From Terrimonas ferruginea DSM 30193 (GTDB lineage: Bacteria > Bacteroidota > Bacteroidia > Chitinophagales > Chitinophagaceae), in assembly GCF_000425585.1 (NCBI RefSeq), contig NZ_AUDS01000010.1, positions 186,001-250,000 on the forward strand: DNA of 64,000 nucleotides, read 5' to 3'. The notes beneath the pieces were generated by a model. It saw only the letters and a list, made by a program, of their open reading frames with translations. It was not told the origin of the DNA and did not search any database. Below are positions 1 to 64,000 of this stretch, piece by piece (within the stretch, counting starts at the first letter, position 1; each line of letters begins with the position of its first letter). Position numbers and translations under genes: made by a program.

Positions 1-408
1 TTGGGTATTATTTCACTGGTGGTGATCCTGGCGAGTTCCAACTCACATTTCTGGGGTCACATTTTCTGGTTCCCTGGTGTACCGGTGCCCGTGAAAATCC
101 TGATGCTGCCGGTAGAATTGCTGGGTGTGTTCACCAAGCCTTTCGCCCTGATTGTCCGTCTTTTTGCGAACATGACGGCAGGTCACATCATCATCCTGAG
201 CTTTGTGAGCCTGATCTTCATCTTTGCTGAAATGACCAAAGTGGCGGGTGTGGCCTTTACGCCGGTATCCATTGCCTTTGCGGTGTTCATTTACATCATC
301 GAAGTGCTGGTAGCGTTTATCCAGGCCTTTATCTTCACCAACCTGACAGCGGTGTTTATCAGCCAGGCCATCGGTGATCATCACTACGAAGAAGACGTAC
401 ATCATTAA
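1..408 (+). CDS. atpB: ATP synthase F0 subunit a, C-terminal part
   Basis: This is the last 135 codons of the membrane subunit a of F1Fo ATP synthase, which carries protons past the c-ring. The gene runs in from before the window, so the start is not visible. Very hydrophobic helices are evident, and the segment VRLFANMTAGH contains the invariant arginine (residue 53 of the fragment) that faces the c-ring carboxylate. The last helices are followed by a short His/Glu/Asp-rich tail. It sits 38 bases upstream of atpE in the standard B-E-F-H order. The fragment is short but the motif is diagnostic. Confidence 0.95.
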   Translation: MGIISLVVILASSNSHFWGHIFWFPGVPVPVKILMLPVELLGVFTKPFALIVRLFANMTAGHIIILSFVSLIFIFAEMTKVAGVAFTPVSIAFAVFIYIIEVLVAFIQAFIFTNLTAVFISQAIGDHHYEEDVHH

Positions 409-428
409 TAACGAGTCTCTATTTTTAA

Positions 429-695
<267 letters not shown>

Positions 696-716
696 GGATA
701 GCTACCCAACTAAGTG

Positions 717-747
717 CTGTACCTGAAGCACAGGGCGGAGGGTACAG
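717..747 (+). other. Intercistronic hairpin between atpE and atpF
   Basis: The arms CTGTACC (717-723) and GGTACAG (741-747) pair perfectly around a 17-base loop and are followed by a T-rich run. It lies 21 bases past the atpE stop. It could stabilise the 3' end of the upstream message or partly terminate it, raising subunit c relative to subunit b. It lacks a clean U tract, so full termination is unlikely. Confidence 0.5.
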
Positions 748-750
748 TTC

Positions 751-795
751 TACTTTTGGCTTTTTGACTTTTGACTTTTGAATTTTTAATTTAAT
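751..795 (+). repeat. TTTTGAN heptamer array with a TACTTTTG box before atpF
   Basis: T-rich heptamers (TTTTGAC, TTTTGAC, TTTTGAA) run up to the atpF start region. At 751-758 there is a perfect TAnnTTTG match (TACTTTTG), which could act as an internal promoter giving a leader of about 35 bases. No convincing -33 element is visible. The same heptamer type recurs near 15.9, 28.4, 28.5, 41.4 and 49.8 kb. Confidence 0.55.
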
Positions 796-798
796 ACA

Positions 799-1293
799 AT
801 GAGTTTATTAACTCCTCATCTTGGTTTCTTTGTCTGGACCCTCGTGGCCTTTGTGATCGTGTTGCTGCTGTTGAAGAAATTCGCCTGGAAGCCCATCATC
901 AAATCGCTGAATGAACGCGAGTCCAATATTGCCAACTCAATCGCTACAGCGGAAAGAGTAAAGCAGGAAATGGCGCAAATGCAGAGTGAGAACGAAGCCC
1001 TGCTGGCCCGTGCACGTGAAGAAAGAGGACAGTTGCTGAAAGAAGCACGCGATACCAAAGACAAGATCATCAACGAAGCGAAAGAGCAGGCGAAAGTGGA
1101 AGCGAACAAGATCATCGCAGAAGCGCAGGTTGCCATCAACTCACAGAAAATGGCTGCCCTGACCGATGTGAAAAACCAGGTAGGTAAACTGGTGATCGAA
1201 GTAAGCGAGAAAGTGCTGCGCCAGGAACTGGCTTCAAAAGAAGCACAGGAAGCGCATATCAAGAGCCTGGTTGATGAAGTAAGAATGAACTGA
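799..1293 (+). CDS. atpF: ATP synthase F0 subunit b
   Basis: This is the 164-residue peripheral stalk subunit. One N-terminal transmembrane helix (about residues 8-26) is followed by KFAWKPI and then a long charged Ala/Glu/Lys/Arg-rich helix, the coiled-coil stalk that binds delta and F1. Length and layout are normal for the family. It lies in the atp gene series between atpE and atpH, separated from both by unusual hairpin-bearing spacers. Confidence 0.96.
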   Translation: MSLLTPHLGFFVWTLVAFVIVLLLLKKFAWKPIIKSLNERESNIANSIATAERVKQEMAQMQSENEALLARAREERGQLLKEARDTKDKIINEAKEQAKVEANKIIAEAQVAINSQKMAALTDVKNQVGKLVIEVSEKVLRQELASKEAQEAHIKSLVDEVRMN

Positions 1294-1307
1294 TACTTCA
1301 TTACCTA

Positions 1308-1352
1308 TCCCGAAACTTCGGGACCAAATTTTCAATCCCGGACCTCCGGGAT
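1308..1352. repeat. Twin short palindromes in the atpF-atpH spacer
   Basis: Two perfect hairpins with two-base loops stand in tandem: TCCCGAA-AC-TTCGGGA (1308-1323) and ATCCCGGA-CC-TCCGGGAT (1335-1352). The first contains CCGAAACTTCGG, a member of the CCGAAGNNTCGG palindrome family found elsewhere in this window. Neither is followed by a T tract, so they look like inserted palindromes or mRNA stability elements, not terminators. Confidence 0.7.
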
Positions 1353-1373
1353 CAAATCATCAAAATCAGATAA

Positions 1374-1937
1374 ATGCCAAACCCACGTTTAGCATCCCGG
1401 TACGCCAAATCACTGATCGATCTCGCGATCGAGAGAGGACAACTGGAAGAGGTATATACCGACCTGCAGTGGTTGCAGGCCGCCATCAAAGGCAGCCGCG
1501 AGCTGGTAACCCTGCTGCGCAGCCCGATCGTGAAATCCGACACCAAGAAGAAGATCATGGAAGCCGTTACAACCGGCAACATATCTCCACTGACAGCCGC
1601 TTTCAACAACCTGCTGATTGCCAAAGGGCGTGAATCAAATCTTCCCGAGATTGTGAACGCCGGTATCAAGCTGTACAAAGACCACAAACATATCCAGACC
1701 GTAACGCTGAAGACGGCCGTTCCCGTGAGCGATTCCGTAAAAGAAGCAATCGTAGCCAAGGTAAAAGAAGCCGGCGATTTTCCTTCCATCGAACTGGAAA
1801 CCGTGGTTGATCCAGGCCTCATCGGCGGATTTGTATTGCAGGCAGGTGATAAACTGGTGGACGCCAGCATCGCCTATGACCTGAAGGCAATTGCCAAGCA
1901 ATTTGATAACAACGATTTTATTTATAAAATTCGCTGA
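1374..1937 (+). CDS. atpH: ATP synthase F1 subunit delta
   Basis: This 187-residue protein links the peripheral stalk to the top of the alpha/beta hexamer. The N-terminal ARRYAKSLIDLA-like segment (here SRYAKSLIDLAIERGQLEEV) and the C-terminal VDPGLIGGFVLQAGDKLVDASI segment are hallmarks of the OSCP/delta family. It is the last gene before an intrinsic terminator, whereas atpA normally follows directly. The start ATG at 1374 gives the canonical N-terminus. Confidence 0.95.
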   Translation: MPNPRLASRYAKSLIDLAIERGQLEEVYTDLQWLQAAIKGSRELVTLLRSPIVKSDTKKKIMEAVTTGNISPLTAAFNNLLIAKGRESNLPEIVNAGIKLYKDHKHIQTVTLKTAVPVSDSVKEAIVAKVKEAGDFPSIELETVVDPGLIGGFVLQAGDKLVDASIAYDLKAIAKQFDNNDFIYKIR

Positions 1938-1958
1938 TCTCCTTTCTCCCGATTAGTA

Positions 1959-1990
1959 TCCCTGTCCCTCCGGACGGGGATTTTTTTTAT
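1959..1990 (+). terminator. Intrinsic terminator after atpH
   Basis: A nine-base stem (TCCCTGTCC / GGACGGGGA, with one G-U pair) with a short loop is followed by eight T residues at 1981-1988. It should end the atpB-E-F-H transcript before the metalloprotease gene. Confidence 0.85.
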
Positions 1991-2055
1991 AAGAGGAAAC
2001 ACCTGTTATGGTTTTTACCGTAAATTGTACAGCTAAACTCAACTCTACTCTGCTT

Positions 2056-5000
2056 ATGAAAAAGCTTTACACCATTCTTACGGGTGTTATGCTGAGCTAT
2101 GCCGTTAGTGCGCAGAGCTTTCAGCCTATACCTTTTACCAATCAACAAACCGAAGTAAAAAAATGTGCTACCGTCGAGGTGCTGGAGAATATGCGCAGGA
2201 CCAATCCGATGACGGTTAGTGATCAGCAGTTTGAAAGCTGGCTGCAGCAAAAGATCCGCGAACGCAGCCTTGAAGGCGCGCGCGTGCAGGCGATTGTAAC
2301 GATACCTGTAGTGTTCCACATCATTCATACCGGCCAGACAGTAGGTACCGGGGCCAACATCAGTGCCGCAGCAATTCAGCAACAATTGATACAGTTGAAC
2401 AAGGATTTTGGCAATCAGAACAATAGCCCTTACGCCGTAGCGGCGGATATGGAAATCCGGTTTGCCCTGGCAACAACCGATCCTTCGGGCAACATCCTTG
2501 CAGAACCGGGTATCGACCGTATTAACGGGTCGTCAGCAGGTTTTGGTGCAGGCCCTTATACTGTTGGCTATGCCAACCCTGCCAACAACGCGTTGACGAA
2601 TACGATCAAGCCGACAACTATCTGGGATGCAAACCGCTATCTGAATATCTGGGTGCTTAATATGGAGTCCAGCATCCTGGGTATTGCAACATTTCCCGGA
2701 ATGTCGGGCCTATCCGGCCTGAACGACAGCGAAACAGCGTCTACAGCAGGAGTAGCCGTTATTCCATCCTCTGTTGGTAGTGAATTTGTTCCGACCGGCG
2801 GATGCGCTGCGCAATTTGGCAAAGGTCGCACACTTACTCATGAGCTTGGTCACTTCTTTGGCCTCCGCCATATCTGGGGCGATGCTACCTGCGGCACAGA
2901 CTACTGCGGGGATACTCCCACACATCAGGGACAAAATGCCGGCGTACCTACGCACCCCAAACCCAACAGTTGCGGTACGGCGGATGAAATGTTTGAGAAC
3001 TTCATGGACTACACCGACGACGTAATCCTCAATACATTTACAGCCGATCAGAAAACAAGAATGCAAACGGTGCTGCTCAACAGCCCGCGCCGCGGAAGCC
3101 TTACCACCTCCACTGTTCCTGCAATCGATGCTCCTGTTTCCAACAGAATACAATTTAATCCCTGCCTTACAGCCGTAACTATTCCTGAAACAGGTCTTAC
3201 AGGCACTTATCCGCGCTACCGCGATACTACTTTCGCAATCCTGGTGGAAAACAAAGCGACAGGTGTCGCCACGGTGAACATCACGCCGGGCGGAACGGCC
3301 GTAAGCGGTTATCACTACCAGCTACTGACACCATCGGTAACGTTTGCCGCAGGCGATGTAAGAAAACTGGTGACGGTCCGCATTTTCGACAATGCCGAAA
3401 TCGATGGCAGCCGTACAATTACCCTGAGCTATGGCATTACAGGTACCGGTGTACAGGCCGGCACCTCCGCTCAAACACAGACAATCACCATCACGGATGA
3501 TGACAACGTAACGCCCAGCCAGAATCCGATCACGCTGTTAAGCCAGGATTTTGAGGGATCATTAACAGGCTGGAATATACTTGCTTCCGGCGGCATGCCT
3601 AACAACTGGATAGTATCTAACACCGGTTCTGCGGGTGGTACGGGTAACTGTGCTTATATCACCAACAGTACAACAGCGCCATATGCCAACAGCTATACAA
3701 AAACGGTTGCAGGCATTTCCTTGCTGAGAACACCTTTGATCAATGCATCCGGCTATAGCGGTTTGCAATTGTCATTCAAATACCGCGTGAGAGGCGAAGT
3801 AGTTGGCTCTACGGCCTATGACTATGGGCTGGCCACTTACCTGCCTGCGGCTACACCTACTACCTATACCAGAATTGTGGGCTCTCCGATATATGCAGGT
3901 ACCACTTCTGCCGTAACAGGTACAGCAACGCTTGCGCTGGCTGACGCAACATTTGCCAATGCTTCTTTCCACCTGGGCTTTTTGTGGAATAATGACGACG
4001 GCGGCGGCAACGACCCGGCCCTGAACATCGATGACGTCTTGCTGACCGCTTCTGCTACTACCATTGAAACGGCTGTTGGCAGCAGTTATGGATCAGATGT
4101 ACGGTCCGGCACCAGCAACCTGTTCCGCAGCACAGCCGGCAGAGTGATCGCTTCCCTCAATAATCTCAACAGCAGTATCAACAACGTTACGGCATCTGTA
4201 ACGCAATCAGGAACAGCCCTCGTAACGCTGGCCACCACGGTCGGTTCTTACCAGCGCAGCAGCAAAGTGATTACGCTTGTACCTGCTTCTGCCAATACCA
4301 GCGCTACCTACCAGGCTACACTGTATTTCACTACAGCGGAACTGGCCGATTGGGGTGCGAACGTTCCCAACCTGAAACTCATGAAAGTGAAAGACGGGGT
4401 AAACCTTGGTGCGGTGATTCAGGGAAGCGATGCGCAGCTCGTTACACCCACGGTGAATGACCTGCGTTCCACAAGAGGATATGTATCCTTCACAGCCAAC
4501 TTTACCGGTGGATTCTCACAATTCATACTGGTATCTGCCAACACAGTACTGCCTGTCAACCTGATCAGCTTTGAAGCGCGCGCACGCCGTTCGGACATTC
4601 AACTGACATGGGCAACTTCGCAGGAAACCAACAACCGTGGTTTTGCAGTAGAGCGCAGTGCAGACGGCAACAATTTCGAACGCATTGGCTGGGTAGATGG
4701 TAATGGTACTACTGCCGCCAGATCTGATTATCAATATACTGATACAGAGGTTCAGGCCGGAGTACTTTACTACTACCGTTTGCGCCAGACCGACCTGGAC
4801 AACCGCGAGAAACTGTCGGAGATCCGCACAGCCCGTATCGAGCAAACCAACCTGCTGGTGAGCCTGCGTCCCAACCCGGCCAGCGGCAAGGTATACCTGA
4901 CCGTAAGCGGCAGCAGTGCCAAGGCTGATGTGCGTTTGGTGAACAGCCTGGGGCAGGTAGTACGTCAATGGACTGGCCTCGCCACCTCCGGAAACCGTAC

Positions 5001-5094
5001 AGAGCTGGATATCAGTGGCTTGTCTTCAGGACTCTATCATATCGAAATACGTACCGGCGAGGAAGAGCATCGCGAGAAGCTGCTGATCCGCTGA
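2056..5094 (+). CDS. Secreted M43-type zinc metalloprotease with T9SS sorting domain
   Basis: This is a 1012-residue exported protein. The start at 2056 is chosen because it places a signal peptide (MKKLYTILTGVMLSYAVSA-Q) at the N-terminus. The zinc site HELGHFFGLRH (His262, Glu263, His266, His272) matches HExxHxxGxxH of pappalysin-like M43 peptidases, and FMDYT downstream fits the Met-turn. After the catalytic domain come a Calx-beta-like domain (near residues 370-480), a MAM/jelly-roll-like domain starting around LLSQDFEG, and a fibronectin-like segment (LTWATSQETNNRGFAVERS). The C-terminal module with RPNPASGKVYL is typical of type A T9SS sorting domains. The gene lies between atpH and atpA, with terminators on both sides. 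The target protein is unknown. Confidence 0.9.
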   Translation: MKKLYTILTGVMLSYAVSAQSFQPIPFTNQQTEVKKCATVEVLENMRRTNPMTVSDQQFESWLQQKIRERSLEGARVQAIVTIPVVFHIIHTGQTVGTGANISAAAIQQQLIQLNKDFGNQNNSPYAVAADMEIRFALATTDPSGNILAEPGIDRINGSSAGFGAGPYTVGYANPANNALTNTIKPTTIWDANRYLNIWVLNMESSILGIATFPGMSGLSGLNDSETASTAGVAVIPSSVGSEFVPTGGCAAQFGKGRTLTHELGHFFGLRHIWGDATCGTDYCGDTPTHQGQNAGVPTHPKPNSCGTADEMFENFMDYTDDVILNTFTADQKTRMQTVLLNSPRRGSLTTSTVPAIDAPVSNRIQFNPCLTAVTIPETGLTGTYPRYRDTTFAILVENKATGVATVNITPGGTAVSGYHYQLLTPSVTFAAGDVRKLVTVRIFDNAEIDGSRTITLSYGITGTGVQAGTSAQTQTITITDDDNVTPSQNPITLLSQDFEGSLTGWNILASGGMPNNWIVSNTGSAGGTGNCAYITNSTTAPYANSYTKTVAGISLLRTPLINASGYSGLQLSFKYRVRGEVVGSTAYDYGLATYLPAATPTTYTRIVGSPIYAGTTSAVTGTATLALADATFANASFHLGFLWNNDDGGGNDPALNIDDVLLTASATTIETAVGSSYGSDVRSGTSNLFRSTAGRVIASLNNLNSSINNVTASVTQSGTALVTLATTVGSYQRSSKVITLVPASANTSATYQATLYFTTAELADWGANVPNLKLMKVKDGVNLGAVIQGSDAQLVTPTVNDLRSTRGYVSFTANFTGGFSQFILVSANTVLPVNLISFEARARRSDIQLTWATSQETNNRGFAVERSADGNNFERIGWVDGNGTTAARSDYQYTDTEVQAGVLYYYRLRQTDLDNREKLSEIRTARIEQTNLLVSLRPNPASGKVYLTVSGSSAKADVRLVNSLGQVVRQWTGLATSGNRTELDISGLSSGLYHIEIRTGEEEHREKLLIR

Positions 5095-5121
5095 ATAGGA
5101 TAAGATTTGTGACTGAATCGC

Positions 5122-5153
5122 AAAAGACCCCGATATTTCGGGGTCTTTTTTTG
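5122..5153 (+). terminator. Intrinsic terminator after the M43 protease
   Basis: The stem AAAAGACCCCGA / TTTCGGGGTCTTTT ends in a seven-base T run. It closes the protease transcript directly upstream of the atpA promoter. Confidence 0.9.
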
Positions 5154-5182
5154 TTTCTCCGTCGCCGTTACCCTACTTTTGC
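5150..5182 (+). promoter_or_regulatory. Promoter of atpA
   Basis: TTG at 5151-5153 is followed after 20 bases by TACTTTTGC at 5174-5182, a full match to the Bacteroidota TTTG / TAnnTTTG promoter. Predicted transcription starts near 5186 and gives a leader of about 53 bases. This gives atpA its own promoter, separate from atpB-E-F-H. Confidence 0.8.
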
Positions 5183-5238
5183 AGCCGAAAATCAGGAGAG
5201 TTTCTCTCCCGTTCAAAAAGCAAAAAACCTATAGAGAT

Positions 5239-6816
5239 ATGGCAGACATTAAGCCAGATGAAATAAGTGCGATACTGCGTCAGCAGTTGAGCAATTTTAA
5301 CGCCAGTGCCGACCTCGAAGAAGTAGGCACCGTGTTGCAGGTGGGTGATGGTATCGCCCGCGTATACGGTCTCAGCAATGTACGTTATGGTGAACTGGTA
5401 GAATTTGACAATGGTGTTCGTGCTATTGCCCTGAACCTTGAAGAAGACAACGTGGGTGTGGTATTGATGGGTGAGAGCGGAGAAATCAAGGAAGGGGCTA
5501 ATGTACGCCGCACTGGTCAGATCGCTTCTATCAAAGTAGGTGAAGGCATGGTTGGCCGCGTGGTGAACACACTTGGTCATCCGATCGATGGTAAAGGCCC
5601 CATCTCCGGCGAACTGTATGAAATGCCCCTCGAGCGTAAAGCTCCCGGTGTAATCTTCCGTGAGCCTGTAAAAGAGCCGTTGCAGACCGGTCTCAAAGCG
5701 ATTGACGCGATGATTCCTATCGGCCGCGGACAGCGTGAGCTGATCATTGGTGACCGTCAGACTGGTAAAACAGCGATCGCCATTGACACCATCATCAATC
5801 AGAAAGAATTTTTCAAAGCAGGTCAGCCTGTATACTGTATCTACGTAGCCATCGGTCAGAAAGCTTCTACCGTTGCAGGTGTGATGAAAACCCTGCAGGA
5901 CAATGGCGCGATGGAGTACACTACCATCGTAGCGGCTTCTGCGAGCGACCCTGCTCCCCTGCAGTTCTACGCTCCATTCGCCGGTGCGGCCATCGGTGAG
6001 TTCTTCCGTGATACCGGCCGTCCTGCACTGATCATTTATGATGACCTTTCAAAGCAAGCGGTGGCTTACCGTGAGGTATCCCTGCTGCTGCGTCGTCCTC
6101 CAGGACGTGAGGCTTATCCCGGTGACGTATTCTACCTGCACAGCCGTTTGCTGGAACGCGCCGCGAAAGTGATCAACAACGACGAGATCGTTAAAAACAT
6201 GAACGATCTGCCGGAGTCTATCAAACACCTCGTAAAAGGTGGTGGCTCACTGACCGCTCTGCCGATCATTGAAACACAAGCCGGTGACGTATCTGCCTAC
6301 ATTCCTACCAACGTGATCTCCATCACCGACGGACAGATCTTCCTGGAGTCTAACCTGTTCCTCTCCGGCATCCGCCCGGCGATCAACGTAGGTATCTCCG
6401 TAAGCCGTGTAGGTGGTAACGCCCAGATCAAGTCGATGAAGAAAGTAGCCGGCACACTGAAACTGGACCAGGCGCTCTACCGCGAGATGGAAGCATTCTC
6501 CAAATTCGGTGGTGACCTCGATGCCGCTACCAAAAACGTAATCGACAAAGGCGCCCGTAACGTGGAAGTACTGAAGCAACCTCAATTCTCTCCATTCCCG
6601 GTAGAGAAACAAGTTGCCATCATCTACCTCGGTACCAACGGTCTGATGCGTGACGTAGCTGTAAGCAAAGTGAAGGAGTTCGAAGAACACTTCCTGATGG
6701 AAATGGAAAACAAACTGCCCGATGTACTGGCGCAGTTCAAGAAAGGTAATCTGCCCGACGACGGCATTAAGAAAATGGTTGACCTGGCGAATTCCATCAT
6801 TCCCCAATACAAATAA
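5239..6816 (+). CDS. atpA: ATP synthase F1 subunit alpha
   Basis: This is the 525-residue non-catalytic nucleotide-binding subunit of F1. The Walker A motif [13 protein letters not shown], the segment [16 protein letters not shown], and [25 protein letters not shown] are all present, and the length is normal. The start at 5239 ([13 protein letters not shown]) matches the usual N-terminus. An upstream in-frame ATG at 5179 overlaps the promoter box and is rejected. The gene has its own promoter and terminator, and the gamma subunit gene that usually follows alpha is absent. Confidence 0.97.
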
Positions 6817-6833
6817 GCCAAGCTCTTATAGTG

Positions 6834-6865
6834 AAAGCCCCGCCAAGCAGCGGGGCTTTTTTTGT
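6834..6865 (+). terminator. Intrinsic terminator after atpA
   Basis: The stem AAAGCCCCGC / GCGGGGCTTT with a short loop is followed by seven T residues. It closes the atpA transcript before the repeat array at 6866. Confidence 0.9.
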
Positions 6866-7050
6866 GAATAAGGCAATAAGTGAGTAGGTGAATAGTGAAT
6901 GGTGAATGGTGAATCGTGAATCGTCAATAAGGCTGTTACCTAATACCTATAACTTACTACTTAATAATTCCGCCTTCCGCCTTACCCCTTCCGCCTTACC
7001 CCTTCCGCCTTACCCCTTCCGCCTTACCCCTTACTCCTTCTGCCTTATAC
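6866..7050 (-). repeat. Composite heptamer array R1 (reverse orientation)
   Basis: The order is ATTSACN-type heptamers in reverse (GTGAATGGTGAATCG) at about 6885-6929, the junction word GGCTGTT (6931-6937), TAAGTAN-type heptamers in reverse (TAACTTACTACTTA), and then four copies of a 14-base CTTCCGC/CTTACCC double heptamer (about 6972-7030). It is the mirror image of array R2 at 11332-11484, so the two bracket the operon between them. Confidence 0.85.
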
Positions 7051-7052
7051 CT

Positions 7053-7060
7053 TATATTTG
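7053..7060 (+). promoter_or_regulatory. -7 box of the LytTR regulator gene
   Basis: TATATTTG is a full TAnnTTTG match 10 bases before the ATG at 7071. It sits at the edge of array R1. The predicted leader is only about six bases. No clear -33 TTTG is visible within the array. Confidence 0.65.
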
Positions 7061-7070
7061 TCACCACGCT

Positions 7071-7781
7071 ATGAAAGAAGACCTGCCTCCACAATGCCTC
7101 ATCGTAGACGACAACCGCGTTGCACGTCTCATGCTCCGCCAGTTCCTGGAAAAGATCGCGGTGGTGCAGATCGCCGGTGAGTGCGAAGACGCTATTTCCG
7201 CGCGTAAAGTGTTGCAGGAAAAACCGGTCGACATACTTTTCCTCGACATCGAGATGCCGGGAATGAGCGGTCTCGAATTACTCAAAGTTTTACCTGAAAA
7301 GCCTCTCACCATTCTTACCACGGCCAAGCAGGGTTATGCAGTGGAAGCTTTTGAACTGAACGTGGTGGATTACCTCGTAAAACCTTTTTCTTTTTCCCGG
7401 TTGATATTGGCTGTAGAACGCGCAGTGGAATTGTTGCGCGGCAAAGACACCCAACTCAGCCAGATATCTCCCGATTTTCTTTTTATCAAAGAAAGAAAAG
7501 TAATCCGCAAGCTCGACCTCAACGACATTTTATGGATGGAAGCGAAAGGTGACTACGCCCGCGTGCACGTGCCCGGCAAAAGTTATATCATTCATTCAAG
7601 CCTGCGCCTGCTGGAAGAACGTTTGCCAAGCCCGCGTTTCATTCGCGTACACCGCAGCTATATCATTGCCCTTGATAAGATCGATTATATCGAAGACATG
7701 GTCGTGCATATTCACGATGTGGCTATTCCTGTGTCCGAATCATACCGCGATCAACTATTACAAAACCTTCATCTGCTGTAA
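7071..7781 (+). CDS. LytTR-family response regulator
   Basis: This is a 236-residue transcription regulator. The receiver domain spans about residues 8-125, with acidic pair Asp13/Asp14, the phospho-acceptor Asp59 in LFLDIEMPGMSG, and the conserved Lys in YLVKPFSF. The LytTR DNA-binding domain spans about 137-236 (LFIKERKVIRKLDLNDILWMEAKGDY, FIRVHRSYII). The start at 7071 was chosen because it begins just before the receiver fold and fits the promoter. Upstream in-frame codons lie inside the repeat array. The gene is eight bases from a hybrid kinase and is most likely its output partner. Confidence 0.92.
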   Translation: MKEDLPPQCLIVDDNRVARLMLRQFLEKIAVVQIAGECEDAISARKVLQEKPVDILFLDIEMPGMSGLELLKVLPEKPLTILTTAKQGYAVEAFELNVVDYLVKPFSFSRLILAVERAVELLRGKDTQLSQISPDFLFIKERKVIRKLDLNDILWMEAKGDYARVHVPGKSYIIHSSLRLLEERLPSPRFIRVHRSYIIALDKIDYIEDMVVHIHDVAIPVSESYRDQLLQNLHLL

Positions 7782-7789
7782 TACTGTTC

Positions 7790-9958
7790 ATGAAAATATT
7801 CAGGCATCGTTACATCCCGATCGTTTTGCTGGCTTTAGTGCTGATGCTGCTTATTTTCATTACGCAGATGTTTACCAACCAGGCTACGCTTGCATTGAAA
7901 CAGGGAAACCTGCAGGCCGTTGAAACATTCAAGATCAACAACCGCATGCAGGAACTGGTAAATATCGCCTTCGACCTGCAAGCCAAATTCAGGCTGTCTG
8001 CCCCCGCTAACGAGGAACGTAAGAGCAATCTCAGCGATTCGCTGACCTTACTTGAATACAATAGCAACGCGCTCATGAAAGCCGCTGCCAATAAGGATAC
8101 CCGCGGCTTCCTTGAAAAACTCAACACCTATATTGTACGGCAGGTAAACCTTTCTTTCCAGATACTCGAATCGGGTAGTGTGCAGTCCGTACGTCAGCCA
8201 TTGGTGGACTCGCTCCGGCGCATGCAACTCGGCGATAGTATCTATACTAATTGCCTTGAAGTACAGAAACTGCTTGAAAAAGATTTGCAGGACACCCTGA
8301 TCCGCAACACCGCACAGGCCAATAAACTTTCGTTATACAACCGGGTGCTGGCCGTTGCCGCCATTCTGGCGATATTGGTAATGACTACTATCATCGTGCG
8401 CAGACATGCAAGGCAATTGCAACTGATCAGCGATCTGAAAGAGGCTGAGAAAGCCGCGCAACGGTCAACGGAGGCGAAGGATCAGTTTTTGGCAAATATG
8501 AGTCATGAACTGCGGACGCCGCTCAACGCATTGGTCGGCTTTGGACAGTTGCTTTCGCAAACGGAACTCAACGACAAACAACAGCAATATGTCAGCATTA
8601 TTACCTCTTCGAGCTACAACCTGCTGAATATTGTGAACGATGTGCTCGATCTTTCCAAAATTGAAGCGGGTAAAATGCGGATTGACCGGAAAGTGTTTGA
8701 CCTGCGGGATATACTCGAAGACATCCACCTGATGTTCTCCGCCGGGCTTACGGAGAAAGACCTGCAATACACATTGGATATCGACCCAAAGATTCCGCGC
8801 TATCTTAAAAGTGATCCCGAGCGTCTCAAGCAGATTCTTATCAACCTGATAGGTAACGCGATCAAATTTACCAGCCAGGGTGCGGTTTATCTTGGCGTGT
8901 CCATCGTATGGGATAATGCGGAAAGCAATAAGGTCAAGATCGCATTCAGCGTGCGCGATACAGGTGCAGGTATTCCGGCAGACAAAATCGAATCCATCTT
9001 CCAGCGTTTTGAACAACTGGAGCATGCTACTACGCGGCAGCACGGCGGCACGGGGCTTGGTCTTACCATCGTCAAGAACCTCGTGAGCATGCTTGGTGGT
9101 AATATTTCCGTACACAGTGATCTGGGCAGAGGCTCGGTATTCACTTTTACCACGCTGTTTGAAAAAGTATCGGATGAAGAAACCGCAGAAAATGACGGTC
9201 CTGCCTCAACAACCTATATAGATTTATCGCCTTTCAGCATATTGGCAGTAGAAGATAACCGTACCAATCAATTGCTGCTGGATCACCTGATGCGGAAGTA
9301 CCATGCTTCTGTTGAGTTTGCCGCTAACGGGGAAGAAGCACTTATTGCTTTATCGAAAAATAAGTACGACCTTATCTTGATGGATATCCAGATGCCGGTG
9401 ATGGACGGGTATGTGGCAGCGGATCAGATACGCCGCGAGCGGAAATTGGCGATACCGATGATTGCCATGACGGCTTATGTGTCAAAAGAAGAACAGGCGA
9501 AATGTATGGAAGCAGGTTTCAATGCTTACATCGGCAAACCGATAGAGGAGAACAAACTCGTGGAAGCAGTGCTTTCGCTTTTGCCTGAAGCCGGCAGGCC
9601 ACCATTGCAGGAAGAGGCAGACGGCACTTATGATTATTTATTACAATTGATAGCCGGTGATCGTGATATGGCCCTGGAGATAATATCGGAAATGCAACAG
9701 CAGTGGAAAAAAGACAGGTCTGGCCTGGAAGCCGCCTTGAAAAAAGGGGATGGCGAAGCGGTGAGGTCATTGCTTCACGGCATGCGATCTACTTTTTCAC
9801 CTTTGGGGCCGCGCCATCCGGTATTTGTCCAAATAAGTGACATAGAAAAACTACTTTTGCAGAAAGGAAAGAACACGCAGAAAACAACCGCGTTCATCGG
9901 TGAACTGGATAAACTCATTCACGAACTGGGTGACCGGATGAATGCTAAAAACAGTTGA
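7790..9958 (+). CDS. Hybrid histidine kinase with receiver and HPt domain
   Basis: This is a 722-residue inner-membrane sensor kinase. Transmembrane helices near residues 9-28 and 185-203 enclose a helical periplasmic sensor region of about 155 residues. HisKA carries the phospho-acceptor His239 in FLANMSHELRTPLN. The ATPase domain has the N box (LIGNAIKFTSQG) and G boxes (DTGAGIPADKIESIFQRFEQ, GGTGLGLTIVKNL). A receiver domain (about 480-600) has Asp532 in LILMDIQMP. The last 90 residues look like an HPt domain with His663 in LLHGMRSTFSPLG. All elements of a His-Asp-His relay are therefore in one chain, and Asp59 of the adjacent LytTR regulator is the likely final acceptor. The stimulus is unknown. 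Confidence 0.92.
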   Translation: MKIFRHRYIPIVLLALVLMLLIFITQMFTNQATLALKQGNLQAVETFKINNRMQELVNIAFDLQAKFRLSAPANEERKSNLSDSLTLLEYNSNALMKAAANKDTRGFLEKLNTYIVRQVNLSFQILESGSVQSVRQPLVDSLRRMQLGDSIYTNCLEVQKLLEKDLQDTLIRNTAQANKLSLYNRVLAVAAILAILVMTTIIVRRHARQLQLISDLKEAEKAAQRSTEAKDQFLANMSHELRTPLNALVGFGQLLSQTELNDKQQQYVSIITSSSYNLLNIVNDVLDLSKIEAGKMRIDRKVFDLRDILEDIHLMFSAGLTEKDLQYTLDIDPKIPRYLKSDPERLKQILINLIGNAIKFTSQGAVYLGVSIVWDNAESNKVKIAFSVRDTGAGIPADKIESIFQRFEQLEHATTRQHGGTGLGLTIVKNLVSMLGGNISVHSDLGRGSVFTFTTLFEKVSDEETAENDGPASTTYIDLSPFSILAVEDNRTNQLLLDHLMRKYHASVEFAANGEEALIALSKNKYDLILMDIQMPVMDGYVAADQIRRERKLAIPMIAMTAYVSKEEQAKCMEAGFNAYIGKPIEENKLVEAVLSLLPEAGRPPLQEEADGTYDYLLQLIAGDRDMALEIISEMQQQWKKDRSGLEAALKKGDGEAVRSLLHGMRSTFSPLGPRHPVFVQISDIEKLLLQKGKNTQKTTAFIGELDKLIHELGDRMNAKNS

Positions 9959-9960
9959 GT

Positions 9961-10374
9961 ATGGAGAATATTTTCCATAAACTGGGGGGACTGGGGGGAG
10001 TGCTGGCAAAAAAAGCTGACAAAAGCTCTTTGCTTTCACTGGTGATACTGTGGAGTGGTGGTGCATTGATCTTCATCATCATGGCTTCTTTCTGGACACC
10101 CGTGGACGAACAAGGCTCTAAAACTTCCATCCGTGCCGATGGTGAAGTATTCCTTGATCAACTGCTGCTGGCTTCCACCGACCTGAACCTGCCTGATAAG
10201 ACTTCGCTGATCAATACCCTTCGAAAAGACATCGGAGAAATGGAGAACGTTGCTACACCCGGTTCCGCCGATGACCGTAAAAAATTATACAACAGACTTT
10301 TTGAACAAAGGGTCCGGAAGGCATCCACGCCGGCCCCGGCCAATGATGGCTGGCGAGTGGGAGCAATACCATGA
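9961..10374 (+). CDS. Small single-pass membrane protein of unknown function
   Basis: This is a 137-residue protein I do not recognise. It has one clear transmembrane helix (about residues 24-43, LLSLVILWSGGALIFIIMAS), a short Gly-rich N-terminus and a soluble, charged C-terminal part. ATG 9961 was preferred over TTG 9955 because the latter overlaps the kinase stop. It begins two bases after the kinase gene, so it is almost certainly co-transcribed and may act in the same signalling or envelope pathway. Confidence 0.7.
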   Translation: MENIFHKLGGLGGVLAKKADKSSLLSLVILWSGGALIFIIMASFWTPVDEQGSKTSIRADGEVFLDQLLLASTDLNLPDKTSLINTLRKDIGEMENVATPGSADDRKKLYNRLFEQRVRKASTPAPANDGWRVGAIP

Positions 10375-10428
10375 CAATCGGTTGGCCCGGAATAACCCGT
10401 CAATCATTCCTAAACCGAATCCACCAGT

Positions 10429-11331
10429 ATGAGAATAATTTTTGTTCTTTTTTCCGCAATCCTGCTTTTCAGTTCCTGCGGTACCCAACGTAAGATCGAA
10501 AGTGCCCGCAAAACAGTCAACACCTTCCAGGATATTCGTCAACGCGAATTGCAGGGCCTGGATAGCCTTAATTCCATCGTGGTCTCCAAATCAAATGTGC
10601 GGGGTATCGATGGCAATACGCGTACAAGTCTTAACTCATCGTTGGGGAAACTCCGCGCGGCTATCGACTCTGCCAGCCGCAATGCAACGGTGATTTCTGA
10701 GGCGACGCAGAATAAACGCGATTTTAAAAAACGTTATAATGATGAGATACGTCCGCGTGTCATCGAGCTCGATACGTTCAACAGCCGTTACGGGCGCCGC
10801 GTGCATGTGTACGCGATGTTGAATGATGTGGTGAACATTTCCAATTACAATCTCTTTAACCTGGCCGCTTTCTTTGATCCGGGCGTATATCGTATACCTG
10901 CCAACAGTTATGAAAAAGTAAAAGCCCTGTTTGGTCCCGTGATCGATACGCTGGCCAGTTTTTCCAATAAATACAAAGACGTATCGCATACCGCGTCGAT
11001 CGTATTGCAGGGGTTTGCCGATGCAACGATGGTAGCCGATTCATCTGATTTGTATACCACACTATCGCAGATGTTGCGCATGGAAAATCCGGGCCGGCAG
11101 GATCTCAACCGTCAGCTTTCGCAATTGCGCGCAAATGAATTATTACGCCAACTGAAATTCCTGATCATGCAGAAGGCGCCGAATTTTTCCAATTTCAATC
11201 GTTTGCGTATTACCTACCTGGCTGTTGGTCAGGGTGAGGAGTATCCGCTGCCTTATATTACCGATTATCGCGATGACGATGAACGCCGCCGTATTGTGTT
11301 GTGCTATTGGTCGGTGTTGCCCGAGTTTTGA
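10429..11331 (+). CDS. OmpA-like lipoprotein
   Basis: This is a 300-residue protein with a lipoprotein signal peptide (MRIIFVLFSAILLFSSC-G), so it should be lipid-anchored at Cys17. A coiled-coil-prone region follows (about 20-110). The C-terminal third has features of an OmpA peptidoglycan-binding fold: a beta segment ASIVLQGFAD, a helix with LSQLRANELLRQL, then YLAVGQGEEYP and DDERRRIVLCYWSV. The fit is partial and no single canonical motif is perfect, so the OmpA call is an inference. It is the last gene of the regulator-kinase operon, and its stop codon is followed directly by a heptamer array. Confidence 0.65.
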   Translation: MRIIFVLFSAILLFSSCGTQRKIESARKTVNTFQDIRQRELQGLDSLNSIVVSKSNVRGIDGNTRTSLNSSLGKLRAAIDSASRNATVISEATQNKRDFKKRYNDEIRPRVIELDTFNSRYGRRVHVYAMLNDVVNISNYNLFNLAAFFDPGVYRIPANSYEKVKALFGPVIDTLASFSNKYKDVSHTASIVLQGFADATMVADSSDLYTTLSQMLRMENPGRQDLNRQLSQLRANELLRQLKFLIMQKAPNFSNFNRLRITYLAVGQGEEYPLPYITDYRDDDERRRIVLCYWSVLPEF

Positions 11332-11484
11332 GAAGGCATAAGGAGTAAGGTTTAAGGTGTAAGGCTTAAGGTGAAACAGCCGTATTAAGTAGTAAGTATT
11401 AAGTAATAAGTATAGAACAGCATTGACCATTCACGATTCACCATTCACCATTCACTATTGACTATTCACCATTGACCATTCACT
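11332..11484 (+). repeat. Composite heptamer array R2 (forward orientation)
   Basis: Directly after the TGA stop come six heptamers of type TAAGGNN (GAAGGCA, TAAGGAG, TAAGGTT, TAAGGTG, TAAGGCT, TAAGGTG; 11332-11373). Then comes AAACAGCC (11374-11381), four TAAGTAN heptamers (11386-11413), a short link, and nine uninterrupted ATTSACN heptamers (11422-11484). In the ATTSACN block only positions 4 (C or G) and 7 vary. It is the mirror image of R1. Confidence 0.9.
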
Positions 11485-11490
11485 CCCTGA

Positions 11491-11553
11491 GGACTCACCT
11501 CAAAAACAACCGCATTCATCGAAAAACTACACTCACTCATCGAATTTTTTTAA
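11491..11553 (+). pseudogene. Possible remnant of a hybrid-kinase 3' end
   Basis: A short open frame encodes KTTAFIEKLHSLIEFF then stop. It resembles the kinase C-terminus KTTAFIGELDKLIHEL (nucleotides about 9880-9928), and the DNA AAAACAACCGCRTTCATCG matches over 19 bases with one difference. It lies just past array R2. It may be what is left of a duplicated or deleted HPt region. The match is short, so chance or gene conversion cannot be excluded. The rest of the 11332-11731 gap holds arrays R2 and R3 and the hairpin at 11600-11642. Confidence 0.4.
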
Positions 11554-11599
11554 ACCCGTTTCAAAAACTGCATTTCTTTGAACTGGTTTAGAGGGCTTT

Positions 11600-11642
11600 A
11601 AGACAGGGCTGAGCAACCTTTCCAGGTTATTCAGCCCGTCTT
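11600..11642 (+). other. Strong isolated hairpin in a gene-free stretch
   Basis: Arms AAGAC-GGGCTGA-AACCT and AGGTT-TCAGCCC-GTCTT pair with one bulged base and one internal mismatch around a TTCC tetraloop, followed by ATTTTAAAAA. It is about 270 bases past the OmpA-like gene. It could be a late terminator for that operon or the 3' end of a small RNA. No perfect promoter box is visible just upstream; TTTCTTTG near 11574-11581 is a 7-of-8 match. Confidence 0.55.
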
Positions 11643-11649
11643 ATTTTAA

Positions 11650-11730
11650 AAATCAGGTATTAAGTTATCAGTAATGAGTTTTAAGTAAAAAGCCATTCAC
11701 GATTGATGTACTGCCCTCTCCGCCTTAGTA
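11650..11730. repeat. Degenerate heptamer array R3
   Basis: TAAGTAN-like units (TATTAAGTTATCAG, TTTTAAGTAA) are followed by a short ATTSACN piece (ATTCACGATTGATG) and TCCGCCTTAG. The pieces match those of the other arrays but are more decayed. It ends right at the start of the DUF937-like gene. Confidence 0.6.
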
Positions 11731-11731
11731 T

Positions 11732-12535
11732 ATGAGTCGACCTGCTTCATCCACTACCAATAACACCGGCAATGAACTGCTGATACAGGAACTTCAACAG
11801 AAGCTGGAGCAGTACATCACCCCGGACTTCGGTGATCAAACATCCGCCATTGCGGGTGAAGAGCCGGCAGGTATAAAAGATGCGGCAATGCTGATCATCC
11901 GGATCATTCTTATGCGCTTCACTACTTTGCCGGTCATGAGCATGGATGCAGAAGGTCTTTACCAGGCTGCTAAAGAATTCGCGGGCATGAACCTCAGGCA
12001 GCCGCCGGCTTCCTATATCGATAACGGTTATGTGCTGATGAAAGGCAGTGGCATACTGGCCGATCTGTTTGGCGACCACTATGGCAGCACTGTTAATGCC
12101 GTGTCCATAACGGCCCGGGTTAAAAGTTCTACCGTACACACCGTGATGTGCCTGCTCGCTTCGTTCAGTTTTCATGAATTGGGACTGATAGCAGGCCAAC
12201 GGCAGCTTAGCCAGCAATTGTTGCTGGCCCAATTGCGACTCGGGTTCCCGGTGGCAATGAAAGGGTTGCCCGAAAAACTATTTCCGTTCCTGGACTGGTT
12301 CAGGCCGGCAGCTTTGCCGGTTGTGGAAGAAACCGCCATACAAAATACCATAATCCGTACTCCAAATCAGACGTCCTCTCAACGATGGATAATGACCATC
12401 AGTTTATTGTTGCTGGCCATGATGCTGGTGATACTCTTTATCCGTTCGCGCAAAACTTCTGCCACGCCACCGGTCTCAGGCAGTGCGAAAGATGCCGTAC
12501 AGGTAGTGGGTATACGCTACGAAGAGATTGAGTAA
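11732..12535 (+). CDS. DUF937-like protein with C-terminal membrane anchor
   Basis: This is a 267-residue protein. The central segment SGILADLFGDHYGSTVNAVSITARVKSSTVHTVMCLLASFSFHELG has the spacing of the DUF937 family (GIL..LFG.., an IS..SGIK.S-like segment, then LL...P..LG). A single transmembrane helix lies near the C-terminus (about 222-241), followed by a 26-residue tail. In other Bacteroidota, DUF937 domains are often fused to OmpA-type domains. Here a separate OmpA-like lipoprotein lies just upstream, which weakly supports the call. Function is unknown. Confidence 0.6.
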   Translation: MSRPASSTTNNTGNELLIQELQQKLEQYITPDFGDQTSAIAGEEPAGIKDAAMLIIRIILMRFTTLPVMSMDAEGLYQAAKEFAGMNLRQPPASYIDNGYVLMKGSGILADLFGDHYGSTVNAVSITARVKSSTVHTVMCLLASFSFHELGLIAGQRQLSQQLLLAQLRLGFPVAMKGLPEKLFPFLDWFRPAALPVVEETAIQNTIIRTPNQTSSQRWIMTISLLLLAMMLVILFIRSRKTSATPPVSGSAKDAVQVVGIRYEEIE

Positions 12536-12582
12536 ACGTTGTGGTCTGTTTCCGGAAAAGAGAGGGTCGTTGCTAACACCCC

Positions 12583-12611
12583 GGGGCCGTTGTTATCAGC
12601 GGCCCCTTTTT
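12583..12611 (+). terminator. Intrinsic terminator after the DUF937-like gene
   Basis: GGGGCCG and CGGCCCC form the stem, followed by TTTTT. Confidence 0.8.
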
Positions 12612-12830
12612 CGTCAATGGTGAATAAGTGAATGGTCAATGGTGAATCGTGAATGGTCAATGGTGAATCGTCAATGGTGAATAAGTGAATGGTCAATGGT
12701 GAATCGTCAGGTAAAGCACCGGGCTGTTTAACTTATAACTTAATACTTACTACTTAATACGGCTGTTTCACCTTAGCCCGAAGTGTCGGGCCTTATGCCT
12801 TTTACCTATAACTTATAACCGAATACTTAT
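12611..12830 (-). repeat. Composite heptamer array R4 with a 40-base direct repeat
   Basis: Reverse ATTSACN heptamers fill 12611-12712 and contain an exact 40-base direct repeat (12611-12650 and 12668-12707). Then come GGCTGTTT (12722-12729), reverse TAAGTAN heptamers (TTATAACTTAATACTTACTACTTAATAC), a second GGCTGTTT (12761-12768), the palindrome CCGAAGTGTCGG (12778-12789) and decayed units. It fills the 320-base gap between two + strand genes. Confidence 0.88.
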
Positions 12831-12838
12831 TATTTTCG
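12831..12838 (+). promoter_or_regulatory. Probable -7 box of the TonB receptor gene
   Basis: TATTTTCG matches TAnnTTTG at seven of eight positions, 17 bases before the ATG at 12856. It sits at the end of array R4. Confidence 0.4.
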
Positions 12839-12855
12839 TGTTCTATTCACTGTAT

Positions 12856-15105
12856 ATGTCAGCTAAACCATTATTCCTGCTTTTCATCCTGATGATGGGT
12901 GTCTCCTCTTTGTATGCCCAAACACGTATCTCCGGCAAAGTCACCGATAAAAAAGGCCGCCCGCTCTACAGCGCCAGCATAACCCTGAAAGACAGCTACG
13001 ACGGTGCCACCAGCGATTCTGCCGGCAACTACGGCTTTACTACCACCGAAACCGGAACTTTTGTACTCGTGATCAGTGCCTCCGGTTATCAGCAAACGGA
13101 AATTTCTGTTACCCTCGATCAACCCGAACTGAAAATAGATGTTCAGATAAAAGAACAGATCACCGAACTCAGAGCGGTAGTAATCTCGGCCGGAACTTTT
13201 GAAGCCAGTGATAAAGGACGCACCACCGTCCTGAATTCTATTGATATTGCCACAACGGCCAGCGGTATGGGAGATATTACCGGTGCGTTGAAAACATTGC
13301 CGGGTGCCCAACAGGTAGGAGAGACCGAAGGTCTTTTCGTCCGCGGTGGCACGGCGTCCGAAACCCGCACCTTCATCGACGGCACGCCCGTTAATAATTT
13401 CTTTTACAGCAGCGTGCCCAATATTTCACAACGCGGACGTTTCTCACCTTTTCTTTTTAAAGGAACGGTATTCAGCACGGGCGGTTATTCCGCCCTTTAC
13501 GGCCAGGCACTCTCCGCTGCTTTGATCCTCGAGTCGGTTGATATACCCGACGAAAGCGAAGGACGCGTGAATGTTTCCGTGATCGGACTCGGCGCAGGGC
13601 TTCAGCACGTGGCGAAAAATAAAAAATCGTCCTGGGGTGTCAATTATGATTACACCAACCTGTGGCCGGCGTTCCGGGTAATCAAACAAAAACAGGATTT
13701 CTATGATGTGCCTGTTTATCATACGGCCGATGCTAACTTCCGCATAAAGACATCCACTACCGGTATCCTGAAATACTATGGTTATTTCAGTCATAATAAA
13801 ACCGGCTTTCGTACCAATAGCATCGATACATTAGGCTATAAAGATGCTTTTGGTCTCAAGAACCTCAACACTTACCACAATCTTTCCTGGAAAGAAAAGA
13901 TCGGACGCAAATGGCGCTTGCAGGCAGGCACTTCTTTTTCCGTAAACAACGACGATATCGACAGCCATCTGCAAGACGGATCTAATAAGGATATTATACT
14001 GACCGGGCTGGAGTTCAAACAATTCGGGGTGGAAAGCCGGGGACGTTTTTACAACCTCAAAGCAGTACTCGAGCGCCGTTTGCGCAACCTGAGCATGCTG
14101 CGGTTTGGGGCAGAATACAATTACAGCAATGAACGCTCGGTATACACTGCTTACAACGGGCTGCGTTTCGATCAGCGTGTGGAAGAACATATCAAAGCCG
14201 CATTTGCAGAAACAGATATTTATCTGACCAACGAATTGGCGGCCAAACTCGGCACGCGCTTCGAACATTCATCATTACTGGGAAAAGTGAATATCGCGCC
14301 GCGCGCTTCACTGGCTTACAGGCTGGGACCAGAGAGCCAGGCATCCCTGGCTTATGGTATTTTCTACCAGAATCCTGAACGCCGTTACCTGCCTTCTCCG
14401 TACGACCTTAATTTCTCCAGGGCGGCACATTACATTGCGCAATACCAGAAAGTGTCAAGACTCACCACTTTGCGCCTGGAAGCTTTTTATAAAAAATATC
14501 ATAATCTTATCAAGACAGAACCTTTCAATAACACGACGGTCGCCGCTAATAATGATGGCTACGGTCAGGCTCATGGCGTGGAATTATTCTGGCGCGACAA
14601 AAAGACCATCAAAAATCTCGATTACTGGATTTCTTATTCTTACCTGAATACAAAACGCGACTTCCTGAATTATCCGGGCGCGCTGACACCCAACTTTGCC
14701 GCAACCCATACGGCCTCACTGGTATTGAAAAAGTTTGTGCTCGACTGGAAGACCGGCTTCAATCTTTCTTACACCTATGCAACCCCGCGGAAGTATTACC
14801 ACATCTTTGATGACGGAAGCGGCAGCAAGATCATCGATCAGGGAGAAACACCGGATTATCACAACGTAGGGTTCAGTATGAACTACCTGCCCAAGCTGGG
14901 CACAAAAAAGAAAGGACAGTTTACTGTGCTGGTACTGTCGGTGAATAATATTTTTGGCTTGAAACAGATCTATGGCTATAACTATTCCTACAACAATATC
15001 CGTCGCCAGGCCATTATTCCGCCTTCGCGCACGTTTGTGTTTATCGGGGCCTTTATTAGTTTTGGTGTGGATCGTACAGATGATATCATTAATAATAATC
15101 TTTAA
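12856..15105 (+). CDS. TonB-dependent outer-membrane receptor
   Basis: This is a 749-residue outer-membrane transporter. Signal peptide about residues 1-22 (ending SSLYAQ), then a carboxypeptidase-regulatory-like domain (about 24-105, RISGKVTDKKGRPLYSASI). A plug domain (about 110-230) contains LKTLPGAQQVGETEGLFVRGG and TFIDGTPVNNFFYSS. The rest forms the beta-barrel. It ends in the usual receptor style with RQAIIPPSRTFVFIGAFISFG. ATG 12856 was chosen over GTG 12838 because it gives the signal peptide. No SusD-like partner follows, so a metal or small chelate is more likely than a glycan as substrate (inference). The downstream gene encodes a small periplasmic TPR-like protein. Confidence 0.92.
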   Translation: MSAKPLFLLFILMMGVSSLYAQTRISGKVTDKKGRPLYSASITLKDSYDGATSDSAGNYGFTTTETGTFVLVISASGYQQTEISVTLDQPELKIDVQIKEQITELRAVVISAGTFEASDKGRTTVLNSIDIATTASGMGDITGALKTLPGAQQVGETEGLFVRGGTASETRTFIDGTPVNNFFYSSVPNISQRGRFSPFLFKGTVFSTGGYSALYGQALSAALILESVDIPDESEGRVNVSVIGLGAGLQHVAKNKKSSWGVNYDYTNLWPAFRVIKQKQDFYDVPVYHTADANFRIKTSTTGILKYYGYFSHNKTGFRTNSIDTLGYKDAFGLKNLNTYHNLSWKEKIGRKWRLQAGTSFSVNNDDIDSHLQDGSNKDIILTGLEFKQFGVESRGRFYNLKAVLERRLRNLSMLRFGAEYNYSNERSVYTAYNGLRFDQRVEEHIKAAFAETDIYLTNELAAKLGTRFEHSSLLGKVNIAPRASLAYRLGPESQASLAYGIFYQNPERRYLPSPYDLNFSRAAHYIAQYQKVSRLTTLRLEAFYKKYHNLIKTEPFNNTTVAANNDGYGQAHGVELFWRDKKTIKNLDYWISYSYLNTKRDFLNYPGALTPNFAATHTASLVLKKFVLDWKTGFNLSYTYATPRKYYHIFDDGSGSKIIDQGETPDYHNVGFSMNYLPKLGTKKKGQFTVLVLSVNNIFGLKQIYGYNYSYNNIRRQAIIPPSRTFVFIGAFISFGVDRTDDIINNNL

Positions 15106-15124
15106 AACACGTTAAATGCTACTT

Positions 15125-15766
15125 ATGAAAAAGGTATTCTTTTTCTCCCTGCTGCTACTCACCGGTATCGCTGCAAATGCGCAGTCGGAAAAATATGTGA
15201 AGTCAATGGAAAAGCTGATACAGGCAATGGATACTACCTGGAACACCGATAAACTTGTTGAGTTGTCCAACAGCTTTGAACGCATTGCCGATGCAGAAAA
15301 AACGCAATGGCTGCCTTATTACTATGCGGCGCTTGCCAGAGTGAATGCCGGTTATGCATTAGGTAAAAACAATGCCGCCGAGCAAACGGACCCTTATGCA
15401 AACAAAGCGGAGGAGCTGATCAATAAAGCCGATGCACTGGAAGCCAACAACTCAGAAATATATGTGGTAAAAAAACTGATCAACACGCTGAAACTGATCG
15501 GTGATGTAATGGGACGTTATATGACAGCCGGTGCGGCATCTGCGGAAGCATTGGCAAAAGCAAAATCATTGAACCCCGAAAATCCGCGTGTATACCTGCA
15601 GGAAGGCATCGATAAAATGAATACACCCCCACAATTTGGCGGCAGCGTGGAAGAGGGAAAAAAGATATTGGAAAAATCGCTGGAGAAATTCAAAGCCTTC
15701 AAGCCGGCAAGCAGCATTCATCCGCAGTGGGGTGAAAGCGTAGCACAACGATTCCTCAGCCGCTAA
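15125..15766 (+). CDS. Periplasmic TPR-like protein
   Basis: This is a 213-residue exported protein with signal peptide MKKVFFFSLLLLTGIAANAQ. The mature part is alpha-helical with tetratricopeptide-like repeats (WLPYYYAALARVNAGYALG, PENPRVYLQEGIDKMNT). ATG 15125 was preferred; ATG 15116 is also in frame. It follows the receptor after about 20 bases and is probably co-transcribed, so it may assist uptake or recruit a binding partner. Its substrate is unknown. Confidence 0.72.
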   Translation: MKKVFFFSLLLLTGIAANAQSEKYVKSMEKLIQAMDTTWNTDKLVELSNSFERIADAEKTQWLPYYYAALARVNAGYALGKNNAAEQTDPYANKAEELINKADALEANNSEIYVVKKLINTLKLIGDVMGRYMTAGAASAEALAKAKSLNPENPRVYLQEGIDKMNTPPQFGGSVEEGKKILEKSLEKFKAFKPASSIHPQWGESVAQRFLSR

Positions 15767-15911
15767 CCCTTCGAGAGACCGAAGTATCGGCCTCAGGGAG
15801 CGCTTTTCCATCTCCCTGGTTCGTGTATACACGAACCGGCAACCAGCGAAGTGTAACGGATGCATTGATAAATTCAACATACACTTTTTTACTTTTGAAT
15901 TTTGACTTTCC
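15767..15911. repeat. Palindrome cluster R5 and TTTTGAN heptamers
   Basis: Immediately after the stop codon come CCCTTCGAGAG, the palindrome CCGAAGTATCGG (15779-15790) and CTCAGGGAGC. This unit recurs inverted near 49810-49857. Next is the 20-base perfect palindrome GGTTCGTGTATACACGAACC (15818-15837), and then heptamers TTTTTAC TTTTGAA TTTTGAC (15886-15906). The rest of the 440-base gap to the cupin gene has the terminator at 15912 and an inverted repeat at 16150. Between about 15940 and 16140 I see nothing certain. Confidence 0.8.
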
Positions 15912-15937
15912 AGAAGCCCCTTTCAGAGGGGCTTTTG
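15912..15937 (+). terminator. Hairpin terminator after the receptor-TPR operon
   Basis: GAAGCCCCT and AGGGGCTTTT pair around a short loop and end in a four-base T run. The U tract is weak, so termination may be partial. Confidence 0.6.
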
Positions 15938-16149
15938 CACGTCTCAGCCAACTTTACTTACTAAAATAATTTCACTGAGTTATTTTCGCATCACGAAGCC
16001 GGGCATCATTATAGTACGCAACCGGTTATCTACTTCAACGCTTAACTCCACTCAACAGAATCCCCCGCATTAGTCCCCTTCATAAGAAGGTAAGTTATTC
16101 GTTTGCCCCAGCGGAATATTTGCGAAGGCAGATAATCTCAATTGTCTTT

Positions 16150-16165
16150 TTCAGCAACTGCTGAA
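16150..16165. promoter_or_regulatory. Inverted repeat upstream of the cupin-YceI operon
   Basis: TTCAGCA-AC-TGCTGAA is a perfect 16-base inverted repeat 42 bases before the cupin start and about 10 bases before a weak -7 box (TATGTTTT at 16176-16183). Position and symmetry suggest a regulator site, but a simple hairpin is also possible. Confidence 0.4.
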
Positions 16166-16207
16166 GAGGAGCGGGTATGTTTTTATCAATAACAATTGTA
16201 TACAACA

Positions 16208-16669
16208 ATGGACAATGACGTATTAAATGTGGCTGACTACCGTAGTTACCAGGGAGGATATTTCAGGGTACTGGTAAACAGCAGTGAGACCGGCGGAGCT
16301 TTCTCATTATTGGAAATGACATTGCCGAAGGGCGTAGAGCCTCCGCCACATATTCATGCCAATGAGGACGAAACTTTTTTTCTGCTTGAAGGCCAGATTA
16401 AGTTTTTCATTGGCGGCAAAGAGACTACGGCTTCTGCCGGCGAGGCGGTATTTGCACCCAGAACCATCAAACATCATTTTGCCATTCAGACGGATGCTGC
16501 AAAATTCCTGAGTCTTATTACGCCCGGCGGACTGCAGGATTATTTTATCGAATTCAGCGAACCCGCACGCAACCTGGAGCTGACACCTCCTGCCGGACCG
16601 CCGCCTGCGGACATCATTGAAATAATGACAGAAAGAATCAGCAGCCGGTATGGCGTACAATTTATCTGA
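16208..16669 (+). CDS. Cupin-domain protein
   Basis: This is a 153-residue single-domain cupin. Motif 1 appears as PPHIHANEDETFFLLEGQIKFFIGG (metal ligands His, His, Glu) and motif 2 as GEAVFAPRTIKHHF. ATG 16208 was chosen over TTG 16196. Such small cupins include quercetinase-like and other metal-dependent or sugar-binding proteins. The substrate cannot be told from sequence. The YceI lipoprotein gene follows after 46 bases, so the two are probably one operon. Confidence 0.85.
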   Translation: MDNDVLNVADYRSYQGGYFRVLVNSSETGGAFSLLEMTLPKGVEPPPHIHANEDETFFLLEGQIKFFIGGKETTASAGEAVFAPRTIKHHFAIQTDAAKFLSLITPGGLQDYFIEFSEPARNLELTPPAGPPPADIIEIMTERISSRYGVQFI

Positions 16670-16715
16670 CGGACTATTTTATAACCTGCGAAAAACAACC
16701 ATTAAAAAAAGAAAA

Positions 16716-17315
16716 ATGAAACGTATTACAGGGATGGCCCTTTTGTTGCTGACAATGATGGCCTGCAACAAAAAAGACGACAAAGACACTTCGTATAAAT
16801 TAGACGCCACTACATCCAAAGCCTATTGGAAAGGCTCGGCTCCGGATCACCACCACACCGGTTCGCTGCAGGTTAAAGGAGATTTTACCATGGACGAAAA
16901 CGGGATGATCAATGGAGGTTCTTTTACTATGCCCATTAGCTCCATTGAAAACTTTGACCTGCAGGATCCGGAAAAGCAAATGCTGCTCGACCACCTGCAA
17001 AGCATTACGTTCTTCAACATGTTGGTGCATCCCGAGGCGTCGTATGAGATCACGCACGTGGAAGCCTATACAGGAGAGGAGGGCATCGCCAATGCGAATT
17101 ACAAACTAACGGGCATGTTCACCCTGCTGGGCAACACACGCGCACTGTCTTTCCCCATCCGCATCAGCAGAACCAACGATCAGTTACTGGCGCAGGCAGT
17201 TTTCAGTTTTAACCGGCTCGATTGGGGAATGGGTGCATTCAACGACCCGACACAGGGGTTGTACATTTTGCCCGATATTAATATTATACTGGACATAGCA
17301 GCCAGGAAGAAATAG
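16716..17315 (+). CDS. YceI-family lipoprotein
   Basis: This is a 199-residue lipoprotein (signal MKRITGMALLLLTMMAC-N). The mature part shows the YceI lipocalin-like barrel: AYWKGSAPDHHHTGSLQVKGDFTMDENGMINGGSFTMPISSI, then LTGMFTLLGNTRALSFPIRI. YceI proteins bind polyisoprenoids and are linked to stress responses, but the ligand here is unknown. ATG 16716 gives the lipobox; the upstream in-frame start inside the cupin gene is rejected. Confidence 0.88.
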   Translation: MKRITGMALLLLTMMACNKKDDKDTSYKLDATTSKAYWKGSAPDHHHTGSLQVKGDFTMDENGMINGGSFTMPISSIENFDLQDPEKQMLLDHLQSITFFNMLVHPEASYEITHVEAYTGEEGIANANYKLTGMFTLLGNTRALSFPIRISRTNDQLLAQAVFSFNRLDWGMGAFNDPTQGLYILPDINIILDIAARKK

Positions 17316-17425
17316 GTAAACAGGTCCTGAAGAGGTCTTGATTTGAGGTTTGCGGTACGGCGGGTTAGCAGGGCCCGCCGGTGCAGGCCGGATTGACCCC
17401 GGATACACTGCACGGCCGCAGACAC

Positions 17426-17457
17426 GTAAAAGCCCCTTAGACAAGGGGCCTTTTACT
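17426..17457. terminator. Bidirectional terminator between YceI and the converging gene
   Basis: GTAAAAGCCCCTT and AAGGGGCCTTTTAC form a near-perfect stem with A-rich and T-rich flanks, so it can work on both strands of this convergent pair. Confidence 0.8.
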
Positions 17458-17524
17458 TCCTTTAAGTGTATGTAAGTGTATGAGTGATCAGTGAGAGTCG
17501 GTTGACTCTGTACTACATTAAGAT

Positions 17525-17926
17525 CTAACTTGGACGGCTTATTGTCAACACATTCGAGTAGCTGACAGTTTCGTCTTTGCGAATAAGCTTTAAACGGTAA
17601 AATACTTTATCGTTATTGGCTTTTTCAAAAAACGAATAATGATCCGTTGTGGGGTTCTCACTGCACCAGACAATAGCAGCCAGCGTAAACTGACGGTTGT
17701 CGGTACTCTTTTCCACTTCAATGCGATCTGCTTTTGCATTCTCTGTAATCGACCAGCTAAGCTGGCTTTTCGCTGACTGACGCGCTGCCGTAAACGACTG
17801 GATAGCGGGTTGATCAGTGGTAGTGATACACACAGATGCTGAATGTTGATTGACCGGGGCCTCTGCCGGTTGCAGGGCGGCAAGTACTGCCACGCCTAAC
17901 GTAAGGAGGAAATTGCTGAACATCAT
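17525..17926 (-). CDS. Small secreted fibronectin-like protein, T9SS-cargo stub
   Basis: This is a 133-residue exported protein with a signal peptide (about 1-23). The rest looks like the fibronectin-like segment that precedes T9SS sorting domains in larger cargo (SQLSWSITENAKADRIEVEKSTDNRQF, FYRLKLIRKDETVSYSNVLTI). It then stops, with no sorting domain. It could be a truncated cargo gene or a genuine small periplasmic protein. The start could be either of two adjacent ATG codons. Confidence 0.65.
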   Translation of the reverse strand: MMFSNFLLTLGVAVLAALQPAEAPVNQHSASVCITTTDQPAIQSFTAARQSAKSQLSWSITENAKADRIEVEKSTDNRQFTLAAIVWCSENPTTDHYSFFEKANNDKVFYRLKLIRKDETVSYSNVLTISRPS

Positions 17927-18084
17927 TTCTTAGGGTTTTGAATGGATCAATTCCCACAGAAATATTGGATATCCTGCCGGGCAGGGACGGGTCTTTCGTA
18001 AAAACAAAGGAACTGGGACAAAACTAATTACTATGCCCGGATTTTGCAAACCTTGTGCATAAATTATTTCCCTAATATACCCAT

Positions 18085-19164
18085 TTAAATAGCCTCGTCT
18101 TCCAATCGTTCAAACACTTCAGGATTAACCTTTTTCATCGGATTTTTCCGGTTTTCCATGTATTGCCCGCGGCGACGGATAATGTCGATGCATTCGAAAA
18201 TAGCGGTCAGGAACGAAGAAATGTCAGCTTTGCCCTTTCCGGCGATGTCAAACGCGGTTCCATGATCCGGAGATGTACGCACCACCGGCAGACCTGCCGT
18301 GTAGTTGACACCTTCGCCGGATGCCAGCGCTTTGAAGGGAATAAGGCCCTGGTCGTGGTACATCGCCAGTACGGCATCGAATTTTTCAAAATGGCGGCGG
18401 GCGAAAAATGCGTCTGCGCTGTAGGGACCTACCGCCAGGATGTTTTTATTCTTAGCCTCGCGGATGGCGGGGCGGATGATCGTTTCTTCTTCATTACCTA
18501 TCAGGCCTTCGTCTCCGGCGTGCGGATTAAGACCAAGTACGGCAATTCTGGGCGTGTCGATACCGAAATCACGCTGGAGGCTCTGGTTGAGCAGCTGCAA
18601 TTTGCTCAGGATGGCTTCTTTGGTAATATGACGGGCAATTTCCCCAACGGGAATATGCTCGGTAACCAGGGCTACCCGGAAATTACCGGCGCAAAGCATC
18701 ATCACTACATCAGGTACTTCAAACATCGCACGCAGGTAAGGCGTGTGACCTGTGTAGCTGAACTCGGGTGACTGGATGTTCTTTTTATGAATAGGTGCGG
18801 TCACCAAACCGTCGATCTGCTGCTGTTTCAGCGCGGCTACCGCCGTTTGCAGGGAGAGCGCCGCATATTTTCCCGCTTCATCGGTCAGTTGCCCGGGAGT
18901 CACGGCAATTTCTTCCTCCCAGCAATTAAACAGGTTGACCTGCTTGGGATTCAACTTCGTAAAATCCTTGATATTCTGATAGTTAATGTTCGAATCAGCT
19001 ACGGTCTTCTTATAGAAATTCACCACTTTACTGGACGCAAAAACCACCGGCGTGCAGAGATCCATCATGCGGCTATCTGAAAATGCACGTATAATCAGCT
19101 CTAAACCAATGCCATTGATGTCACCACAGGAGATGCCGATTACAGGTTTATCTTGATGTGTCAT
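18085..19164 (-). CDS. pdxA: 4-hydroxythreonine-4-phosphate dehydrogenase
   Basis: This is a 359-residue enzyme that oxidises 4-phospho-hydroxy-L-threonine in the DXP-dependent pyridoxal phosphate pathway. Typical segments are GISCGDINGIGLELIIR at the N-terminus, VTAPIHKKNIQSPEFSYTGHTPYL (substrate and metal binding), LGLNPHAGDEGLIGNEE, YHDQGLIPFKALASGEGVNYTAGLPVVRTSPDHGTAFDIAGKG. ATG 19164 was chosen (MTHQDKP); an earlier in-frame start adds 11 non-conserved residues. It is divergent from the GEVED protein gene. A possible weak -7 box TATTTTTA lies upstream on the minus strand. Confidence 0.95.
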   Translation of the reverse strand: MTHQDKPVIGISCGDINGIGLELIIRAFSDSRMMDLCTPVVFASSKVVNFYKKTVADSNINYQNIKDFTKLNPKQVNLFNCWEEEIAVTPGQLTDEAGKYAALSLQTAVAALKQQQIDGLVTAPIHKKNIQSPEFSYTGHTPYLRAMFEVPDVVMMLCAGNFRVALVTEHIPVGEIARHITKEAILSKLQLLNQSLQRDFGIDTPRIAVLGLNPHAGDEGLIGNEEETIIRPAIREAKNKNILAVGPYSADAFFARRHFEKFDAVLAMYHDQGLIPFKALASGEGVNYTAGLPVVRTSPDHGTAFDIAGKGKADISSFLTAIFECIDIIRRRGQYMENRKNPMKKVNPEVFERLEDEAI

Positions 19165-19423
19165 ATGCAGTACGATTGAATTGTAAAAATAAGGCATTTC
19201 TTCTCCGGCCCCTGTTTTTATACTTTAGGGGTATACCCTATACACAAACAAGGGATTTTTCCTATCGCTAAGTAAGAACTTTTACGTTTTTTAAGCAGAA
19301 AGTCTTAATTCGGCTTTCTTTCCAAAGTATTTATCCCAAAATTCGCAGCCAGAAGTAACTGATCCGATATTCAACCATTCCGCTCGACCAGGCGGATCGA
19401 AAACCGGTCCTATCCATTTTCTT

Positions 19424-21979
19424 ATGAGAAAAATTGCCAATTGCCGCCGCATGCTCATGACTGTAGTCCTGGGCATCCTCCCTGCCGCTTTGATAGCGCA
19501 GTGCACCAACCACACCCTCGACTGGGACTACCGGGAGTTTTTCGCCCGGGACAACGGTACGATTCGTACTTATGTGAGCCTGGCGCAGTCGCAGACCCAG
19601 TATTATGCGTTCGGAGCCAACCGACTCACCATTACCCATAACTATTCAACCAATGCCAACGTTGCGGGGGTTAATACCGATCATACCGGCGAAGCCGGTT
19701 CCAACGGATCGGGCGCAGATGTGGAGTTTACAGGTGATGGCACCATCACGCTGACCTTCGCCTCTGCAGTCAGCAGTCTGCGTTTTTCTTTGTACGATAT
19801 CGACCTGAACCAGCGCGTAAATGTGTCGGCACTCAATGGTGCGGCCAATACCAACGTAAATCTTACAGGCGGCGCCAATATCACCATTTCCAATAATAAT
19901 ACCGCCAACGCGCGGGCAACCGGGGCGAACTCCACGTCTGGTAACAGTTCCACCGCTGGTAATGTCAATGTCAGCATCAACGGTCCCGTAACCCGGGTTA
20001 CGTTGCAGATCACCAATACTGCCACTAACCGTAATGAAGGCGGGGAATTCTGGATCTCCGACATCACCGCCTGCAGCAGCGGCAGTTTTCCCAATAACTA
20101 TTATTCAGTAAGCCGCCCTTTTACCGGCATGCCATCCTATATTCTCACCAGCCTCGACGGCAGCTTTTATTATGTGGATCCTGCAACCGGAAGAGCAAAA
20201 CTGTTGTTCACCGATGCTGGCCACAATCGCATGAACTCCATAGCGTACGATCCATACAGACGCCAGGTTTATTATACATATAGCCTCACCGGCTCAGGGA
20301 ATTCTGTAAACAGTAACCAGAAAACACTCCGCCGCTACGACTACAATACCAATACTTACGGTCCGCTGGTAAACAATATTACCACCACACTGAATATTCC
20401 CACCTTCGAACAAGGCATAGAGTCTGCTGCCGCCGCTTTTTATGACGGCAATCTTTATCTCGGTGTGGAAGGTGGTTCACAATACACCAAGTCGATGATC
20501 TACCGTATTGATCTCGACGGATCAGGCACTCCCACCACTTTCAGTCAGGTATATGCACAGACATCGGAAACCTCCGGCGGTACACGTCTGCACGACTGGA
20601 GCGATTTTGTGATCAACGACGGCAACCTTTACGACTTTGATGGCGGGGCGGTTTCCAGCCTTGCCAATATGGATTTTTACCGGCAGAACCTGTTGACAGG
20701 CGTAGTGGATAACTATACGCCCGCAGCAGGGGTGGTGCCGCGCCAGGCAGCTGTAGACTGGTCGGGCCAACTCTATAATGTAGGTTCACCGAATGCCAGT
20801 GCATCCGGCACCATCTCTACTTATAACGGTACCGATAACGTGGGCTCTGCACAGAACATTACCTATAATGGCGTAGCCATTACGGGCAGTTGGGGCGATG
20901 CAGGCGAAGCCTTCCGTCCTTTCTGTGATTTTGGTGATGCGCCTATTTCTTATGAAGGTGCTGATCCTACCTGGGGGCTGGCAGTACACGAGCCACTGGC
21001 CAATCTCAGTATCGGCAACACGCTGGATGTGGAATGGCTGAAAAAAGGCGCCAGCACCACAGAAGACACAGACGACGGTATTCCCTTCCTTCCCCTGTTT
21101 GCACCGGGCAACCCGCATTACTTCTTCCAGGCGCAGGTATTCAATAACACAGGCTCACCTGCAACATTAATTGCATGGCTTGATTATAACGCCAATGGTG
21201 TATTCGATCCTTCGGAAGGCAGAACATATACCATACCTTCTTCTGCCTCTGTGCAAACGCTTTGGGTATCCTGGCTATATATGACCGGTATATCTCCCAC
21301 ACTGGTGAGCGGAACCAACACCTATCTGCGCATGCGTATCGCTCCGGCTTCGGCAGGCATGACTACCAATAACCCTACCGGTTATTTCGATGGTGGAGAA
21401 GTGGAAGATTATCGTGTAAGAGTAGACAACTATCCGCTTGCCGTCAACCTGTTTTCTTTCGATGCTAAAGTGGTGAATAAAACAGCGGTGCACCTGAACT
21501 GGGAAGTGAGCGGCGAAGACCGTCAGTCGACAGGTTACCAGGTATTGCGCAGCCGCGATGGCCAGAACTGGGAAAACATCGGACTGGTAGCTGCCCGGCA
21601 GACAAGTGGCAAACAGTATTACGAGTTGCTCGATAAACATCCTTACCAGGGCGTATCCTATTATCGTTTGCTGATCGGCCGCGACAAATACAGCGATATC
21701 CGCACTATTACAATCGGTGCTGATCAATCATTCACTTTATCACCCAACCCTGCACGCGACCAGGTAGTGATATCCGTAAAAGGACAAACCCGCGAACAGG
21801 CAGATGTCAACATACTGAGTATCGACGGCAAGGTGATATATACAGCCAAACATACGCTTAGTTCAGGCATGAACACCATCACTATTCCGTTGAGTAAATC
21901 GTGGTCCGCAGGCACCTACCTGATACAGGTGGCAGATGCATCTGGCACACGCCAGCAGAAATTGGTTATACGCCGGTAA
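19424..21979 (+). CDS. T9SS-secreted protein with GEVED domain
   Basis: This is an 851-residue cell-surface or secreted protein. Signal peptide about 1-25 (ending LPAALIAQ). An Asn/Thr-rich N-terminal beta domain is followed by a region with propeller-like repeats (YILTSLDGSFYYVDPATGRAKLLFTDAGHNRMNSIAYDP). A GEVED-type domain ends in YFDGGEVEDYRVRV. Then come a fibronectin-like segment (VHLNWEVSGEDRQSTGYQVLRSRDGQNWE) and a type A T9SS sorting domain (LSPNPARDQVVISV to LVIRR). No enzymatic motif is visible. It lies 56 bases upstream of the M14 peptidase gene and may share a transcript. Confidence 0.85.
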   Translation: MRKIANCRRMLMTVVLGILPAALIAQCTNHTLDWDYREFFARDNGTIRTYVSLAQSQTQYYAFGANRLTITHNYSTNANVAGVNTDHTGEAGSNGSGADVEFTGDGTITLTFASAVSSLRFSLYDIDLNQRVNVSALNGAANTNVNLTGGANITISNNNTANARATGANSTSGNSSTAGNVNVSINGPVTRVTLQITNTATNRNEGGEFWISDITACSSGSFPNNYYSVSRPFTGMPSYILTSLDGSFYYVDPATGRAKLLFTDAGHNRMNSIAYDPYRRQVYYTYSLTGSGNSVNSNQKTLRRYDYNTNTYGPLVNNITTTLNIPTFEQGIESAAAAFYDGNLYLGVEGGSQYTKSMIYRIDLDGSGTPTTFSQVYAQTSETSGGTRLHDWSDFVINDGNLYDFDGGAVSSLANMDFYRQNLLTGVVDNYTPAAGVVPRQAAVDWSGQLYNVGSPNASASGTISTYNGTDNVGSAQNITYNGVAITGSWGDAGEAFRPFCDFGDAPISYEGADPTWGLAVHEPLANLSIGNTLDVEWLKKGASTTEDTDDGIPFLPLFAPGNPHYFFQAQVFNNTGSPATLIAWLDYNANGVFDPSEGRTYTIPSSASVQTLWVSWLYMTGISPTLVSGTNTYLRMRIAPASAGMTTNNPTGYFDGGEVEDYRVRVDNYPLAVNLFSFDAKVVNKTAVHLNWEVSGEDRQSTGYQVLRSRDGQNWENIGLVAARQTSGKQYYELLDKHPYQGVSYYRLLIGRDKYSDIRTITIGADQSFTLSPNPARDQVVISVKGQTREQADVNILSIDGKVIYTAKHTLSSGMNTITIPLSKSWSAGTYLIQVADASGTRQQKLVIRR

Positions 21980-22035
21980 TAAATAATAAAAGCCCGTTTC
22001 ATTTTCCAATCGTTCCTGAAAAATCCAATTGTACA

Positions 22036-24795
22036 ATGAAGTCCTTGAGAACCATTCTTAGTTTGTTTTTTCTTTTGCCGGTGTTGGCGCAGGCGCAACA
22101 TCAGGTTTACAGCAGTGTGAAAATTGATCCTCCCGCTACATTGGCCGAACGCAACGAGTTGCTCGGGTTGCTGGAGATCGACCACTTTTACTATGATAGT
22201 GATGGCTCGATCGTATCGGAGATCAGTGCCGATGCATTGGCTCGTTTGCGCAGAAGCGGCCGCTCACACAAAGTACTGGTGCCCGATGTGGCGCGTCATG
22301 TGAATGAACTCAACCGTATTTACGAAGAAAAGAAAGCCCGCGGTGAAGACCCGGATGCGCAAGCCCGTCTTGGCTTTGAGCAAACCGGCAAAGATCTTTA
22401 CAGCCTTATTCCTTCTCCATCAGGGTTTGAAGTAAAAAATACGTTTGGCGGTTATTACAGCTTCGCTGAAATGAATGCCGCCATGAATCAACTGGTGACG
22501 CTTTATCCCAACATCGCGCAAAAAACTTCTATCGGTAAATCTGTTGAGAACCGCGATATATGGTGTATTAAAATTTCCGACAACGTGGCCACTGATGAGG
22601 ACGAACCTGAAGTGCTTTTCATGGGCTTGCAACATGCGCGCGAAGCAATCGGCGGCAGCAGCATGATCTTCTTCATGTATTATCTCTGTGAATTTTATGA
22701 TACTGATCCGCGCGTGCGCGAACTGGTTAACAATCGCGAGATATATATCGTTCCCTGCGTAAATCCCGACGGATGGGAGTACAATCGCGCCGGAGGAGTA
22801 GGCTCTGGCTGGCGCAAGAACCGAAAACTGAATAGCGGCGGATCTTATGGAGTTGATCTCAACCGCAATTATGGTGTTGACTGGAGTAACTGTGCAGGTG
22901 CATCAACCAGTTGCGGTTCTTCCGCGCAAACGGCCGACACTTATTTTGGTACCGCAGCTTTTTCAGAACCCGAAACAAAAGCGATTCGTGATTTTACTTA
23001 CAGCCGCCGTTTTGTTGCCATGATCGATCAGCATGCCTATGGTCCTTATTATTCGTTGCCTTTCGGTCGCCCCAGTTTACATACTATGAGCGCGCCCGAT
23101 ACCAAGTTTTATACATTTGTACCTGCCGCTATGGGCTTGTACAACGGCATGCGCGCAGGTAACAGCCCGGAATCTGTAGGCTATGAAGTGGCAGGCGGTG
23201 TAAAAGACTGGATGCTGATGGGCGATATCGGTACTGGCACCAAAGGCAAAATATATGGCATGACCGGCGAAGGCGGAGCCGGAGGTGGTGTGTCGGGAAA
23301 TAATTTCTGGGCACCGAAAGACCAGATCGATTATCTCTGCAAAGGCATGGCTTTTCAGAATCTTCAACTGCTGTATGCTGCCGGTTCTTATGTAAACCTG
23401 CAGGATACTGGCCCTATGAATCTTACCAGCAGAACACCCACTTTTACTTATAATATGACCCGCACAGGTCTTGCCAATAAACCTGTAACCGTATCAGTTG
23501 TTCCAATAGAGAATGTTGCTTCCGTTGGCGCACCCGTTACTACTTCCCTGGCGAATTATTTCGATACATATAACGGTAGCATAGCAGTTACCCTGCCTTC
23601 CACATTACCTACCGGGCAGCGTATCCGTTTTGCCTGGAAGATCGAAACAGATGGCATCACGCTGTACGACACCGTCGTGAAATTTTACAACGCGCAGGAA
23701 TTATTCACGGATAATATGGATGGCACATTTGGTACCAACTGGACAGGTACCAATGGATGGGGCTTTACGGCGGCCGGGGCCGGCTATGGCGGCGGCTCAA
23801 GCAAAGCGATGTCCGAATCTCCTTCGGGCAATTATACCTCCGGCAGCACAAGGGTGGCTACCTACCGGAATACCTTTAATCTTTCGGGTTCCACTGCCGC
23901 ATACCTCAACTTCTGGGTACGTCACCGTTCCGAGAATTTCCGCGATTACCTGCAGGTGCAGGTTTCGACCGATGGTAGTACCTGGACTCCTCTTGTGGGA
24001 TCTACCACCGTGCAGGAGCCCACAACTTTCGACGGCAGCAAGATCGATGGCAAGCCTTCATTAACCGGTATCCGCGAAGACTGGACGCGTGAGACATTCG
24101 ACCTGAAAGATTTCCTCACGGCTACCAGCCTGCGACTGCGTTTTTATTTTGCTTCAGATGCCAATGTCACCAACGGTTTCGATTACCAGACCGACGATGG
24201 CTTTTACATCGATAACCTCAGCTTTTTCAGAACTACTTCAACGCTGATCGCCCTGCCGGTACACTTTACTGATTTTACCGCGGTGCTCACACCGGCACGT
24301 ACCACCGATCTGCGCTGGACGGCAGTGACCGACGCACAGCACAGTCATTTCGAAGTAGAGCGCTCGGGCAATGGCTGGCAGTTTGAAACACTCGGAAGAG
24401 TAGAAGGCCAGCAACCTTTCGCCTTTACCGATCTTCAACCCCTCGAAGGATTGAACCACTACCGCATCCGCCAGGTAGACAGAGATGGCAGCATCACCTA
24501 CAGCAAAACATTAACGGTATTGAATGACTACAGCACAGGCCTGCGCATTCAGACCTATCCCAACCCTGCTACCGAACAGATCACTTTACGCTTCACCGGC
24601 AACCGTCCCGAAAAACTGCAATTGCAGGTAACGGACCTTTCCGGCCGCGTGGTGATATCGCGACAGGTGGTATCAGGTAATAACGGAAATGAAATACAAC
24701 TCGACCTTCACGCATTGCCGGCTCAGACTTATATGTTGCGTGCGGTCAACGCCAACGGAGAAATCCGCGCGCGTCAGAAGTTTGTGAAACAATAA
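22036..24795 (+). CDS. T9SS-secreted M14 zinc carboxypeptidase
   Basis: This is a 919-residue secreted peptidase. Signal peptide MKSLRTILSLFFLLPVLAQA. The catalytic domain (about residues 130-440) shows the zinc motif HAREA (HxxE), NPDGWEYNR, the substrate-binding RKN..N..GVDLNRNYGVDW, and a third zinc ligand His in MIDQHAYGPYYSLPFG. The MAM-like domain (QELFTDNMDGTFGTNWTGTNGWGF) and a fibronectin-like part precede a T9SS sorting domain (YPNPATEQITLRF). ATG 22036 was chosen because it starts the signal peptide. It probably trims peptides outside the cell. Confidence 0.93.
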   Translation: MKSLRTILSLFFLLPVLAQAQHQVYSSVKIDPPATLAERNELLGLLEIDHFYYDSDGSIVSEISADALARLRRSGRSHKVLVPDVARHVNELNRIYEEKKARGEDPDAQARLGFEQTGKDLYSLIPSPSGFEVKNTFGGYYSFAEMNAAMNQLVTLYPNIAQKTSIGKSVENRDIWCIKISDNVATDEDEPEVLFMGLQHAREAIGGSSMIFFMYYLCEFYDTDPRVRELVNNREIYIVPCVNPDGWEYNRAGGVGSGWRKNRKLNSGGSYGVDLNRNYGVDWSNCAGASTSCGSSAQTADTYFGTAAFSEPETKAIRDFTYSRRFVAMIDQHAYGPYYSLPFGRPSLHTMSAPDTKFYTFVPAAMGLYNGMRAGNSPESVGYEVAGGVKDWMLMGDIGTGTKGKIYGMTGEGGAGGGVSGNNFWAPKDQIDYLCKGMAFQNLQLLYAAGSYVNLQDTGPMNLTSRTPTFTYNMTRTGLANKPVTVSVVPIENVASVGAPVTTSLANYFDTYNGSIAVTLPSTLPTGQRIRFAWKIETDGITLYDTVVKFYNAQELFTDNMDGTFGTNWTGTNGWGFTAAGAGYGGGSSKAMSESPSGNYTSGSTRVATYRNTFNLSGSTAAYLNFWVRHRSENFRDYLQVQVSTDGSTWTPLVGSTTVQEPTTFDGSKIDGKPSLTGIREDWTRETFDLKDFLTATSLRLRFYFASDANVTNGFDYQTDDGFYIDNLSFFRTTSTLIALPVHFTDFTAVLTPARTTDLRWTAVTDAQHSHFEVERSGNGWQFETLGRVEGQQPFAFTDLQPLEGLNHYRIRQVDRDGSITYSKTLTVLNDYSTGLRIQTYPNPATEQITLRFTGNRPEKLQLQVTDLSGRVVISRQVVSGNNGNEIQLDLHALPAQTYMLRAVNANGEIRARQKFVKQ

Positions 24796-24822
24796 TCCGA
24801 ACTGTTCGTTTTTCAGTCCCCC

Positions 24823-24857
24823 GGTTCGTCGCTCTTGCAGGGACGGACCTTTTTTTA
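24823..24857 (+). terminator. Intrinsic terminator after the M14 gene
   Basis: GGTTCGTC (24823-24830) and GACGGACC (24842-24849) form an 8-pair stem with one G-U, followed by TTTTTTT. It ends only five bases before the rsmA -7 box. Confidence 0.75.
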
Positions 24858-24861
24858 TGCC

Positions 24862-24869
24862 TACCTTTG
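24862..24869 (+). promoter_or_regulatory. rsmA -7 box, predicted leaderless start
   Basis: TACCTTTG is a full TAnnTTTG match that ends four bases before the ATG at 24874. Transcription would be expected to start at or next to the start codon. Confidence 0.7.
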
Positions 24870-24873
24870 GGGC

Positions 24874-25668
24874 ATGTATACGCTTAAGAAATCATTGGGA
24901 CAACACTTCCTGCGGGATGAAAACATCTGCCGTAAAATCGTGGATGCATTACAGGAACATCCGTTTTCCCGTTTGCTGGAAGTCGGACCAGGCGGCGGTG
25001 CATTGACCAAATACCTGATCGAACTGCCGGACGTTGATTTTAAAGCTGTAGAACTCGATGAAGAGAAAGTTACTTACCTGATGCAAACCTATCCGGTATT
25101 GAAAGACCGCATCGTGCACAGAAGTTTTCTCGATATCGCTCCGCCTTTTAACGAAGAATTTACCGTGGTGGGTAATTTTCCCTATAATATTTCCACACAG
25201 ATATTATTTAAAATTCTCCAGTGGCAGGAGTTGGTGCCGGTAACGATCGGCATGTTTCAGAAAGAAGTGGCTCAACGGGTGGCCGCACCGGAAGGAAGTA
25301 AGGTATACGGCGTAATCAGTGTGTTGGTGCAGGCTTTTTATGAGGTGGAGTATTTGTTTGATGTGAGCCAGCAGAGTTTTACGCCACCACCTAAAGTAAT
25401 GAGTGGTGTTATCCGGTTGAAACGTACACCGGGCAAGTACCAATTCACCAGCAAAGGCGATCTCTTTCACCTGGTAAAAACGGCTTTCAATCAACGGCGC
25501 AAAACACTGCGCAATGCGGTTAAAGGCCTCTTTGAACCAGACGTGCTGGCCGACGATTTCTTCAACAAGCGGGCCGAACAATTGTCGGTTGCCGACTTTG
25601 CCGCACTCACTTATAAAATGAAAAAGGGGCAGCCACGCCCTGTCACACCTGAAAACGATCTGACGTGA
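24874..25668 (+). CDS. rsmA: 16S rRNA dimethyladenosine transferase
   Basis: This 264-residue enzyme dimethylates two adjacent adenines near the 3' end of 16S rRNA (KsgA). Motifs: KKSLGQHFLRD at the start, SAM-binding LLEVGPGGGALTKYL, catalytic NFPYNIS, and TPPPKVMSGVIRLKR, then VKTAFNQRRKTLRNAVKG. ATG 24874 fits the family N-terminus and the promoter. The stop overlaps the next gene's GTG start by four bases. Confidence 0.96.
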   Translation: MYTLKKSLGQHFLRDENICRKIVDALQEHPFSRLLEVGPGGGALTKYLIELPDVDFKAVELDEEKVTYLMQTYPVLKDRIVHRSFLDIAPPFNEEFTVVGNFPYNISTQILFKILQWQELVPVTIGMFQKEVAQRVAAPEGSKVYGVISVLVQAFYEVEYLFDVSQQSFTPPPKVMSGVIRLKRTPGKYQFTSKGDLFHLVKTAFNQRRKTLRNAVKGLFEPDVLADDFFNKRAEQLSVADFAALTYKMKKGQPRPVTPENDLT

Positions 25669-26612
25669 AACAGCTTGCAATCATTACAGGAAAAGCACAT
25701 CCGCTTTTAAAAGAAGAATTGGAAAAAGATGGATACGAAGTTGAATATCGCCCCGATATTCAATACGATGAACTGAACACCAGGATAGGTGAAATAACAG
25801 GTCTCGTGATTACCACGCGTATACGTGTAGACCAGGCGCTGCTCGAAAAAGCGCATCAGCTTAAATGGATCGGAAGACTCGGCAGCGGTATGGAACTCGT
25901 AGACGTACCCTTTGCAGAAAGCAAAGGCATACGTTGCATCAGCAGTCCGGAAGGTAATCGCAATGCGGTTGCCGAGCAGGCACTGGGTATGTTGCTGAAC
26001 CTGATGAACAACCTTTCTTTGTCGCAGCAGCAGGTAAAACAAGGGCAATGGCTGCGCGATGAAAACCGTGGATGGGAATTGTCTGGACGAACGGTAGGGC
26101 TGATTGGTTATGGCAATACCGCCAGGGCATTTGCCAGGTTGCTGGCACCATTCAAGGTAACCATTCTGGCTTATGATAAATACAAATTCGGTTTTGCGGA
26201 AGGTCATGTACATGAAGCCTCGGAAGAGCAGATTGCGCGTTATGCAGACGTAATAAGTTTTCATGTGCCCCTTACATCAGAGACCCGTCACATGGCCAAT
26301 GAATCCTTCTTTGCAAGTCTGCAGCAACGCCCGTGGATACTCAATACATCGAGAGGAAAAGTGATTGATACGGACGGACTCGTACAGGCATTGAAGCGCG
26401 AACAGATACGCGGCGTGGCACTGGATGTATTGGAAAATGAAAAGCTCGATACCTACCAGGAAGAAGAGCGCAAACGCCTCGACTGGTTACTTACACAATC
26501 CAATGTATTCATCACACCGCACATAGCAGGTTATTCGCATGAGGCCTATCAACGCATGTCGGAAGTGGTTGTAAAAAAACTGCGGAACCCTGATGCGGCT
26601 TTCGATTTTTGA
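25665..26612 (+). CDS. D-2-hydroxyacid dehydrogenase (NAD-dependent)
   Basis: This is a 315-residue dehydrogenase of the D-isomer family (SerA / hydroxypyruvate reductase type). The Rossmann motif is GRTVGLIGYGNTARAFARLL. Catalytic Arg lies in ILNTSRGKVIDTDGL and the His in FITPHIAGYSHEA, with VALDVLENEKLDTY between them. No ACT domain is present, so it is not a long SerA. The start is GTG 25665, overlapping the rsmA stop (GTGA), which implies translational coupling. The substrate is uncertain. Confidence 0.88.
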   Translation: MKQLAIITGKAHPLLKEELEKDGYEVEYRPDIQYDELNTRIGEITGLVITTRIRVDQALLEKAHQLKWIGRLGSGMELVDVPFAESKGIRCISSPEGNRNAVAEQALGMLLNLMNNLSLSQQQVKQGQWLRDENRGWELSGRTVGLIGYGNTARAFARLLAPFKVTILAYDKYKFGFAEGHVHEASEEQIARYADVISFHVPLTSETRHMANESFFASLQQRPWILNTSRGKVIDTDGLVQALKREQIRGVALDVLENEKLDTYQEEERKRLDWLLTQSNVFITPHIAGYSHEAYQRMSEVVVKKLRNPDAAFDF

Positions 26613-26790
26613 TCGGGCTTTAAGAGTTGATGTAATTTAATGCCCGGCCATATGATAGCATTTCCGGTATTTGTTTTTAGCATTCTGCCCAATTGAAGCT
26701 GGTTCCGCCCTGTATGATCCAGGACTGACCGGGCAACAGCCGTTTTGGTTATATCGAATACTTTAGTACCTTTACCCATATTCAATAGTG

Positions 26791-26831
26791 CAACGCTTCA
26801 GCTACCAGGCTGAGGCGTTGTTATTTTTTTG
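26791..26831 (+). terminator. Terminator-like hairpin in the greA leader
   Basis: CAACGCTTCAGC (26791-26802) and GCTGAGGCGTTG (26809-26820) form a 12-pair stem with one G-U, followed by TTATTTTTTT. It lies only about 20 bases before the greA ATG and about 180 bases past the dehydrogenase gene. It could end the upstream operon, or act as an attenuator of greA. Confidence 0.8.
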
Positions 26832-26852
26832 TTTTTATAAAACGGAGTTTTT

Positions 26853-27326
26853 ATGAGTGCTATTCAGTATGTAACGAAAGAAACCCTGGAAGCCATGAAG
26901 GAGGAACTGCATCACATGCGTGCAGTAGAACGTCCAGCCGCCAGCCGGGCTATTGCTGAAGCCCGGGAAAAGGGAGACCTGAAGGAGAACGCAGAATACG
27001 ATGCGGCCAAAGAGGCTCAGGGCCTCCTGGAAGCGAAGATCGCATCCATGGAGGGCGCCCTTGCCAATGCACGTGTGATCGATGAGTCAACAATCGACAC
27101 CAGCAAAGTATCCATCCTCACAAAAGTGACGATGACGAACCTGTCAACAAAAAAGAAAGTAACCTATCAGATAGTAAGCGAAAAAGAAGCTGACCTTAAA
27201 GCCGGAAAAATCTCCATCACTTCACCTATCGGTAAAGGAGTGTTAGGAAAACAAAAAGGAGAGACTGCAGAAGTACAGGCTCCCGCCGGTGTTATCAAAT
27301 TCAAGATCGAAGACATCACCATCTGA
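26853..27326 (+). CDS. greA: Transcription elongation factor GreA
   Basis: This is a 157-residue protein that binds the RNA polymerase secondary channel and stimulates cleavage of backtracked RNA. The N-terminal coiled coil has the acidic tip DLKENAEYDAAKE, and the C-terminal domain contains TSPIGKGVLGKQKGETAEVQAPAG. Length is normal. GGAG lies a few bases before the ATG, a stronger Shine-Dalgarno than most genes here. Confidence 0.96.
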   Translation: MSAIQYVTKETLEAMKEELHHMRAVERPAASRAIAEAREKGDLKENAEYDAAKEAQGLLEAKIASMEGALANARVIDESTIDTSKVSILTKVTMTNLSTKKKVTYQIVSEKEADLKAGKISITSPIGKGVLGKQKGETAEVQAPAGVIKFKIEDITI

Positions 27327-27348
27327 TGATTGCCCGCTACAACTTTTT

Positions 27349-27386
27349 ACAAGAGACCGGGTCACCACCCGGTCTCTTGTTTTTTG
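27349..27386 (+). terminator. Intrinsic terminator after greA
   Basis: ACAAGAGACCGGGT and ACCCGGTCTCTTGT form a perfect 14-pair stem around CACC, followed by TTTTT. Confidence 0.92.
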
Positions 27387-27419
27387 AGCGTATCTTAGGC
27401 CATATCAAATCATGCAGCG

Positions 27420-27818
27420 ATGACCATTTTTTCCAAAATCATCAACGGAACCATTCCTTCGTATAAAATTGCGGAAGACGAACGCTTCGTGGCTTTCCTC
27501 GACGCATTCCCCCTCCGCCGCGGGCATGTGCTGGTAGTGCCACGCCAGGAGACCGACCGCCTCTTCGACCTGCCGGAGGAGCTGCTCCGCGAACTGCTCG
27601 TATTTGCGCAGCCCATTGCCAAAGCTATTGAACAGGAGTTTGATTGTAACCGCTGCGGTATAGAGGTAATGGGGCTTGAAGTGCCACATGCGCATATGCA
27701 CCTTATTCCGATCAATGAAGCCAACGATCTGAATTTTACCCAACCTAAATTGAAACTGGAAGAAGCGGAAATGAAAGCTATTCAGCAGCGGCTGGTTGCC
27801 CGCCTGCAGGCATCATAA
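27420..27818 (+). CDS. HIT-family nucleotide-binding protein
   Basis: This is a 132-residue histidine triad protein of the HinT type, a purine nucleoside phosphoramidase or related hydrolase. Segments: MTIFSKIINGTIPSYKIAEDE, FPLRRGHVLVVPRQE and the active site VPHAHMHLIPI. It is 93 bases after greA with a terminator between. It converges on ruvC and the two stops overlap by six bases. Confidence 0.95.
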   Translation: MTIFSKIINGTIPSYKIAEDERFVAFLDAFPLRRGHVLVVPRQETDRLFDLPEELLRELLVFAQPIAKAIEQEFDCNRCGIEVMGLEVPHAHMHLIPINEANDLNFTQPKLKLEEAEMKAIQQRLVARLQAS

Positions 27819-28394
27819 AACGCGTCCGGGATTTTTTTTGATAAATGCTTCCCAGTCCGCTGACGATACTTTGGCGGCTTTTGTTTTTTTCGTTGCAGCC
27901 GGTATCACCGAGCGAAGTTCGTAATGGTGGCAGACTGCTACAGCCAAAGCATCGGTGGCATCGAAATAACGGGGCGCTTCGGTCAGCGACAGCAACTGCT
28001 GCAGCATTTTCCACACCTGTTGTTTATCGGCATTGCCATTGCCGGTAACGGCCTGTTTGATGCGGCGGGGAGAATATTCGGTAACGGGAAGTCCTGCGCG
28101 CATGGCCGCCGCAATCGCCACGCCCTGCGCACGCCCGAGTTTCAGCATACTTTGTACGTTCTTACCGAAGAACGGCGCTTCAATGGCAAATTCATGCGGC
28201 CGGAATTCACGGATAAGCGATTCCACTTTTTCATGAATCATGCTCAGCCTTTCGTAATTATCCTTGCGGCCGGAAAGCTTAAGTGCCTCCATTTCCAGCA
28301 AAACGATGCCCGACGTCCTGACCTCGATCAGACTGTAGCCCATCAGCAAAGTGCCCGGGTCTATTCCTAATATAATCTTAGCGTTCAAATTCAA
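27813..28394 (-). CDS. ruvC: Holliday junction resolvase RuvC
   Basis: This is a 193-residue endonuclease that cuts Holliday junctions. Catalytic acids are visible: Asp12 (ILGIDPG), Glu72 (FAIEAPFFGKNVQS), Asp145 and Asp148 (DATDALAVAVCH). A Lys-rich C-terminal tail (ATKKTKAAK) is extra. No ATG exists before the first motif. The frame opens with TTG at 28392-28394, with an in-frame stop at 28398-28400, so the start is TTG (or TTG at 28386-28388). That start lies inside a run of TTTTGAA-type heptamers. ruvB is 21 kb away and ruvA is not in the window. Confidence 0.93.
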   Translation of the reverse strand: MNLNAKIILGIDPGTLLMGYSLIEVRTSGIVLLEMEALKLSGRKDNYERLSMIHEKVESLIREFRPHEFAIEAPFFGKNVQSMLKLGRAQGVAIAAAMRAGLPVTEYSPRRIKQAVTGNGNADKQQVWKMLQQLLSLTEAPRYFDATDALAVAVCHHYELRSVIPAATKKTKAAKVSSADWEAFIKKNPGRVL

Positions 28395-28427
28395 AATTCA
28401 AAACTCAAAACGTCGATTCAAAATTAG
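28384..28427 (-). promoter_or_regulatory. ruvC promoter region in TTTTGAN heptamers
   Basis: On the minus strand TAATTTTG (28419-28426) is a full TAnnTTTG box, giving a leader of about 18 bases before the TTG start. The region is made of TTTTGAA/TTTTGAG units. Confidence 0.65.
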
Positions 28428-28485
28428 TCATTCGAAACCCAAAAAAAGGTTTTTTCACGGCTGAACATAATACCCGTACAAGGGC

Positions 28486-28520
28486 AGTGCTTTTGAGGTT
28501 TTAATTTTTACTTTTGACTT
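28486..28520 (+). promoter_or_regulatory. TTTTGAN heptamers with TACTTTTG box
   Basis: TTTTTAC TTTTGAC (28505-28518) supplies TACTTTTG at 28509-28516, nine bases before the ATG at 28525. Predicted leader is about four bases. Confidence 0.6.
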
Positions 28521-28524
28521 GTTC

Positions 28525-29541
28525 ATGATGCAGATTAAAAAAGAACACAAACGCAAGATCAGTTTATTCGTCCGGTTTGGATTGGGGCCGCTATTGTTTG
28601 CCTGGCTTTCCTGGTCTATTTACAACCAGGTGATGCGGCAGCCGGGACTGGAAACATCCTGGCAGCACATCCGTGAATCTTTTGCCAGCACGAAAGTGTG
28701 GCTGATGATAGGGGTATTGTTGCTCATGATTGTCAATTGGGGACTGGAAGCGGTGAAATGGAAATTGTCGGTGCAGCAGATCCAGCAGGTAAGCCTGGGA
28801 AAAGCTTTCAGGGCGGTGCTTTCCGGTGTATCTTTTTCCGTAAGTACACCCAACAGGGTGGGCGAATACCTCGGACGTGTGTTGTACATGGACGACGGCA
28901 ACCGGTTAAAGGCCATTTCGCTGACCATCATGGGAAGCATCAGTCAACTCATGATCACGCTGGTGGCGGGGCTGATCAGTTTGTTCTTTTTACGTGATAC
29001 ACTGTCAGAACATCAGTTACTGACTTCGTTCTGGCTGCGCATGATCGGATATGGAGTAGGAGTGGGGTTATTGATTTTAACGTTCTTTTATTTCCGGCTT
29101 CCATGGCTTATCCGCTGGATAGACCGGCTGCCCGCGATGCGACGATTCGTATGGCTGATCGAGGCGCTGGAGCATTTTAATGCAACTTTACTTTGGCGAT
29201 TGCTGTCTTTATCGGCAACCCGGTTTATGGTTTTTATCCTGCAGTATTACCTGCTGTTCCGGTTGTTTAATGTGGAGATTTCCTGGCCGCAGGCACTGGC
29301 AACGATCAGTGTGATGTTTTTGGTAATGGCCGTTGTTCCCACGATTGCGCTCTTTACGGATCTGGGCCTCAAAGGAGAAGTGAGCCTGAAACTGGTGGGA
29401 CTGTTCAGCACCAACCAGCTCGGGATAGGACTGACAACGCTCAGCATCTGGCTTATAAATCTGGTAATTCCGGCTTTGGCCGGGAGTTTGTTAATTTTAA
29501 GTATAAAACGGATATTCAATAACAGACATGAAAGGACTTAA
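28525..29541 (+). CDS. Flippase-like integral membrane protein (YbhN/AglD family)
   Basis: This is a protein of about 338 residues with six to eight predicted transmembrane helices. The segments VSLGKAFRAVLSGVSFSVSTPNRVGEYLGRVLYM and GLKGEVSLKLVGLFSTNQLGIGLTTLSIWLINLVIPALAGSLL match the lysylphosphatidylglycerol synthase / flippase-like family. Related members move or modify lipids, but the substrate is unknown. Two adjacent ATG codons (28525, 28528) are possible starts. The 3' end overlaps the DUF3108 gene by 14 bases, implying coupling. Confidence 0.82.
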   Translation: MMQIKKEHKRKISLFVRFGLGPLLFAWLSWSIYNQVMRQPGLETSWQHIRESFASTKVWLMIGVLLLMIVNWGLEAVKWKLSVQQIQQVSLGKAFRAVLSGVSFSVSTPNRVGEYLGRVLYMDDGNRLKAISLTIMGSISQLMITLVAGLISLFFLRDTLSEHQLLTSFWLRMIGYGVGVGLLILTFFYFRLPWLIRWIDRLPAMRRFVWLIEALEHFNATLLWRLLSLSATRFMVFILQYYLLFRLFNVEISWPQALATISVMFLVMAVVPTIALFTDLGLKGEVSLKLVGLFSTNQLGIGLTTLSIWLINLVIPALAGSLLILSIKRIFNNRHERT

Positions 29542-30352
29542 ACTTTTTGCGGTACCGCTGGTTGCATTGCTGGCCTTTACGCCCCGTACGGAGCCGGTAT
29601 CCGGCAAACTGAAAGGGCCGCAGGTGGATTGCACCATTCCCAACACTGCATTCAAAGCCGGCGAGCGTGTATCGTTCACGGTGTATTACAACGTGGCCGG
29701 TATTTATGTCAATGCAGGCATTGCCACATTTACCAATACACTCGAAACCCTCAACGGCAAACCGGTTTTCCATATCGTAGGCGATGGCAAGACCAACGAT
29801 TCCTATGACTGGATCTTCAAGGTGCGCGATAAATACGAAACATATATCGACACCGTTACCATGCAGGCATTGAAATTTATCCGCAACGTAAATGAAGGCG
29901 GGTATAAGAAATTCCAGACCGTCACCTTCAACAAAGCGGCCAATACCGCGGTGACCAACGACGGTGTATTCAAAGTGCCACCCTGCGTACAGGATGTGGT
30001 GAGTTCCGTATTCTATGCGCGTAATATCGACTTCTCGCGTTTGCGTCCCAACGATAAGATCGCTTTTTCGATGTTCCTCGACAACGAAGTGTACAACATG
30101 TATATCCGTTACCTGGGAAAAGAAACGATCAAGACCAAGTATGGTAAATTCCGCGCGATCAAGTTCAAGCCGCTGCTGATCCAGGGCACTATTTTCGAAG
30201 GCGGGGAAAAAATGACGGTATGGGTGTCTGATGACGCCAACCACATCCCGGTGCGCATCGAAAGCCCGATTGTAGTAGGTAAAGTAAAGATTGATATGAT
30301 GAGCTTCGAAAACCTGCGTCATCCGCTGACGTCGCTGGTGAAGAAAAACTGA
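29528..30352 (+). CDS. DUF3108 periplasmic protein
   Basis: This is a 274-residue exported protein (signal peptide about 1-20). The body NTAFKAGERVSFTVYYNVAGIYVNAGIATF, KVRDKYETYIDTVTMQALKFIRNVNEGGY and GTIFEGGEKMTVWVSDDANHIPVRIES matches the DUF3108 family. Function is unknown; similar proteins occur near envelope genes. It is translationally coupled to the flippase-like gene, so a joint role in lipid or envelope handling is plausible. Confidence 0.85.
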   Translation: MKGLKLFAVPLVALLAFTPRTEPVSGKLKGPQVDCTIPNTAFKAGERVSFTVYYNVAGIYVNAGIATFTNTLETLNGKPVFHIVGDGKTNDSYDWIFKVRDKYETYIDTVTMQALKFIRNVNEGGYKKFQTVTFNKAANTAVTNDGVFKVPPCVQDVVSSVFYARNIDFSRLRPNDKIAFSMFLDNEVYNMYIRYLGKETIKTKYGKFRAIKFKPLLIQGTIFEGGEKMTVWVSDDANHIPVRIESPIVVGKVKIDMMSFENLRHPLTSLVKKN

Positions 30353-30356
30353 CCGA

Positions 30357-30477
30357 ATGTGTAGATGTGGAAATGTGCCCCGGCTGCGCCGTGGGCCATG
30401 TGTAAATGATTTCGGCACAGTATTCATTTTCACATTTACATATTCCGCCGAAGGCGGCACATTTACACATTTGAGCT
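30357..30477. repeat. Octamer array O1 at a convergent junction
   Basis: Left arm TGTGTAGATGTGGAAATGTG and right arm CACATTTACACATTTG are inverted octamer-type arrays (TGTGTAAA / CATTTACA). They enclose GC-rich mini-palindromes (CGGCTGCGCCG, CCGCCGAAGGCGG). It lies between the stops of two converging genes and could fold into a bidirectional terminator. Confidence 0.85.
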
Positions 30478-31338
30478 CTAAAGCTCATTCAACTTAAACA
30501 ATTCCCCCACCCGCACACCTTTCTCCGTGTCTTGCAGAGTGCAGCATTCATACACGGGATCATGTTCGAAGAACAGGATGTAGTTATTGTCGGCGGCTTC
30601 GCGGAGAAATGATTTTTTTTCCTGTAAGGTCAATAACGGCCGCGTATCATAAGCCATCACATACGGAATAGGAATGTGCGCCTGCGAGGGCAACAGGTCC
30701 GCCATGTACACGATCGTGCGGTCTTTGTAACGCAATTGTGGCAGCATCATCGCTTCGGTATGCCCGCTCACAAAACGGATGGAAAAATTGTCTGCAAATG
30801 GCAATGTCGGCAGTTTCTCATCAGTAGCTGCCGGCGTTTTGAGCAATTGCAGACGGCCGCTTTCCTGCAGCGGCAGAATATTCTCTTTCAGAAAAGAAGC
30901 TTTCTCGCGGTCATTTGGCTGCACGGCCCAATCCCAGTGTTCTTCGTTGCTCCAATAGGTTGCATTGGGAAATGCCGGTGCAAATCCTTCGCCCTGGCGG
31001 ACCAACGCGCCACCACAATGATCGAAATGTAAATGCGTGAGAAAAACATCGGTGATGTCTTCGCGACTAAAACCATGCGCCGCCAATGATTTGTCCAGCG
31101 TGTCGTCGCCATGCAGGTAATAGTGTCCGAAAAATTTTGCATCCTGCTTATCGCCCATACCCGTGTCTACCAATATCAAACGGTCACCATCTTCGATCAG
31201 CAGGCAACGCAAGGCCCAACTGCACATATTGTTTTCGTCGGCGGGGTTTAGTTTGTTCCACATCGATTTTGGCACTACGCCAAACATTGCACCACCGTCC
31301 AGCTTGAAATGGCCGGCATTCACACTATAAATTTTCAT
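30478..31338 (-). CDS. MBL-fold metallo-hydrolase
   Basis: This is a 286-residue enzyme of the metallo-beta-lactamase fold. The zinc motif THLHFDHCGG is present, with an upstream LILVDTGMGDK strand, a further His in SGHTEAMMLP, MADLLPSQAHIP and a late His in FFEHDP. ATG 31338 was chosen; the upstream frame extension lacks conservation. Ten bases separate it from the MFS gene upstream, so they likely form one operon. Substrate unknown. Confidence 0.88.
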   Translation of the reverse strand: MKIYSVNAGHFKLDGGAMFGVVPKSMWNKLNPADENNMCSWALRCLLIEDGDRLILVDTGMGDKQDAKFFGHYYLHGDDTLDKSLAAHGFSREDITDVFLTHLHFDHCGGALVRQGEGFAPAFPNATYWSNEEHWDWAVQPNDREKASFLKENILPLQESGRLQLLKTPAATDEKLPTLPFADNFSIRFVSGHTEAMMLPQLRYKDRTIVYMADLLPSQAHIPIPYVMAYDTRPLLTLQEKKSFLREAADNNYILFFEHDPVYECCTLQDTEKGVRVGELFKLNEL

Positions 31339-31348
31339 AGCAGATCGT

Positions 31349-32650
31349 TTATGCGGTCTTCCGCTGCCTGGCAAGGGCCAGGTACAACCACAACAGCCCT
31401 ATGGCAAAAAAGACCACGAGTGAAAGAATCGAATTTTGCATACTGCCGGTTTGTTCTTCGATAAAACCGAAACTGAATATGCCGATCACAATGGCCAGTT
31501 TCTCGGTGAAATCATAATACGCAAAGAACGAAGCAGTATCTTTTGTTTCAGGCATCAGCTTGGCATAGGTAGAGCGGCTGAGGGCCTGAATGCCACCCAT
31601 TACCAATCCAACGGCAATAGCCAGTCCATAAAACGGGTACTCGGCATTGATGCCCATCTCCGGCAATGAAGCAGTATAATAAGCGGCCACGCAGATCACT
31701 ATCCAGAATAATACAACACCCATCAATACTTTGATGTTGCCCAGTTTTGCGGAAAGACGCGACATACCCCACGCACCCGCGATGGCTACCAACTGAATAA
31801 GCACGACGGTAATAATAAGTTTGGTATCGGGGAGTTTTAAGACTTTACTGCCAAACAGGGTAGCGGCCAGCATCACCGTTTGCACACCCATGCTGTAAAA
31901 GAAGAAGGCACGGAGAAAACGTTTGAGTACCGGCATCTTTGTTACCTCACGGTACACTTTACCCATTTCTGTAAATCCGTCTTTGAATACATTCCCTTTT
32001 TGTGGTTTGCGTATCTCTACGGCGGGCAGTCGTCTGAAAGTGATCTGCGCAAAACCAAACCACCAGATACCAACTAATAAGAAGGTAATGCGGATTGCCT
32101 CTCCCTGTTGCTCGGGCATCAACGTAACGAGTACAAAACCGACGGCCTGCATCAATACACTGCCGATATAGCCATAGGAAAAACCTCTGGCACTGATCCG
32201 GTCGCGGTCGGCGGGGGCGGCTATTTCGGGGAGATACGCGTTGTAGAATACGAGACTACCCGCGTAGCCCATACAGGCAAACATAAAGGCCAGGATGCCG
32301 AGCCATAATCTTCCATCTTCGAAAAAGAATAAGAGGCTGCATCCCAGGGCACCCATGTAACAGAAAAACCGCATGAAGTTTTTCTTATTGCCACGTGTAT
32401 CGGCAATGGAGGTAAGAATAGGATAGAGCAGGGCTACCAGTCCATAACCCAGGGCGAGTGTATAGTCGTACAGCGAAGAGTTGACAAAAGTCCGTCCCAG
32501 GAATTCCACCCGGTGTCCTTCTCCGGCACCACCTGTTACTGCCAGGAAGTAAATAGGGAAAAAGGTGGTGGTGATCACCAGGTTGTACACCGAATTGGCC
32601 CAATCGTACATGGCCCATCCGTTCACAACTTTTTTGGAGGCGGTTTGCAT
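31349..32650 (-). CDS. MFS permease (UMF1 / Atg22-like)
   Basis: This is a 433-residue protein with about 12 transmembrane helices. NGWAMYDWANSVYNLVITTTFFPIYF at the N-terminus and MPETKDTASFFAYYDFTEKLAIVIGIFSFG near the C-terminus are typical of the UMF1 / vacuole-effluxer Atg22-like family of exporters, perhaps for amino acids. It lies downstream of uppP on the same strand. Confidence 0.87.
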   Translation of the reverse strand: MQTASKKVVNGWAMYDWANSVYNLVITTTFFPIYFLAVTGGAGEGHRVEFLGRTFVNSSLYDYTLALGYGLVALLYPILTSIADTRGNKKNFMRFFCYMGALGCSLLFFFEDGRLWLGILAFMFACMGYAGSLVFYNAYLPEIAAPADRDRISARGFSYGYIGSVLMQAVGFVLVTLMPEQQGEAIRITFLLVGIWWFGFAQITFRRLPAVEIRKPQKGNVFKDGFTEMGKVYREVTKMPVLKRFLRAFFFYSMGVQTVMLAATLFGSKVLKLPDTKLIITVVLIQLVAIAGAWGMSRLSAKLGNIKVLMGVVLFWIVICVAAYYTASLPEMGINAEYPFYGLAIAVGLVMGGIQALSRSTYAKLMPETKDTASFFAYYDFTEKLAIVIGIFSFGFIEEQTGSMQNSILSLVVFFAIGLLWLYLALARQRKTA

Positions 32651-32685
32651 AACTGCAGTGGTTGAGGGTTAAAGGTGGTTCTTGT

Positions 32686-33510
32686 TTAATGTTCGATCAC
32701 GCCGGTCAGGAACAGGATCAAAAGAATAGCACCGGCAATGATCCGGTACCAGCCAAACACTTTAAATCCGTAAATCTTCAGGTAGTTGATGAAAAAACGA
32801 ATCGCTAAAATGGCTACTACAAACGCTACGATATTGCCTACGCCAAACGCGACCATGTTTTCTTTCGATTCCATGATGATCTCATATCCTTTACGCGGCA
32901 GTTCAGGCGTTCCCCATTTTTTTATAAAAAGAGAATAAGCAGTGGCGGCAAACATGGTAGGCACAGCCAGGAAAAATGAAAATTCAGCCGCGAGGTTACG
33001 CGTCATCTTCTGCTGCATACCACCGATGATGGAAGCCGCGCTGCGGCTTACGCCGGGTATCATGGCAATTGTTTGCCAGATGCCGGTGATGAAGGCTTTG
33101 GAATAGGTAATCTGATCATCCGACTCGATCGTGGGTCTGTTGAATGCACGGTCGATGAACAACAACACAATACCTCCGAGCAGTAAGGTAATGGCCACGG
33201 TCAGCGGACTTTCCAGCAACGCATCGATCTGGTCGGAAAATAAATAACCGAGCAGCAAAGCCGGAATGACACCAATGAAGAGTTTTACATAAAACTGCCA
33301 GCGGCGGAAGTCGAAGAATTTTCTCCAGTACAATACTACCACTGCGAGAATGGCACCCAATTGTATCGCTACTTCAAATAATTTGGTGAACTCTTCTTTG
33401 TGAATGCCCAGGAATGTGCTGGCGATGATCATGTGTCCGGTGGAGGATACCGGTAAAAACTCTGTCAGTCCTTCCACAATGGCCACAATGATGGCTTCAA
33501 TGATCGTCAT
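32686..33510 (-). CDS. uppP: Undecaprenyl-diphosphatase
   Basis: This is a 274-residue integral membrane enzyme (BacA) that recycles undecaprenyl pyrophosphate for peptidoglycan synthesis. The family motifs are [17 protein letters not shown] (Glu-rich site) and [13 protein letters not shown] (active-site Ser/Arg). ATG 33510 ([14 protein letters not shown]) was chosen; the longer frame begins in non-conserved sequence. A terminator lies between it and the DUF3098 gene, so it may have its own promoter. Confidence 0.95.
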
Positions 33511-33555
33511 GAATGGAGAATATTTATAAGAATGATAAAGAAACGAAATGATTGC

Positions 33556-33597
33556 CAATAAAAAAGAGGTTGCGTCTTTATTTTGACACAACCTCTT
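33556..33597 (-). terminator. Intrinsic terminator after the ftsX-DUF3098 operon
   Basis: GAGGTTG-GTC and GAC-CAACCTC pair around a T-rich loop. Read on the minus strand it ends in CTTTTTT. It separates ftsX-DUF3098 from uppP. Confidence 0.75.
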
Positions 33598-33618
33598 CTC
33601 TGCGGCTGATAACAGCCT

Positions 33619-33861
33619 TTATGCTTTTTTGGGAGATTTGAATATCGCGAAGACTTCGATCACCAATCCTGCCAGGATCACCAGCGGCGCAATAGTGATA
33701 CGCGTGGCACTGTATACTTCTTTCGGGTTAAACACATTGGGGTCTTTGCTGGCACCACCACTCATCAGGAACATGCCGATTGCAATGACCACAATACCGA
33801 TCAGCATCCAGATATAGTTGTCGCGTGTAAACAGGGCGTCGGTTGTCGTTTTTTCTGCCAT
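33619..33861 (-). CDS. DUF3098 small membrane protein
   Basis: This is an 80-residue protein with two transmembrane helices (about 16-35 and 56-74) linked by GGASKDPNVFNPKEVYSATRITIAP. It matches the DUF3098 family that accompanies ftsX in Bacteroidota. Its function is unknown; linkage suggests a cell-division or envelope role. Confidence 0.88.
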   Translation of the reverse strand: MAEKTTTDALFTRDNYIWMLIGIVVIAIGMFLMSGGASKDPNVFNPKEVYSATRITIAPLVILAGLVIEVFAIFKSPKKA

Positions 33862-33909
33862 AATGGAGATTTTGGATGCGCAATATATTAATAAATCCGG
33901 GATTCGGGA

Positions 33910-34782
33910 TCAATACAGGTCGTCGAGTTTCATGCGGAGGTACTTCAGTACGCTGCGGTAAGTACTCAACAGGCTGATCAGCACGCCGATCAGGATCAGG
34001 CCACCAAACAAAATAGCCAGTTGGGTATTATCGCGGAGCGAATACAGGCCGGTGATTACTTTTTCCGCGCCGAGGATCATCAGGTACACGAACACGGAGG
34101 CAATGATCCCCCCGATAGCGCCGTTGATAATGGCCCGTATATTCATCGGACGTGCAATGAATCCGCGGGTGGCGCCCACCATCTGCATCGTCTTGATCAG
34201 GAAGCGGTTGCTGAACATCGCCAGGCGGATCGTGTTGTCAATCAGCACGATGGCTACCAGCGACAGCAATATGGCCACGGCCAGGATGACCATGGAGATG
34301 TTACGGATATTTTTGGTCATTACGTCGATCAGTGATTCGGGATAGTTCACATCGCTTACATAGGTCTGCTGTTCGAGGTCCTTTTTGATCATTTCCAGCG
34401 AATCCTTCTCCACATAGTCCGTTTTGATGCCCACGTATATGGCGTCCGGCAGCGGATTCTCCGTCATAAACTTGTCCCAGCTTTCGTTGCCGTCGGCCAG
34501 GTAGATTTTTTTAGCTTCTTCCTTGTCCACGAACTGCGAAGCCCGGGTATAAGGGCGGCTGTTGATATAATTCACCAGCGCCACGCTGTCCTTCGGATTG
34601 AGATCACCCCGCAGGAAAGCTTTCACCTCTATACTTTCTTTGAAATAATCACCGAGTTTGTTGGCATTGATCACGAGCCATCCAATAATGCCCAGCAACA
34701 CCAATACCAGGGTTACCCCCAGGATCGACATGAAATAGGAAGGTTTGCTGCGCTTGATCGAAGCTTTGTTGGTACGAGCCAT
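33910..34782 (-). CDS. ftsX: Cell division protein FtsX
   Basis: This is a 290-residue permease-like subunit of the FtsEX complex that regulates peptidoglycan hydrolases at the septum. A cytoplasmic N-terminus and first helix (about 17-40) precede a periplasmic domain (about 45-165) and three C-terminal helices, with the conserved RFLIKTMQMVGATRGFIARPM loop. The FtsE ATPase gene is not in the window, as is common in Bacteroidota. A weak -7 box (AAAATTTG) lies just upstream. Confidence 0.93.
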   Translation of the reverse strand: MARTNKASIKRSKPSYFMSILGVTLVLVLLGIIGWLVINANKLGDYFKESIEVKAFLRGDLNPKDSVALVNYINSRPYTRASQFVDKEEAKKIYLADGNESWDKFMTENPLPDAIYVGIKTDYVEKDSLEMIKKDLEQQTYVSDVNYPESLIDVMTKNIRNISMVILAVAILLSLVAIVLIDNTIRLAMFSNRFLIKTMQMVGATRGFIARPMNIRAIINGAIGGIIASVFVYLMILGAEKVITGLYSLRDNTQLAILFGGLILIGVLISLLSTYRSVLKYLRMKLDDLY

Positions 34783-34880
34783 GAATCACAAATTTTTTCG
34801 AAAACGAATGGGTTAGTCCTTGTCTTTGCCCGCGATGGAAGGCATGCAGGCAAATTTAGCAGATTCAGCCCTACAATCAG

Positions 34881-34888
34881 TATTTTTG
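34881..34888 (+). promoter_or_regulatory. leuS -7 box
   Basis: TATTTTTG is a full TAnnTTTG match. Predicted start near 34893 gives a leader of about 115 bases. A TTTA about 19 bases upstream is a weak -33. Confidence 0.6.
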
Positions 34889-35006
34889 CTGCCCATTTTA
34901 AACGGTAAGCCGCGGCGTATATTGCCACCGGCAACGCCTCAGATGTTAAAAAGACGCTAATGCTGTCCGCAGGCAGCGGGCTTTATTAAAACAACGGCAA
35001 AAAATT

Positions 35007-37805
35007 ATGGAGTACAATTTCCGGGATATTGAAAAGAAATGGCAGCAAACGTGGAAGGATACCAACGCCTATCGTGTGTCCAACAAGCGTGACAAACCGA
35101 AGTACTATGTGCTCGATATGTTCCCTTATCCCAGCGGAGCCGGCCTGCACGTAGGTCATCCGCTTGGTTATATTGCCTCCGATATTTTCGCGCGCTATAA
35201 ACGCCTCAAAGGCTTCAACGTGCTGCACCCGATGGGCTACGATGCATTTGGTCTGCCTGCGGAACAATATGCCATCGACCATGGCATTCATCCCGCCGTG
35301 TCCACACATGCCAACATCATCAACTTCCGCACACAGTTGGACAATATTGGCTTTTGCTTCGATTGGGAACGCGAAGTACGGACCTCAGATCCCGGTTATT
35401 ACAAATGGACACAATGGATATTCCTCCAATTGTTTAAAAGCTTTCTCAACCGTCAGACCGGCAAGGCTACGCCCATCACCGAACTGGTGGCGACTTTTGA
35501 AAAAGAAGGAAACAAAAATCATCCATTCCCCAATGATAAATTCCGTGTGGAAGCCGGCAGCGAGTCACTCGCCACTTTCACCGCGGATCAATGGAATAGC
35601 TTTAATGAGTTCACCCGCGAATCCATTTTGATGGAATACCGCCTGGCCTATTGCGGCTACGGTGAAGTAAATTGGTGCGAGGCGCTCGGAACCGTATTGG
35701 CCAACGACGAAGTGATCAATGGCGTAAGCGAACGAGGTGGTTACCCCGTTGTACGCAAGAAACTGCGTCAATGGTATCTGCGCATAACCGAGTATGCCGA
35801 TCGTTTGCTCGACGGACTGCAGCAGGTCGATTTCAGCGATGCGATGAAAGAAATGCAGACCAACTGGATCGGCAAGTCTTCCGGTGCAGAGATCGATTTT
35901 GCGATCAAAGGCCACGACCGCAAACTGCGCGTGTACACTACGCGTCCCGATACCATTTTTGGTGTAGACTTTATGGTGATCGCTCCGGAACTTGACTGGA
36001 TCGGCGAAGTGCGTTCGGACGAGCAGGCCGCCGAAGTGGACGACTATATCGCCTACGTGAAAAGCCGCAGTGAACGCGAGCGCATGGCGGAGAAAAAGAT
36101 CTCCGGCGTGTTCACCGGCGCTTATGCCATCAATCCTTTTGACGGAAGAGAGATTCCTGTCTGGATATCTGAATATGTACTCGCAGGTTATGGCACCGGC
36201 GCCATCATGGCCGTGCCTTGCGGCGATGAACGCGACTTCCGGTTTGCCAAACATTTCAATATTCCCATTACCAATATCATCGGTTCGCATTTCAACGGAG
36301 AAGACGCCAACCCTACCAAAGATGCAATACTGGAAAATTCCGGTTTTCTCAATGGGCTGAACATGCGTGAAGCCATGGAGGTGGCCATCAAAGCCATCGA
36401 AGAAAAAGGAATTGGTACGCGGAAAGTAAATTATAAAATGCGCGATGCGGCCTTCAGCCGTCAGCGTTACTGGGGTGAGCCGTTTCCCATCCGTTGGGAA
36501 AATGGGATTGCTTATCCGCTGGATGAATCCCAATTGCCTTTGCAATTGCCGGAAGTGGAAAGCTACAAACCCGGACCCGAAGGTGAAGGGCCGTTGGCCA
36601 ATATTCCGGAGTGGACGGCACAGCACCTGGAAACGAATACCATGCCCGGTTATGCCGGATCGTCCTGGTATTTTCTCCGCTACATGGATCCGCACAATGA
36701 AAAGGAATTCTGCAACCGCGAAGTGTCCGATTATTGGGGGCAGGTAGACTTATACATCGGTGGTACCGAGCATGCCGTAGGGCATTTGCTGTACAGCCGC
36801 ATGTGGACCAAAGTGCTGTATGACCTGGGTTATATCGGTCATGAAGAGCCGTATAAAAAGCTGGTGAACCAGGGCATGATCCAGGGCAGCAGCCGGTTTG
36901 TATACCGGTTGACCGGCACCAATCAATTTGTGTCGAAAGGCTTGCTGGACAGTGAGGGCAAATATGGATTGCAATCAACCGACGCGATCCGGGTGGATGT
37001 GAACTTTGTCGATGGCGTTGAATTGGATATGTCCGCTTTTAAAACGTGGCGGAATAATGAATATGCCAATGCAGAATTTATTCTCGAAGATGGTAAATAT
37101 ATCTGCGGCATGGAAGTGGAAAAAATGTCCAAGTCCAAGTTCAATACCGTCAACCCCGACGATCTCGTACACAGATATGGAGCGGATACCTTCCGGATGT
37201 ATGAAATGTTCCTCGGTCCGGTGGAGATGAGCAAACCCTGGGATACCAAAGGCATTGAAGGTGTGCACCGTTTTCTCAAAAAACTCTGGCGTTTGTTCTT
37301 CGACGAAATCAAAGGCGCAATCTGGACCAATGAGAAGGCTACCGATGCCGAATTGAAAGTGTTACACAACACGATCCGCCGCATCGACGCCGATACGGAA
37401 CGATTCAGTTTCAACACCGGTGTTAGTGGGTTCATGATTGCGGTAAACGAATTAAGCGATCTCAAGTGTAACAAAAAAGAAATACTGGAAAAATTGCTGG
37501 TGTTGATGACGCCTTATGCACCGCATATCGCTGAAGAGCTGTGGAAACAATTAGGCAATACCGGCAGCATTCTCGATGCATCTTATCCGGTATTCGAAGA
37601 AAAGTATGTGGTTGAATCTGCCAAAGAGTACCCGATTTCTGTGAACGGCAAAGTGCGCACTACCATGTCTATTTCCCTCGATGCCGATCAGGCGCAGGTG
37701 GAGGAAATTGTGTTGGGCAATGATGTTGTACAGAAATGGCTGGAAGGCAAGGGACCCAAGAAGATCATTTATGTGAAGAATAAGATGATCAATGTGGTGG
37801 TGTAG
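35007..37805 (+). CDS. leuS: Leucyl-tRNA synthetase
   Basis: This is a 932-residue class I synthetase. HIGH motif as HVGHPLGY (about residue 48). Zinc-less connective region, editing domain CP1 with TTRPDTIFGVDFMV and GYGTGAIMAVPCGDERDF, then the KMSKS loop at residues 706-710 and the anticodon-binding domain. Longer than the E. coli enzyme (860), as usual in Bacteroidota. It is transcribed away from ftsX. Confidence 0.97.
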   Translation: MEYNFRDIEKKWQQTWKDTNAYRVSNKRDKPKYYVLDMFPYPSGAGLHVGHPLGYIASDIFARYKRLKGFNVLHPMGYDAFGLPAEQYAIDHGIHPAVSTHANIINFRTQLDNIGFCFDWEREVRTSDPGYYKWTQWIFLQLFKSFLNRQTGKATPITELVATFEKEGNKNHPFPNDKFRVEAGSESLATFTADQWNSFNEFTRESILMEYRLAYCGYGEVNWCEALGTVLANDEVINGVSERGGYPVVRKKLRQWYLRITEYADRLLDGLQQVDFSDAMKEMQTNWIGKSSGAEIDFAIKGHDRKLRVYTTRPDTIFGVDFMVIAPELDWIGEVRSDEQAAEVDDYIAYVKSRSERERMAEKKISGVFTGAYAINPFDGREIPVWISEYVLAGYGTGAIMAVPCGDERDFRFAKHFNIPITNIIGSHFNGEDANPTKDAILENSGFLNGLNMREAMEVAIKAIEEKGIGTRKVNYKMRDAAFSRQRYWGEPFPIRWENGIAYPLDESQLPLQLPEVESYKPGPEGEGPLANIPEWTAQHLETNTMPGYAGSSWYFLRYMDPHNEKEFCNREVSDYWGQVDLYIGGTEHAVGHLLYSRMWTKVLYDLGYIGHEEPYKKLVNQGMIQGSSRFVYRLTGTNQFVSKGLLDSEGKYGLQSTDAIRVDVNFVDGVELDMSAFKTWRNNEYANAEFILEDGKYICGMEVEKMSKSKFNTVNPDDLVHRYGADTFRMYEMFLGPVEMSKPWDTKGIEGVHRFLKKLWRLFFDEIKGAIWTNEKATDAELKVLHNTIRRIDADTERFSFNTGVSGFMIAVNELSDLKCNKKEILEKLLVLMTPYAPHIAEELWKQLGNTGSILDASYPVFEEKYVVESAKEYPISVNGKVRTTMSISLDADQAQVEEIVLGNDVVQKWLEGKGPKKIIYVKNKMINVVV

Positions 37806-37810
37806 GGAGT

Positions 37811-38009
37811 GATAAGTATTAAGTAATAAGTTTTAAGTAAACAGCCCGGGAAGGTGTAAGCCCGAAGGTTCGGGCTTAGGGTGTAAGGTATGCAGTGAGA
37901 GGTTTCTACTCCCTGGTTCGTGTATACACGAACCAGGGCATTCACGATTGGCCATTGATGATTCACCATTCACCATTGACGATTCACCATTCACCATTCA
38001 CCATTCACG
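37811..38009 (+). repeat. Composite heptamer array R6
   Basis: Four TAAGTAN heptamers (37813-37840) run into AAACAGCC (37839-37846), then TAAGGNN-type units holding CCGAAGGTTCGG (37862-37873). A 28-base perfect palindrome with core GGTTCGTGTATACACGAACC lies at 37911-37938. Ten uninterrupted ATTSACN-type heptamers fill 37940-38009. The gap is 282 bases and contains no gene. Confidence 0.9.
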
Positions 38010-38087
38010 AACTTGCACATTTTGTATAAACGGCAACCCTTCTTCCGCATTTAACCGTACCTTAAACCCGCCAAAAAAATACAGCTC

Positions 38088-41000
38088 ATGCAGAAGTTTT
38101 TCCTCGCGCTGTTGCTTAGCTGCAGCAGTTCCTGTTTATTCGCACAGGCCAATGATGCCTACTTTCTCTCCAATCCAAGTTTGTCGCCTGATGGCAAAAC
38201 CGTCGTATTCAGTTTTGAAGGCGATCTCTGGAAAGCCGATGTGAAAGAGGGCAGAGCATCGCGCCTCACGGCCATGCAGGGCTATGAAACCAGCCCGCGC
38301 ATTTCACCGGATGGTAAATGGATCGCATTTACGGGACGCCAGTACGGAAACGCAGACATTTATATTATGCCGCTCGCCGGAGGTGATGTGCAGCAACTGA
38401 CATGGCATAGCAGCAACGATGATGTCAGCAGTTGGAGCTGGGATTCCAAATACATTTATTTTAACAGCGGCCGCGACGGACAGATTTCAGGCTACAAACT
38501 TGCCCGCGAAGGCGGTACTCCGCAACGCGTGCTCGGCAGCTTCTTCTTCCAGTTCGATCACGCTTTGGTAGAACATCCATCCAGCGGTGAAATATTTTTC
38601 AACGATACATGGGAAAGCTCCAACCAGGTTCAGCGCAAGCGTTACAAAGGACCGTTTAATCCTGATATTCAATCGTATAATCCTACGACCAAACAATTCA
38701 AAAAATACACAGAGTGGGAAGGAAAAGACTTCGGTGCAACGATCGACCGTACCGGACGCGTGTATTTTATTTCCGATGAAGCCAACGGAGAGTATAATCT
38801 TTATACCATGGATAATGGAAAAAAGAAAGCACTCACCCGTTTTTCTTCTTCCATTAAATCACCACAGGTAAATGCGGATGGCGGATTAGTGGTTTTTGAA
38901 AGAGATTACCAGCTTTGGTTGTACGATGTGAAGGCCGGCACGGAGAAAAAATTATCTGTTTCTATTGTGCGCAATAATGTTCTGCCAAAAGAGAAAGATT
39001 TCGATGTACGTGGCAATATCAATGGTTTTGATGTATCCCCCGATGGCAAAAAACTATGCTTTATTTCAAGAGGTGAATTATTCGTAAGCGACGCCGAAGG
39101 AAAGTTCATCCGCCAGGTTGTCCGCGGTTCTGCCGAGCGCGTACGCGAAGCAAAATGGCTCAGCGATAATAAAACCATCCTGTTCAGCCAGACAGCAGAC
39201 GGCTATACCAACTGGTTTACGATTGCGGCCGACGGCTCCGTGGCCTTGAAACAAATAACCCGCGACGCACGCAATAACCGTCTCATTAGTTTCAATAAAA
39301 AAAGAGATCAGGCAGTTTACCTCAGCGGCCGCGACGAACTGCGCCTGCTCGATCTGAAAACATTGGTCAGCAAAACAGTATTGAAAGATGAGTTCTGGGG
39401 ATTTCAAAACAGCCAGCCTGGTTTTTCTCCCAATGGTGAATACATCGTATTCACGGCCTACCGCAATTTTGAGCAGGACCTCTTTGTACATCATATCAAA
39501 CAAAATAAAACCACCAACCTGACCGGTACCGGCATCACGGAAATGAATCCGATCTGGTCGCCTGATGGCAAATACATTTATTTCACTTCACAACGCCTGA
39601 AACCAGCCTATCCGTTTGGCATGCAGCAGGCACGTGTTTATCGCATAGCATTGGAGAAACTCGACGATCCATTCCGCATGGACAAATTCGATGAGCTGTT
39701 CAAAGAAGAAAAGAAAGATACGCTTGCAAAAAAAGATTCGACCAAAAAAGCGCCACCGGTACCGGTCGACGAATCGCTGACCATCGATACGGATCTGCTG
39801 ATCGAGCGGATGGAACAGATCAGTCCTTCCCTTGGTATGCAGGTATTGATGGCTGTTTATCAGAAAGGGGAGAAGACAACCGTACTTTATGCAAGCAATC
39901 ATGGAGAAGGTAAAATGGCTTTATGGAAAACGGTGATAGAACCGTTTGAATCCAACAAAACGGAAAAAATTGCCGGCACCGACGGCAACTTCCCCTCCGA
40001 TGTTGTAATCAATGGCGATAAACTCTTTCTGTTGCAAAGCGGCACCATTAATAAGCTGAGCCTGGAGCCTGCAAAGGTTGATCCGGTCAGCATTTCATCT
40101 ACTTTCCGCCGCAACCTGCAGGCAGAATTCTCGCAAATGGTGGACGAGGCCTGGGCCCAGATGGAAGAAAATTATTATGACGATAAATTCCATGGCATTA
40201 ATTGGAAAAAAGTAAAACAATATTATGCGCAGTTTGTGCCGTACCTGAACAACCGCTCCGATCTGCGTGTACTGCTCAATGATATGTTGGGTGAACTTAA
40301 TTCTTCGCACCAGGGATTTGGCACTTTTGGTACAGACGAGATGGTGCCGTTCAGCAACAGCACGATGGAAACGGGAATCGTATTTGATAACAATGATCCC
40401 TATAAAGTAAGTTATGTCCTGAAGCGGTCTGCTGCCGACAAAAAAGGCGTCGATATCAAAGCCGGCGACATCCTTACGGAGGTAAACGACGAAAAAGTAT
40501 CGGCTACCCGCGACCGCAGCTATTACTTTACACGTCCGTCCGCGGATAAGGAAATCAAACTGACCTTCACCCGCGCGGGCAAACCCTATTCCGTGCGTCT
40601 GCATCCGCAATCAAGTTTGTATGCTAATTACTATGATGAATGGATCGATCGTAATCAGCAGCGTGTGGATGAACGTGGCAAAGGCCGCATTGCTTATGGG
40701 TGCATGAAAAACATGGGTCAGGGTGAACTCGAGCAGTTCATCGCCGACATGACCCGCGAGCTGCCCAACCGCGATGCGCTGATCCTCGACCTGCGTTATA
40801 ACACGGGTGGTAACGTGCACGATGAAGTATTACAATTCCTTTCACGTAAAACATACCTGCAATGGGGCTACCGCGAAGGTATTCGCACCGGACAGCCAAA
40901 CTTTGCACCGGCCGACAAACCGATCGTGTTACTGATCAATGAACAATCATTGAGCGATGCGGAAGTCACTTCACAGGGATTCAAAGCGTTGAAGCTTGGT

Positions 41001-41234
41001 CAGATCGTTGGTAACGGCACTTATCGCTGGATCATCTTTACCAGTGGTGTCGGCCTGGTAGACGGATCGGCCGTGCGCATGCCGGGCTGGGGCTGTTATA
41101 GCCTCGAAGGAAAAGACCTGGAAATGACAGGCGTGGAACCGGATATCAAAGTGCTCAATAGTTTCTCGGATAAGGTCAACGGCCGCGATCCGCAGCTCGA
41201 CCGGGCGATCGAGGAGATATTGAAGAAGCTGTAA
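38088..41234 (+). CDS. Tricorn-like S41 peptidase
   Basis: This is a 1048-residue exported protein (signal peptide about 1-20). The N-terminal half has WD40/TolB-like beta-propeller repeats (LSPDGKTVVFSFEGDLWKA, ISPDGKWIAFTGRQYGNADIYIMP, WSPDGKYIYFTSQR). A tricorn-type PDZ domain (AGDILTEVNDEKV) and a C-terminal S41 peptidase domain follow (LILDLRYNTGGNVHDEVLQFL). The probable nucleophile is Ser956 in NEQSLSDAEVTSQGF. It probably degrades peptides in the periplasm. The stop codon TAA is the first three bases of heptamer array R7. Confidence 0.92.
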   Translation: MQKFFLALLLSCSSSCLFAQANDAYFLSNPSLSPDGKTVVFSFEGDLWKADVKEGRASRLTAMQGYETSPRISPDGKWIAFTGRQYGNADIYIMPLAGGDVQQLTWHSSNDDVSSWSWDSKYIYFNSGRDGQISGYKLAREGGTPQRVLGSFFFQFDHALVEHPSSGEIFFNDTWESSNQVQRKRYKGPFNPDIQSYNPTTKQFKKYTEWEGKDFGATIDRTGRVYFISDEANGEYNLYTMDNGKKKALTRFSSSIKSPQVNADGGLVVFERDYQLWLYDVKAGTEKKLSVSIVRNNVLPKEKDFDVRGNINGFDVSPDGKKLCFISRGELFVSDAEGKFIRQVVRGSAERVREAKWLSDNKTILFSQTADGYTNWFTIAADGSVALKQITRDARNNRLISFNKKRDQAVYLSGRDELRLLDLKTLVSKTVLKDEFWGFQNSQPGFSPNGEYIVFTAYRNFEQDLFVHHIKQNKTTNLTGTGITEMNPIWSPDGKYIYFTSQRLKPAYPFGMQQARVYRIALEKLDDPFRMDKFDELFKEEKKDTLAKKDSTKKAPPVPVDESLTIDTDLLIERMEQISPSLGMQVLMAVYQKGEKTTVLYASNHGEGKMALWKTVIEPFESNKTEKIAGTDGNFPSDVVINGDKLFLLQSGTINKLSLEPAKVDPVSISSTFRRNLQAEFSQMVDEAWAQMEENYYDDKFHGINWKKVKQYYAQFVPYLNNRSDLRVLLNDMLGELNSSHQGFGTFGTDEMVPFSNSTMETGIVFDNNDPYKVSYVLKRSAADKKGVDIKAGDILTEVNDEKVSATRDRSYYFTRPSADKEIKLTFTRAGKPYSVRLHPQSSLYANYYDEWIDRNQQRVDERGKGRIAYGCMKNMGQGELEQFIADMTRELPNRDALILDLRYNTGGNVHDEVLQFLSRKTYLQWGYREGIRTGQPNFAPADKPIVLLINEQSLSDAEVTSQGFKALKLGQIVGNGTYRWIIFTSGVGLVDGSAVRMPGWGCYSLEGKDLEMTGVEPDIKVLNSFSDKVNGRDPQLDRAIEEILKKL

Positions 41235-41420
41235 GTAGTAAGTAATAAGTAGTAAGTAATAAGGTATGAGGCGTAAGGAAAACAGCGGCCCTATATTTCG
41301 GGCATAGGTTTTAGGTAATAAGTAGTAGGTAAAACAAAGACGGCTGTTTATTCACGATTCACGATTGACGATTCACGATTGACCATTCACCTTTTTGAAT
41401 TTTGACTTTTTACTTTTGAA
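41232..41420 (+). repeat. Composite heptamer array R7 ending in a promoter-like unit
   Basis: Five TAAGTAN/TAAGGTA heptamers start with the stop codon of the S41 gene (41232-41266). Then come AAACAGCG (41280-41287), further TAAGTAN-type units, GGCTGTTT (41342-41349), six ATTSACN heptamers (41350-41391), and TTTTGAA TTTTGAC TTTTTAC TTTTGAA (41393-41420). The last part contains TACTTTTG (41411-41418), which ends six bases before the ATG of the next gene. Confidence 0.88.
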
Positions 41421-41424
41421 TTAT

Positions 41425-42267
41425 ATGAAACAATACTTCCTGCTTACGCTGTCCCTCCTGTCGCTCGCAGCTACTGCGCAGGACATGAACGTAATGAGTT
41501 TTAATATCCGGTTGAATATAAAATCGGATAGCCTCAATGCCTGGCCTTACCGCAAAGACAATGTTGCTTCCCAGATCCTGTACCACCAGGTGCATCTGCT
41601 CGGCGTGCAGGAAGCTTTGCATGAGCAGATGGAAGATCTGAAAGCACGGCTTCCACGTTATCGTTCGGCCGGCGGCGGGCGCGATGATGGAAAAACAAAG
41701 GGTGAATACTCGGCCATATTTTATGACACAGTCCGGTTGCAGGCGCAGCAGTGGGGGCAATTCTGGTTGTCGGAAACACCGGATAACCCCGGCGCAAAAG
41801 GATGGGACGCTGCCTATCCGAGAATGGTGACCTGGGTCCGCTTCCGCGACAGGCTGACGAAAAAAGCTTTCGTCGCGTTCAATACCCATTTTGATCACAT
41901 GGGGCAGGTAGCCCGCAGGGAAAGCGCCAAAATGATTTTGCAGAAAGCAAAGGAGATCGCAGGCAATCTTCCCTTCCTCTTTACCGGTGATTTTAATGCC
42001 GCACCTTCCGACGAACCAATAAAGATCATCACAGATCAGCACAACCCTTTACATCTCACCGACGCGAAAGGCAAAGCTGCTTTTCATTATGGTCCTTCGG
42101 GTACCTTCAACGGCTTCCGTTCCGCAGAAGTAAATGACGATCCCATCGATCATATTTTTCTGAAAGGCAACTGGACTGTCAGCAGTTATGCAGTGTTGTC
42201 AGAAACGTGGAGAGGCCGCTTTGCCTCCGATCATTTTGCCGTGCTCGTTGTGTTAAGGTTGCGGTGA
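41425..42267 (+). CDS. Secreted endonuclease/exonuclease/phosphatase-family protein
   Basis: This is a 280-residue exported protein with signal peptide MKQYFLLTLSLLSLAATAQ. The EEP fold is evident: MNVMSFNIRLN, LLGVQEALHEQ (catalytic Glu), FNTHFDHMG, TGDFNAAPSD (Asp/Asn) and SDHFAVLV (terminal Asp-His). Relatives cleave DNA, phosphodiesters or inositol phosphates. The substrate is unknown. ATG 41425 gives the signal peptide. The 3' end overlaps the converging gene by 15 bases. Confidence 0.9.
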   Translation: MKQYFLLTLSLLSLAATAQDMNVMSFNIRLNIKSDSLNAWPYRKDNVASQILYHQVHLLGVQEALHEQMEDLKARLPRYRSAGGGRDDGKTKGEYSAIFYDTVRLQAQQWGQFWLSETPDNPGAKGWDAAYPRMVTWVRFRDRLTKKAFVAFNTHFDHMGQVARRESAKMILQKAKEIAGNLPFLFTGDFNAAPSDEPIKIITDQHNPLHLTDAKGKAAFHYGPSGTFNGFRSAEVNDDPIDHIFLKGNWTVSSYAVLSETWRGRFASDHFAVLVVLRLR

Positions 42268-43311
42268 GGCAGTTGCCGGGGATGCTTTTTCTTTATAAAG
42301 GCGGATGGATGCACTGCTGCCTTCCGTACTTTCCAGCCTTGCTTCGTATCTGCGGCCTCCGTTCTCCGCTACCATGTAGGCCGTATTGGGAGGGATGGTC
42401 CCCAGATTTTCAGCCACCATCACCAATTCGTTGCTCTCTTCGAGATCGGCTATGGCAAATCTTATGGTGTAAGGCGTTCCCAGCAAACCGATGTGTTCAA
42501 AGACCAGTTTTCCGTTCAGAAATAAGGAAATGGAATCGCCGTCGATCTGCGCATTATCGTAAAATCTTAATTCAATTGAATCTCCGGTGAGCGGGATTTC
42601 CTTTGCCACTACCTTCTTACGCACCTGGAATTTATCGCCAATTGTCACAGGAGCGGGAGGTTTGGCCACCGCTATTACGGGCGCAGGCACCGGTTTAGGT
42701 TGGGGAGCGGGTTTTTCCTTTGCGGGAGCTTTGGCAACCGGTGGGGCGGGTTGTTTCTTAACCACAGGCGGCGCGGGTTCGGGAGCCTTTACCGGTTGTT
42801 GAAAAGCGATCAATCCCACACTGTCGATCAGGTAGGGGTCATTACCTCCAACCAGGTAATTATCGAGGATGAAATCCCATTCGTCGTTGAAAACGGCGCG
42901 GTCTGTCTTACTCAGGTCCACGGGGCCTTTGTCGGGTTTTTCTTCTGTACCGGCTTTGCCATTGAGCAGCATTTTGCCGCCGCCGGGGCAATTGAAGTCG
43001 GCATGTGAGATAAGCGCTTGTTTGCCGGGCGTGCCGAGCACTCCGTTTTTTTCCTCGATCAACTGATCATCCCACCAAACCACTTCGCTGTTGCGCTGGT
43101 CGAAAAAGCCTTTGATGCTGTAGCGGCGGTAATTGCGTGCGGATTCATAATAATAGGAAGTACCGGTGAGGCTGTCGCCGTTCTGGATAATTTTCAATTC
43201 AACTTTCTGCCGGTTTATGCGGCCTTTCCACACACCGGTGATCATTTGGGCTTTTGCGTTAGCGAAAAAAACGAGGAAGAAAATGAGGGAAAAAAGGCTT
43301 TTCGGATGCAT
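42253..43311 (-). CDS. Exported protein with Pro/Ala/Lys-rich linker
   Basis: This is a 352-residue protein with signal peptide (about 1-21, ending FANAKA). The N-terminal beta domain (MITGVWKGRINRQKVELKIIQNGDSLTGTSYYY, about 22-150) is followed by a 50-residue linker of PAPPV/KPAPQPKP type (about 175-225). The C-terminal domain IPLTGDSIELRFYDNAQIDGDSISLFLNGK to NTAYMVAENGGRRYEARLESTEG is well conserved-looking, but I cannot name it. The linker could span peptidoglycan, as in TonB-like proteins. Function unknown. Confidence 0.72.
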   Translation of the reverse strand: MHPKSLFSLIFFLVFFANAKAQMITGVWKGRINRQKVELKIIQNGDSLTGTSYYYESARNYRRYSIKGFFDQRNSEVVWWDDQLIEEKNGVLGTPGKQALISHADFNCPGGGKMLLNGKAGTEEKPDKGPVDLSKTDRAVFNDEWDFILDNYLVGGNDPYLIDSVGLIAFQQPVKAPEPAPPVVKKQPAPPVAKAPAKEKPAPQPKPVPAPVIAVAKPPAPVTIGDKFQVRKKVVAKEIPLTGDSIELRFYDNAQIDGDSISLFLNGKLVFEHIGLLGTPYTIRFAIADLEESNELVMVAENLGTIPPNTAYMVAENGGRRYEARLESTEGSSASIRLYKEKASPATASPQP

Positions 43312-43482
43312 GGGAATTTAACGTCTGGAAGTCAAAACTATTATCCGGAGGCATTAAATAAGGAACAAGGACGGGAAAAAAAGAAAAAAGGTGTTAAAAA
43401 TTGCGGGGATCAAAAAAATAAATACCTTCCAACATTAAACTCCGCAAGGAGCTGCTTAACCAATTACTACAATCTTCTGCTT

Positions 43483-46400
43483 ATGAGAAAGATCTACTTA
43501 TTGTTCTTTTCATTACTTTCTTTATTGGCGGTTACGCAAAATGCCTCTGCGCAGCTTGTGGTGACTATCCCTGCGGCCAATACCAATACCGGTAGCGCGA
43601 GGTTTCCGCTCGGTAACTGGTGGGGCTTTGAGCGTAGCGCCTCTATTTACACTCCCGCCCAGATAGGTCTGCCGGGTACCATCACCAGAATTGCCTATTA
43701 TGTCAATTCGGTGTCGTCTCCCGCCGCTGTTGTTTCACCCAGAATTTACATGAAACACCGCAGTAACCTGTTCTCAACCGGCACTACTTACGCTTCTGAA
43801 ACAACCGGTGCCACACTGGTTTACGGTCCTACTAACATTCCTGCGGCAAATTTTGTAGCTGGTCAATGGGTGGTGATCGATCTGGCCACTCCGTTTAACT
43901 ACAACGGTACAGACAACCTTGAGGTGATCACGGAAGTGAACGCCGGCGGCGGCGGCAACGAAGGCCAGTTTGCCAAGCAATTCCGCTATTCTACCGCTGC
44001 TAATTCTTTCCAGGGATGGACCGCTGATAACACAGCTCCTGCCGGAAACGGCACGGTGAGTGGGAACCGCCCTAATATTCAATTTACGCTTACGGTTCCC
44101 CCTTGCGTACCGGGCTCATTGGCTGGCGGTACGATCTCGGCACCTGCAGCAGTTTGTCCGGGTACCAACAACCTCACTGTTACCGCAAGTGGCGGTAGTG
44201 TTGGTTCGGGACTTACCTATCAGTGGCAGTCTGCCCCTGCAGCTGGTGGCCCCTGGACCGACATTCCTTCTGCTAACACAGGAGGCAGCGTAACCGTTAC
44301 GCAAACAGTAACTACGTTCTATCGCCGTAAAATGACATGTTCCGGTACTGACGCTTACAGTAATGAAATTTCTGTAGGTATGAACGGCCCTACACAATGT
44401 TATTGTGTGCCTGCTTTCTCCAATGGTACTGAACCAATCACGCTGGTAAACATTGCCGGCATCAACAATACTTCTCCGGCTGCGACCAGCTCTCCGGCTT
44501 ATGAGAATTTCACGGCCCTGCCTCCGGCTGCGCTGTTCAAAGGACAGGCACATCCGATCACGATCAAAGGCAACACCGATGGTAGCTTCACTACTTATAT
44601 CGCCGCTTACTTCGACTGGAACCAGGATGGCGATTTCGATGATGCAGATGAGGCTTATTACCTCGGCACGATTGCTAACTCTACCGGTACGGATGCTGTG
44701 CAACTGGTAGCTACTATTACACCTCCGGCCACTGCGCTGGACGGTAATACGAGAATGCGCATTACCAAGAAGTTCGGTACCTCAGGTCAGGCGGTTGCTG
44801 TAGCTGCAGCTCCTCCCTGTAACACGGCCGGCTTCGGTCAGGCAGAAGATTACATGGTAAATGTATCTACGCCACTTTGCGCATTACCAAGCAACATTAC
44901 CGCTTCTTCTCCCATTCCTGTAGGCGCGATACTTAACTGGACCGCCGCTTCTCCGGCTCCCGGAGCAACAGGAGGATATGAGTGGGCGGTTACTTCAACC
45001 AACACTTCTGCTACAACCAACGTTGTGTCTTCCGGCACAACTCCCGATAACGTAACAACTACTGCCAACGCAACCGGCCTCACTGCCAATACTGTTTATT
45101 ATGTATGGGTACGTACGCATTGCGGTGGCGGAGTTTACAGCCCATGGGCCGGACCTGTCCAGTTCAGATCAGCTTGTAACCCGACTACCTTACCGTATGT
45201 ACAGAAGTTTGATGCCATTACTCCGCCAGCTTACCCTGACTGTTTCACCGTTCAGAACGTAAACGGTGGCCTCACATGGCAGACATGGACAACATCATCA
45301 GGTCTGGCGGCCAACTCTCAGCCTAACTCTATCCGTTGTACGGTAGACGCCAGCGGACCGGCTGACGACTGGTTCTTCCTGCCTGCGTTCAACCTCACCG
45401 GTGGTACTCCTTACTACCTGTCTTTTGCTTACAAAGGATCAGATGTTGGATTCATCACCCGTATGGAGGTTAAATATGGCAACGCTCCGAATGCAGCGGC
45501 AATGACCAACACGCTGTTTACCAACAATAATATAACCAGCAGCCTGAATGACCCATGGGCTTTCCAAACCAGTCCGTTCACTCCGGCTGCCAGCGGTATC
45601 TATTATATCGGCTTCCATTGCACCACTCCTGCAAGCCAGGGCTGGCTGTATGTGGATGATATCGGTGTTGAGCTTTGCCCGACTCCGACAAATGTGAATG
45701 CTGTTGGCATCACGCCAACCAGCGCCGTGGTAAACTTCACAGGCTCAGCCTCCAACTATATTGTTGAATACGGTCCTGTAGGATTCGTTCCCGGTACCGG
45801 TACAACAGCAGGTGGTGGCACCATTATCCCGACCACTTCATCTCCTGTTATCATATCAACAGGTCTGAGTGCAGCTACCAACTATGATGTGTATGTACGT
45901 GCAATCTGCGGACCTACTCCAAGCAGCAATACAAAAGGTACACTCACTACCTTGTGTAATGCGACCAACATCATCTATACGCAGAACATGGAAACCGCGA
46001 CTCCTGCTCTCGGCATGCCTACTTGTACAAGCAAGCAGGATGTGAACGGCAACAGCGGTGCTTACGATCCGGGTGATGGCTTCTTCACTCCGCCTTCAGG
46101 TGGTGGTGGATGGGAATCTTATACCGGTACAACGCAGACTTATGTGTCTGCAACCAAGAGCATTGTTTACCGTTACGACGCAAGCAATCTTAACCGCGGC
46201 GCTGACGACTGGTTCTACCTGCAAGGGCTGAACCTGACCGCTGGCACTTCCTATCGTCTGAAGTTCTTCTACAAAGCTTCCGACGGACCTGACTACTTCG
46301 AAAAACTGCAGGTAACTTATGGTGCTGCAGCTTATGCTCCGGCACAGACAAACGTGTTGTGGACCAATAATAACATTGTTACCAACATCAACAGTCCGTT

Positions 46401-48156
46401 TGATTCTGTAATCGTTGACTTCTCCCCAGCAGCTACGGGCGTCTATTATATTGGTTTCCATGCAATGTCTGATGCTGATAACGCTTTCCTTTACCTGGAT
46501 GACGTTTCTGTAAAACTTGCACCGAAAGTAGATGTAGGTGTTACTGCAGTTCCGCTGCCGAACCTGACCTGTCCTACCGACGGCGTGTTCCTGCAGGCTA
46601 CTGTACGTAACTTCAACACCACTCCGCAGAACTTTGCAACTTATCCTGTTACTGTGAGAGCAGATATAACGGGTGCGGTAACAGGTACGGCCAGTGCAAC
46701 GATCAACACCGGAACACTTGCTCCGGGTGCCAGCACTACCATTTACCTGAGCCCTGCAATCAACTTCAACGTTGGTGGTACTTATAATATCAAGGCTTAC
46801 ACATCATCTCCGGATGATCCTGAATTTGCGAACGATACACTGCGTACAACTGTAAACGTGAATCCGTTCCCGGTTACTCCTGTTGTTACGCCTGCTGCGC
46901 CTGCCATCTGTATCGGCAGCACCGTACAGCTTAGCACGCAGTATACGCCGCCACCGGCACCAGCTACTACCACAGTAACATCCGGAACGATCAGCGTAAC
47001 TATTCCGGATAACGGACCTGCCGGATCTAATCATACACTGGCAGTAAGCGGTATTCCTGCGGGCATGTCTATCCTGTCTATGACTGTTACTGCTAACGTA
47101 GCGCATAGCTGGATGGGTGACGTGGTAATAAACCTCCAGGCTCCAAATGGTAAAATACTGAACCTGATCAACTCTAAAGGTGGCAGCGGTGCCAACCTGA
47201 CTAATACCGTGTTCAGCTCTACCTCTACCAATGCTATTCCGGCTACGGGAGCGCCTTATACAGGCACTTATCGCCCGGATGCAGCAATCGGCGTAGGTCC
47301 TACTGCTTATGTATCCAATGCAGCCGGCTTTGCCGACCTGTTCTCAGTTGCCAATGGTAACTGGACACTGGCCATGCGTGATGTGGAAGCACTGATCACC
47401 GGTCGCCTTACTTCCTGGACAATTAACATTACTTACGGTACTGTTAATCCGACTGTAACCTGGGCTCCTGTAACCGGTCTCTTCACAGATGCTGCCGCTA
47501 CAGTACCTTACACAGCAGGAACCAACGCACTGAGCGTATATGCGAAACCTACACAGACGACCACTTATACCGTAACGGCAACAGGCGCAGGTCCTTGTAC
47601 ACGCACTGCCAACGTTACCGTAACAGTTAACCCGCTGCCAACCGTCACCATCGGTAGTCTGCCTGATACAGTATGTATCAGCGATCAGATCGTGCCGCTG
47701 TCCGGAACACCTGCGGGTGGCGTATGGTCTGGTATCGGCGTATCCGGTAACAACTTCATTCCGCCGGCCACTGCAGTAGGAACATACACACTGCGTTATA
47801 CTTACAATAACCAGTTTAACTGTTCAGCATCTGCCACACGCTCTATCGCGGTGAAAGATTGCCCTGAACGTTACAACCAACTGCGTGACGACGCGGTGAT
47901 CCTGTGGCCTAACCCAAGCAATGGTCAGTTCAACATCCGCATCAACAGCGTATTGTATGACTGGCTGTCTGTAAGGATCTACACTGCTACCGGCGAACTG
48001 GTAGGCCGTAAAGATCTCAGTGGTCTGACATTTGGCCGTGTGATTCCGTTCGATTACTCACACCTGGCCGGAGGCGTATACTTCGTTCAATTCTACTACA
48101 AGAATGGCGACCGCGCTACCGACAAGACCTTCAAGATCATCGTTGGTCATAACTAA
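43483..48156 (+). CDS. Giant T9SS-secreted adhesin-like protein
   Basis: This is a 1557-residue secreted protein. Signal peptide MRKIYLLFFSLLSLLAVTQNASA. It carries Ig-like repeats, a GEVED-type domain (YFDWNQDGDFDDADEAYYLG to FGQAEDYMVNV), and fibronectin-like domains. There are two copies of a MAM-like module (DDWFFLPAFNLTGGTPYYLSF and DDWFYLQGLNLTAGTSYRLKF, each ending YYIGFH). A proprotein-convertase P-like domain (IPDNGPAGSNHTLAVSG to RLTSWTINITYG) and a T9SS sorting domain (LWPNPSNGQFNIRI) follow. No enzymatic motif is visible. ATG 43483 starts the signal peptide. Confidence 0.88.
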   Translation: MRKIYLLFFSLLSLLAVTQNASAQLVVTIPAANTNTGSARFPLGNWWGFERSASIYTPAQIGLPGTITRIAYYVNSVSSPAAVVSPRIYMKHRSNLFSTGTTYASETTGATLVYGPTNIPAANFVAGQWVVIDLATPFNYNGTDNLEVITEVNAGGGGNEGQFAKQFRYSTAANSFQGWTADNTAPAGNGTVSGNRPNIQFTLTVPPCVPGSLAGGTISAPAAVCPGTNNLTVTASGGSVGSGLTYQWQSAPAAGGPWTDIPSANTGGSVTVTQTVTTFYRRKMTCSGTDAYSNEISVGMNGPTQCYCVPAFSNGTEPITLVNIAGINNTSPAATSSPAYENFTALPPAALFKGQAHPITIKGNTDGSFTTYIAAYFDWNQDGDFDDADEAYYLGTIANSTGTDAVQLVATITPPATALDGNTRMRITKKFGTSGQAVAVAAAPPCNTAGFGQAEDYMVNVSTPLCALPSNITASSPIPVGAILNWTAASPAPGATGGYEWAVTSTNTSATTNVVSSGTTPDNVTTTANATGLTANTVYYVWVRTHCGGGVYSPWAGPVQFRSACNPTTLPYVQKFDAITPPAYPDCFTVQNVNGGLTWQTWTTSSGLAANSQPNSIRCTVDASGPADDWFFLPAFNLTGGTPYYLSFAYKGSDVGFITRMEVKYGNAPNAAAMTNTLFTNNNITSSLNDPWAFQTSPFTPAASGIYYIGFHCTTPASQGWLYVDDIGVELCPTPTNVNAVGITPTSAVVNFTGSASNYIVEYGPVGFVPGTGTTAGGGTIIPTTSSPVIISTGLSAATNYDVYVRAICGPTPSSNTKGTLTTLCNATNIIYTQNMETATPALGMPTCTSKQDVNGNSGAYDPGDGFFTPPSGGGGWESYTGTTQTYVSATKSIVYRYDASNLNRGADDWFYLQGLNLTAGTSYRLKFFYKASDGPDYFEKLQVTYGAAAYAPAQTNVLWTNNNIVTNINSPFDSVIVDFSPAATGVYYIGFHAMSDADNAFLYLDDVSVKLAPKVDVGVTAVPLPNLTCPTDGVFLQATVRNFNTTPQNFATYPVTVRADITGAVTGTASATINTGTLAPGASTTIYLSPAINFNVGGTYNIKAYTSSPDDPEFANDTLRTTVNVNPFPVTPVVTPAAPAICIGSTVQLSTQYTPPPAPATTTVTSGTISVTIPDNGPAGSNHTLAVSGIPAGMSILSMTVTANVAHSWMGDVVINLQAPNGKILNLINSKGGSGANLTNTVFSSTSTNAIPATGAPYTGTYRPDAAIGVGPTAYVSNAAGFADLFSVANGNWTLAMRDVEALITGRLTSWTINITYGTVNPTVTWAPVTGLFTDAAATVPYTAGTNALSVYAKPTQTTTYTVTATGAGPCTRTANVTVTVNPLPTVTIGSLPDTVCISDQIVPLSGTPAGGVWSGIGVSGNNFIPPATAVGTYTLRYTYNNQFNCSASATRSIAVKDCPERYNQLRDDAVILWPNPSNGQFNIRINSVLYDWLSVRIYTATGELVGRKDLSGLTFGRVIPFDYSHLAGGVYFVQFYYKNGDRATDKTFKIIVGHN

Positions 48157-48176
48157 TCATAACTAAACGCAAATCG

Positions 48177-48212
48177 ATATAACCCTGCCAACCGGCGGGG
48201 TTATTTTTTTAA
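48177..48212 (+). terminator. Intrinsic terminator after the adhesin gene
   Basis: TAACCCTGCC and GGCGGGGTTA pair (one G-U) around AACC, followed by TTTTTTT. Confidence 0.85.
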
Positions 48213-48253
48213 CGGCAGTATTGATTAATTTCACGGCGATTTAAACAGAGCTT

Positions 48254-48697
48254 ATGCGATTTCTTGTGATGTTTGCTACGTTGTTTGTAGGGGCGTTGAT
48301 GCCCGTGCAGGCTATTCTGAATGCCAGGCTTGGCCGGCAAAATGGAGGGCCGCTTATCGGCGCCCTCGTGAGTTTCCTGGTGGGAGCTGTATGCCTCGTC
48401 ATCCTCAATCTTATTGTCAATTACCCGGCTATGCAGCAGATGCGGTCGTGGAGTGCGAGTCCCTGGTATCTCTGGGTGGGTGGTATTCTCGGCGCGATGT
48501 TCGTGGGATATATTACATGGGTGAGTCCGCAACAGGGTGTGGCGCTTACATTTGCACTGGCCGTAAGCGGGCAGATATTTGCCTCGATGGTCATCGACCA
48601 CTACGGCTTATTTGGTACGGCCATCCGCACCATTACCTGGGAGAAAATTGCGGGTGCCCTGCTGATCCTCGGCGGCCTGCTGCTGATCAAAAAATAG
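48254..48697 (+). CDS. DUF606 (YdcZ-type) small membrane transporter
   Basis: This is a 147-residue protein with about five transmembrane helices. [34 protein letters not shown] and [33 protein letters not shown] match DUF606 of the drug/metabolite transporter superfamily. The substrate is unknown. It is 38 bases upstream of ruvB. Confidence 0.85.
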
Positions 48698-48735
48698 ACA
48701 CCGGAAGAATCGGTGTATCTTGCACCGTACATAAT

Positions 48736-49761
48736 ATGGCGAATCCCAATCTCGATACCAACAAGTCTTCCCTCAGTGCTGCCGACAAGGAGTTTGAAAA
48801 TAATATCCGGCCGGCCAGTATTTTGGAGTTTTCGGGGCAATCCCAGATCATCGACAACCTGAAGGTTTTTATACGTGCGGCGAAAATGAGAGGCGAAGCG
48901 CTTGATCACGTGCTCTTTCATGGCCCTCCCGGCCTTGGCAAGACCACGCTGTCACGCATTGTGGCCCACGAGCTGGGTGTAAACATCCGGGAGACGAGCG
49001 GTCCCGTGATCGAAAAGCCAGCCGACCTCGCAGGTCTTTTGACAGGACTGGAAAAAAATGATGTACTGTTCATCGATGAAATCCACCGGCTTTCCACCGT
49101 AGTGGAAGAATACCTGTATGCTGCAATGGAAGACTACCGCATCGATATCATGATCGACAGTGGTCCCAATGCCCGCAGCATTCAGCTGAGCCTGAATCAA
49201 TTTACGCTCATTGGTGCCACAACGCGCAGCGGCTTGCTGACAGCACCGCTTCTTTCGCGTTTCGCCATTAAATCAAGATTGGAATATTATTCTGCTGACA
49301 CCTTGCGGCAGATTGTACAGCGCGCTGCGAATATCCTGCAGGTGAAAATATCGATCGAAGCAGCGGGTGAAATCGCACGCAGGAGCCGTGCCACGCCACG
49401 TATCGCCAACGGGTTGCTGCGCCGTGTGCGGGACTTTGCGCAGGTACTCAACGATGGCGAAATCGATATGGGTATTACCAAACATGCACTCAAGGCGCTG
49501 AACGTGGATGAGTATGGCCTGGATGATATGGACAATAAAATTCTGGCAACGATCATTGACAAGTTCAAAGGCGGGCCGGTTGGCATTACCACCATTGCTA
49601 CAGCAGTGGGAGAAGAGCCGGGTACATTGGAAGAGGTCTATGAGCCGTTCCTGATCCAGGAAGGATTTCTGCAGCGAACACCCCGCGGCCGGGAAGTGAC
49701 ACCAAAGGCGTATGAACATCTGGGACGTCAGCAACCGGGAGGGCAACCACAGCTCTGGTAA
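48736..49761 (+). CDS. ruvB: Holliday junction branch-migration helicase RuvB
   Basis: This is a 341-residue AAA+ motor. Walker [12 protein letters not shown] (Lys69), Walker [10 protein letters not shown], sensor [17 protein letters not shown], and the winged-helix C-terminus [33 protein letters not shown] 48736 gives the normal N-terminus; a longer frame from 48391 is an overlap with the DUF606 gene. Its stop TAA is the first three bases of a heptamer run. Confidence 0.97.
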
Positions 49762-49935
49762 TTCAAAAGTAAAAAGTCAAAATTCAAAAAAGGCAATCGT
49801 GTGAATAGTGCTCCCTGAGCCCGAAGTGTCGGGCCGGTACTACGGCCTCTCGAAGGGGCACCGCGTCAATGGTCAGTAAGTTAATGAACGATCCGGAATT
49901 ACGATCATATTCACTTATTCACTGATTGACCTATT
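49759..49935. repeat. Composite array R8 at a convergent junction
   Basis: The first 32 bases (49759-49790) are the exact reverse complement of 41392-41423. They carry a minus-strand TACTTTTG box. Then GCTCCCTGAG (49810-49819), CCGAAGTGTCGG (49821-49832) and CTCTCGAAGGG (49847-49857) repeat the unit at 15767-15801. Decayed ATTSACN-type units follow. Confidence 0.82.
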
Positions 49936-49937
49936 GT

Positions 49938-49976
49938 AAGAAAAAGCCCCTGTATTTGCAGGGGCTTTTTCTTTTA
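49938..49976. terminator. Bidirectional terminator of ruvB and the regulator gene
   Basis: AGAAAAAGCCCCTG and CAGGGGCTTTTTCT form a perfect 14-pair stem, with A and T tracts on both sides. Confidence 0.92.
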
Positions 49977-50672
49977 TTCTCTGACGACAAGGCGGAAACC
50001 ATTGCCGTGAATATTGACGATCTCGATCTTTTCATCGTCTTTCAGGTATTTGCGCAGCTTGGCAATGTATACGTCCATGCTTCGGCCGTTGAAGTAAGTA
50101 TCACTTCCCCAGATTTTTTTCAGTGCCTGATCGCGGGGCAGCAGGTCATTGAGGTGTTCAGCCAGCATTTTCAGCAATTCATTCTCCTTCGGAGAAAGTG
50201 TTTGCGTGTTGCCGCCATGTATCAGTTGACGCAACTTGGGGTTGAAATGATAACTGGACAGGTCAAACTCCTTGTTCTCGTTTTCCTTGGTCAGTTCCTC
50301 ATTGCGTTTGAGAATCGCTTTTATTTTCAGCAGCAATACTTCACTGTCAAAAGGCTTGGTGATATAATCATCGGCACCGAGTTTATATCCCTGGATGATA
50401 TCCTCCTTCATGGTCTTGGCACTGAGGAAGAACAGGGGAATATCAGGATCTACATCACGGATCTCTTCCGCCAGCGTAAAGCCGTCCATGTTGGGCATCA
50501 TCACATCCAGCAGGCAGAGATCAAATTTTTCACGTTGAAAAGCGGCCAGGCCGAGACGTCCGTCTCTTTCCAGCGTTACATCATAATCATTTAATTCCAG
50601 ATAATTCTTCAATACGCTCCCCAGGTTCGGATCATCTTCACACAACAAAATTTTGGGTTTCTTTATATCCAT
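49974..50672 (-). CDS. OmpR/RprY-type response regulator
   Basis: This is a 232-residue two-component regulator. The receiver has Glu12/Asp13 acidic residues, phospho-acceptor Asp56 (LCLLDVMMPNMDG) and Lys in DDYITKPFDSE. The C-terminal winged helix (LSPKENELLKMLAEHLNDLL, NGRSMDVYIAKLRKYLKDD) is of the OmpR class. No sensor kinase gene lies next to it, so the partner is elsewhere or lost. Only 133 bases separate it from the divergent GroES-like gene. Confidence 0.93.
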   Translation of the reverse strand: MDIKKPKILLCEDDPNLGSVLKNYLELNDYDVTLERDGRLGLAAFQREKFDLCLLDVMMPNMDGFTLAEEIRDVDPDIPLFFLSAKTMKEDIIQGYKLGADDYITKPFDSEVLLLKIKAILKRNEELTKENENKEFDLSSYHFNPKLRQLIHGGNTQTLSPKENELLKMLAEHLNDLLPRDQALKKIWGSDTYFNGRSMDVYIAKLRKYLKDDEKIEIVNIHGNGFRLVVRE

Positions 50673-50793
50673 GTTGTTCGTTTTTTACTTTGACGACAAA
50701 TAAAGTTAAAGGTTTTTGTGATGGAACGGCGACGTGCAGAATTTTTTGTTAAAAGGCCCCGTTTTGCGCCTTATTCTACTCCTTTATCCTCCC

Positions 50794-50801
50794 TAAATTT
50801 G
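50794..50801 (+). promoter_or_regulatory. GroES-like gene -7 box, predicted leaderless start
   Basis: TAAATTTG is a full TAnnTTTG match ending four bases before the ATG at 50806. Confidence 0.7.
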
Positions 50802-50805
50802 TGCC

Positions 50806-51177
50806 ATGCGTGTTACAACCGACAATAAATGGAAAAAACTGATCATCATCGGCGATCGCGTGCTTGTTAAACCCACTCATCCGGGCGAACGTACGGCGAG
50901 CGGTCTTTATCTTCCTCCCGGAGTACAGGAGCGGGAAAAAGTGCAGCAGGGCTATGTGATCAAGACCGGCCCCGGCTACGCCATTCCGATGCCGGTGGAG
51001 AATGAACCCTGGAAGTCAGATGAAGAACAGGTGAAGTATGTACCGCTTCAGGCAAAAGAAGGCGACCTCGCCATCTTCCTCGTCAGCGGTGCCACGGAAG
51101 TGATGTATGAAAATGACAAATACTTTATCGTACCACAAGGCGCGATATTGATGCTGGAAAGGGAAGAGGACATGTAA
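50806..51177 (+). CDS. GroES-like (Cpn10) protein without adjacent groEL
   Basis: This is a 123-residue protein of the chaperonin-10 fold: IIGDRVLVKPTHPGERTASGLYLPPGVQEREKVQQGYVIKTGPG, then VSGATEVMYENDKYFIVPQGAILMLERE. It is about 25 residues longer than typical GroES, with an insertion around PMPVENEPWKSDEEQVKYVPLQ. There is no groEL in the window. It may be a divergent co-chaperonin or a protein that reuses the fold. Its TAA stop is part of array R9. Confidence 0.82.
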   Translation: MRVTTDNKWKKLIIIGDRVLVKPTHPGERTASGLYLPPGVQEREKVQQGYVIKTGPGYAIPMPVENEPWKSDEEQVKYVPLQAKEGDLAIFLVSGATEVMYENDKYFIVPQGAILMLEREEDM

Positions 51178-51492
51178 GGCTTAAGGCGTAAGGTAGAAGG
51201 TGTAAGGCTTTGGGGCATAAGATTTTTCAGATGTGCGAAGGAAGCAGCCGGTTATAAGTTAAACAGCCTTTGTGCTGGTTCGTGAAGACACGAACCAGGG
51301 CATTCACCATTCACGATTGACGATTAACGCAGTGCCCCTTCGGGCCGAAGCTTCGGCCATAAGTAATAAGTTGTAAGTAAAGCATAGGCCCGATGTAAAC
51401 AGCCTTGGTTCGTGTATACACGAACCAAGGCATGGACCTGGCCCCGGCCCGGGCTGTTTTTATTCACGATTGACGATTGACCATTCACCTAT
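51175..51492 (+). repeat. Composite heptamer and palindrome array R9
   Basis: Five TAAGGNN heptamers start with the stop codon of the GroES-like gene (51175-51209). Then come AAACAGCC (51261-51268), a variant palindrome CTGGTTCGTG-AAGA-CACGAACCAG (51275-51298), ATTSACN units, GGCCGAAGCTTCGGCC (51343-51358), TAAGTAN units and AAACAGCC (51397-51404). A 28-base perfect palindrome follows (51403-51430, core GGTTCGTGTATACACGAACC), then GGCTGTTT (51452-51459) and ATTSACN units. This fills the 343-base gap. Confidence 0.9.
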
Positions 51493-51520
51493 TTTCTTAC
51501 CTTAACCACAAATTTTCTTT

Positions 51521-53047
51521 ATGGCAGACACCACCGCCTTTCTTGATGCCGTCAAAGCCGGCTATACATTCAAAGGAGAATCATTTCGCCTGGGCAGTGC
51601 CATGCTCGATGGACATGTAGTGCCCGGCGCCGATGTTTTTATTCCTTTCCGCACGCTTAACCGCCACGGCCTTATTGCCGGCGCAACAGGTACGGGCAAA
51701 ACAAAAACATTGCAGGTATTGGCCGAAGGCCTGAGTGATGCAAGCATTCCGGTGTTGCTGATGGACATCAAAGGCGACCTGAGTGGTATTGCCGCGGAAG
51801 GCGCGTTGAACGATAAGATCAAAGAACGCTACCAACTGCTGAATATGACCTATCAGCCGGCAGCCTATCCGGTGGAATTGCTGACGTTGAGTCAACAGAA
51901 AGGTGCCCGCCTGCGGGCCACGATCAGTGAATTTGGGCCCGTGCTGCTTTCCAAAATTCTTGGCCTAAACGACACACAAGGCGGCATCGTAGCCATGATC
52001 TTCAAATACTGCGACGATCAGAAACTGCCTTTGCTGGATCTGAAAGATTTTATCAAAGTATTGCAGTTTGTAGCCGACGAAGGAAAGGCTGAACTGGAAA
52101 AATCATACGGGAAAATATCCACCACTTCCACCGGAACCATCCTGCGCAAAGTGATCGAACTGCAGCAGCAGGGTGCCGATGTTTTTTTCGGGGAAAAAAG
52201 TTTTGAAGTGGATGACCTCATGCGCATCAACCAGGATGGACGCGGTGTGGTGTCGATCGTGCGCGTAACCGACCTGCAGGATCGTCCGAAATTGTTCTCG
52301 ACATTCATGTTGCAGCTGCTGGCAGAACTATATGCGGTGTCGCCGGAAGAAGGTGATCTCGATAAACCCAAACTGGTGCTGTTCATCGACGAAGCACACC
52401 TGATCTTCCAGGAAGCAAGCGAGGCTTTGTTGCAGCAAATAGAAACGATCATCAAACTCATCCGTTCAAAGGGTATCGGCATCTATTTCTGTACCCAGAA
52501 TCCGATGGATGTGCCTGCTTCAGTGCTGGCACAATTGGGATTGAAAGTACAGCATGCTTTGAGAGCCTTCACGGCCGCCGACCGGAAAATGATCAAACAA
52601 ACAGCCGACAACTATCCCGAAACGAGTTTTTATAAAACAGAAGAATTGCTGACGCAGGTAGGTATCGGTGAGGCATTGGTAACGGTGTTGAATGAAAAAG
52701 GTATTCCTTCCCCGCTTGTGCATTGCATGCTTGCCTCTCCGCGAAGCCGCATGGATATTCTCACCGAAGCGGAGATCGATCAGGTTGTGAGCAAATCACG
52801 CATCGCGGCCAAATACAATGAAGTGATTGACAGCCGCAGTGCTTACGAAATTCTCACCGAAAAACTCGAAGCCGCCGCCCAACAGGAAGAAGAAAAAAAG
52901 GAAACGGCGAAAAAAGAAAAACCCGCACCGAAAGAAAAAGGATTTTTCGATGACCCTGTGGTGAAAAGCATGACACGCACCGCAGGTAATACGATCATCC
53001 GTTCTTTGCTGGGTGTACTGGGGCTCGGTGGACGGAAGAGAAGGTAG
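51521..53047 (+). CDS. HerA-like DUF853 ATPase
   Basis: This is a 508-residue P-loop ATPase of the HerA/FtsK clade. Walker A GATGTGKTKT (Lys60), Walker B VLFIDEAHLIF, QNPMDVPASVLAQLG and a C-terminal Lys/Glu-rich tail (QQEEEKKETAKKEKPAPKEK). Family members of the YjgR / DUF853 group have an unknown role and are sometimes thought to handle DNA. No NurA-like nuclease is adjacent. Confidence 0.87.
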   Translation: MADTTAFLDAVKAGYTFKGESFRLGSAMLDGHVVPGADVFIPFRTLNRHGLIAGATGTGKTKTLQVLAEGLSDASIPVLLMDIKGDLSGIAAEGALNDKIKERYQLLNMTYQPAAYPVELLTLSQQKGARLRATISEFGPVLLSKILGLNDTQGGIVAMIFKYCDDQKLPLLDLKDFIKVLQFVADEGKAELEKSYGKISTTSTGTILRKVIELQQQGADVFFGEKSFEVDDLMRINQDGRGVVSIVRVTDLQDRPKLFSTFMLQLLAELYAVSPEEGDLDKPKLVLFIDEAHLIFQEASEALLQQIETIIKLIRSKGIGIYFCTQNPMDVPASVLAQLGLKVQHALRAFTAADRKMIKQTADNYPETSFYKTEELLTQVGIGEALVTVLNEKGIPSPLVHCMLASPRSRMDILTEAEIDQVVSKSRIAAKYNEVIDSRSAYEILTEKLEAAAQQEEEKKETAKKEKPAPKEKGFFDDPVVKSMTRTAGNTIIRSLLGVLGLGGRKRR

Positions 53048-53049
53048 GA

Positions 53050-53195
53050 GGCATATGGCGTAACGTAGTTTTAAGTAATAAGTGATAAGTATTAAGTAAT
53101 AGGTAATACGTTGTGCCGTTTTGAACCGAAACTCCAGCCCTGGACTCTCGGAGTGCAGACTACTTATAACTTACTACTTATAACGGCTGTTTTCA
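53050..53195. repeat. Inverted heptamer array R10 at a convergent junction
   Basis: Left arm of forward TAAGTAN units (TTTTAAGTAATAAGTGATAAG, about 53070-53106) and right arm of reverse units (CTTATAACTTACTACTTATAAC, 53163-53184) enclose small palindromes near ACTCCAGCCCTGGACT. GGCTGTTT follows at 53185-53192. Arms can pair into one large hairpin. Confidence 0.8.
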
Positions 53196-53201
53196 CTCCC
53201 T

Positions 53202-55109
53202 CTACAACAGATGAATCCTTCCGCCAGGATCCACCCTGATTTTGTTTTCGGCTTGCAGGAAGTCGAGCACAACGCTCATCTTTTCTTTACGTATATGAGG
53301 CAATGCGGCAAGCAGCTCATGCTGCAACAACGGCTGCTGCAATAATTTTCCGCGCACTTGCTGATGAATGGCCGAGAACTCTTCTTTATTGAGGGTGGTG
53401 ACTTTTCTCCGCAAACAATTATCACAAATACCGCAATCGGCAATGTCTTTATCACCGAAATAACGGCCGATAATGGTGCTTCGGCAATCTTTTTGCTCGC
53501 TGGCAAACTTCACCATGTCATTTACGCGTTGCGTAAATAAGGCTTTTCGTTTTTCATACGCTTCCATATCGATTGTCAATTCTTCCACACGTATGCGGCC
53601 GCGCAGCAACATCAGTTGCGGCGTTTCTTTTCGCGGTTCATATTCAACAATGCGATACGAATTGAGCTGGCGCAAACCCTGCTCCACTTCTTTTACATCG
53701 GCGCGCATCAACCGGGCAATATTTTTTTCATTGATCGATACGTTGCGGTCGAAAATGCCTTCATAGGCGCGCAGCAACGATTTAATCAGCGGTTCCAATT
53801 CCGGGTTGCTGTTTTCAAAGTCGTACAGGGCCGCTTTTGTTGTATTGAATTGCACCATCGAAGGCCGGAAGAATTGCTCATTGAATGTAAGCCAGCCATC
53901 GCTCTCCAATGCGCGCAAACTATTAAGCGCTACTGCCGGATCGGGATTGAATTTGCGGATGAAATCGTTGATATCGAAATCGTAATATTGTCCTTCTCCT
54001 CCACCAACGGGCAATTGCAGGTAGTTCACAATTCCCTGGTAGATGGTACGGATGTTGTCCAGGGAGGGAAAACGTACCGCGGGCATTTCCTTTAATTCAT
54101 TCAGTTCATCCTGGTCGTACAACAGCACGGCATAAGCGCGTTGGGTATCGCGGCCTGCACGACCTGCTTCCTGGTAATAGTTCTCCAGGCAATCCGGCAC
54201 ATCGGCATGTATCACCACTCTTACATCGGGTTTGTCTATGCCCATGCCGAATGCATTGGTACAGACCATCACCCTTGTTTCATTTTTCAGCCAGGCTTCC
54301 TGTTTGGTACTGCGCGCATCCTGCGTGAGGCCCGCATGGTAATAATCGGACTGAATATTTCTGGCATTCAGCAGTTCACTGATTTCGCGGGTACGTTTGC
54401 GTGTCTTACAATAAACCAATGCTGTGCCTTTTACGTTTTCCAGTATCTCCACCATCTTGTTGATGCGGCTGTGCGTGGCAAAAGCACTGTAGGATAAATT
54501 CGGACGTGCAAAGGATTGACGGAATATTTTGTGTTCACCAAACGCGAGGCGCTGGCAAATATCTTCCTGTACTTCGGGTGTGGCAGAGGCTGTTAATGCC
54601 AGCAGCGGCACATCCGGCAATTCTTCCCGCAACGCGGCGATCCGTAGGTAGGAGGGTCGGAAGTCGTATCCCCATTGAGAAATGCAATGTGCCTCATCCA
54701 CTGCCAGCAGCGTTATGTTCAGCGCGGGCAGGTATTCGCGAAACAGTTTTGTCTCCAGGCGCTCCGGTGATACGTACAGGAATTTGCAATTACTTTCGGC
54801 TACCGTCTGCATGGTACGGTTCACTTCCTGCCATGTCATGCCGGAATAAATAGCGTAGGCTGTGATCTTTTTGCGCCGCAATGTTTCCACCTGGTCTTTC
54901 ATGAGCGCAATCAGCGGGGAGATCACCAGGCATAAACCTTCCCGGCTCATGGCCGGCACCTGGTAGCAAAGCGACTTTCCTCCACCGGTTGGCATGAGGG
55001 CAAGCGTATCCTTTCCGCTTAATACGGAATGCATGATATCCTCCTGCATGGGACGGAAAGCAGGATAGCCCCAGTAACGTTGAAGAATGTCAGATAAGGA
55101 TGAATCCAT
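53202..55109 (-). CDS. recQ: ATP-dependent DNA helicase RecQ
   Basis: This is a 635-residue superfamily 2 helicase. Walker A LMPTGGGKSLCYQ (Lys45), DEAH box VDEAHCISQWGYDFRPSYL, LALTASATPEV, motif V/VI TNAFGMGIDKPDVRVVIH to QEAGRAGRD, and the zinc-binding region CRSTIIGRYFGDKDIADCGICDNCLRRK. No HRDC domain is seen, so the C-terminus is short. It lies 48 bases downstream of copA-like on the same strand. Confidence 0.95.
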   Translation of the reverse strand: MDSSLSDILQRYWGYPAFRPMQEDIMHSVLSGKDTLALMPTGGGKSLCYQVPAMSREGLCLVISPLIALMKDQVETLRRKKITAYAIYSGMTWQEVNRTMQTVAESNCKFLYVSPERLETKLFREYLPALNITLLAVDEAHCISQWGYDFRPSYLRIAALREELPDVPLLALTASATPEVQEDICQRLAFGEHKIFRQSFARPNLSYSAFATHSRINKMVEILENVKGTALVYCKTRKRTREISELLNARNIQSDYYHAGLTQDARSTKQEAWLKNETRVMVCTNAFGMGIDKPDVRVVIHADVPDCLENYYQEAGRAGRDTQRAYAVLLYDQDELNELKEMPAVRFPSLDNIRTIYQGIVNYLQLPVGGGEGQYYDFDINDFIRKFNPDPAVALNSLRALESDGWLTFNEQFFRPSMVQFNTTKAALYDFENSNPELEPLIKSLLRAYEGIFDRNVSINEKNIARLMRADVKEVEQGLRQLNSYRIVEYEPRKETPQLMLLRGRIRVEELTIDMEAYEKRKALFTQRVNDMVKFASEQKDCRSTIIGRYFGDKDIADCGICDNCLRRKVTTLNKEEFSAIHQQVRGKLLQQPLLQHELLAALPHIRKEKMSVVLDFLQAENKIRVDPGGRIHLL

Positions 55110-55157
55110 GAATGTTCCTGCAATTTAAGGCAGGATAAATAAATGAGGCCAGCGCGA

Positions 55158-57290
55158 TCACGCAACTTTTTTGACAAAAAGCCGTGCGGAATTGATCGCA
55201 AGGATCACATCACTCAACCCCATCAGCAATGCACCGTAGGTTGGGCCGTATGTACCCAGCAAGCCGAATGCCGCTACGGGAATGGCTACGATGTTGTAGG
55301 AAAATGCCCAGAACAGGTTCTGGCGGATCGTGCGATAGGTATGTAGTCCGAGACCGAGCGCCATCGGCAAATTTTTTAAACCGTGACCTACCAGTACCAC
55401 CGATGCCGTTTGCATGGCTACCTGCGAAGCGTCGCTCATGGAAATACCGATGGTTGCTTTGGCCAGCGCCGGTGCATCATTTACGCCGTCGCCAACCATT
55501 ACCGTTGGTGTCTGGGCCGTTAATGCGGTAATGACAGCGAGTTTTTCGGCCGGAGTTTTTTCTGCGATCGCTTCGTCCATGCCGAGTTCATGAGCCAGCG
55601 TATTGGCTTTTTGCCGGCGGTCGCCGCTGAGCAATATGGTGCGGATGCCGCGGTCGCGGAGATGATGGATGACTTCCGCTGCTTCGGGACGTACCTCATC
55701 TTTCACGTCCACCCAGCCCGCGAGGCGGCCATTAATGATGAGATAAATATTGTGATTGGACTCGGTGGTCAGTCCTTCTGCGATGGCATAAGAGCCGGCG
55801 AAATATTGATTGCCTTCTTTGTCGGCGGCTTTCATTCCCTGCCCTTTCACTTCTTCCACGGAAGCCCAGCGGATTTCATCTTTGGCCTTCCAGGCGTTTA
55901 CGATGCAGCGTGCAATGGGATGTACCGAATATTTTTCCAGGGAAAATAAAATCAACCGGAATTGCTCTTCACGCAGTGCAGGGTCATGTATTTTATAATT
56001 ATCAATAGCAAACTCGCCGGTGGTCAGCGTGCCTGTTTTGTCAAACACCACCTGTTTGATGTCTTTAAACAATTCGAGGCTCTTCGCTTTCCGGAACAAC
56101 ACACCATTGCGGGCGCCGCGTCCCAGGCCCACGGCAATAGCGGCGGGCGTGGCCAGTCCCATGGCGCATGGGCATGCGATAACCAGTACCGCGATCGAAC
56201 GCATCAGTGCAGGCGCTATTTCACCCAGATAAAGCCAGTTGCCGATGAAAGTGAACAGGGCAATCGTCAGTACGGTGGGTACAAAAATGGCGCTGATGCG
56301 GTCAGCCAATTGTTGCACGGGAGGTTTTTCTCCCTGTGCCTGTTTCACGAGGTTCAGGATATTGGACAGTACCGTGTCTTTGCCCGCGGCTGTCACCTGC
56401 GCTTTCACTGTTCCTTCAATCACGAGGCTGCCGCCGACAAGCAGGTCTTTTTTTTGTTTGAAAAGCGGTTCGCTTTCACCTGTAAGGATGGCTTCGCTCA
56501 CCTGGGCTTCACCCCACAATATTTTACAATCGGCCGGTACTTGTTCACCGGTACGCACCAGCACGAGATCGCCGCTGCGCAGATGTTCACTTTCAACGGG
56601 GAATACCTGTTCTTTATATTGATCATCGAAAGCAATCATGTTGGCCATTACTTTCTGGCTTTTAGCCAGTGCATGCAGGGAGCGCTGGGTCGATTGCACA
56701 GAGCGGTCTTCCATGTAATTGCCGAGGAATACCAGTGTGATGATGGTGGCAGCCGTTTCGTAATACATGTATCCCGGGCCGAGATCGAGCAGGGTGCCCA
56801 CCAGGCTATAGCCAAAAGCGGCCGTGGCGCCGATCGCGATCAGTACATTCATATTCGGAATGCCGTTGCGTAAACTCTTCCACGCACTTCTGCCATAGAA
56901 GTTCATACCGATGATGTACACCGGCGTGCAGAGTGCGAGCTGGACCCAGGGATTCATCAGCCAATGCCAGCCCGGTTGATGGTGGATCGCCGGGAACATA
57001 TGCAACATCAGCACAATGGTAAAAGGCAGGCAAAGCCAGAAACGCTGAAGATGTGTCAGCTTTTTGCGGCCGGCACCGGCAGCAGTCTGGCTGCCAACTA
57101 CGGTGTAACCCAGCGATTGGAGGCCGGCAGCGAGTTGCTGCGTATCGGGCGCTGCGGTTTCAAAGAGTACATCGCCGGTGGCGTAATTGACCTTTACGTT
57201 TTTGCTGCCCTGTTTGGCCAGGTATTTATTGATGGTGAGTGCGCAGTTGGCGCAGTCCATTCCTTCTACTTTCCATTGAATTTTTTCCAT
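55158..57290 (-). CDS. Heavy-metal (copper-type) P-type ATPase
   Basis: This is a 710-residue P1B ATPase. One heavy-metal-binding domain at the N-terminus (GMDCANC, Cys13 and Cys16), eight predicted membrane helices, the CPC motif (Cys373-Pro-Cys375, IACPCAMGLATP) that marks copper pumps, phosphorylation Asp417 in FDKTGTLTTG, HPIAR in the nucleotide domain and MVGDGVNDAPAL. ATG 57290 was chosen over an upstream in-frame start. The CPC motif favours Cu+ or Ag+, but the direction of transport is not proven. Confidence 0.93.
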   Translation of the reverse strand: MEKIQWKVEGMDCANCALTINKYLAKQGSKNVKVNYATGDVLFETAAPDTQQLAAGLQSLGYTVVGSQTAAGAGRKKLTHLQRFWLCLPFTIVLMLHMFPAIHHQPGWHWLMNPWVQLALCTPVYIIGMNFYGRSAWKSLRNGIPNMNVLIAIGATAAFGYSLVGTLLDLGPGYMYYETAATIITLVFLGNYMEDRSVQSTQRSLHALAKSQKVMANMIAFDDQYKEQVFPVESEHLRSGDLVLVRTGEQVPADCKILWGEAQVSEAILTGESEPLFKQKKDLLVGGSLVIEGTVKAQVTAAGKDTVLSNILNLVKQAQGEKPPVQQLADRISAIFVPTVLTIALFTFIGNWLYLGEIAPALMRSIAVLVIACPCAMGLATPAAIAVGLGRGARNGVLFRKAKSLELFKDIKQVVFDKTGTLTTGEFAIDNYKIHDPALREEQFRLILFSLEKYSVHPIARCIVNAWKAKDEIRWASVEEVKGQGMKAADKEGNQYFAGSYAIAEGLTTESNHNIYLIINGRLAGWVDVKDEVRPEAAEVIHHLRDRGIRTILLSGDRRQKANTLAHELGMDEAIAEKTPAEKLAVITALTAQTPTVMVGDGVNDAPALAKATIGISMSDASQVAMQTASVVLVGHGLKNLPMALGLGLHTYRTIRQNLFWAFSYNIVAIPVAAFGLLGTYGPTYGALLMGLSDVILAINSARLFVKKVA

Positions 57291-57338
57291 ACACGACGGT
57301 TGCGGATATATCCGGATAGATAACAAAAATCCGGTATA

Positions 57339-57346
57339 CAAAGTTA
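57339..57346 (-). promoter_or_regulatory. -7 box of the P-type ATPase gene
   Basis: On the minus strand TAACTTTG is a full TAnnTTTG match with a predicted leader of about 44 bases. The leader holds a 10-base palindrome TATCCGGATA (57309-57318). Confidence 0.6.
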
Positions 57347-57411
57347 AGACGGACGGGTGCGGCAAGTTTGCGAAGCCGGGAATATTAAAGCAACGAGGTT
57401 GCTAAACCTAT

Positions 57412-57419
57412 TATTTTTG
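57412..57419 (+). promoter_or_regulatory. tsaE -7 box, predicted leaderless start
   Basis: TATTTTTG is a full TAnnTTTG match ending four bases before the ATG at 57424. Confidence 0.7.
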
Positions 57420-57423
57420 CTGT

Positions 57424-57840
57424 ATGGAAAAGGTTTTTTCGCTGGAACAACTGCCTGAAACGGCGCAATGGGTATGGGAACAGGCCGGCGATATAAAAGT
57501 ACTGGCGCTTCACGGGGAAATGGGAGCGGGCAAGACTACGCTGGTGCATGCGCTGTGCCGGAGCAAAGGCGTTACGGATGTGACCGGCAGTCCCACATTT
57601 TCCCTGATCAACGAATATGCCGCGCCCGGCAGCGGCCGCATCTATCATCTCGACCTGTACCGGTTACGTGATGAAGAAGAAGCGATTTATGCGGGCGTGG
57701 AAGATTGCCTGTACAGTGGCTATCCCTGCCTGGTGGAATGGCCGGAGAAAGCGCCGGGTATTTTTCCGCCTGAAACATTGCATCTTTACCTCGAACCATT
57801 GAATGAAGGGAGCCGGCGACTCAGAATCGGCCGGAATTAA
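57424..57840 (+). CDS. tsaE: tRNA t6A biosynthesis ATPase TsaE
   Basis: This is a 138-residue P-loop ATPase that works with TsaB, TsaC and TsaD to make N6-threonylcarbamoyl-adenosine in tRNAs. Walker A LHGEMGAGKTTLVHALC, GSPTFSLINEY, YHLDLYRLRDEEE, and CLVEWPEKAPGIFP are typical. It lies 41 bases upstream of ald. Confidence 0.95.
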   Translation: MEKVFSLEQLPETAQWVWEQAGDIKVLALHGEMGAGKTTLVHALCRSKGVTDVTGSPTFSLINEYAAPGSGRIYHLDLYRLRDEEEAIYAGVEDCLYSGYPCLVEWPEKAPGIFPPETLHLYLEPLNEGSRRLRIGRN

Positions 57841-57841
57841 G

Positions 57842-57849
57842 TACTTTTG
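57842..57849 (+). promoter_or_regulatory. ald -7 box
   Basis: TACTTTTG is a full TAnnTTTG match directly after the tsaE stop. The predicted leader is about 28 bases. Confidence 0.6.
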
Positions 57850-57881
57850 AGCCGGCTTACTGCCAACTGTCAATCCATTAC

Positions 57882-59096
57882 ATGAGCCAGCAAAAACCGC
57901 TAATCAGCACATCTTTCAGCTACGAAACCCTGGAGGAAACATTGGATGTAAAACCGAAGACTGCCGGTATGTACATCGGTATTCCGAAGGAAATAGCTTT
58001 CCAGGAAAATCGCATTGCCCTCACTCCGGATGCCGTGAGCGTGCTGGTGAGCAATGGCCACCATGTAATGATCGAACACAATGCAGGTGATGCCTCGCAT
58101 TTCCGCGATAAAGATTACAGCGAGGCCGGCGCCAAGATCGTATACGACCGCGCCGAAGTTTTCAAAGCACCTATCCTCGTCAAAAGCGCACCCATCATTG
58201 ATGAAGATCTGCCTTTGCTGCAGATGAACCAGGTGATCATTTCTCCCATTCACCTTTCGGTACTCAAAGCCGAAATCCTTTCGACGATGATGCAGAAAAA
58301 GATCACGGCTATTTCATTTGAAAACCTGAAGGACAACAGCGATTCTTATCCCATCGTGCGCAGCATGAGTGAAATTGCTGGCAGTGCAGTAATGTTGATT
58401 GCGGCACAATACCTCAGTTCGGCTAATCATGGTAAAGGCGTATTGCTCGGTGGTATCTCCGGTATTGCGCCTACAAAAGTTATTATCATTGGTGCCGGAA
58501 TTGTAGGGGAAAATGCCGCCCGCGCGGCCCTCGCACTCGGCGCATCGGTGAAAGTATTCGACAACAGCGTGTCAAGGCTCAAACGCCTGCAGAACAATAT
58601 CGGCCAGCGTATGTGGACCTCGGTGATCGAACCGCGCCTGCTGGCCAAACAACTCAAAACCTGCGAGGTGGCCGTTGGCGCCCTCAACTCGCAAACAGGC
58701 CGCACCCCCATGGTGGTGACCGAAGAAATGGTCAGCAACATGCGTCCGGGTTCAGTAATCCTCGATGTAAGTATCGACCGTGGCGGTTGTTTTGAAACTT
58801 CCGAAATTACCAGTCATGAACATCCCATCTTCATGAAATACGGTGTGATCCATTATTGTGTGCCCAACATCCCATCGGGTTTTGCCCGCACAGCCTCACA
58901 GGCGATCAGCAATGTGCTGATGCCTTTGTTGCTCGAAGCTGGCGAAGAAGGTGGTTTTGAAAACCTGGTGTGGCACCGCATTCATCTCCGCAGCGGCATT
59001 TATCTTTTCAAAGGAGCATTGACTAATTTTTACCTCAGCCAGCGCTTCGATCTGAAGTTTACGGATATTAATTTGCTGATAGCAAGCCAAAGATAG
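57882..59096 (+). CDS. ald: Alanine dehydrogenase
   Basis: This is a 404-residue NAD-dependent enzyme interconverting alanine and pyruvate plus ammonia. IGIPKEIAFQENRIALTPDAV at the N-terminus, VKSAPIIDEDLPLL, the Rossmann motif VIIIGAGIVGENAARAALALGASVKVFD, and VILDVSIDRGGCFETSE with HYCVPNIPSGFARTAS are typical. The first 30 residues are an extension relative to the classical enzyme. It converges with the tolC-like gene across array O2. Confidence 0.93.
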   Translation: MSQQKPLISTSFSYETLEETLDVKPKTAGMYIGIPKEIAFQENRIALTPDAVSVLVSNGHHVMIEHNAGDASHFRDKDYSEAGAKIVYDRAEVFKAPILVKSAPIIDEDLPLLQMNQVIISPIHLSVLKAEILSTMMQKKITAISFENLKDNSDSYPIVRSMSEIAGSAVMLIAAQYLSSANHGKGVLLGGISGIAPTKVIIIGAGIVGENAARAALALGASVKVFDNSVSRLKRLQNNIGQRMWTSVIEPRLLAKQLKTCEVAVGALNSQTGRTPMVVTEEMVSNMRPGSVILDVSIDRGGCFETSEITSHEHPIFMKYGVIHYCVPNIPSGFARTASQAISNVLMPLLLEAGEEGGFENLVWHRIHLRSGIYLFKGALTNFYLSQRFDLKFTDINLLIASQR

Positions 59097-59218
59097 CCTT
59101 CGGCTAATGTGTAAATATGTAAATGTGAAGATGTGCAAATGTCAGTTCTATTGGCTGTATCATTTTCACATTTACACATCCCGCCTTGGCGGGCACATTT
59201 TCACATTTCTTCGGTTAC
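59097..59218. repeat. Octamer array O2 at a convergent junction
   Basis: After the mini-hairpin AGCCTTCGGCT comes the left arm TGTGTAAA TATGTAAA TGTGAAGA TGTGCAAA. The right arm CATTTTCACATTTACACAT follows with a CCCGCCTTGGCGGG palindrome and CACATTTTCACATTTC. It lies between ald and the converging tolC-like gene. Confidence 0.87.
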
Positions 59219-59225
59219 AGAAACT

Positions 59226-60518
59226 TTACCAATAAAGAACCCCCATCAACCTGGCCAACTCTGCATTCGCCGTGGTCAACTGGTACTCGTACTGAATACG
59301 TGCCAGCTCTACTTTCTGCAAATTCGTATTGGCATTTAACAATTCCACGTTGGTACTGATGCCGTTTTTAAAGCGGCTTTGAGCTATGCGTAAGGCTTCA
59401 CGGGCGGCAGAGATCTGGCCTTCGGTGTGTTGAAGACGCTCCTGGTTGGAACGGATATCGGACCGGGCCTGCTCGATGTCTTTGCGATATTGATTGTCGA
59501 GCGTTTCGATGCCGAGTTCCTGCTGGCGTGTTTCGCTTTCCGCGAGTTTAACCTGCCGGCGCTGGCGGCCGCCGTCATAGATCGGAACGCTTATGCCCAC
59601 GCCTGCTGCATAGTTGTAGCGATACTGCATGATCTCCGGCTGAAAGCCATTTTTAAAACCCGTATTACCGATCAGGTTGATCGAGGGTGCCGTGCCTTTC
59701 CGCACGATGGCGGTACCTGCCTCGGCCAGTTTTACTCTTTCACGGGCAATGATATAATCGTAGTTGTTGTGACGGGCCGACTCAAGGGCCGCGTCGGTAT
59801 TTTGCGCCAATTGAATAAAATCGAAATCGCGGCCGGCGGGTAATTTGTCACTGCCGGTTGCATACGATAACAGATTGCGCTGTTTGTCGAGACTATTCTG
59901 CAGATCCACTTTACGGTTCTGCTCGATGTCAATATTGTTTTGCATGGTGATGACATCGAGTTGCAAGGCATCGCCATTTTTATAACGAGTCTCCACCTGC
60001 TGACGGTTGGCTTCCAGCACGGCTATCACAGAGTCCTGCACCGTAATCGCTTTTTGCAGGTAAATAATGCTGTAATAGATGGACGTTACCTGGCTGGCGA
60101 GTTGCGCTTTGGTGAACTCGATGTTTTGTTTGGACAACAACAGTTCTTCTTTTGCTTTTTCCACATTGAGTTTTGTTTTTCCAAAATCAATTACGGGATA
60201 AGCAATGGACAAAGTGGTGTTGAAATTGTGATTGGGCTGAAACTGCAACTCCTTGTTTTCACCGTTGACAGGGAAATTCACTTTGGTAACGGGATTGACA
60301 TAAGTGTAGCTCGCGTCGCCGGTGATCACCGGATTGCGGCCGGTAGCGGCGAGGCCCACTCTTTGTTCGTTAGCTTTCACACCTTCTTCCAGTTCGCGGA
60401 AGCGCGGAAAATAATTGAATGACTGTTTGATCAATGACTGCAGTTCCGGATTGGCCTGCTGTGCGTCAGCTGCAAAAAAGCTGAAGGTGATCAATAAGGA
60501 GAAGAGATATTTTTTCAT
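59226..60518 (-). CDS. TolC-family outer-membrane efflux protein
   Basis: This is a 430-residue outer-membrane channel with signal peptide MKKYLFSLLITFSFFAADAQ. Long amphipathic helices with repeated structure and FKNGISTNVELLNANTNLQKVELARIQYEYQLTTANAELARLMG at the C-terminus mark the TolC family. ATG 60518 gives the signal peptide; an upstream in-frame ATG at 60533 is possible. It is the third gene of the emr operon and completes the trans-envelope pump. Confidence 0.92.
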   Translation of the reverse strand: MKKYLFSLLITFSFFAADAQQANPELQSLIKQSFNYFPRFRELEEGVKANEQRVGLAATGRNPVITGDASYTYVNPVTKVNFPVNGENKELQFQPNHNFNTTLSIAYPVIDFGKTKLNVEKAKEELLLSKQNIEFTKAQLASQVTSIYYSIIYLQKAITVQDSVIAVLEANRQQVETRYKNGDALQLDVITMQNNIDIEQNRKVDLQNSLDKQRNLLSYATGSDKLPAGRDFDFIQLAQNTDAALESARHNNYDYIIARERVKLAEAGTAIVRKGTAPSINLIGNTGFKNGFQPEIMQYRYNYAAGVGISVPIYDGGRQRRQVKLAESETRQQELGIETLDNQYRKDIEQARSDIRSNQERLQHTEGQISAAREALRIAQSRFKNGISTNVELLNANTNLQKVELARIQYEYQLTTANAELARLMGVLYW

Positions 60519-60545
60519 ACTAAATGCGTTCATTTTTTTCAGAGA

Positions 60546-62123
60546 TCAATGTGCTTCGGCGGCCGCTTTCATGGCTTCCGCCTGTTCGGCTTTCGTTTTT
60601 TTCTTTACACGTAAGAAAATTGTCAGCGGCAGCACTATTATAAAAAACAGCGAGATGATATGGAAGGTATCGAGGTATGACAGGTAGTAAGCTTGTCTGT
60701 CGATACTGTTGTTGACCATTGCCAGAGCCTGCTGACCTGCGGATACCGGGTCACCGGTACGCGAAGAGAAATAATTAGTGAGCGCGGATAACCGTTCATT
60801 CATGGCTGTGCCGGCTGTTGTGCCGGCTATCAGGTCGTAACGGTGTTGCGCATATTGATGGGCGATGTAATTATTGGCCAGTGCAATACCAAAAGCACCT
60901 CCCAACTGGCGGATCATATTATTCAGGGAAATACCTGCGGCATATTCTTTCGGTTGCAATCCTGCCACGGCCTGGTTGATCAGGGGTAGCTGCGACATCG
61001 ACATACCCATGGCGCGCAAGGCGAGCGGGAAAAAGAAAAACCACCGGCCAGCATCCGGGCTTACGGTTGCCGACAACCAGGTATAACTGGCAAACAACAG
61101 AAACCCGATAATCAGGAACGGAATAGGCGACACACCTTTCGACATGATCTTACCGATGATGGGCATCATCATCACCCCAATCAAGGTCGGCCATAGCAGC
61201 GATAAACCGGTTTCATAGGGCGTGAATCCCAATACGCGTTGCGCCAATACGGGATAAACAAACACCGAAGTGAACAAACCAAGCCCTGCCACAAAGGTGA
61301 AGATGGTGGTGAAGGCAAGGTTCCGGTTCTGTAGCACGCGCAGATTGACAGCCGGATTTTTGATACTTAGTTCATACCATACAAATCCGATCAGGCCGAA
61401 CACGGCAATAACGGAAGAAATGCGGATGGCATTGCTGCTGAACCAGTCTTCGGCCTCGCCACGTTCCAGTACAAATTGCAGACAGCCGATGCCGGCCATC
61501 AGCAAAAGAATACCGGTATAGTCGATATGTATATTTTTTTTCTGCTTTCCCTCCCCCGGTTTTTTATCGATGAACGAAATAGAAAGGAGCGTGGCGATGA
61601 TGCCGATGGGAATGTTGATCATGAAGATCAACGGCCAGCTAAAATGCTCCATGATATAACCACCGATGGTAGGTCCGAGCGTAGGACCAAGCACGAGTCC
61701 CATACCAAAGAGGCCGGATGCGATGGGCCGGTCTTTCGGTTCAAAAGCATCAAAGAGGATTGCCTGGGAAGTGGATAACAAAGCACCGCCGCCTACACCT
61801 TGTATGAAACGCCAGACAATGATCTCAGTAAGGCTGGAGCTTTCCGCACACATATAAGAGGCCACGGTGAAAATGATCATCGAGGCGATATAATAATTCT
61901 TTCGTCCGAAATAATCGGCGAGAAATCCGGTCAGGGGAATAATGATGACGTTGGCGATTGCATACGCCGTGATCACCCAACTGATGTCTTCGATGGTCAC
62001 ACCAAGGCTGCCTGCAATATCATACAGTGCCACGTTGACAATCGACGTGTCCACCAGTTCCATCACCGCCGCCGTAACAGTAGTGAGTACAATGATGTAC
62101 TTCGCAAAACCTTTCAAGGCCAT
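60546..62123 (-). CDS. DHA2-type MFS drug exporter (EmrB-like)
   Basis: This is a 525-residue inner-membrane transporter with about 14 helices. Motifs DTSIVNVALYDIAG, WVITAYAIANVIIIPLTGFLADYFGRK and RFIQGVGGGALLSTSQAILFDAF are typical of the EmrB/QacA family, with FGMGLVLGPTLGPTIGGYI of the antiporter motif C. It exports hydrophobic compounds by proton antiport. Confidence 0.94.
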   Translation of the reverse strand: MALKGFAKYIIVLTTVTAAVMELVDTSIVNVALYDIAGSLGVTIEDISWVITAYAIANVIIIPLTGFLADYFGRKNYYIASMIIFTVASYMCAESSSLTEIIVWRFIQGVGGGALLSTSQAILFDAFEPKDRPIASGLFGMGLVLGPTLGPTIGGYIMEHFSWPLIFMINIPIGIIATLLSISFIDKKPGEGKQKKNIHIDYTGILLLMAGIGCLQFVLERGEAEDWFSSNAIRISSVIAVFGLIGFVWYELSIKNPAVNLRVLQNRNLAFTTIFTFVAGLGLFTSVFVYPVLAQRVLGFTPYETGLSLLWPTLIGVMMMPIIGKIMSKGVSPIPFLIIGFLLFASYTWLSATVSPDAGRWFFFFPLALRAMGMSMSQLPLINQAVAGLQPKEYAAGISLNNMIRQLGGAFGIALANNYIAHQYAQHRYDLIAGTTAGTAMNERLSALTNYFSSRTGDPVSAGQQALAMVNNSIDRQAYYLSYLDTFHIISLFFIIVLPLTIFLRVKKKTKAEQAEAMKAAAEAH

Positions 62124-62148
62124 AACAAAAAAATTGAGGCGGTCGGGA

Positions 62149-63198
62149 TTAGTCTACGCGTGCTTCCACTGTTACGCTAAGGCCGGCCTTAAGGATTTTT
62201 TTGAGTTCGGGAGTATTATCAAACTCGATCTTCACCGGTACACGCTGGGTTACTTTTACGAAATTGCCCGAAGCGTTGTCTGGAGGAAGAAGCGAGGTTT
62301 GTGCACCGGTTGCTTCACTGAAGGAAGTGATGCGGCCGTGTATTTTTAATTTGGGATAACCGTCGATAGACACTTCAACGGGCTGACCGATCGACAGGTT
62401 TTTGAGTTGCGTTTCCTTGTAGTTGGCCACGATCCAGAAAGTCTCGTTGTTGACGATGGTAAACAGTGGTTGTCCGGGCTGAACGTACTGGCCTGGTGCC
62501 AGGTTGAGTTTGCCTATACGTCCTGATGCGGGCGCTAAGATGCGTGCATAGCTTAAACGGAGGCGGGCATTTTCCAGCTCGGCTTTGCGTGTGGCGATCA
62601 CGGCTTCGGCTTTGGCGATCTGTGCCTGGATGGTGCCGCCTTGTGCGGAAGCCTGGCTGATCTGTTGGCCACCGGCAATAGCCTGTTGGTGTGCGGCCTG
62701 TGCGTTGCTTCGGCTGTCTTCGAGTTGTTTGCGGGTGATGGCGCCTTCATTAAATAAGGCTTCGTCGCGGGCGAGGTCGGTCTGTGCCTTGTCGTCTCTT
62801 GTTTTGAGGACGGCTGTGTTGGCACTGGCGACGCGTTCGGCTGCGGTCATGTTGGCAACGGAAGCGCGGGCGTTGGCGAGATCTGCTTCGGCGGTGAGCA
62901 GGTTGGCTTCTGCCTGGGCCACGGCGATGCGGTATTCGCGGTCGTCGAGTACCACCAGCGTTTCGCCGGGTTTTACTTCCTGGTAATCGCGGAGGTTGAG
63001 GGAATCGATATAACCGGCCACGCGGCTGAGTACGGGCATGGCATTCGACTGTACCTGGGCGTTATCTGTCTCTTCATAATGAAGAGCGTGCTGGATTTTT
63101 TTATAGCCAAACCAGCCGCCCACGATAAGTACGAGCGGGAAAAAGACGTATATCGGCTTGAATTTCTTTTTCTTTACGGGTGTGTTAGTGTGTTCCAT
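62149..63198 (-). CDS. EmrA-like membrane-fusion protein
   Basis: This is a 349-residue periplasmic adaptor. One N-terminal membrane helix (about 15-32), the biotinyl-lipoyl segment (ARVAGYIDSLNLRDYQEVKPGETLVVLDD), a long helical hairpin (about 75-215) and the beta-barrel VEVSIDGYPKLKIHGRITS are present. It joins the EmrB-like pump to the TolC-like channel. First gene of the operon, behind palindromic operator candidates. Confidence 0.93.
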   Translation of the reverse strand: MEHTNTPVKKKKFKPIYVFFPLVLIVGGWFGYKKIQHALHYEETDNAQVQSNAMPVLSRVAGYIDSLNLRDYQEVKPGETLVVLDDREYRIAVAQAEANLLTAEADLANARASVANMTAAERVASANTAVLKTRDDKAQTDLARDEALFNEGAITRKQLEDSRSNAQAAHQQAIAGGQQISQASAQGGTIQAQIAKAEAVIATRKAELENARLRLSYARILAPASGRIGKLNLAPGQYVQPGQPLFTIVNNETFWIVANYKETQLKNLSIGQPVEVSIDGYPKLKIHGRITSFSEATGAQTSLLPPDNASGNFVKVTQRVPVKIEFDNTPELKKILKAGLSVTVEARVD

Positions 63199-63224
63199 GG
63201 TTGAATAAAACTGAATTGAGAAAA

Positions 63225-63292
63225 CAAAAGTAAACTTAGTTTACTAATTAGTCAACTAGATTGACCAATTTATTTTTTTAATGTTATCTTTG
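63225..63292. promoter_or_regulatory. Divergent emrA/marR promoters with nested palindromes
   Basis: Minus strand: TTG (63253-63255), 20 bases, TACTTTTG (63225-63232) for emrA. Plus strand: TTG (63261-63263), 21 bases, TATCTTTG (63285-63292) for marR. Palindromes: AGTAAAC-TTA-GTTTACT (63229-63245), ACTAATTAGT (63243-63252) and GTCAA-CTAGA-TTGAC (63251-63265). They overlap the emrA -7 and -33 elements and the marR -33, as expected for autoregulated MarR control. Confidence 0.75.
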
Positions 63293-63296
63293 TGGT

Positions 63297-63833
63297 ATGA
63301 ACAAGCAGGAGTTAACAGAGCAGTTGAGGGCTACCCAGGCCGCGAAGCTTCGCAGTTGGGGTAAGCTCGTGAGTGTATTGAAGCGTCAGTTCGATAACTG
63401 GGCCAGTGAGTATTTTTTTCAGGGTGAACATAAACACCTGAAAATGTGGTACATGCCGCTGATTATGAATATTGGTCCGGACGGAATCAACAATTCCGAA
63501 CTGGCGAAAAAAGCCATGATGACCAAGCAGGCGATGAGCAAGATCGTGAAGGAATTGCTGTCGCTCGGTTATATAGAAAGCCGTCCCAGCCCGGACGACA
63601 AGCGTTGTTCCATGATCTACCTTACGGAAAAGGGTCAGCTTTTTACGCTGGATTGCCGCTCGGTTATTTCCACCCTGGAAGCTAAATACGAGGCCCTGGT
63701 GGGCAAGGAAAAACTCGACTCATTGAAAGATGTGATGGTCGATATCATCGCTTACAACAATGAACACCTTCATTTGGGACCACAGTGCAATGGGCTGGTG
63801 CAGGAGATCAAGGAAGCGTGGAAGGAGAGATAA
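63297..63833 (+). CDS. MarR-family transcriptional regulator
   Basis: This is a 178-residue winged-helix repressor. The helix-turn-helix (NNSELAKKAMMTKQAMSKIVKELLSLGYIESRPSPDDKRCSMIYLTEKG, about residues 63-115) is classic MarR. It is divergent from emrA and most likely represses the pump until a ligand binds. The -7 box TATCTTTG ends four bases before the ATG, so the mRNA is predicted leaderless. Confidence 0.94.
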   Translation: MNKQELTEQLRATQAAKLRSWGKLVSVLKRQFDNWASEYFFQGEHKHLKMWYMPLIMNIGPDGINNSELAKKAMMTKQAMSKIVKELLSLGYIESRPSPDDKRCSMIYLTEKGQLFTLDCRSVISTLEAKYEALVGKEKLDSLKDVMVDIIAYNNEHLHLGPQCNGLVQEIKEAWKER

Positions 63834-63942
63834 TGAATGTGTAAATGTGTCCGATACTTCGTCCCGAAGTATCGAAGTGTGTAAATGCGAAATGATTTTC
63901 ACATGGCCCCTGCCTGCAGGGCACATTTACATATTTGCACAT
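63834..63942. repeat. Octamer array O3 at a convergent junction
   Basis: TGTGTAAA TGTGTCCG, a palindrome CGATACTTCG-TCC-CGAAGTATCG (63852-63874), TGTGTAAA TGCGAAATG, and the right arm CATTTACATATTTGCACATT follow, with GCCCCTGCCTGCAGGGC in between. The array starts at the marR stop. Confidence 0.85.
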
Positions 63943-64000
63943 TCACTTAAAGTCCGTCACTACAATCCGGTGCTGACAAAACCGGTACTCCACTTCATCA
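63943..64000 (-). CDS. C-terminal end of an unidentified gene
   Basis: On the minus strand an open frame enters from beyond the window and ends in DEVEYRFCQHRIVVTDFK with stop TGA at 63943-63945. It sits just past array O3, in a convergent position to marR, as the other octamer arrays do. Only 18 codons are visible, so I cannot name it. Confidence 0.35.
   Translation of the reverse strand, partial: DEVEYRFCQHRIVVTDFK

Follow-up and report, generated by a model that had tools for sequence, protein, structure and literature searches.

A Conserved Promoter-Proximal Hairpin in the greA Leader of Bacteroidota, a Probable Transcription Attenuator

Introduction

The closest described system to the leader reported here is the greA leader of Escherichia coli, whose terminator gives rise to GraL, a set of short RNAs of 37 to 59 nt, and is passed by about one third of the transcripts, according to the part of the GraL study drawn on here (PMC6829880). 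The same part of that study reports that GreA represses its own gene via GraL in cis, that this requires catalytic GreA, and that exchange of the hairpin arms with preserved pairing removes the repression in logarithmic growth. It also states that the autoregulation was not observed in a defined in vitro system and that how GreA increases termination at the GraL hairpin has yet to be solved. In addition, Naville and Gautheret predicted in 2010 greA- and rnk-leaders in Proteobacteria, bacilli and Clostridia, with a clear antiterminator in each of their clusters (PMC2965389); the main text of that article does not contain the word “bacteroid”. Attenuation of greA is hence already known, and what appears to be new here, judged from the sequences, is a case from Bacteroidota with the same layout, an unrelated stem and no room for an antiterminator. 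We found no report of a Bacteroidota greA leader in the literature, with the proviso that the supplementary tables of PMC9723704, which hold 64 structured 5′ regions, and those of PMC7366714 might list greA.

Results

A hairpin and T tract lie between a predicted promoter and greA

The window, that is, the whole 64-kb stretch of DNA that was analyzed, carries the single greA copy of its genome (26853..27326, plus strand; an open reading frame with the N- and C-terminal GreA/GreB domains, Pfam PF03449 and PF01272), and the genome is Chitinophagaceae-like, with relatives including Niabella, Lacibacter and Flavisolibacter. A D-2-hydroxyacid dehydrogenase gene (25665-26612) precedes greA and ends 177 nt upstream of the hairpin stem described below, which bears out the 180 bases given for this distance in a first-pass annotation of the same DNA. 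The promoter consensus of Bacteroidota comprises TTTG and TAnnTTTG (PMC7366714), and both elements have candidate counterparts here, namely a −33 element TTTG (26744..26747, plus strand) and, 19 nt downstream of it, a −7 box TACCTTTA (26767..26774, plus strand) that departs from TAnnTTTG at one position. We therefore predict TTTG-N19-TACCTTTA to be a Bacteroidota σA promoter with one mismatch in its −7 box, a type of promoter that lies outside the coverage of a σ70 scan. The weak box that the first-pass annotation had placed near 26768 corresponds to this predicted −7 box; the TTTG exactly 19 nt upstream had been overlooked. Because the corresponding box of Flavobacterium psychrophilum occupies positions −12 to −5 (PMC9723704), transcription is predicted to start near 26779 (plus strand, ±2 nt), with the stem beginning at about +12, and a start at this position would place the hairpin inside the greA leader rather than merely behind the previous gene.

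The hairpin was delineated by hairpin search, folding and alignment. Its 5′ arm (26790..26803, plus strand), which contains a conserved CAACGC, and its 3′ arm (26808..26821, plus strand), which contains a conserved GCGTTG, form 14 pairs around a 4-nt loop, are followed by TATTTTTTTG, and end 31 nt upstream of greA. The U tract TATTTTTTT (26822..26830, plus strand) is where the 3′ ends of a leader RNA of about 50 nt would be expected. Folding of positions 26781-26852 gives −26.1 kcal/mol (z score −5.75), and none of 200 shuffles was equally good. A terminator-like shape by itself is not rare, with seven sites in 5 kb against 6.2 expected, and it is conservation across greA loci, not the shape, that sets the hairpin above chance. 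The combination CAACGC..GCGTTG has a single occurrence across the 64 kb of the window, where 0.06 would be expected. A strong hairpin with a T tract just before greA, as first annotated, is thus upheld by the 14-bp stem, the fold energy and the conservation. A search with Rfam 15 returned no covariance-model match at gathering score in the window, the best sub-threshold match being to a microRNA family at an E value of 0.22.

The element is conserved in Chitinophagaceae and stays with greA

To follow the hairpin through the family, we assembled 110 close greA loci, 30 from one search and 80 from another. The hairpin is present in all 110, which answers the earlier suggestion to check the stem in relatives: 107 were recovered by a strict pattern (CAACGC...GCGTTG plus a T tract, the whole element measuring 23-33 nt) and three (L027, L046 and L101) by eye. 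After removal of three duplicates (L067, L075 and L104), with the near-duplicates L031/L032 and L040/L045 retained, 107 loci remained; for 104 of them, an independent detector of stems reported a hairpin followed by a T tract. A TAnnTT(T)(G)-like box lies 2-22 nt upstream of the stem in 102 of these 107 leaders. Among 289 control genes from the window and the flanks, whose starts are the first ATG of mechanically called ORFs, the hairpin with T tract was found ahead of 51 and the hairpin together with the box ahead of 8, one of which (L102 2485-2965) is greA itself.

The exact TAnnTTTG box is tightly placed. In 104 leaders, 72 exact boxes fall 0-19 nt upstream of the stem and 4 fall at 20-159 nt (31, 41, 2, 0, 0, 1, 0 and 1 per 10-nt bin going away from the stem, then 0), and none of the 104 leaders has one between the stem and the ATG. 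Boxes with one mismatch do occur between stem and ATG in 53 of the 104, 51 of these 53 being the T tract itself (TATTTTTT). Measured from the predicted promoter, the median position of the first stem base is +7, with a range from about the start site to +18 (105 leaders), whereas the spacing between hairpin and ATG varies more, from 24 to 120 nt. In four loci (L069, L076, L077 and L080) the hairpin sits 83-96 nt upstream of greA with the distance to the box still short, the additional bases being located between the T tract and the start codon. Paracnuella and Cnuella (L085 and L092) have long leaders, with 118-120 nt after the hairpin, and inspection by eye shows a second hairpin-like repeat, followed by a T-rich stretch, between the leader hairpin and greA; these repeats are possibly tandem attenuators.

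The hairpin is also retained when the gene upstream changes. This gene belongs to the dehydrogenase family in 66 of the 110 loci and is another gene in the other 44, and 14 of the 110 have an opposite-strand ORF as their closest upstream neighbor. A Pfam search on ten of these opposite-strand ORFs gave matches for four (L004, TonB plug; L021, AAA; L069, PAS/CHASE3; L080, SocA-like) and none for six, which are perhaps spurious. We further built a covariance model, R1, from 73 non-redundant hairpins. In the window's genome it has one strong match, at greA (58.6 bits; next best, 21.5 bits), and no convincing further copies, the other matches there lying at E values of 4-8. Across 59 relatives R1 gave 35 matches at E ≤0.05; 32 of these are directly upstream of greA, and all 32 come from the 36 genomes that belong to the family of the window. 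The three matches away from greA (G011, C35:14124-14165 and C104:28273-28308; G057, C88:20487-20530) are weak and perhaps ordinary terminators.

The lower stem is constrained in sequence

In the alignment of the 73 hairpins, 98.3% of the cells are paired and 39 cells are changed on both sides, neither value being matched in 500 shuffles; the number of pairs with changes on both sides is four, a value that 115 of the 500 shuffles reach. The upper stem covaries and permits G-U pairs, and the lower six pairs (CAACGC/GCGUUG) are near-invariant in the window's family. This invariance comes in part from choosing the alignment rows by CAACGC/GCGTTG, so that 107 of 110 loci is the figure to be preferred. 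As a within-genome control we used the ordinary terminator 3′ of greA, which a terminator search placed at 27349..27380 (plus strand) in the window. In 65 genomes with both terminators, every leader hairpin (65 of 65) contains GCGTTG and 63 contain CAACGC, whereas the commonest 6-mer shared among the greA 3′ terminators is found in 8 of 65, and AACGC..GCGTT in none of 66. Similarly, ACG..CGT occurs in 13 of 16 hairpins of the order-level set, 15 of which come from other families, versus 3 of 66 greA 3′ terminators. Given that the 3′ terminators of the same gene share no 6-mer beyond 8 of 65, the leader stem seems to be constrained in sequence and not in structure alone. The two kinds of terminator differ in their tails, too: the T run of the leader terminators is preceded by a TTA (59) or TA (23) interruption in 82 of 104, while it directly follows the stem in 46 of 69 greA 3′ terminators. 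Other Bacteroidia leaders do not share the interruption, with no spacer in 33 of 74.

Hairpins with other stems precede greA elsewhere in Bacteroidota

From a further 87 loci (L116-L202) we dropped five, three without a BLAST match (L151, L183 and L188) and two in which no start codon was found (L140 and L176). The 82 remaining leaders come from other families in the order and the class, except L119 and L162, which belong to the window's own family. A hairpin with T tract was detected in 74 of the 82 and none in the other 8; hairpin and box together are present in 55 and absent from 27. The box, being rich in A and T, also has some background occurrence in these other Bacteroidia genomes. The stems differ between clades, for example CCCG..CGGG in 13 of 74. 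Among 30 loci sampled across the phylum, several outside the class have a hairpin with a T-rich tail, yet with other stems, and some have none. The leader hairpin dates far back in the phylum, and greA mRNA across Bacteroidota appears, as read from these sequences, to start with a built-in stop signal. Examination by eye also revealed that in many families of the other Bacteroidia (e.g., L130, L137, L167 and L202) the product of the upstream gene ends in a DYSYRATNPFxGTHSIGxR-like motif.

The leader has no room for an antiterminator

Folding of 105 leaders gave median energies of −18.0 kcal/mol for the terminator, −3.9 kcal/mol for the best fold with the arms apart, and −0.3 kcal/mol for the 5′ half alone. 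The lowest alternative fold, at −41 kcal/mol, stems from one leader that probably has further hairpins. An antiterminator was therefore rejected: in the median leader no alternative fold comes near the stability of the terminator, and the 5′ segment is too short. Without room for such a structure, read-through must depend on the polymerase and the factors bound to it.

A subset of Chitinophagaceae keeps a strong Shine-Dalgarno sequence before greA

Ribosomes of Bacteroidia make no use of Shine-Dalgarno sequences, although rpsU is known to be an exception, according to the portion of PMC9976891 considered here, and greA has no occurrence in the main text of that article. We observed GGAGG upstream of greA in 42 of 107 Chitinophagaceae loci, versus 1 of 294 control genes and 0 of 82 other Bacteroidia. 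Very strong sequences of the AAAGGAGG type are found before greA in, for example, L002, L041, L042, L056 and L088. In 24 of 107 loci, versus 1 of 294 controls, the pairing energy is −13 kcal/mol or lower, and these counts are the same with the canonical 16S tail and with the genome's own tail. The usual 3′ tail of 16S rRNA is GGATCACCTCC; that of the window's genome (L233) is GGCTGGAATACCTCCTTTTT and retains the core CCTCC. The window's own greA has a weak Shine-Dalgarno only, GGAG (26844..26847, plus strand), with −6.1 kcal/mol. As at rpsU, a very strong Shine-Dalgarno is kept before one regulated gene in a phylum that ignores such sequences; the part of PMC9976891 used here deals with rpsU and bS21, whereas our observation concerns greA in part of the Chitinophagaceae. 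By analogy, this hints that ribosomes without bS21 may affect how much GreA is made, as they do for rpsU.

Discussion

Taken together, these data make the hairpin a probable attenuator of transcription, located close to the promoter in the 5′ leader of greA. The possible attenuator of the first-pass annotation thereby gains support from the position of the predicted promoter and from conservation. Layout, conservation and stem constraint can be read directly from these leaders; the start site and the extent of termination are predictions, and a feedback by GreA is inferred from E. coli. RNA polymerase would start near 26779 from the Bacteroidota σA promoter, and the first structure made would be the intrinsic terminator; part of the transcripts would end near 26824-26831, releasing an RNA of about 50 nt, and the remainder would read through into greA. 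By analogy with E. coli GraL, the likeliest control would be negative feedback by GreA, and the leader stop signal most likely limits the amount of GreA.

The likeness to GraL, as far as the cited part of PMC6829880 describes it, lies in the order of the elements, with a promoter (predicted in the case of Bacteroidota), an intrinsic terminator within the first 60 nt and then greA, in the T tract TATTTTTTT found in both, and in a predicted leader RNA of about 50 nt compared with 37-59 nt. Differences are the segment ahead of the hairpin (19 nt in E. coli, about 11 nt in the window and a median of 6 nt in its relatives) and the σ recognition, which is not the same; GreA dependence, in turn, is known from E. 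coli only. On comparing the stems, we recognized no sequence common to the E. coli leader (L111) and those of Bacteroidota. With the leaders of Naville and Gautheret, as presented in the portion of PMC2965389 used here, the present ones share premature terminators ahead of greA that recur in distant bacteria, but those have antiterminators, and none fits in the Bacteroidota leaders.

Could the hairpin be nothing but the terminator of the upstream operon, with greA transcribed from elsewhere or from a downstream promoter? Terminator-like sites are common, and a co-oriented dehydrogenase gene lies upstream in 66 of 110 loci, sometimes ending 23-50 nt from the stem, both in favor of this view. 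We nevertheless consider it unlikely: a promoter box sits just ahead of the hairpin at narrow spacing, exact boxes are lacking after it in 104 leaders, which also counts against the downstream greA start raised by the first-pass annotation, the hairpin persists with other and divergent upstream genes, and its stem, unlike that of the greA 3′ terminator, is conserved in sequence. The attenuator may at the same time end the transcript of the co-oriented dehydrogenase in those 66 loci. A further possibility is that the element mainly produces a small RNA that acts in trans, with greA attenuation as a by-product. GraL does act in trans in E. coli, as stated in the cited part of PMC6829880, and an RNA of about 50 nt would be released here as well; however, the loop and the 5′ tail, which would be free for target pairing, vary freely, and the bases that do not vary are held within the stem, which makes a primary role of this kind rather improbable.

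Two other roles would do without termination altogether. The start of the stem at about +7 (median) would suit a stabilizer of the 5′ end of greA mRNA, for which the T run would be incidental. Such a stabilizer needs no T run, yet in 102 of the 104 hairpins detected one begins no more than 4 nt after the stem (a count biased by the detector, which itself requires T-rich sequence, so that the unselected view by eye is the fairer guide), and a TTA or TA spacer recurs in 82 of 104; we give this role little credence. Finally, a near-invariant inverted repeat adjoining a promoter might be expected of a DNA operator, here for a repressor binding near +12 to +43. But the distance between the half-sites varies (23-33 nt for the element), the T tract follows one side alone, and in the upper stem the two sides change in concert, with G-U pairs permitted, leaving an operator hardly credible. 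On spacing, stem conservation, T run and covariation, we rejected the terminator-only, stabilizer and operator explanations.

In E. coli the arm sequence matters beyond structure, according to the part of PMC6829880 cited, and in Bacteroidota the stem sequence is constrained; its conservation relative to the greA 3′ terminator lends indirect support to the arms mattering beyond pairing here too. This is what a GreA-dependent mechanism that reads the arms would predict, supposing that GreA acts on the Bacteroidota leader as it does on GraL. It is tempting to speculate, though the idea is doubtful as a whole, that a Bacteroidota-wide GreA switch reads the leader by sequence, with a recognition that has changed from clade to clade and, in Chitinophagaceae, an added Shine-Dalgarno layer tied to ribosomes lacking bS21. 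In such a switch, the polymerase with GreA, or an RNA-binding factor, would recognize the lower stem and the T tract, termination would be set at the 5′ end of the RNA without an alternative fold, and where the stem has been replaced, recognition would have shifted with the clade.

If greA is indeed controlled by a leader terminator in this phylum, such control would be a rule that recurs in distantly related bacteria rather than an oddity of E. coli. Bacteroidota would then offer many natural variants of a minimal attenuator, consisting of some ten bases, one hairpin and one T tract, with no antiterminator; as these variants reveal which bases are constrained, sequence-read termination would be directly open to experiment.
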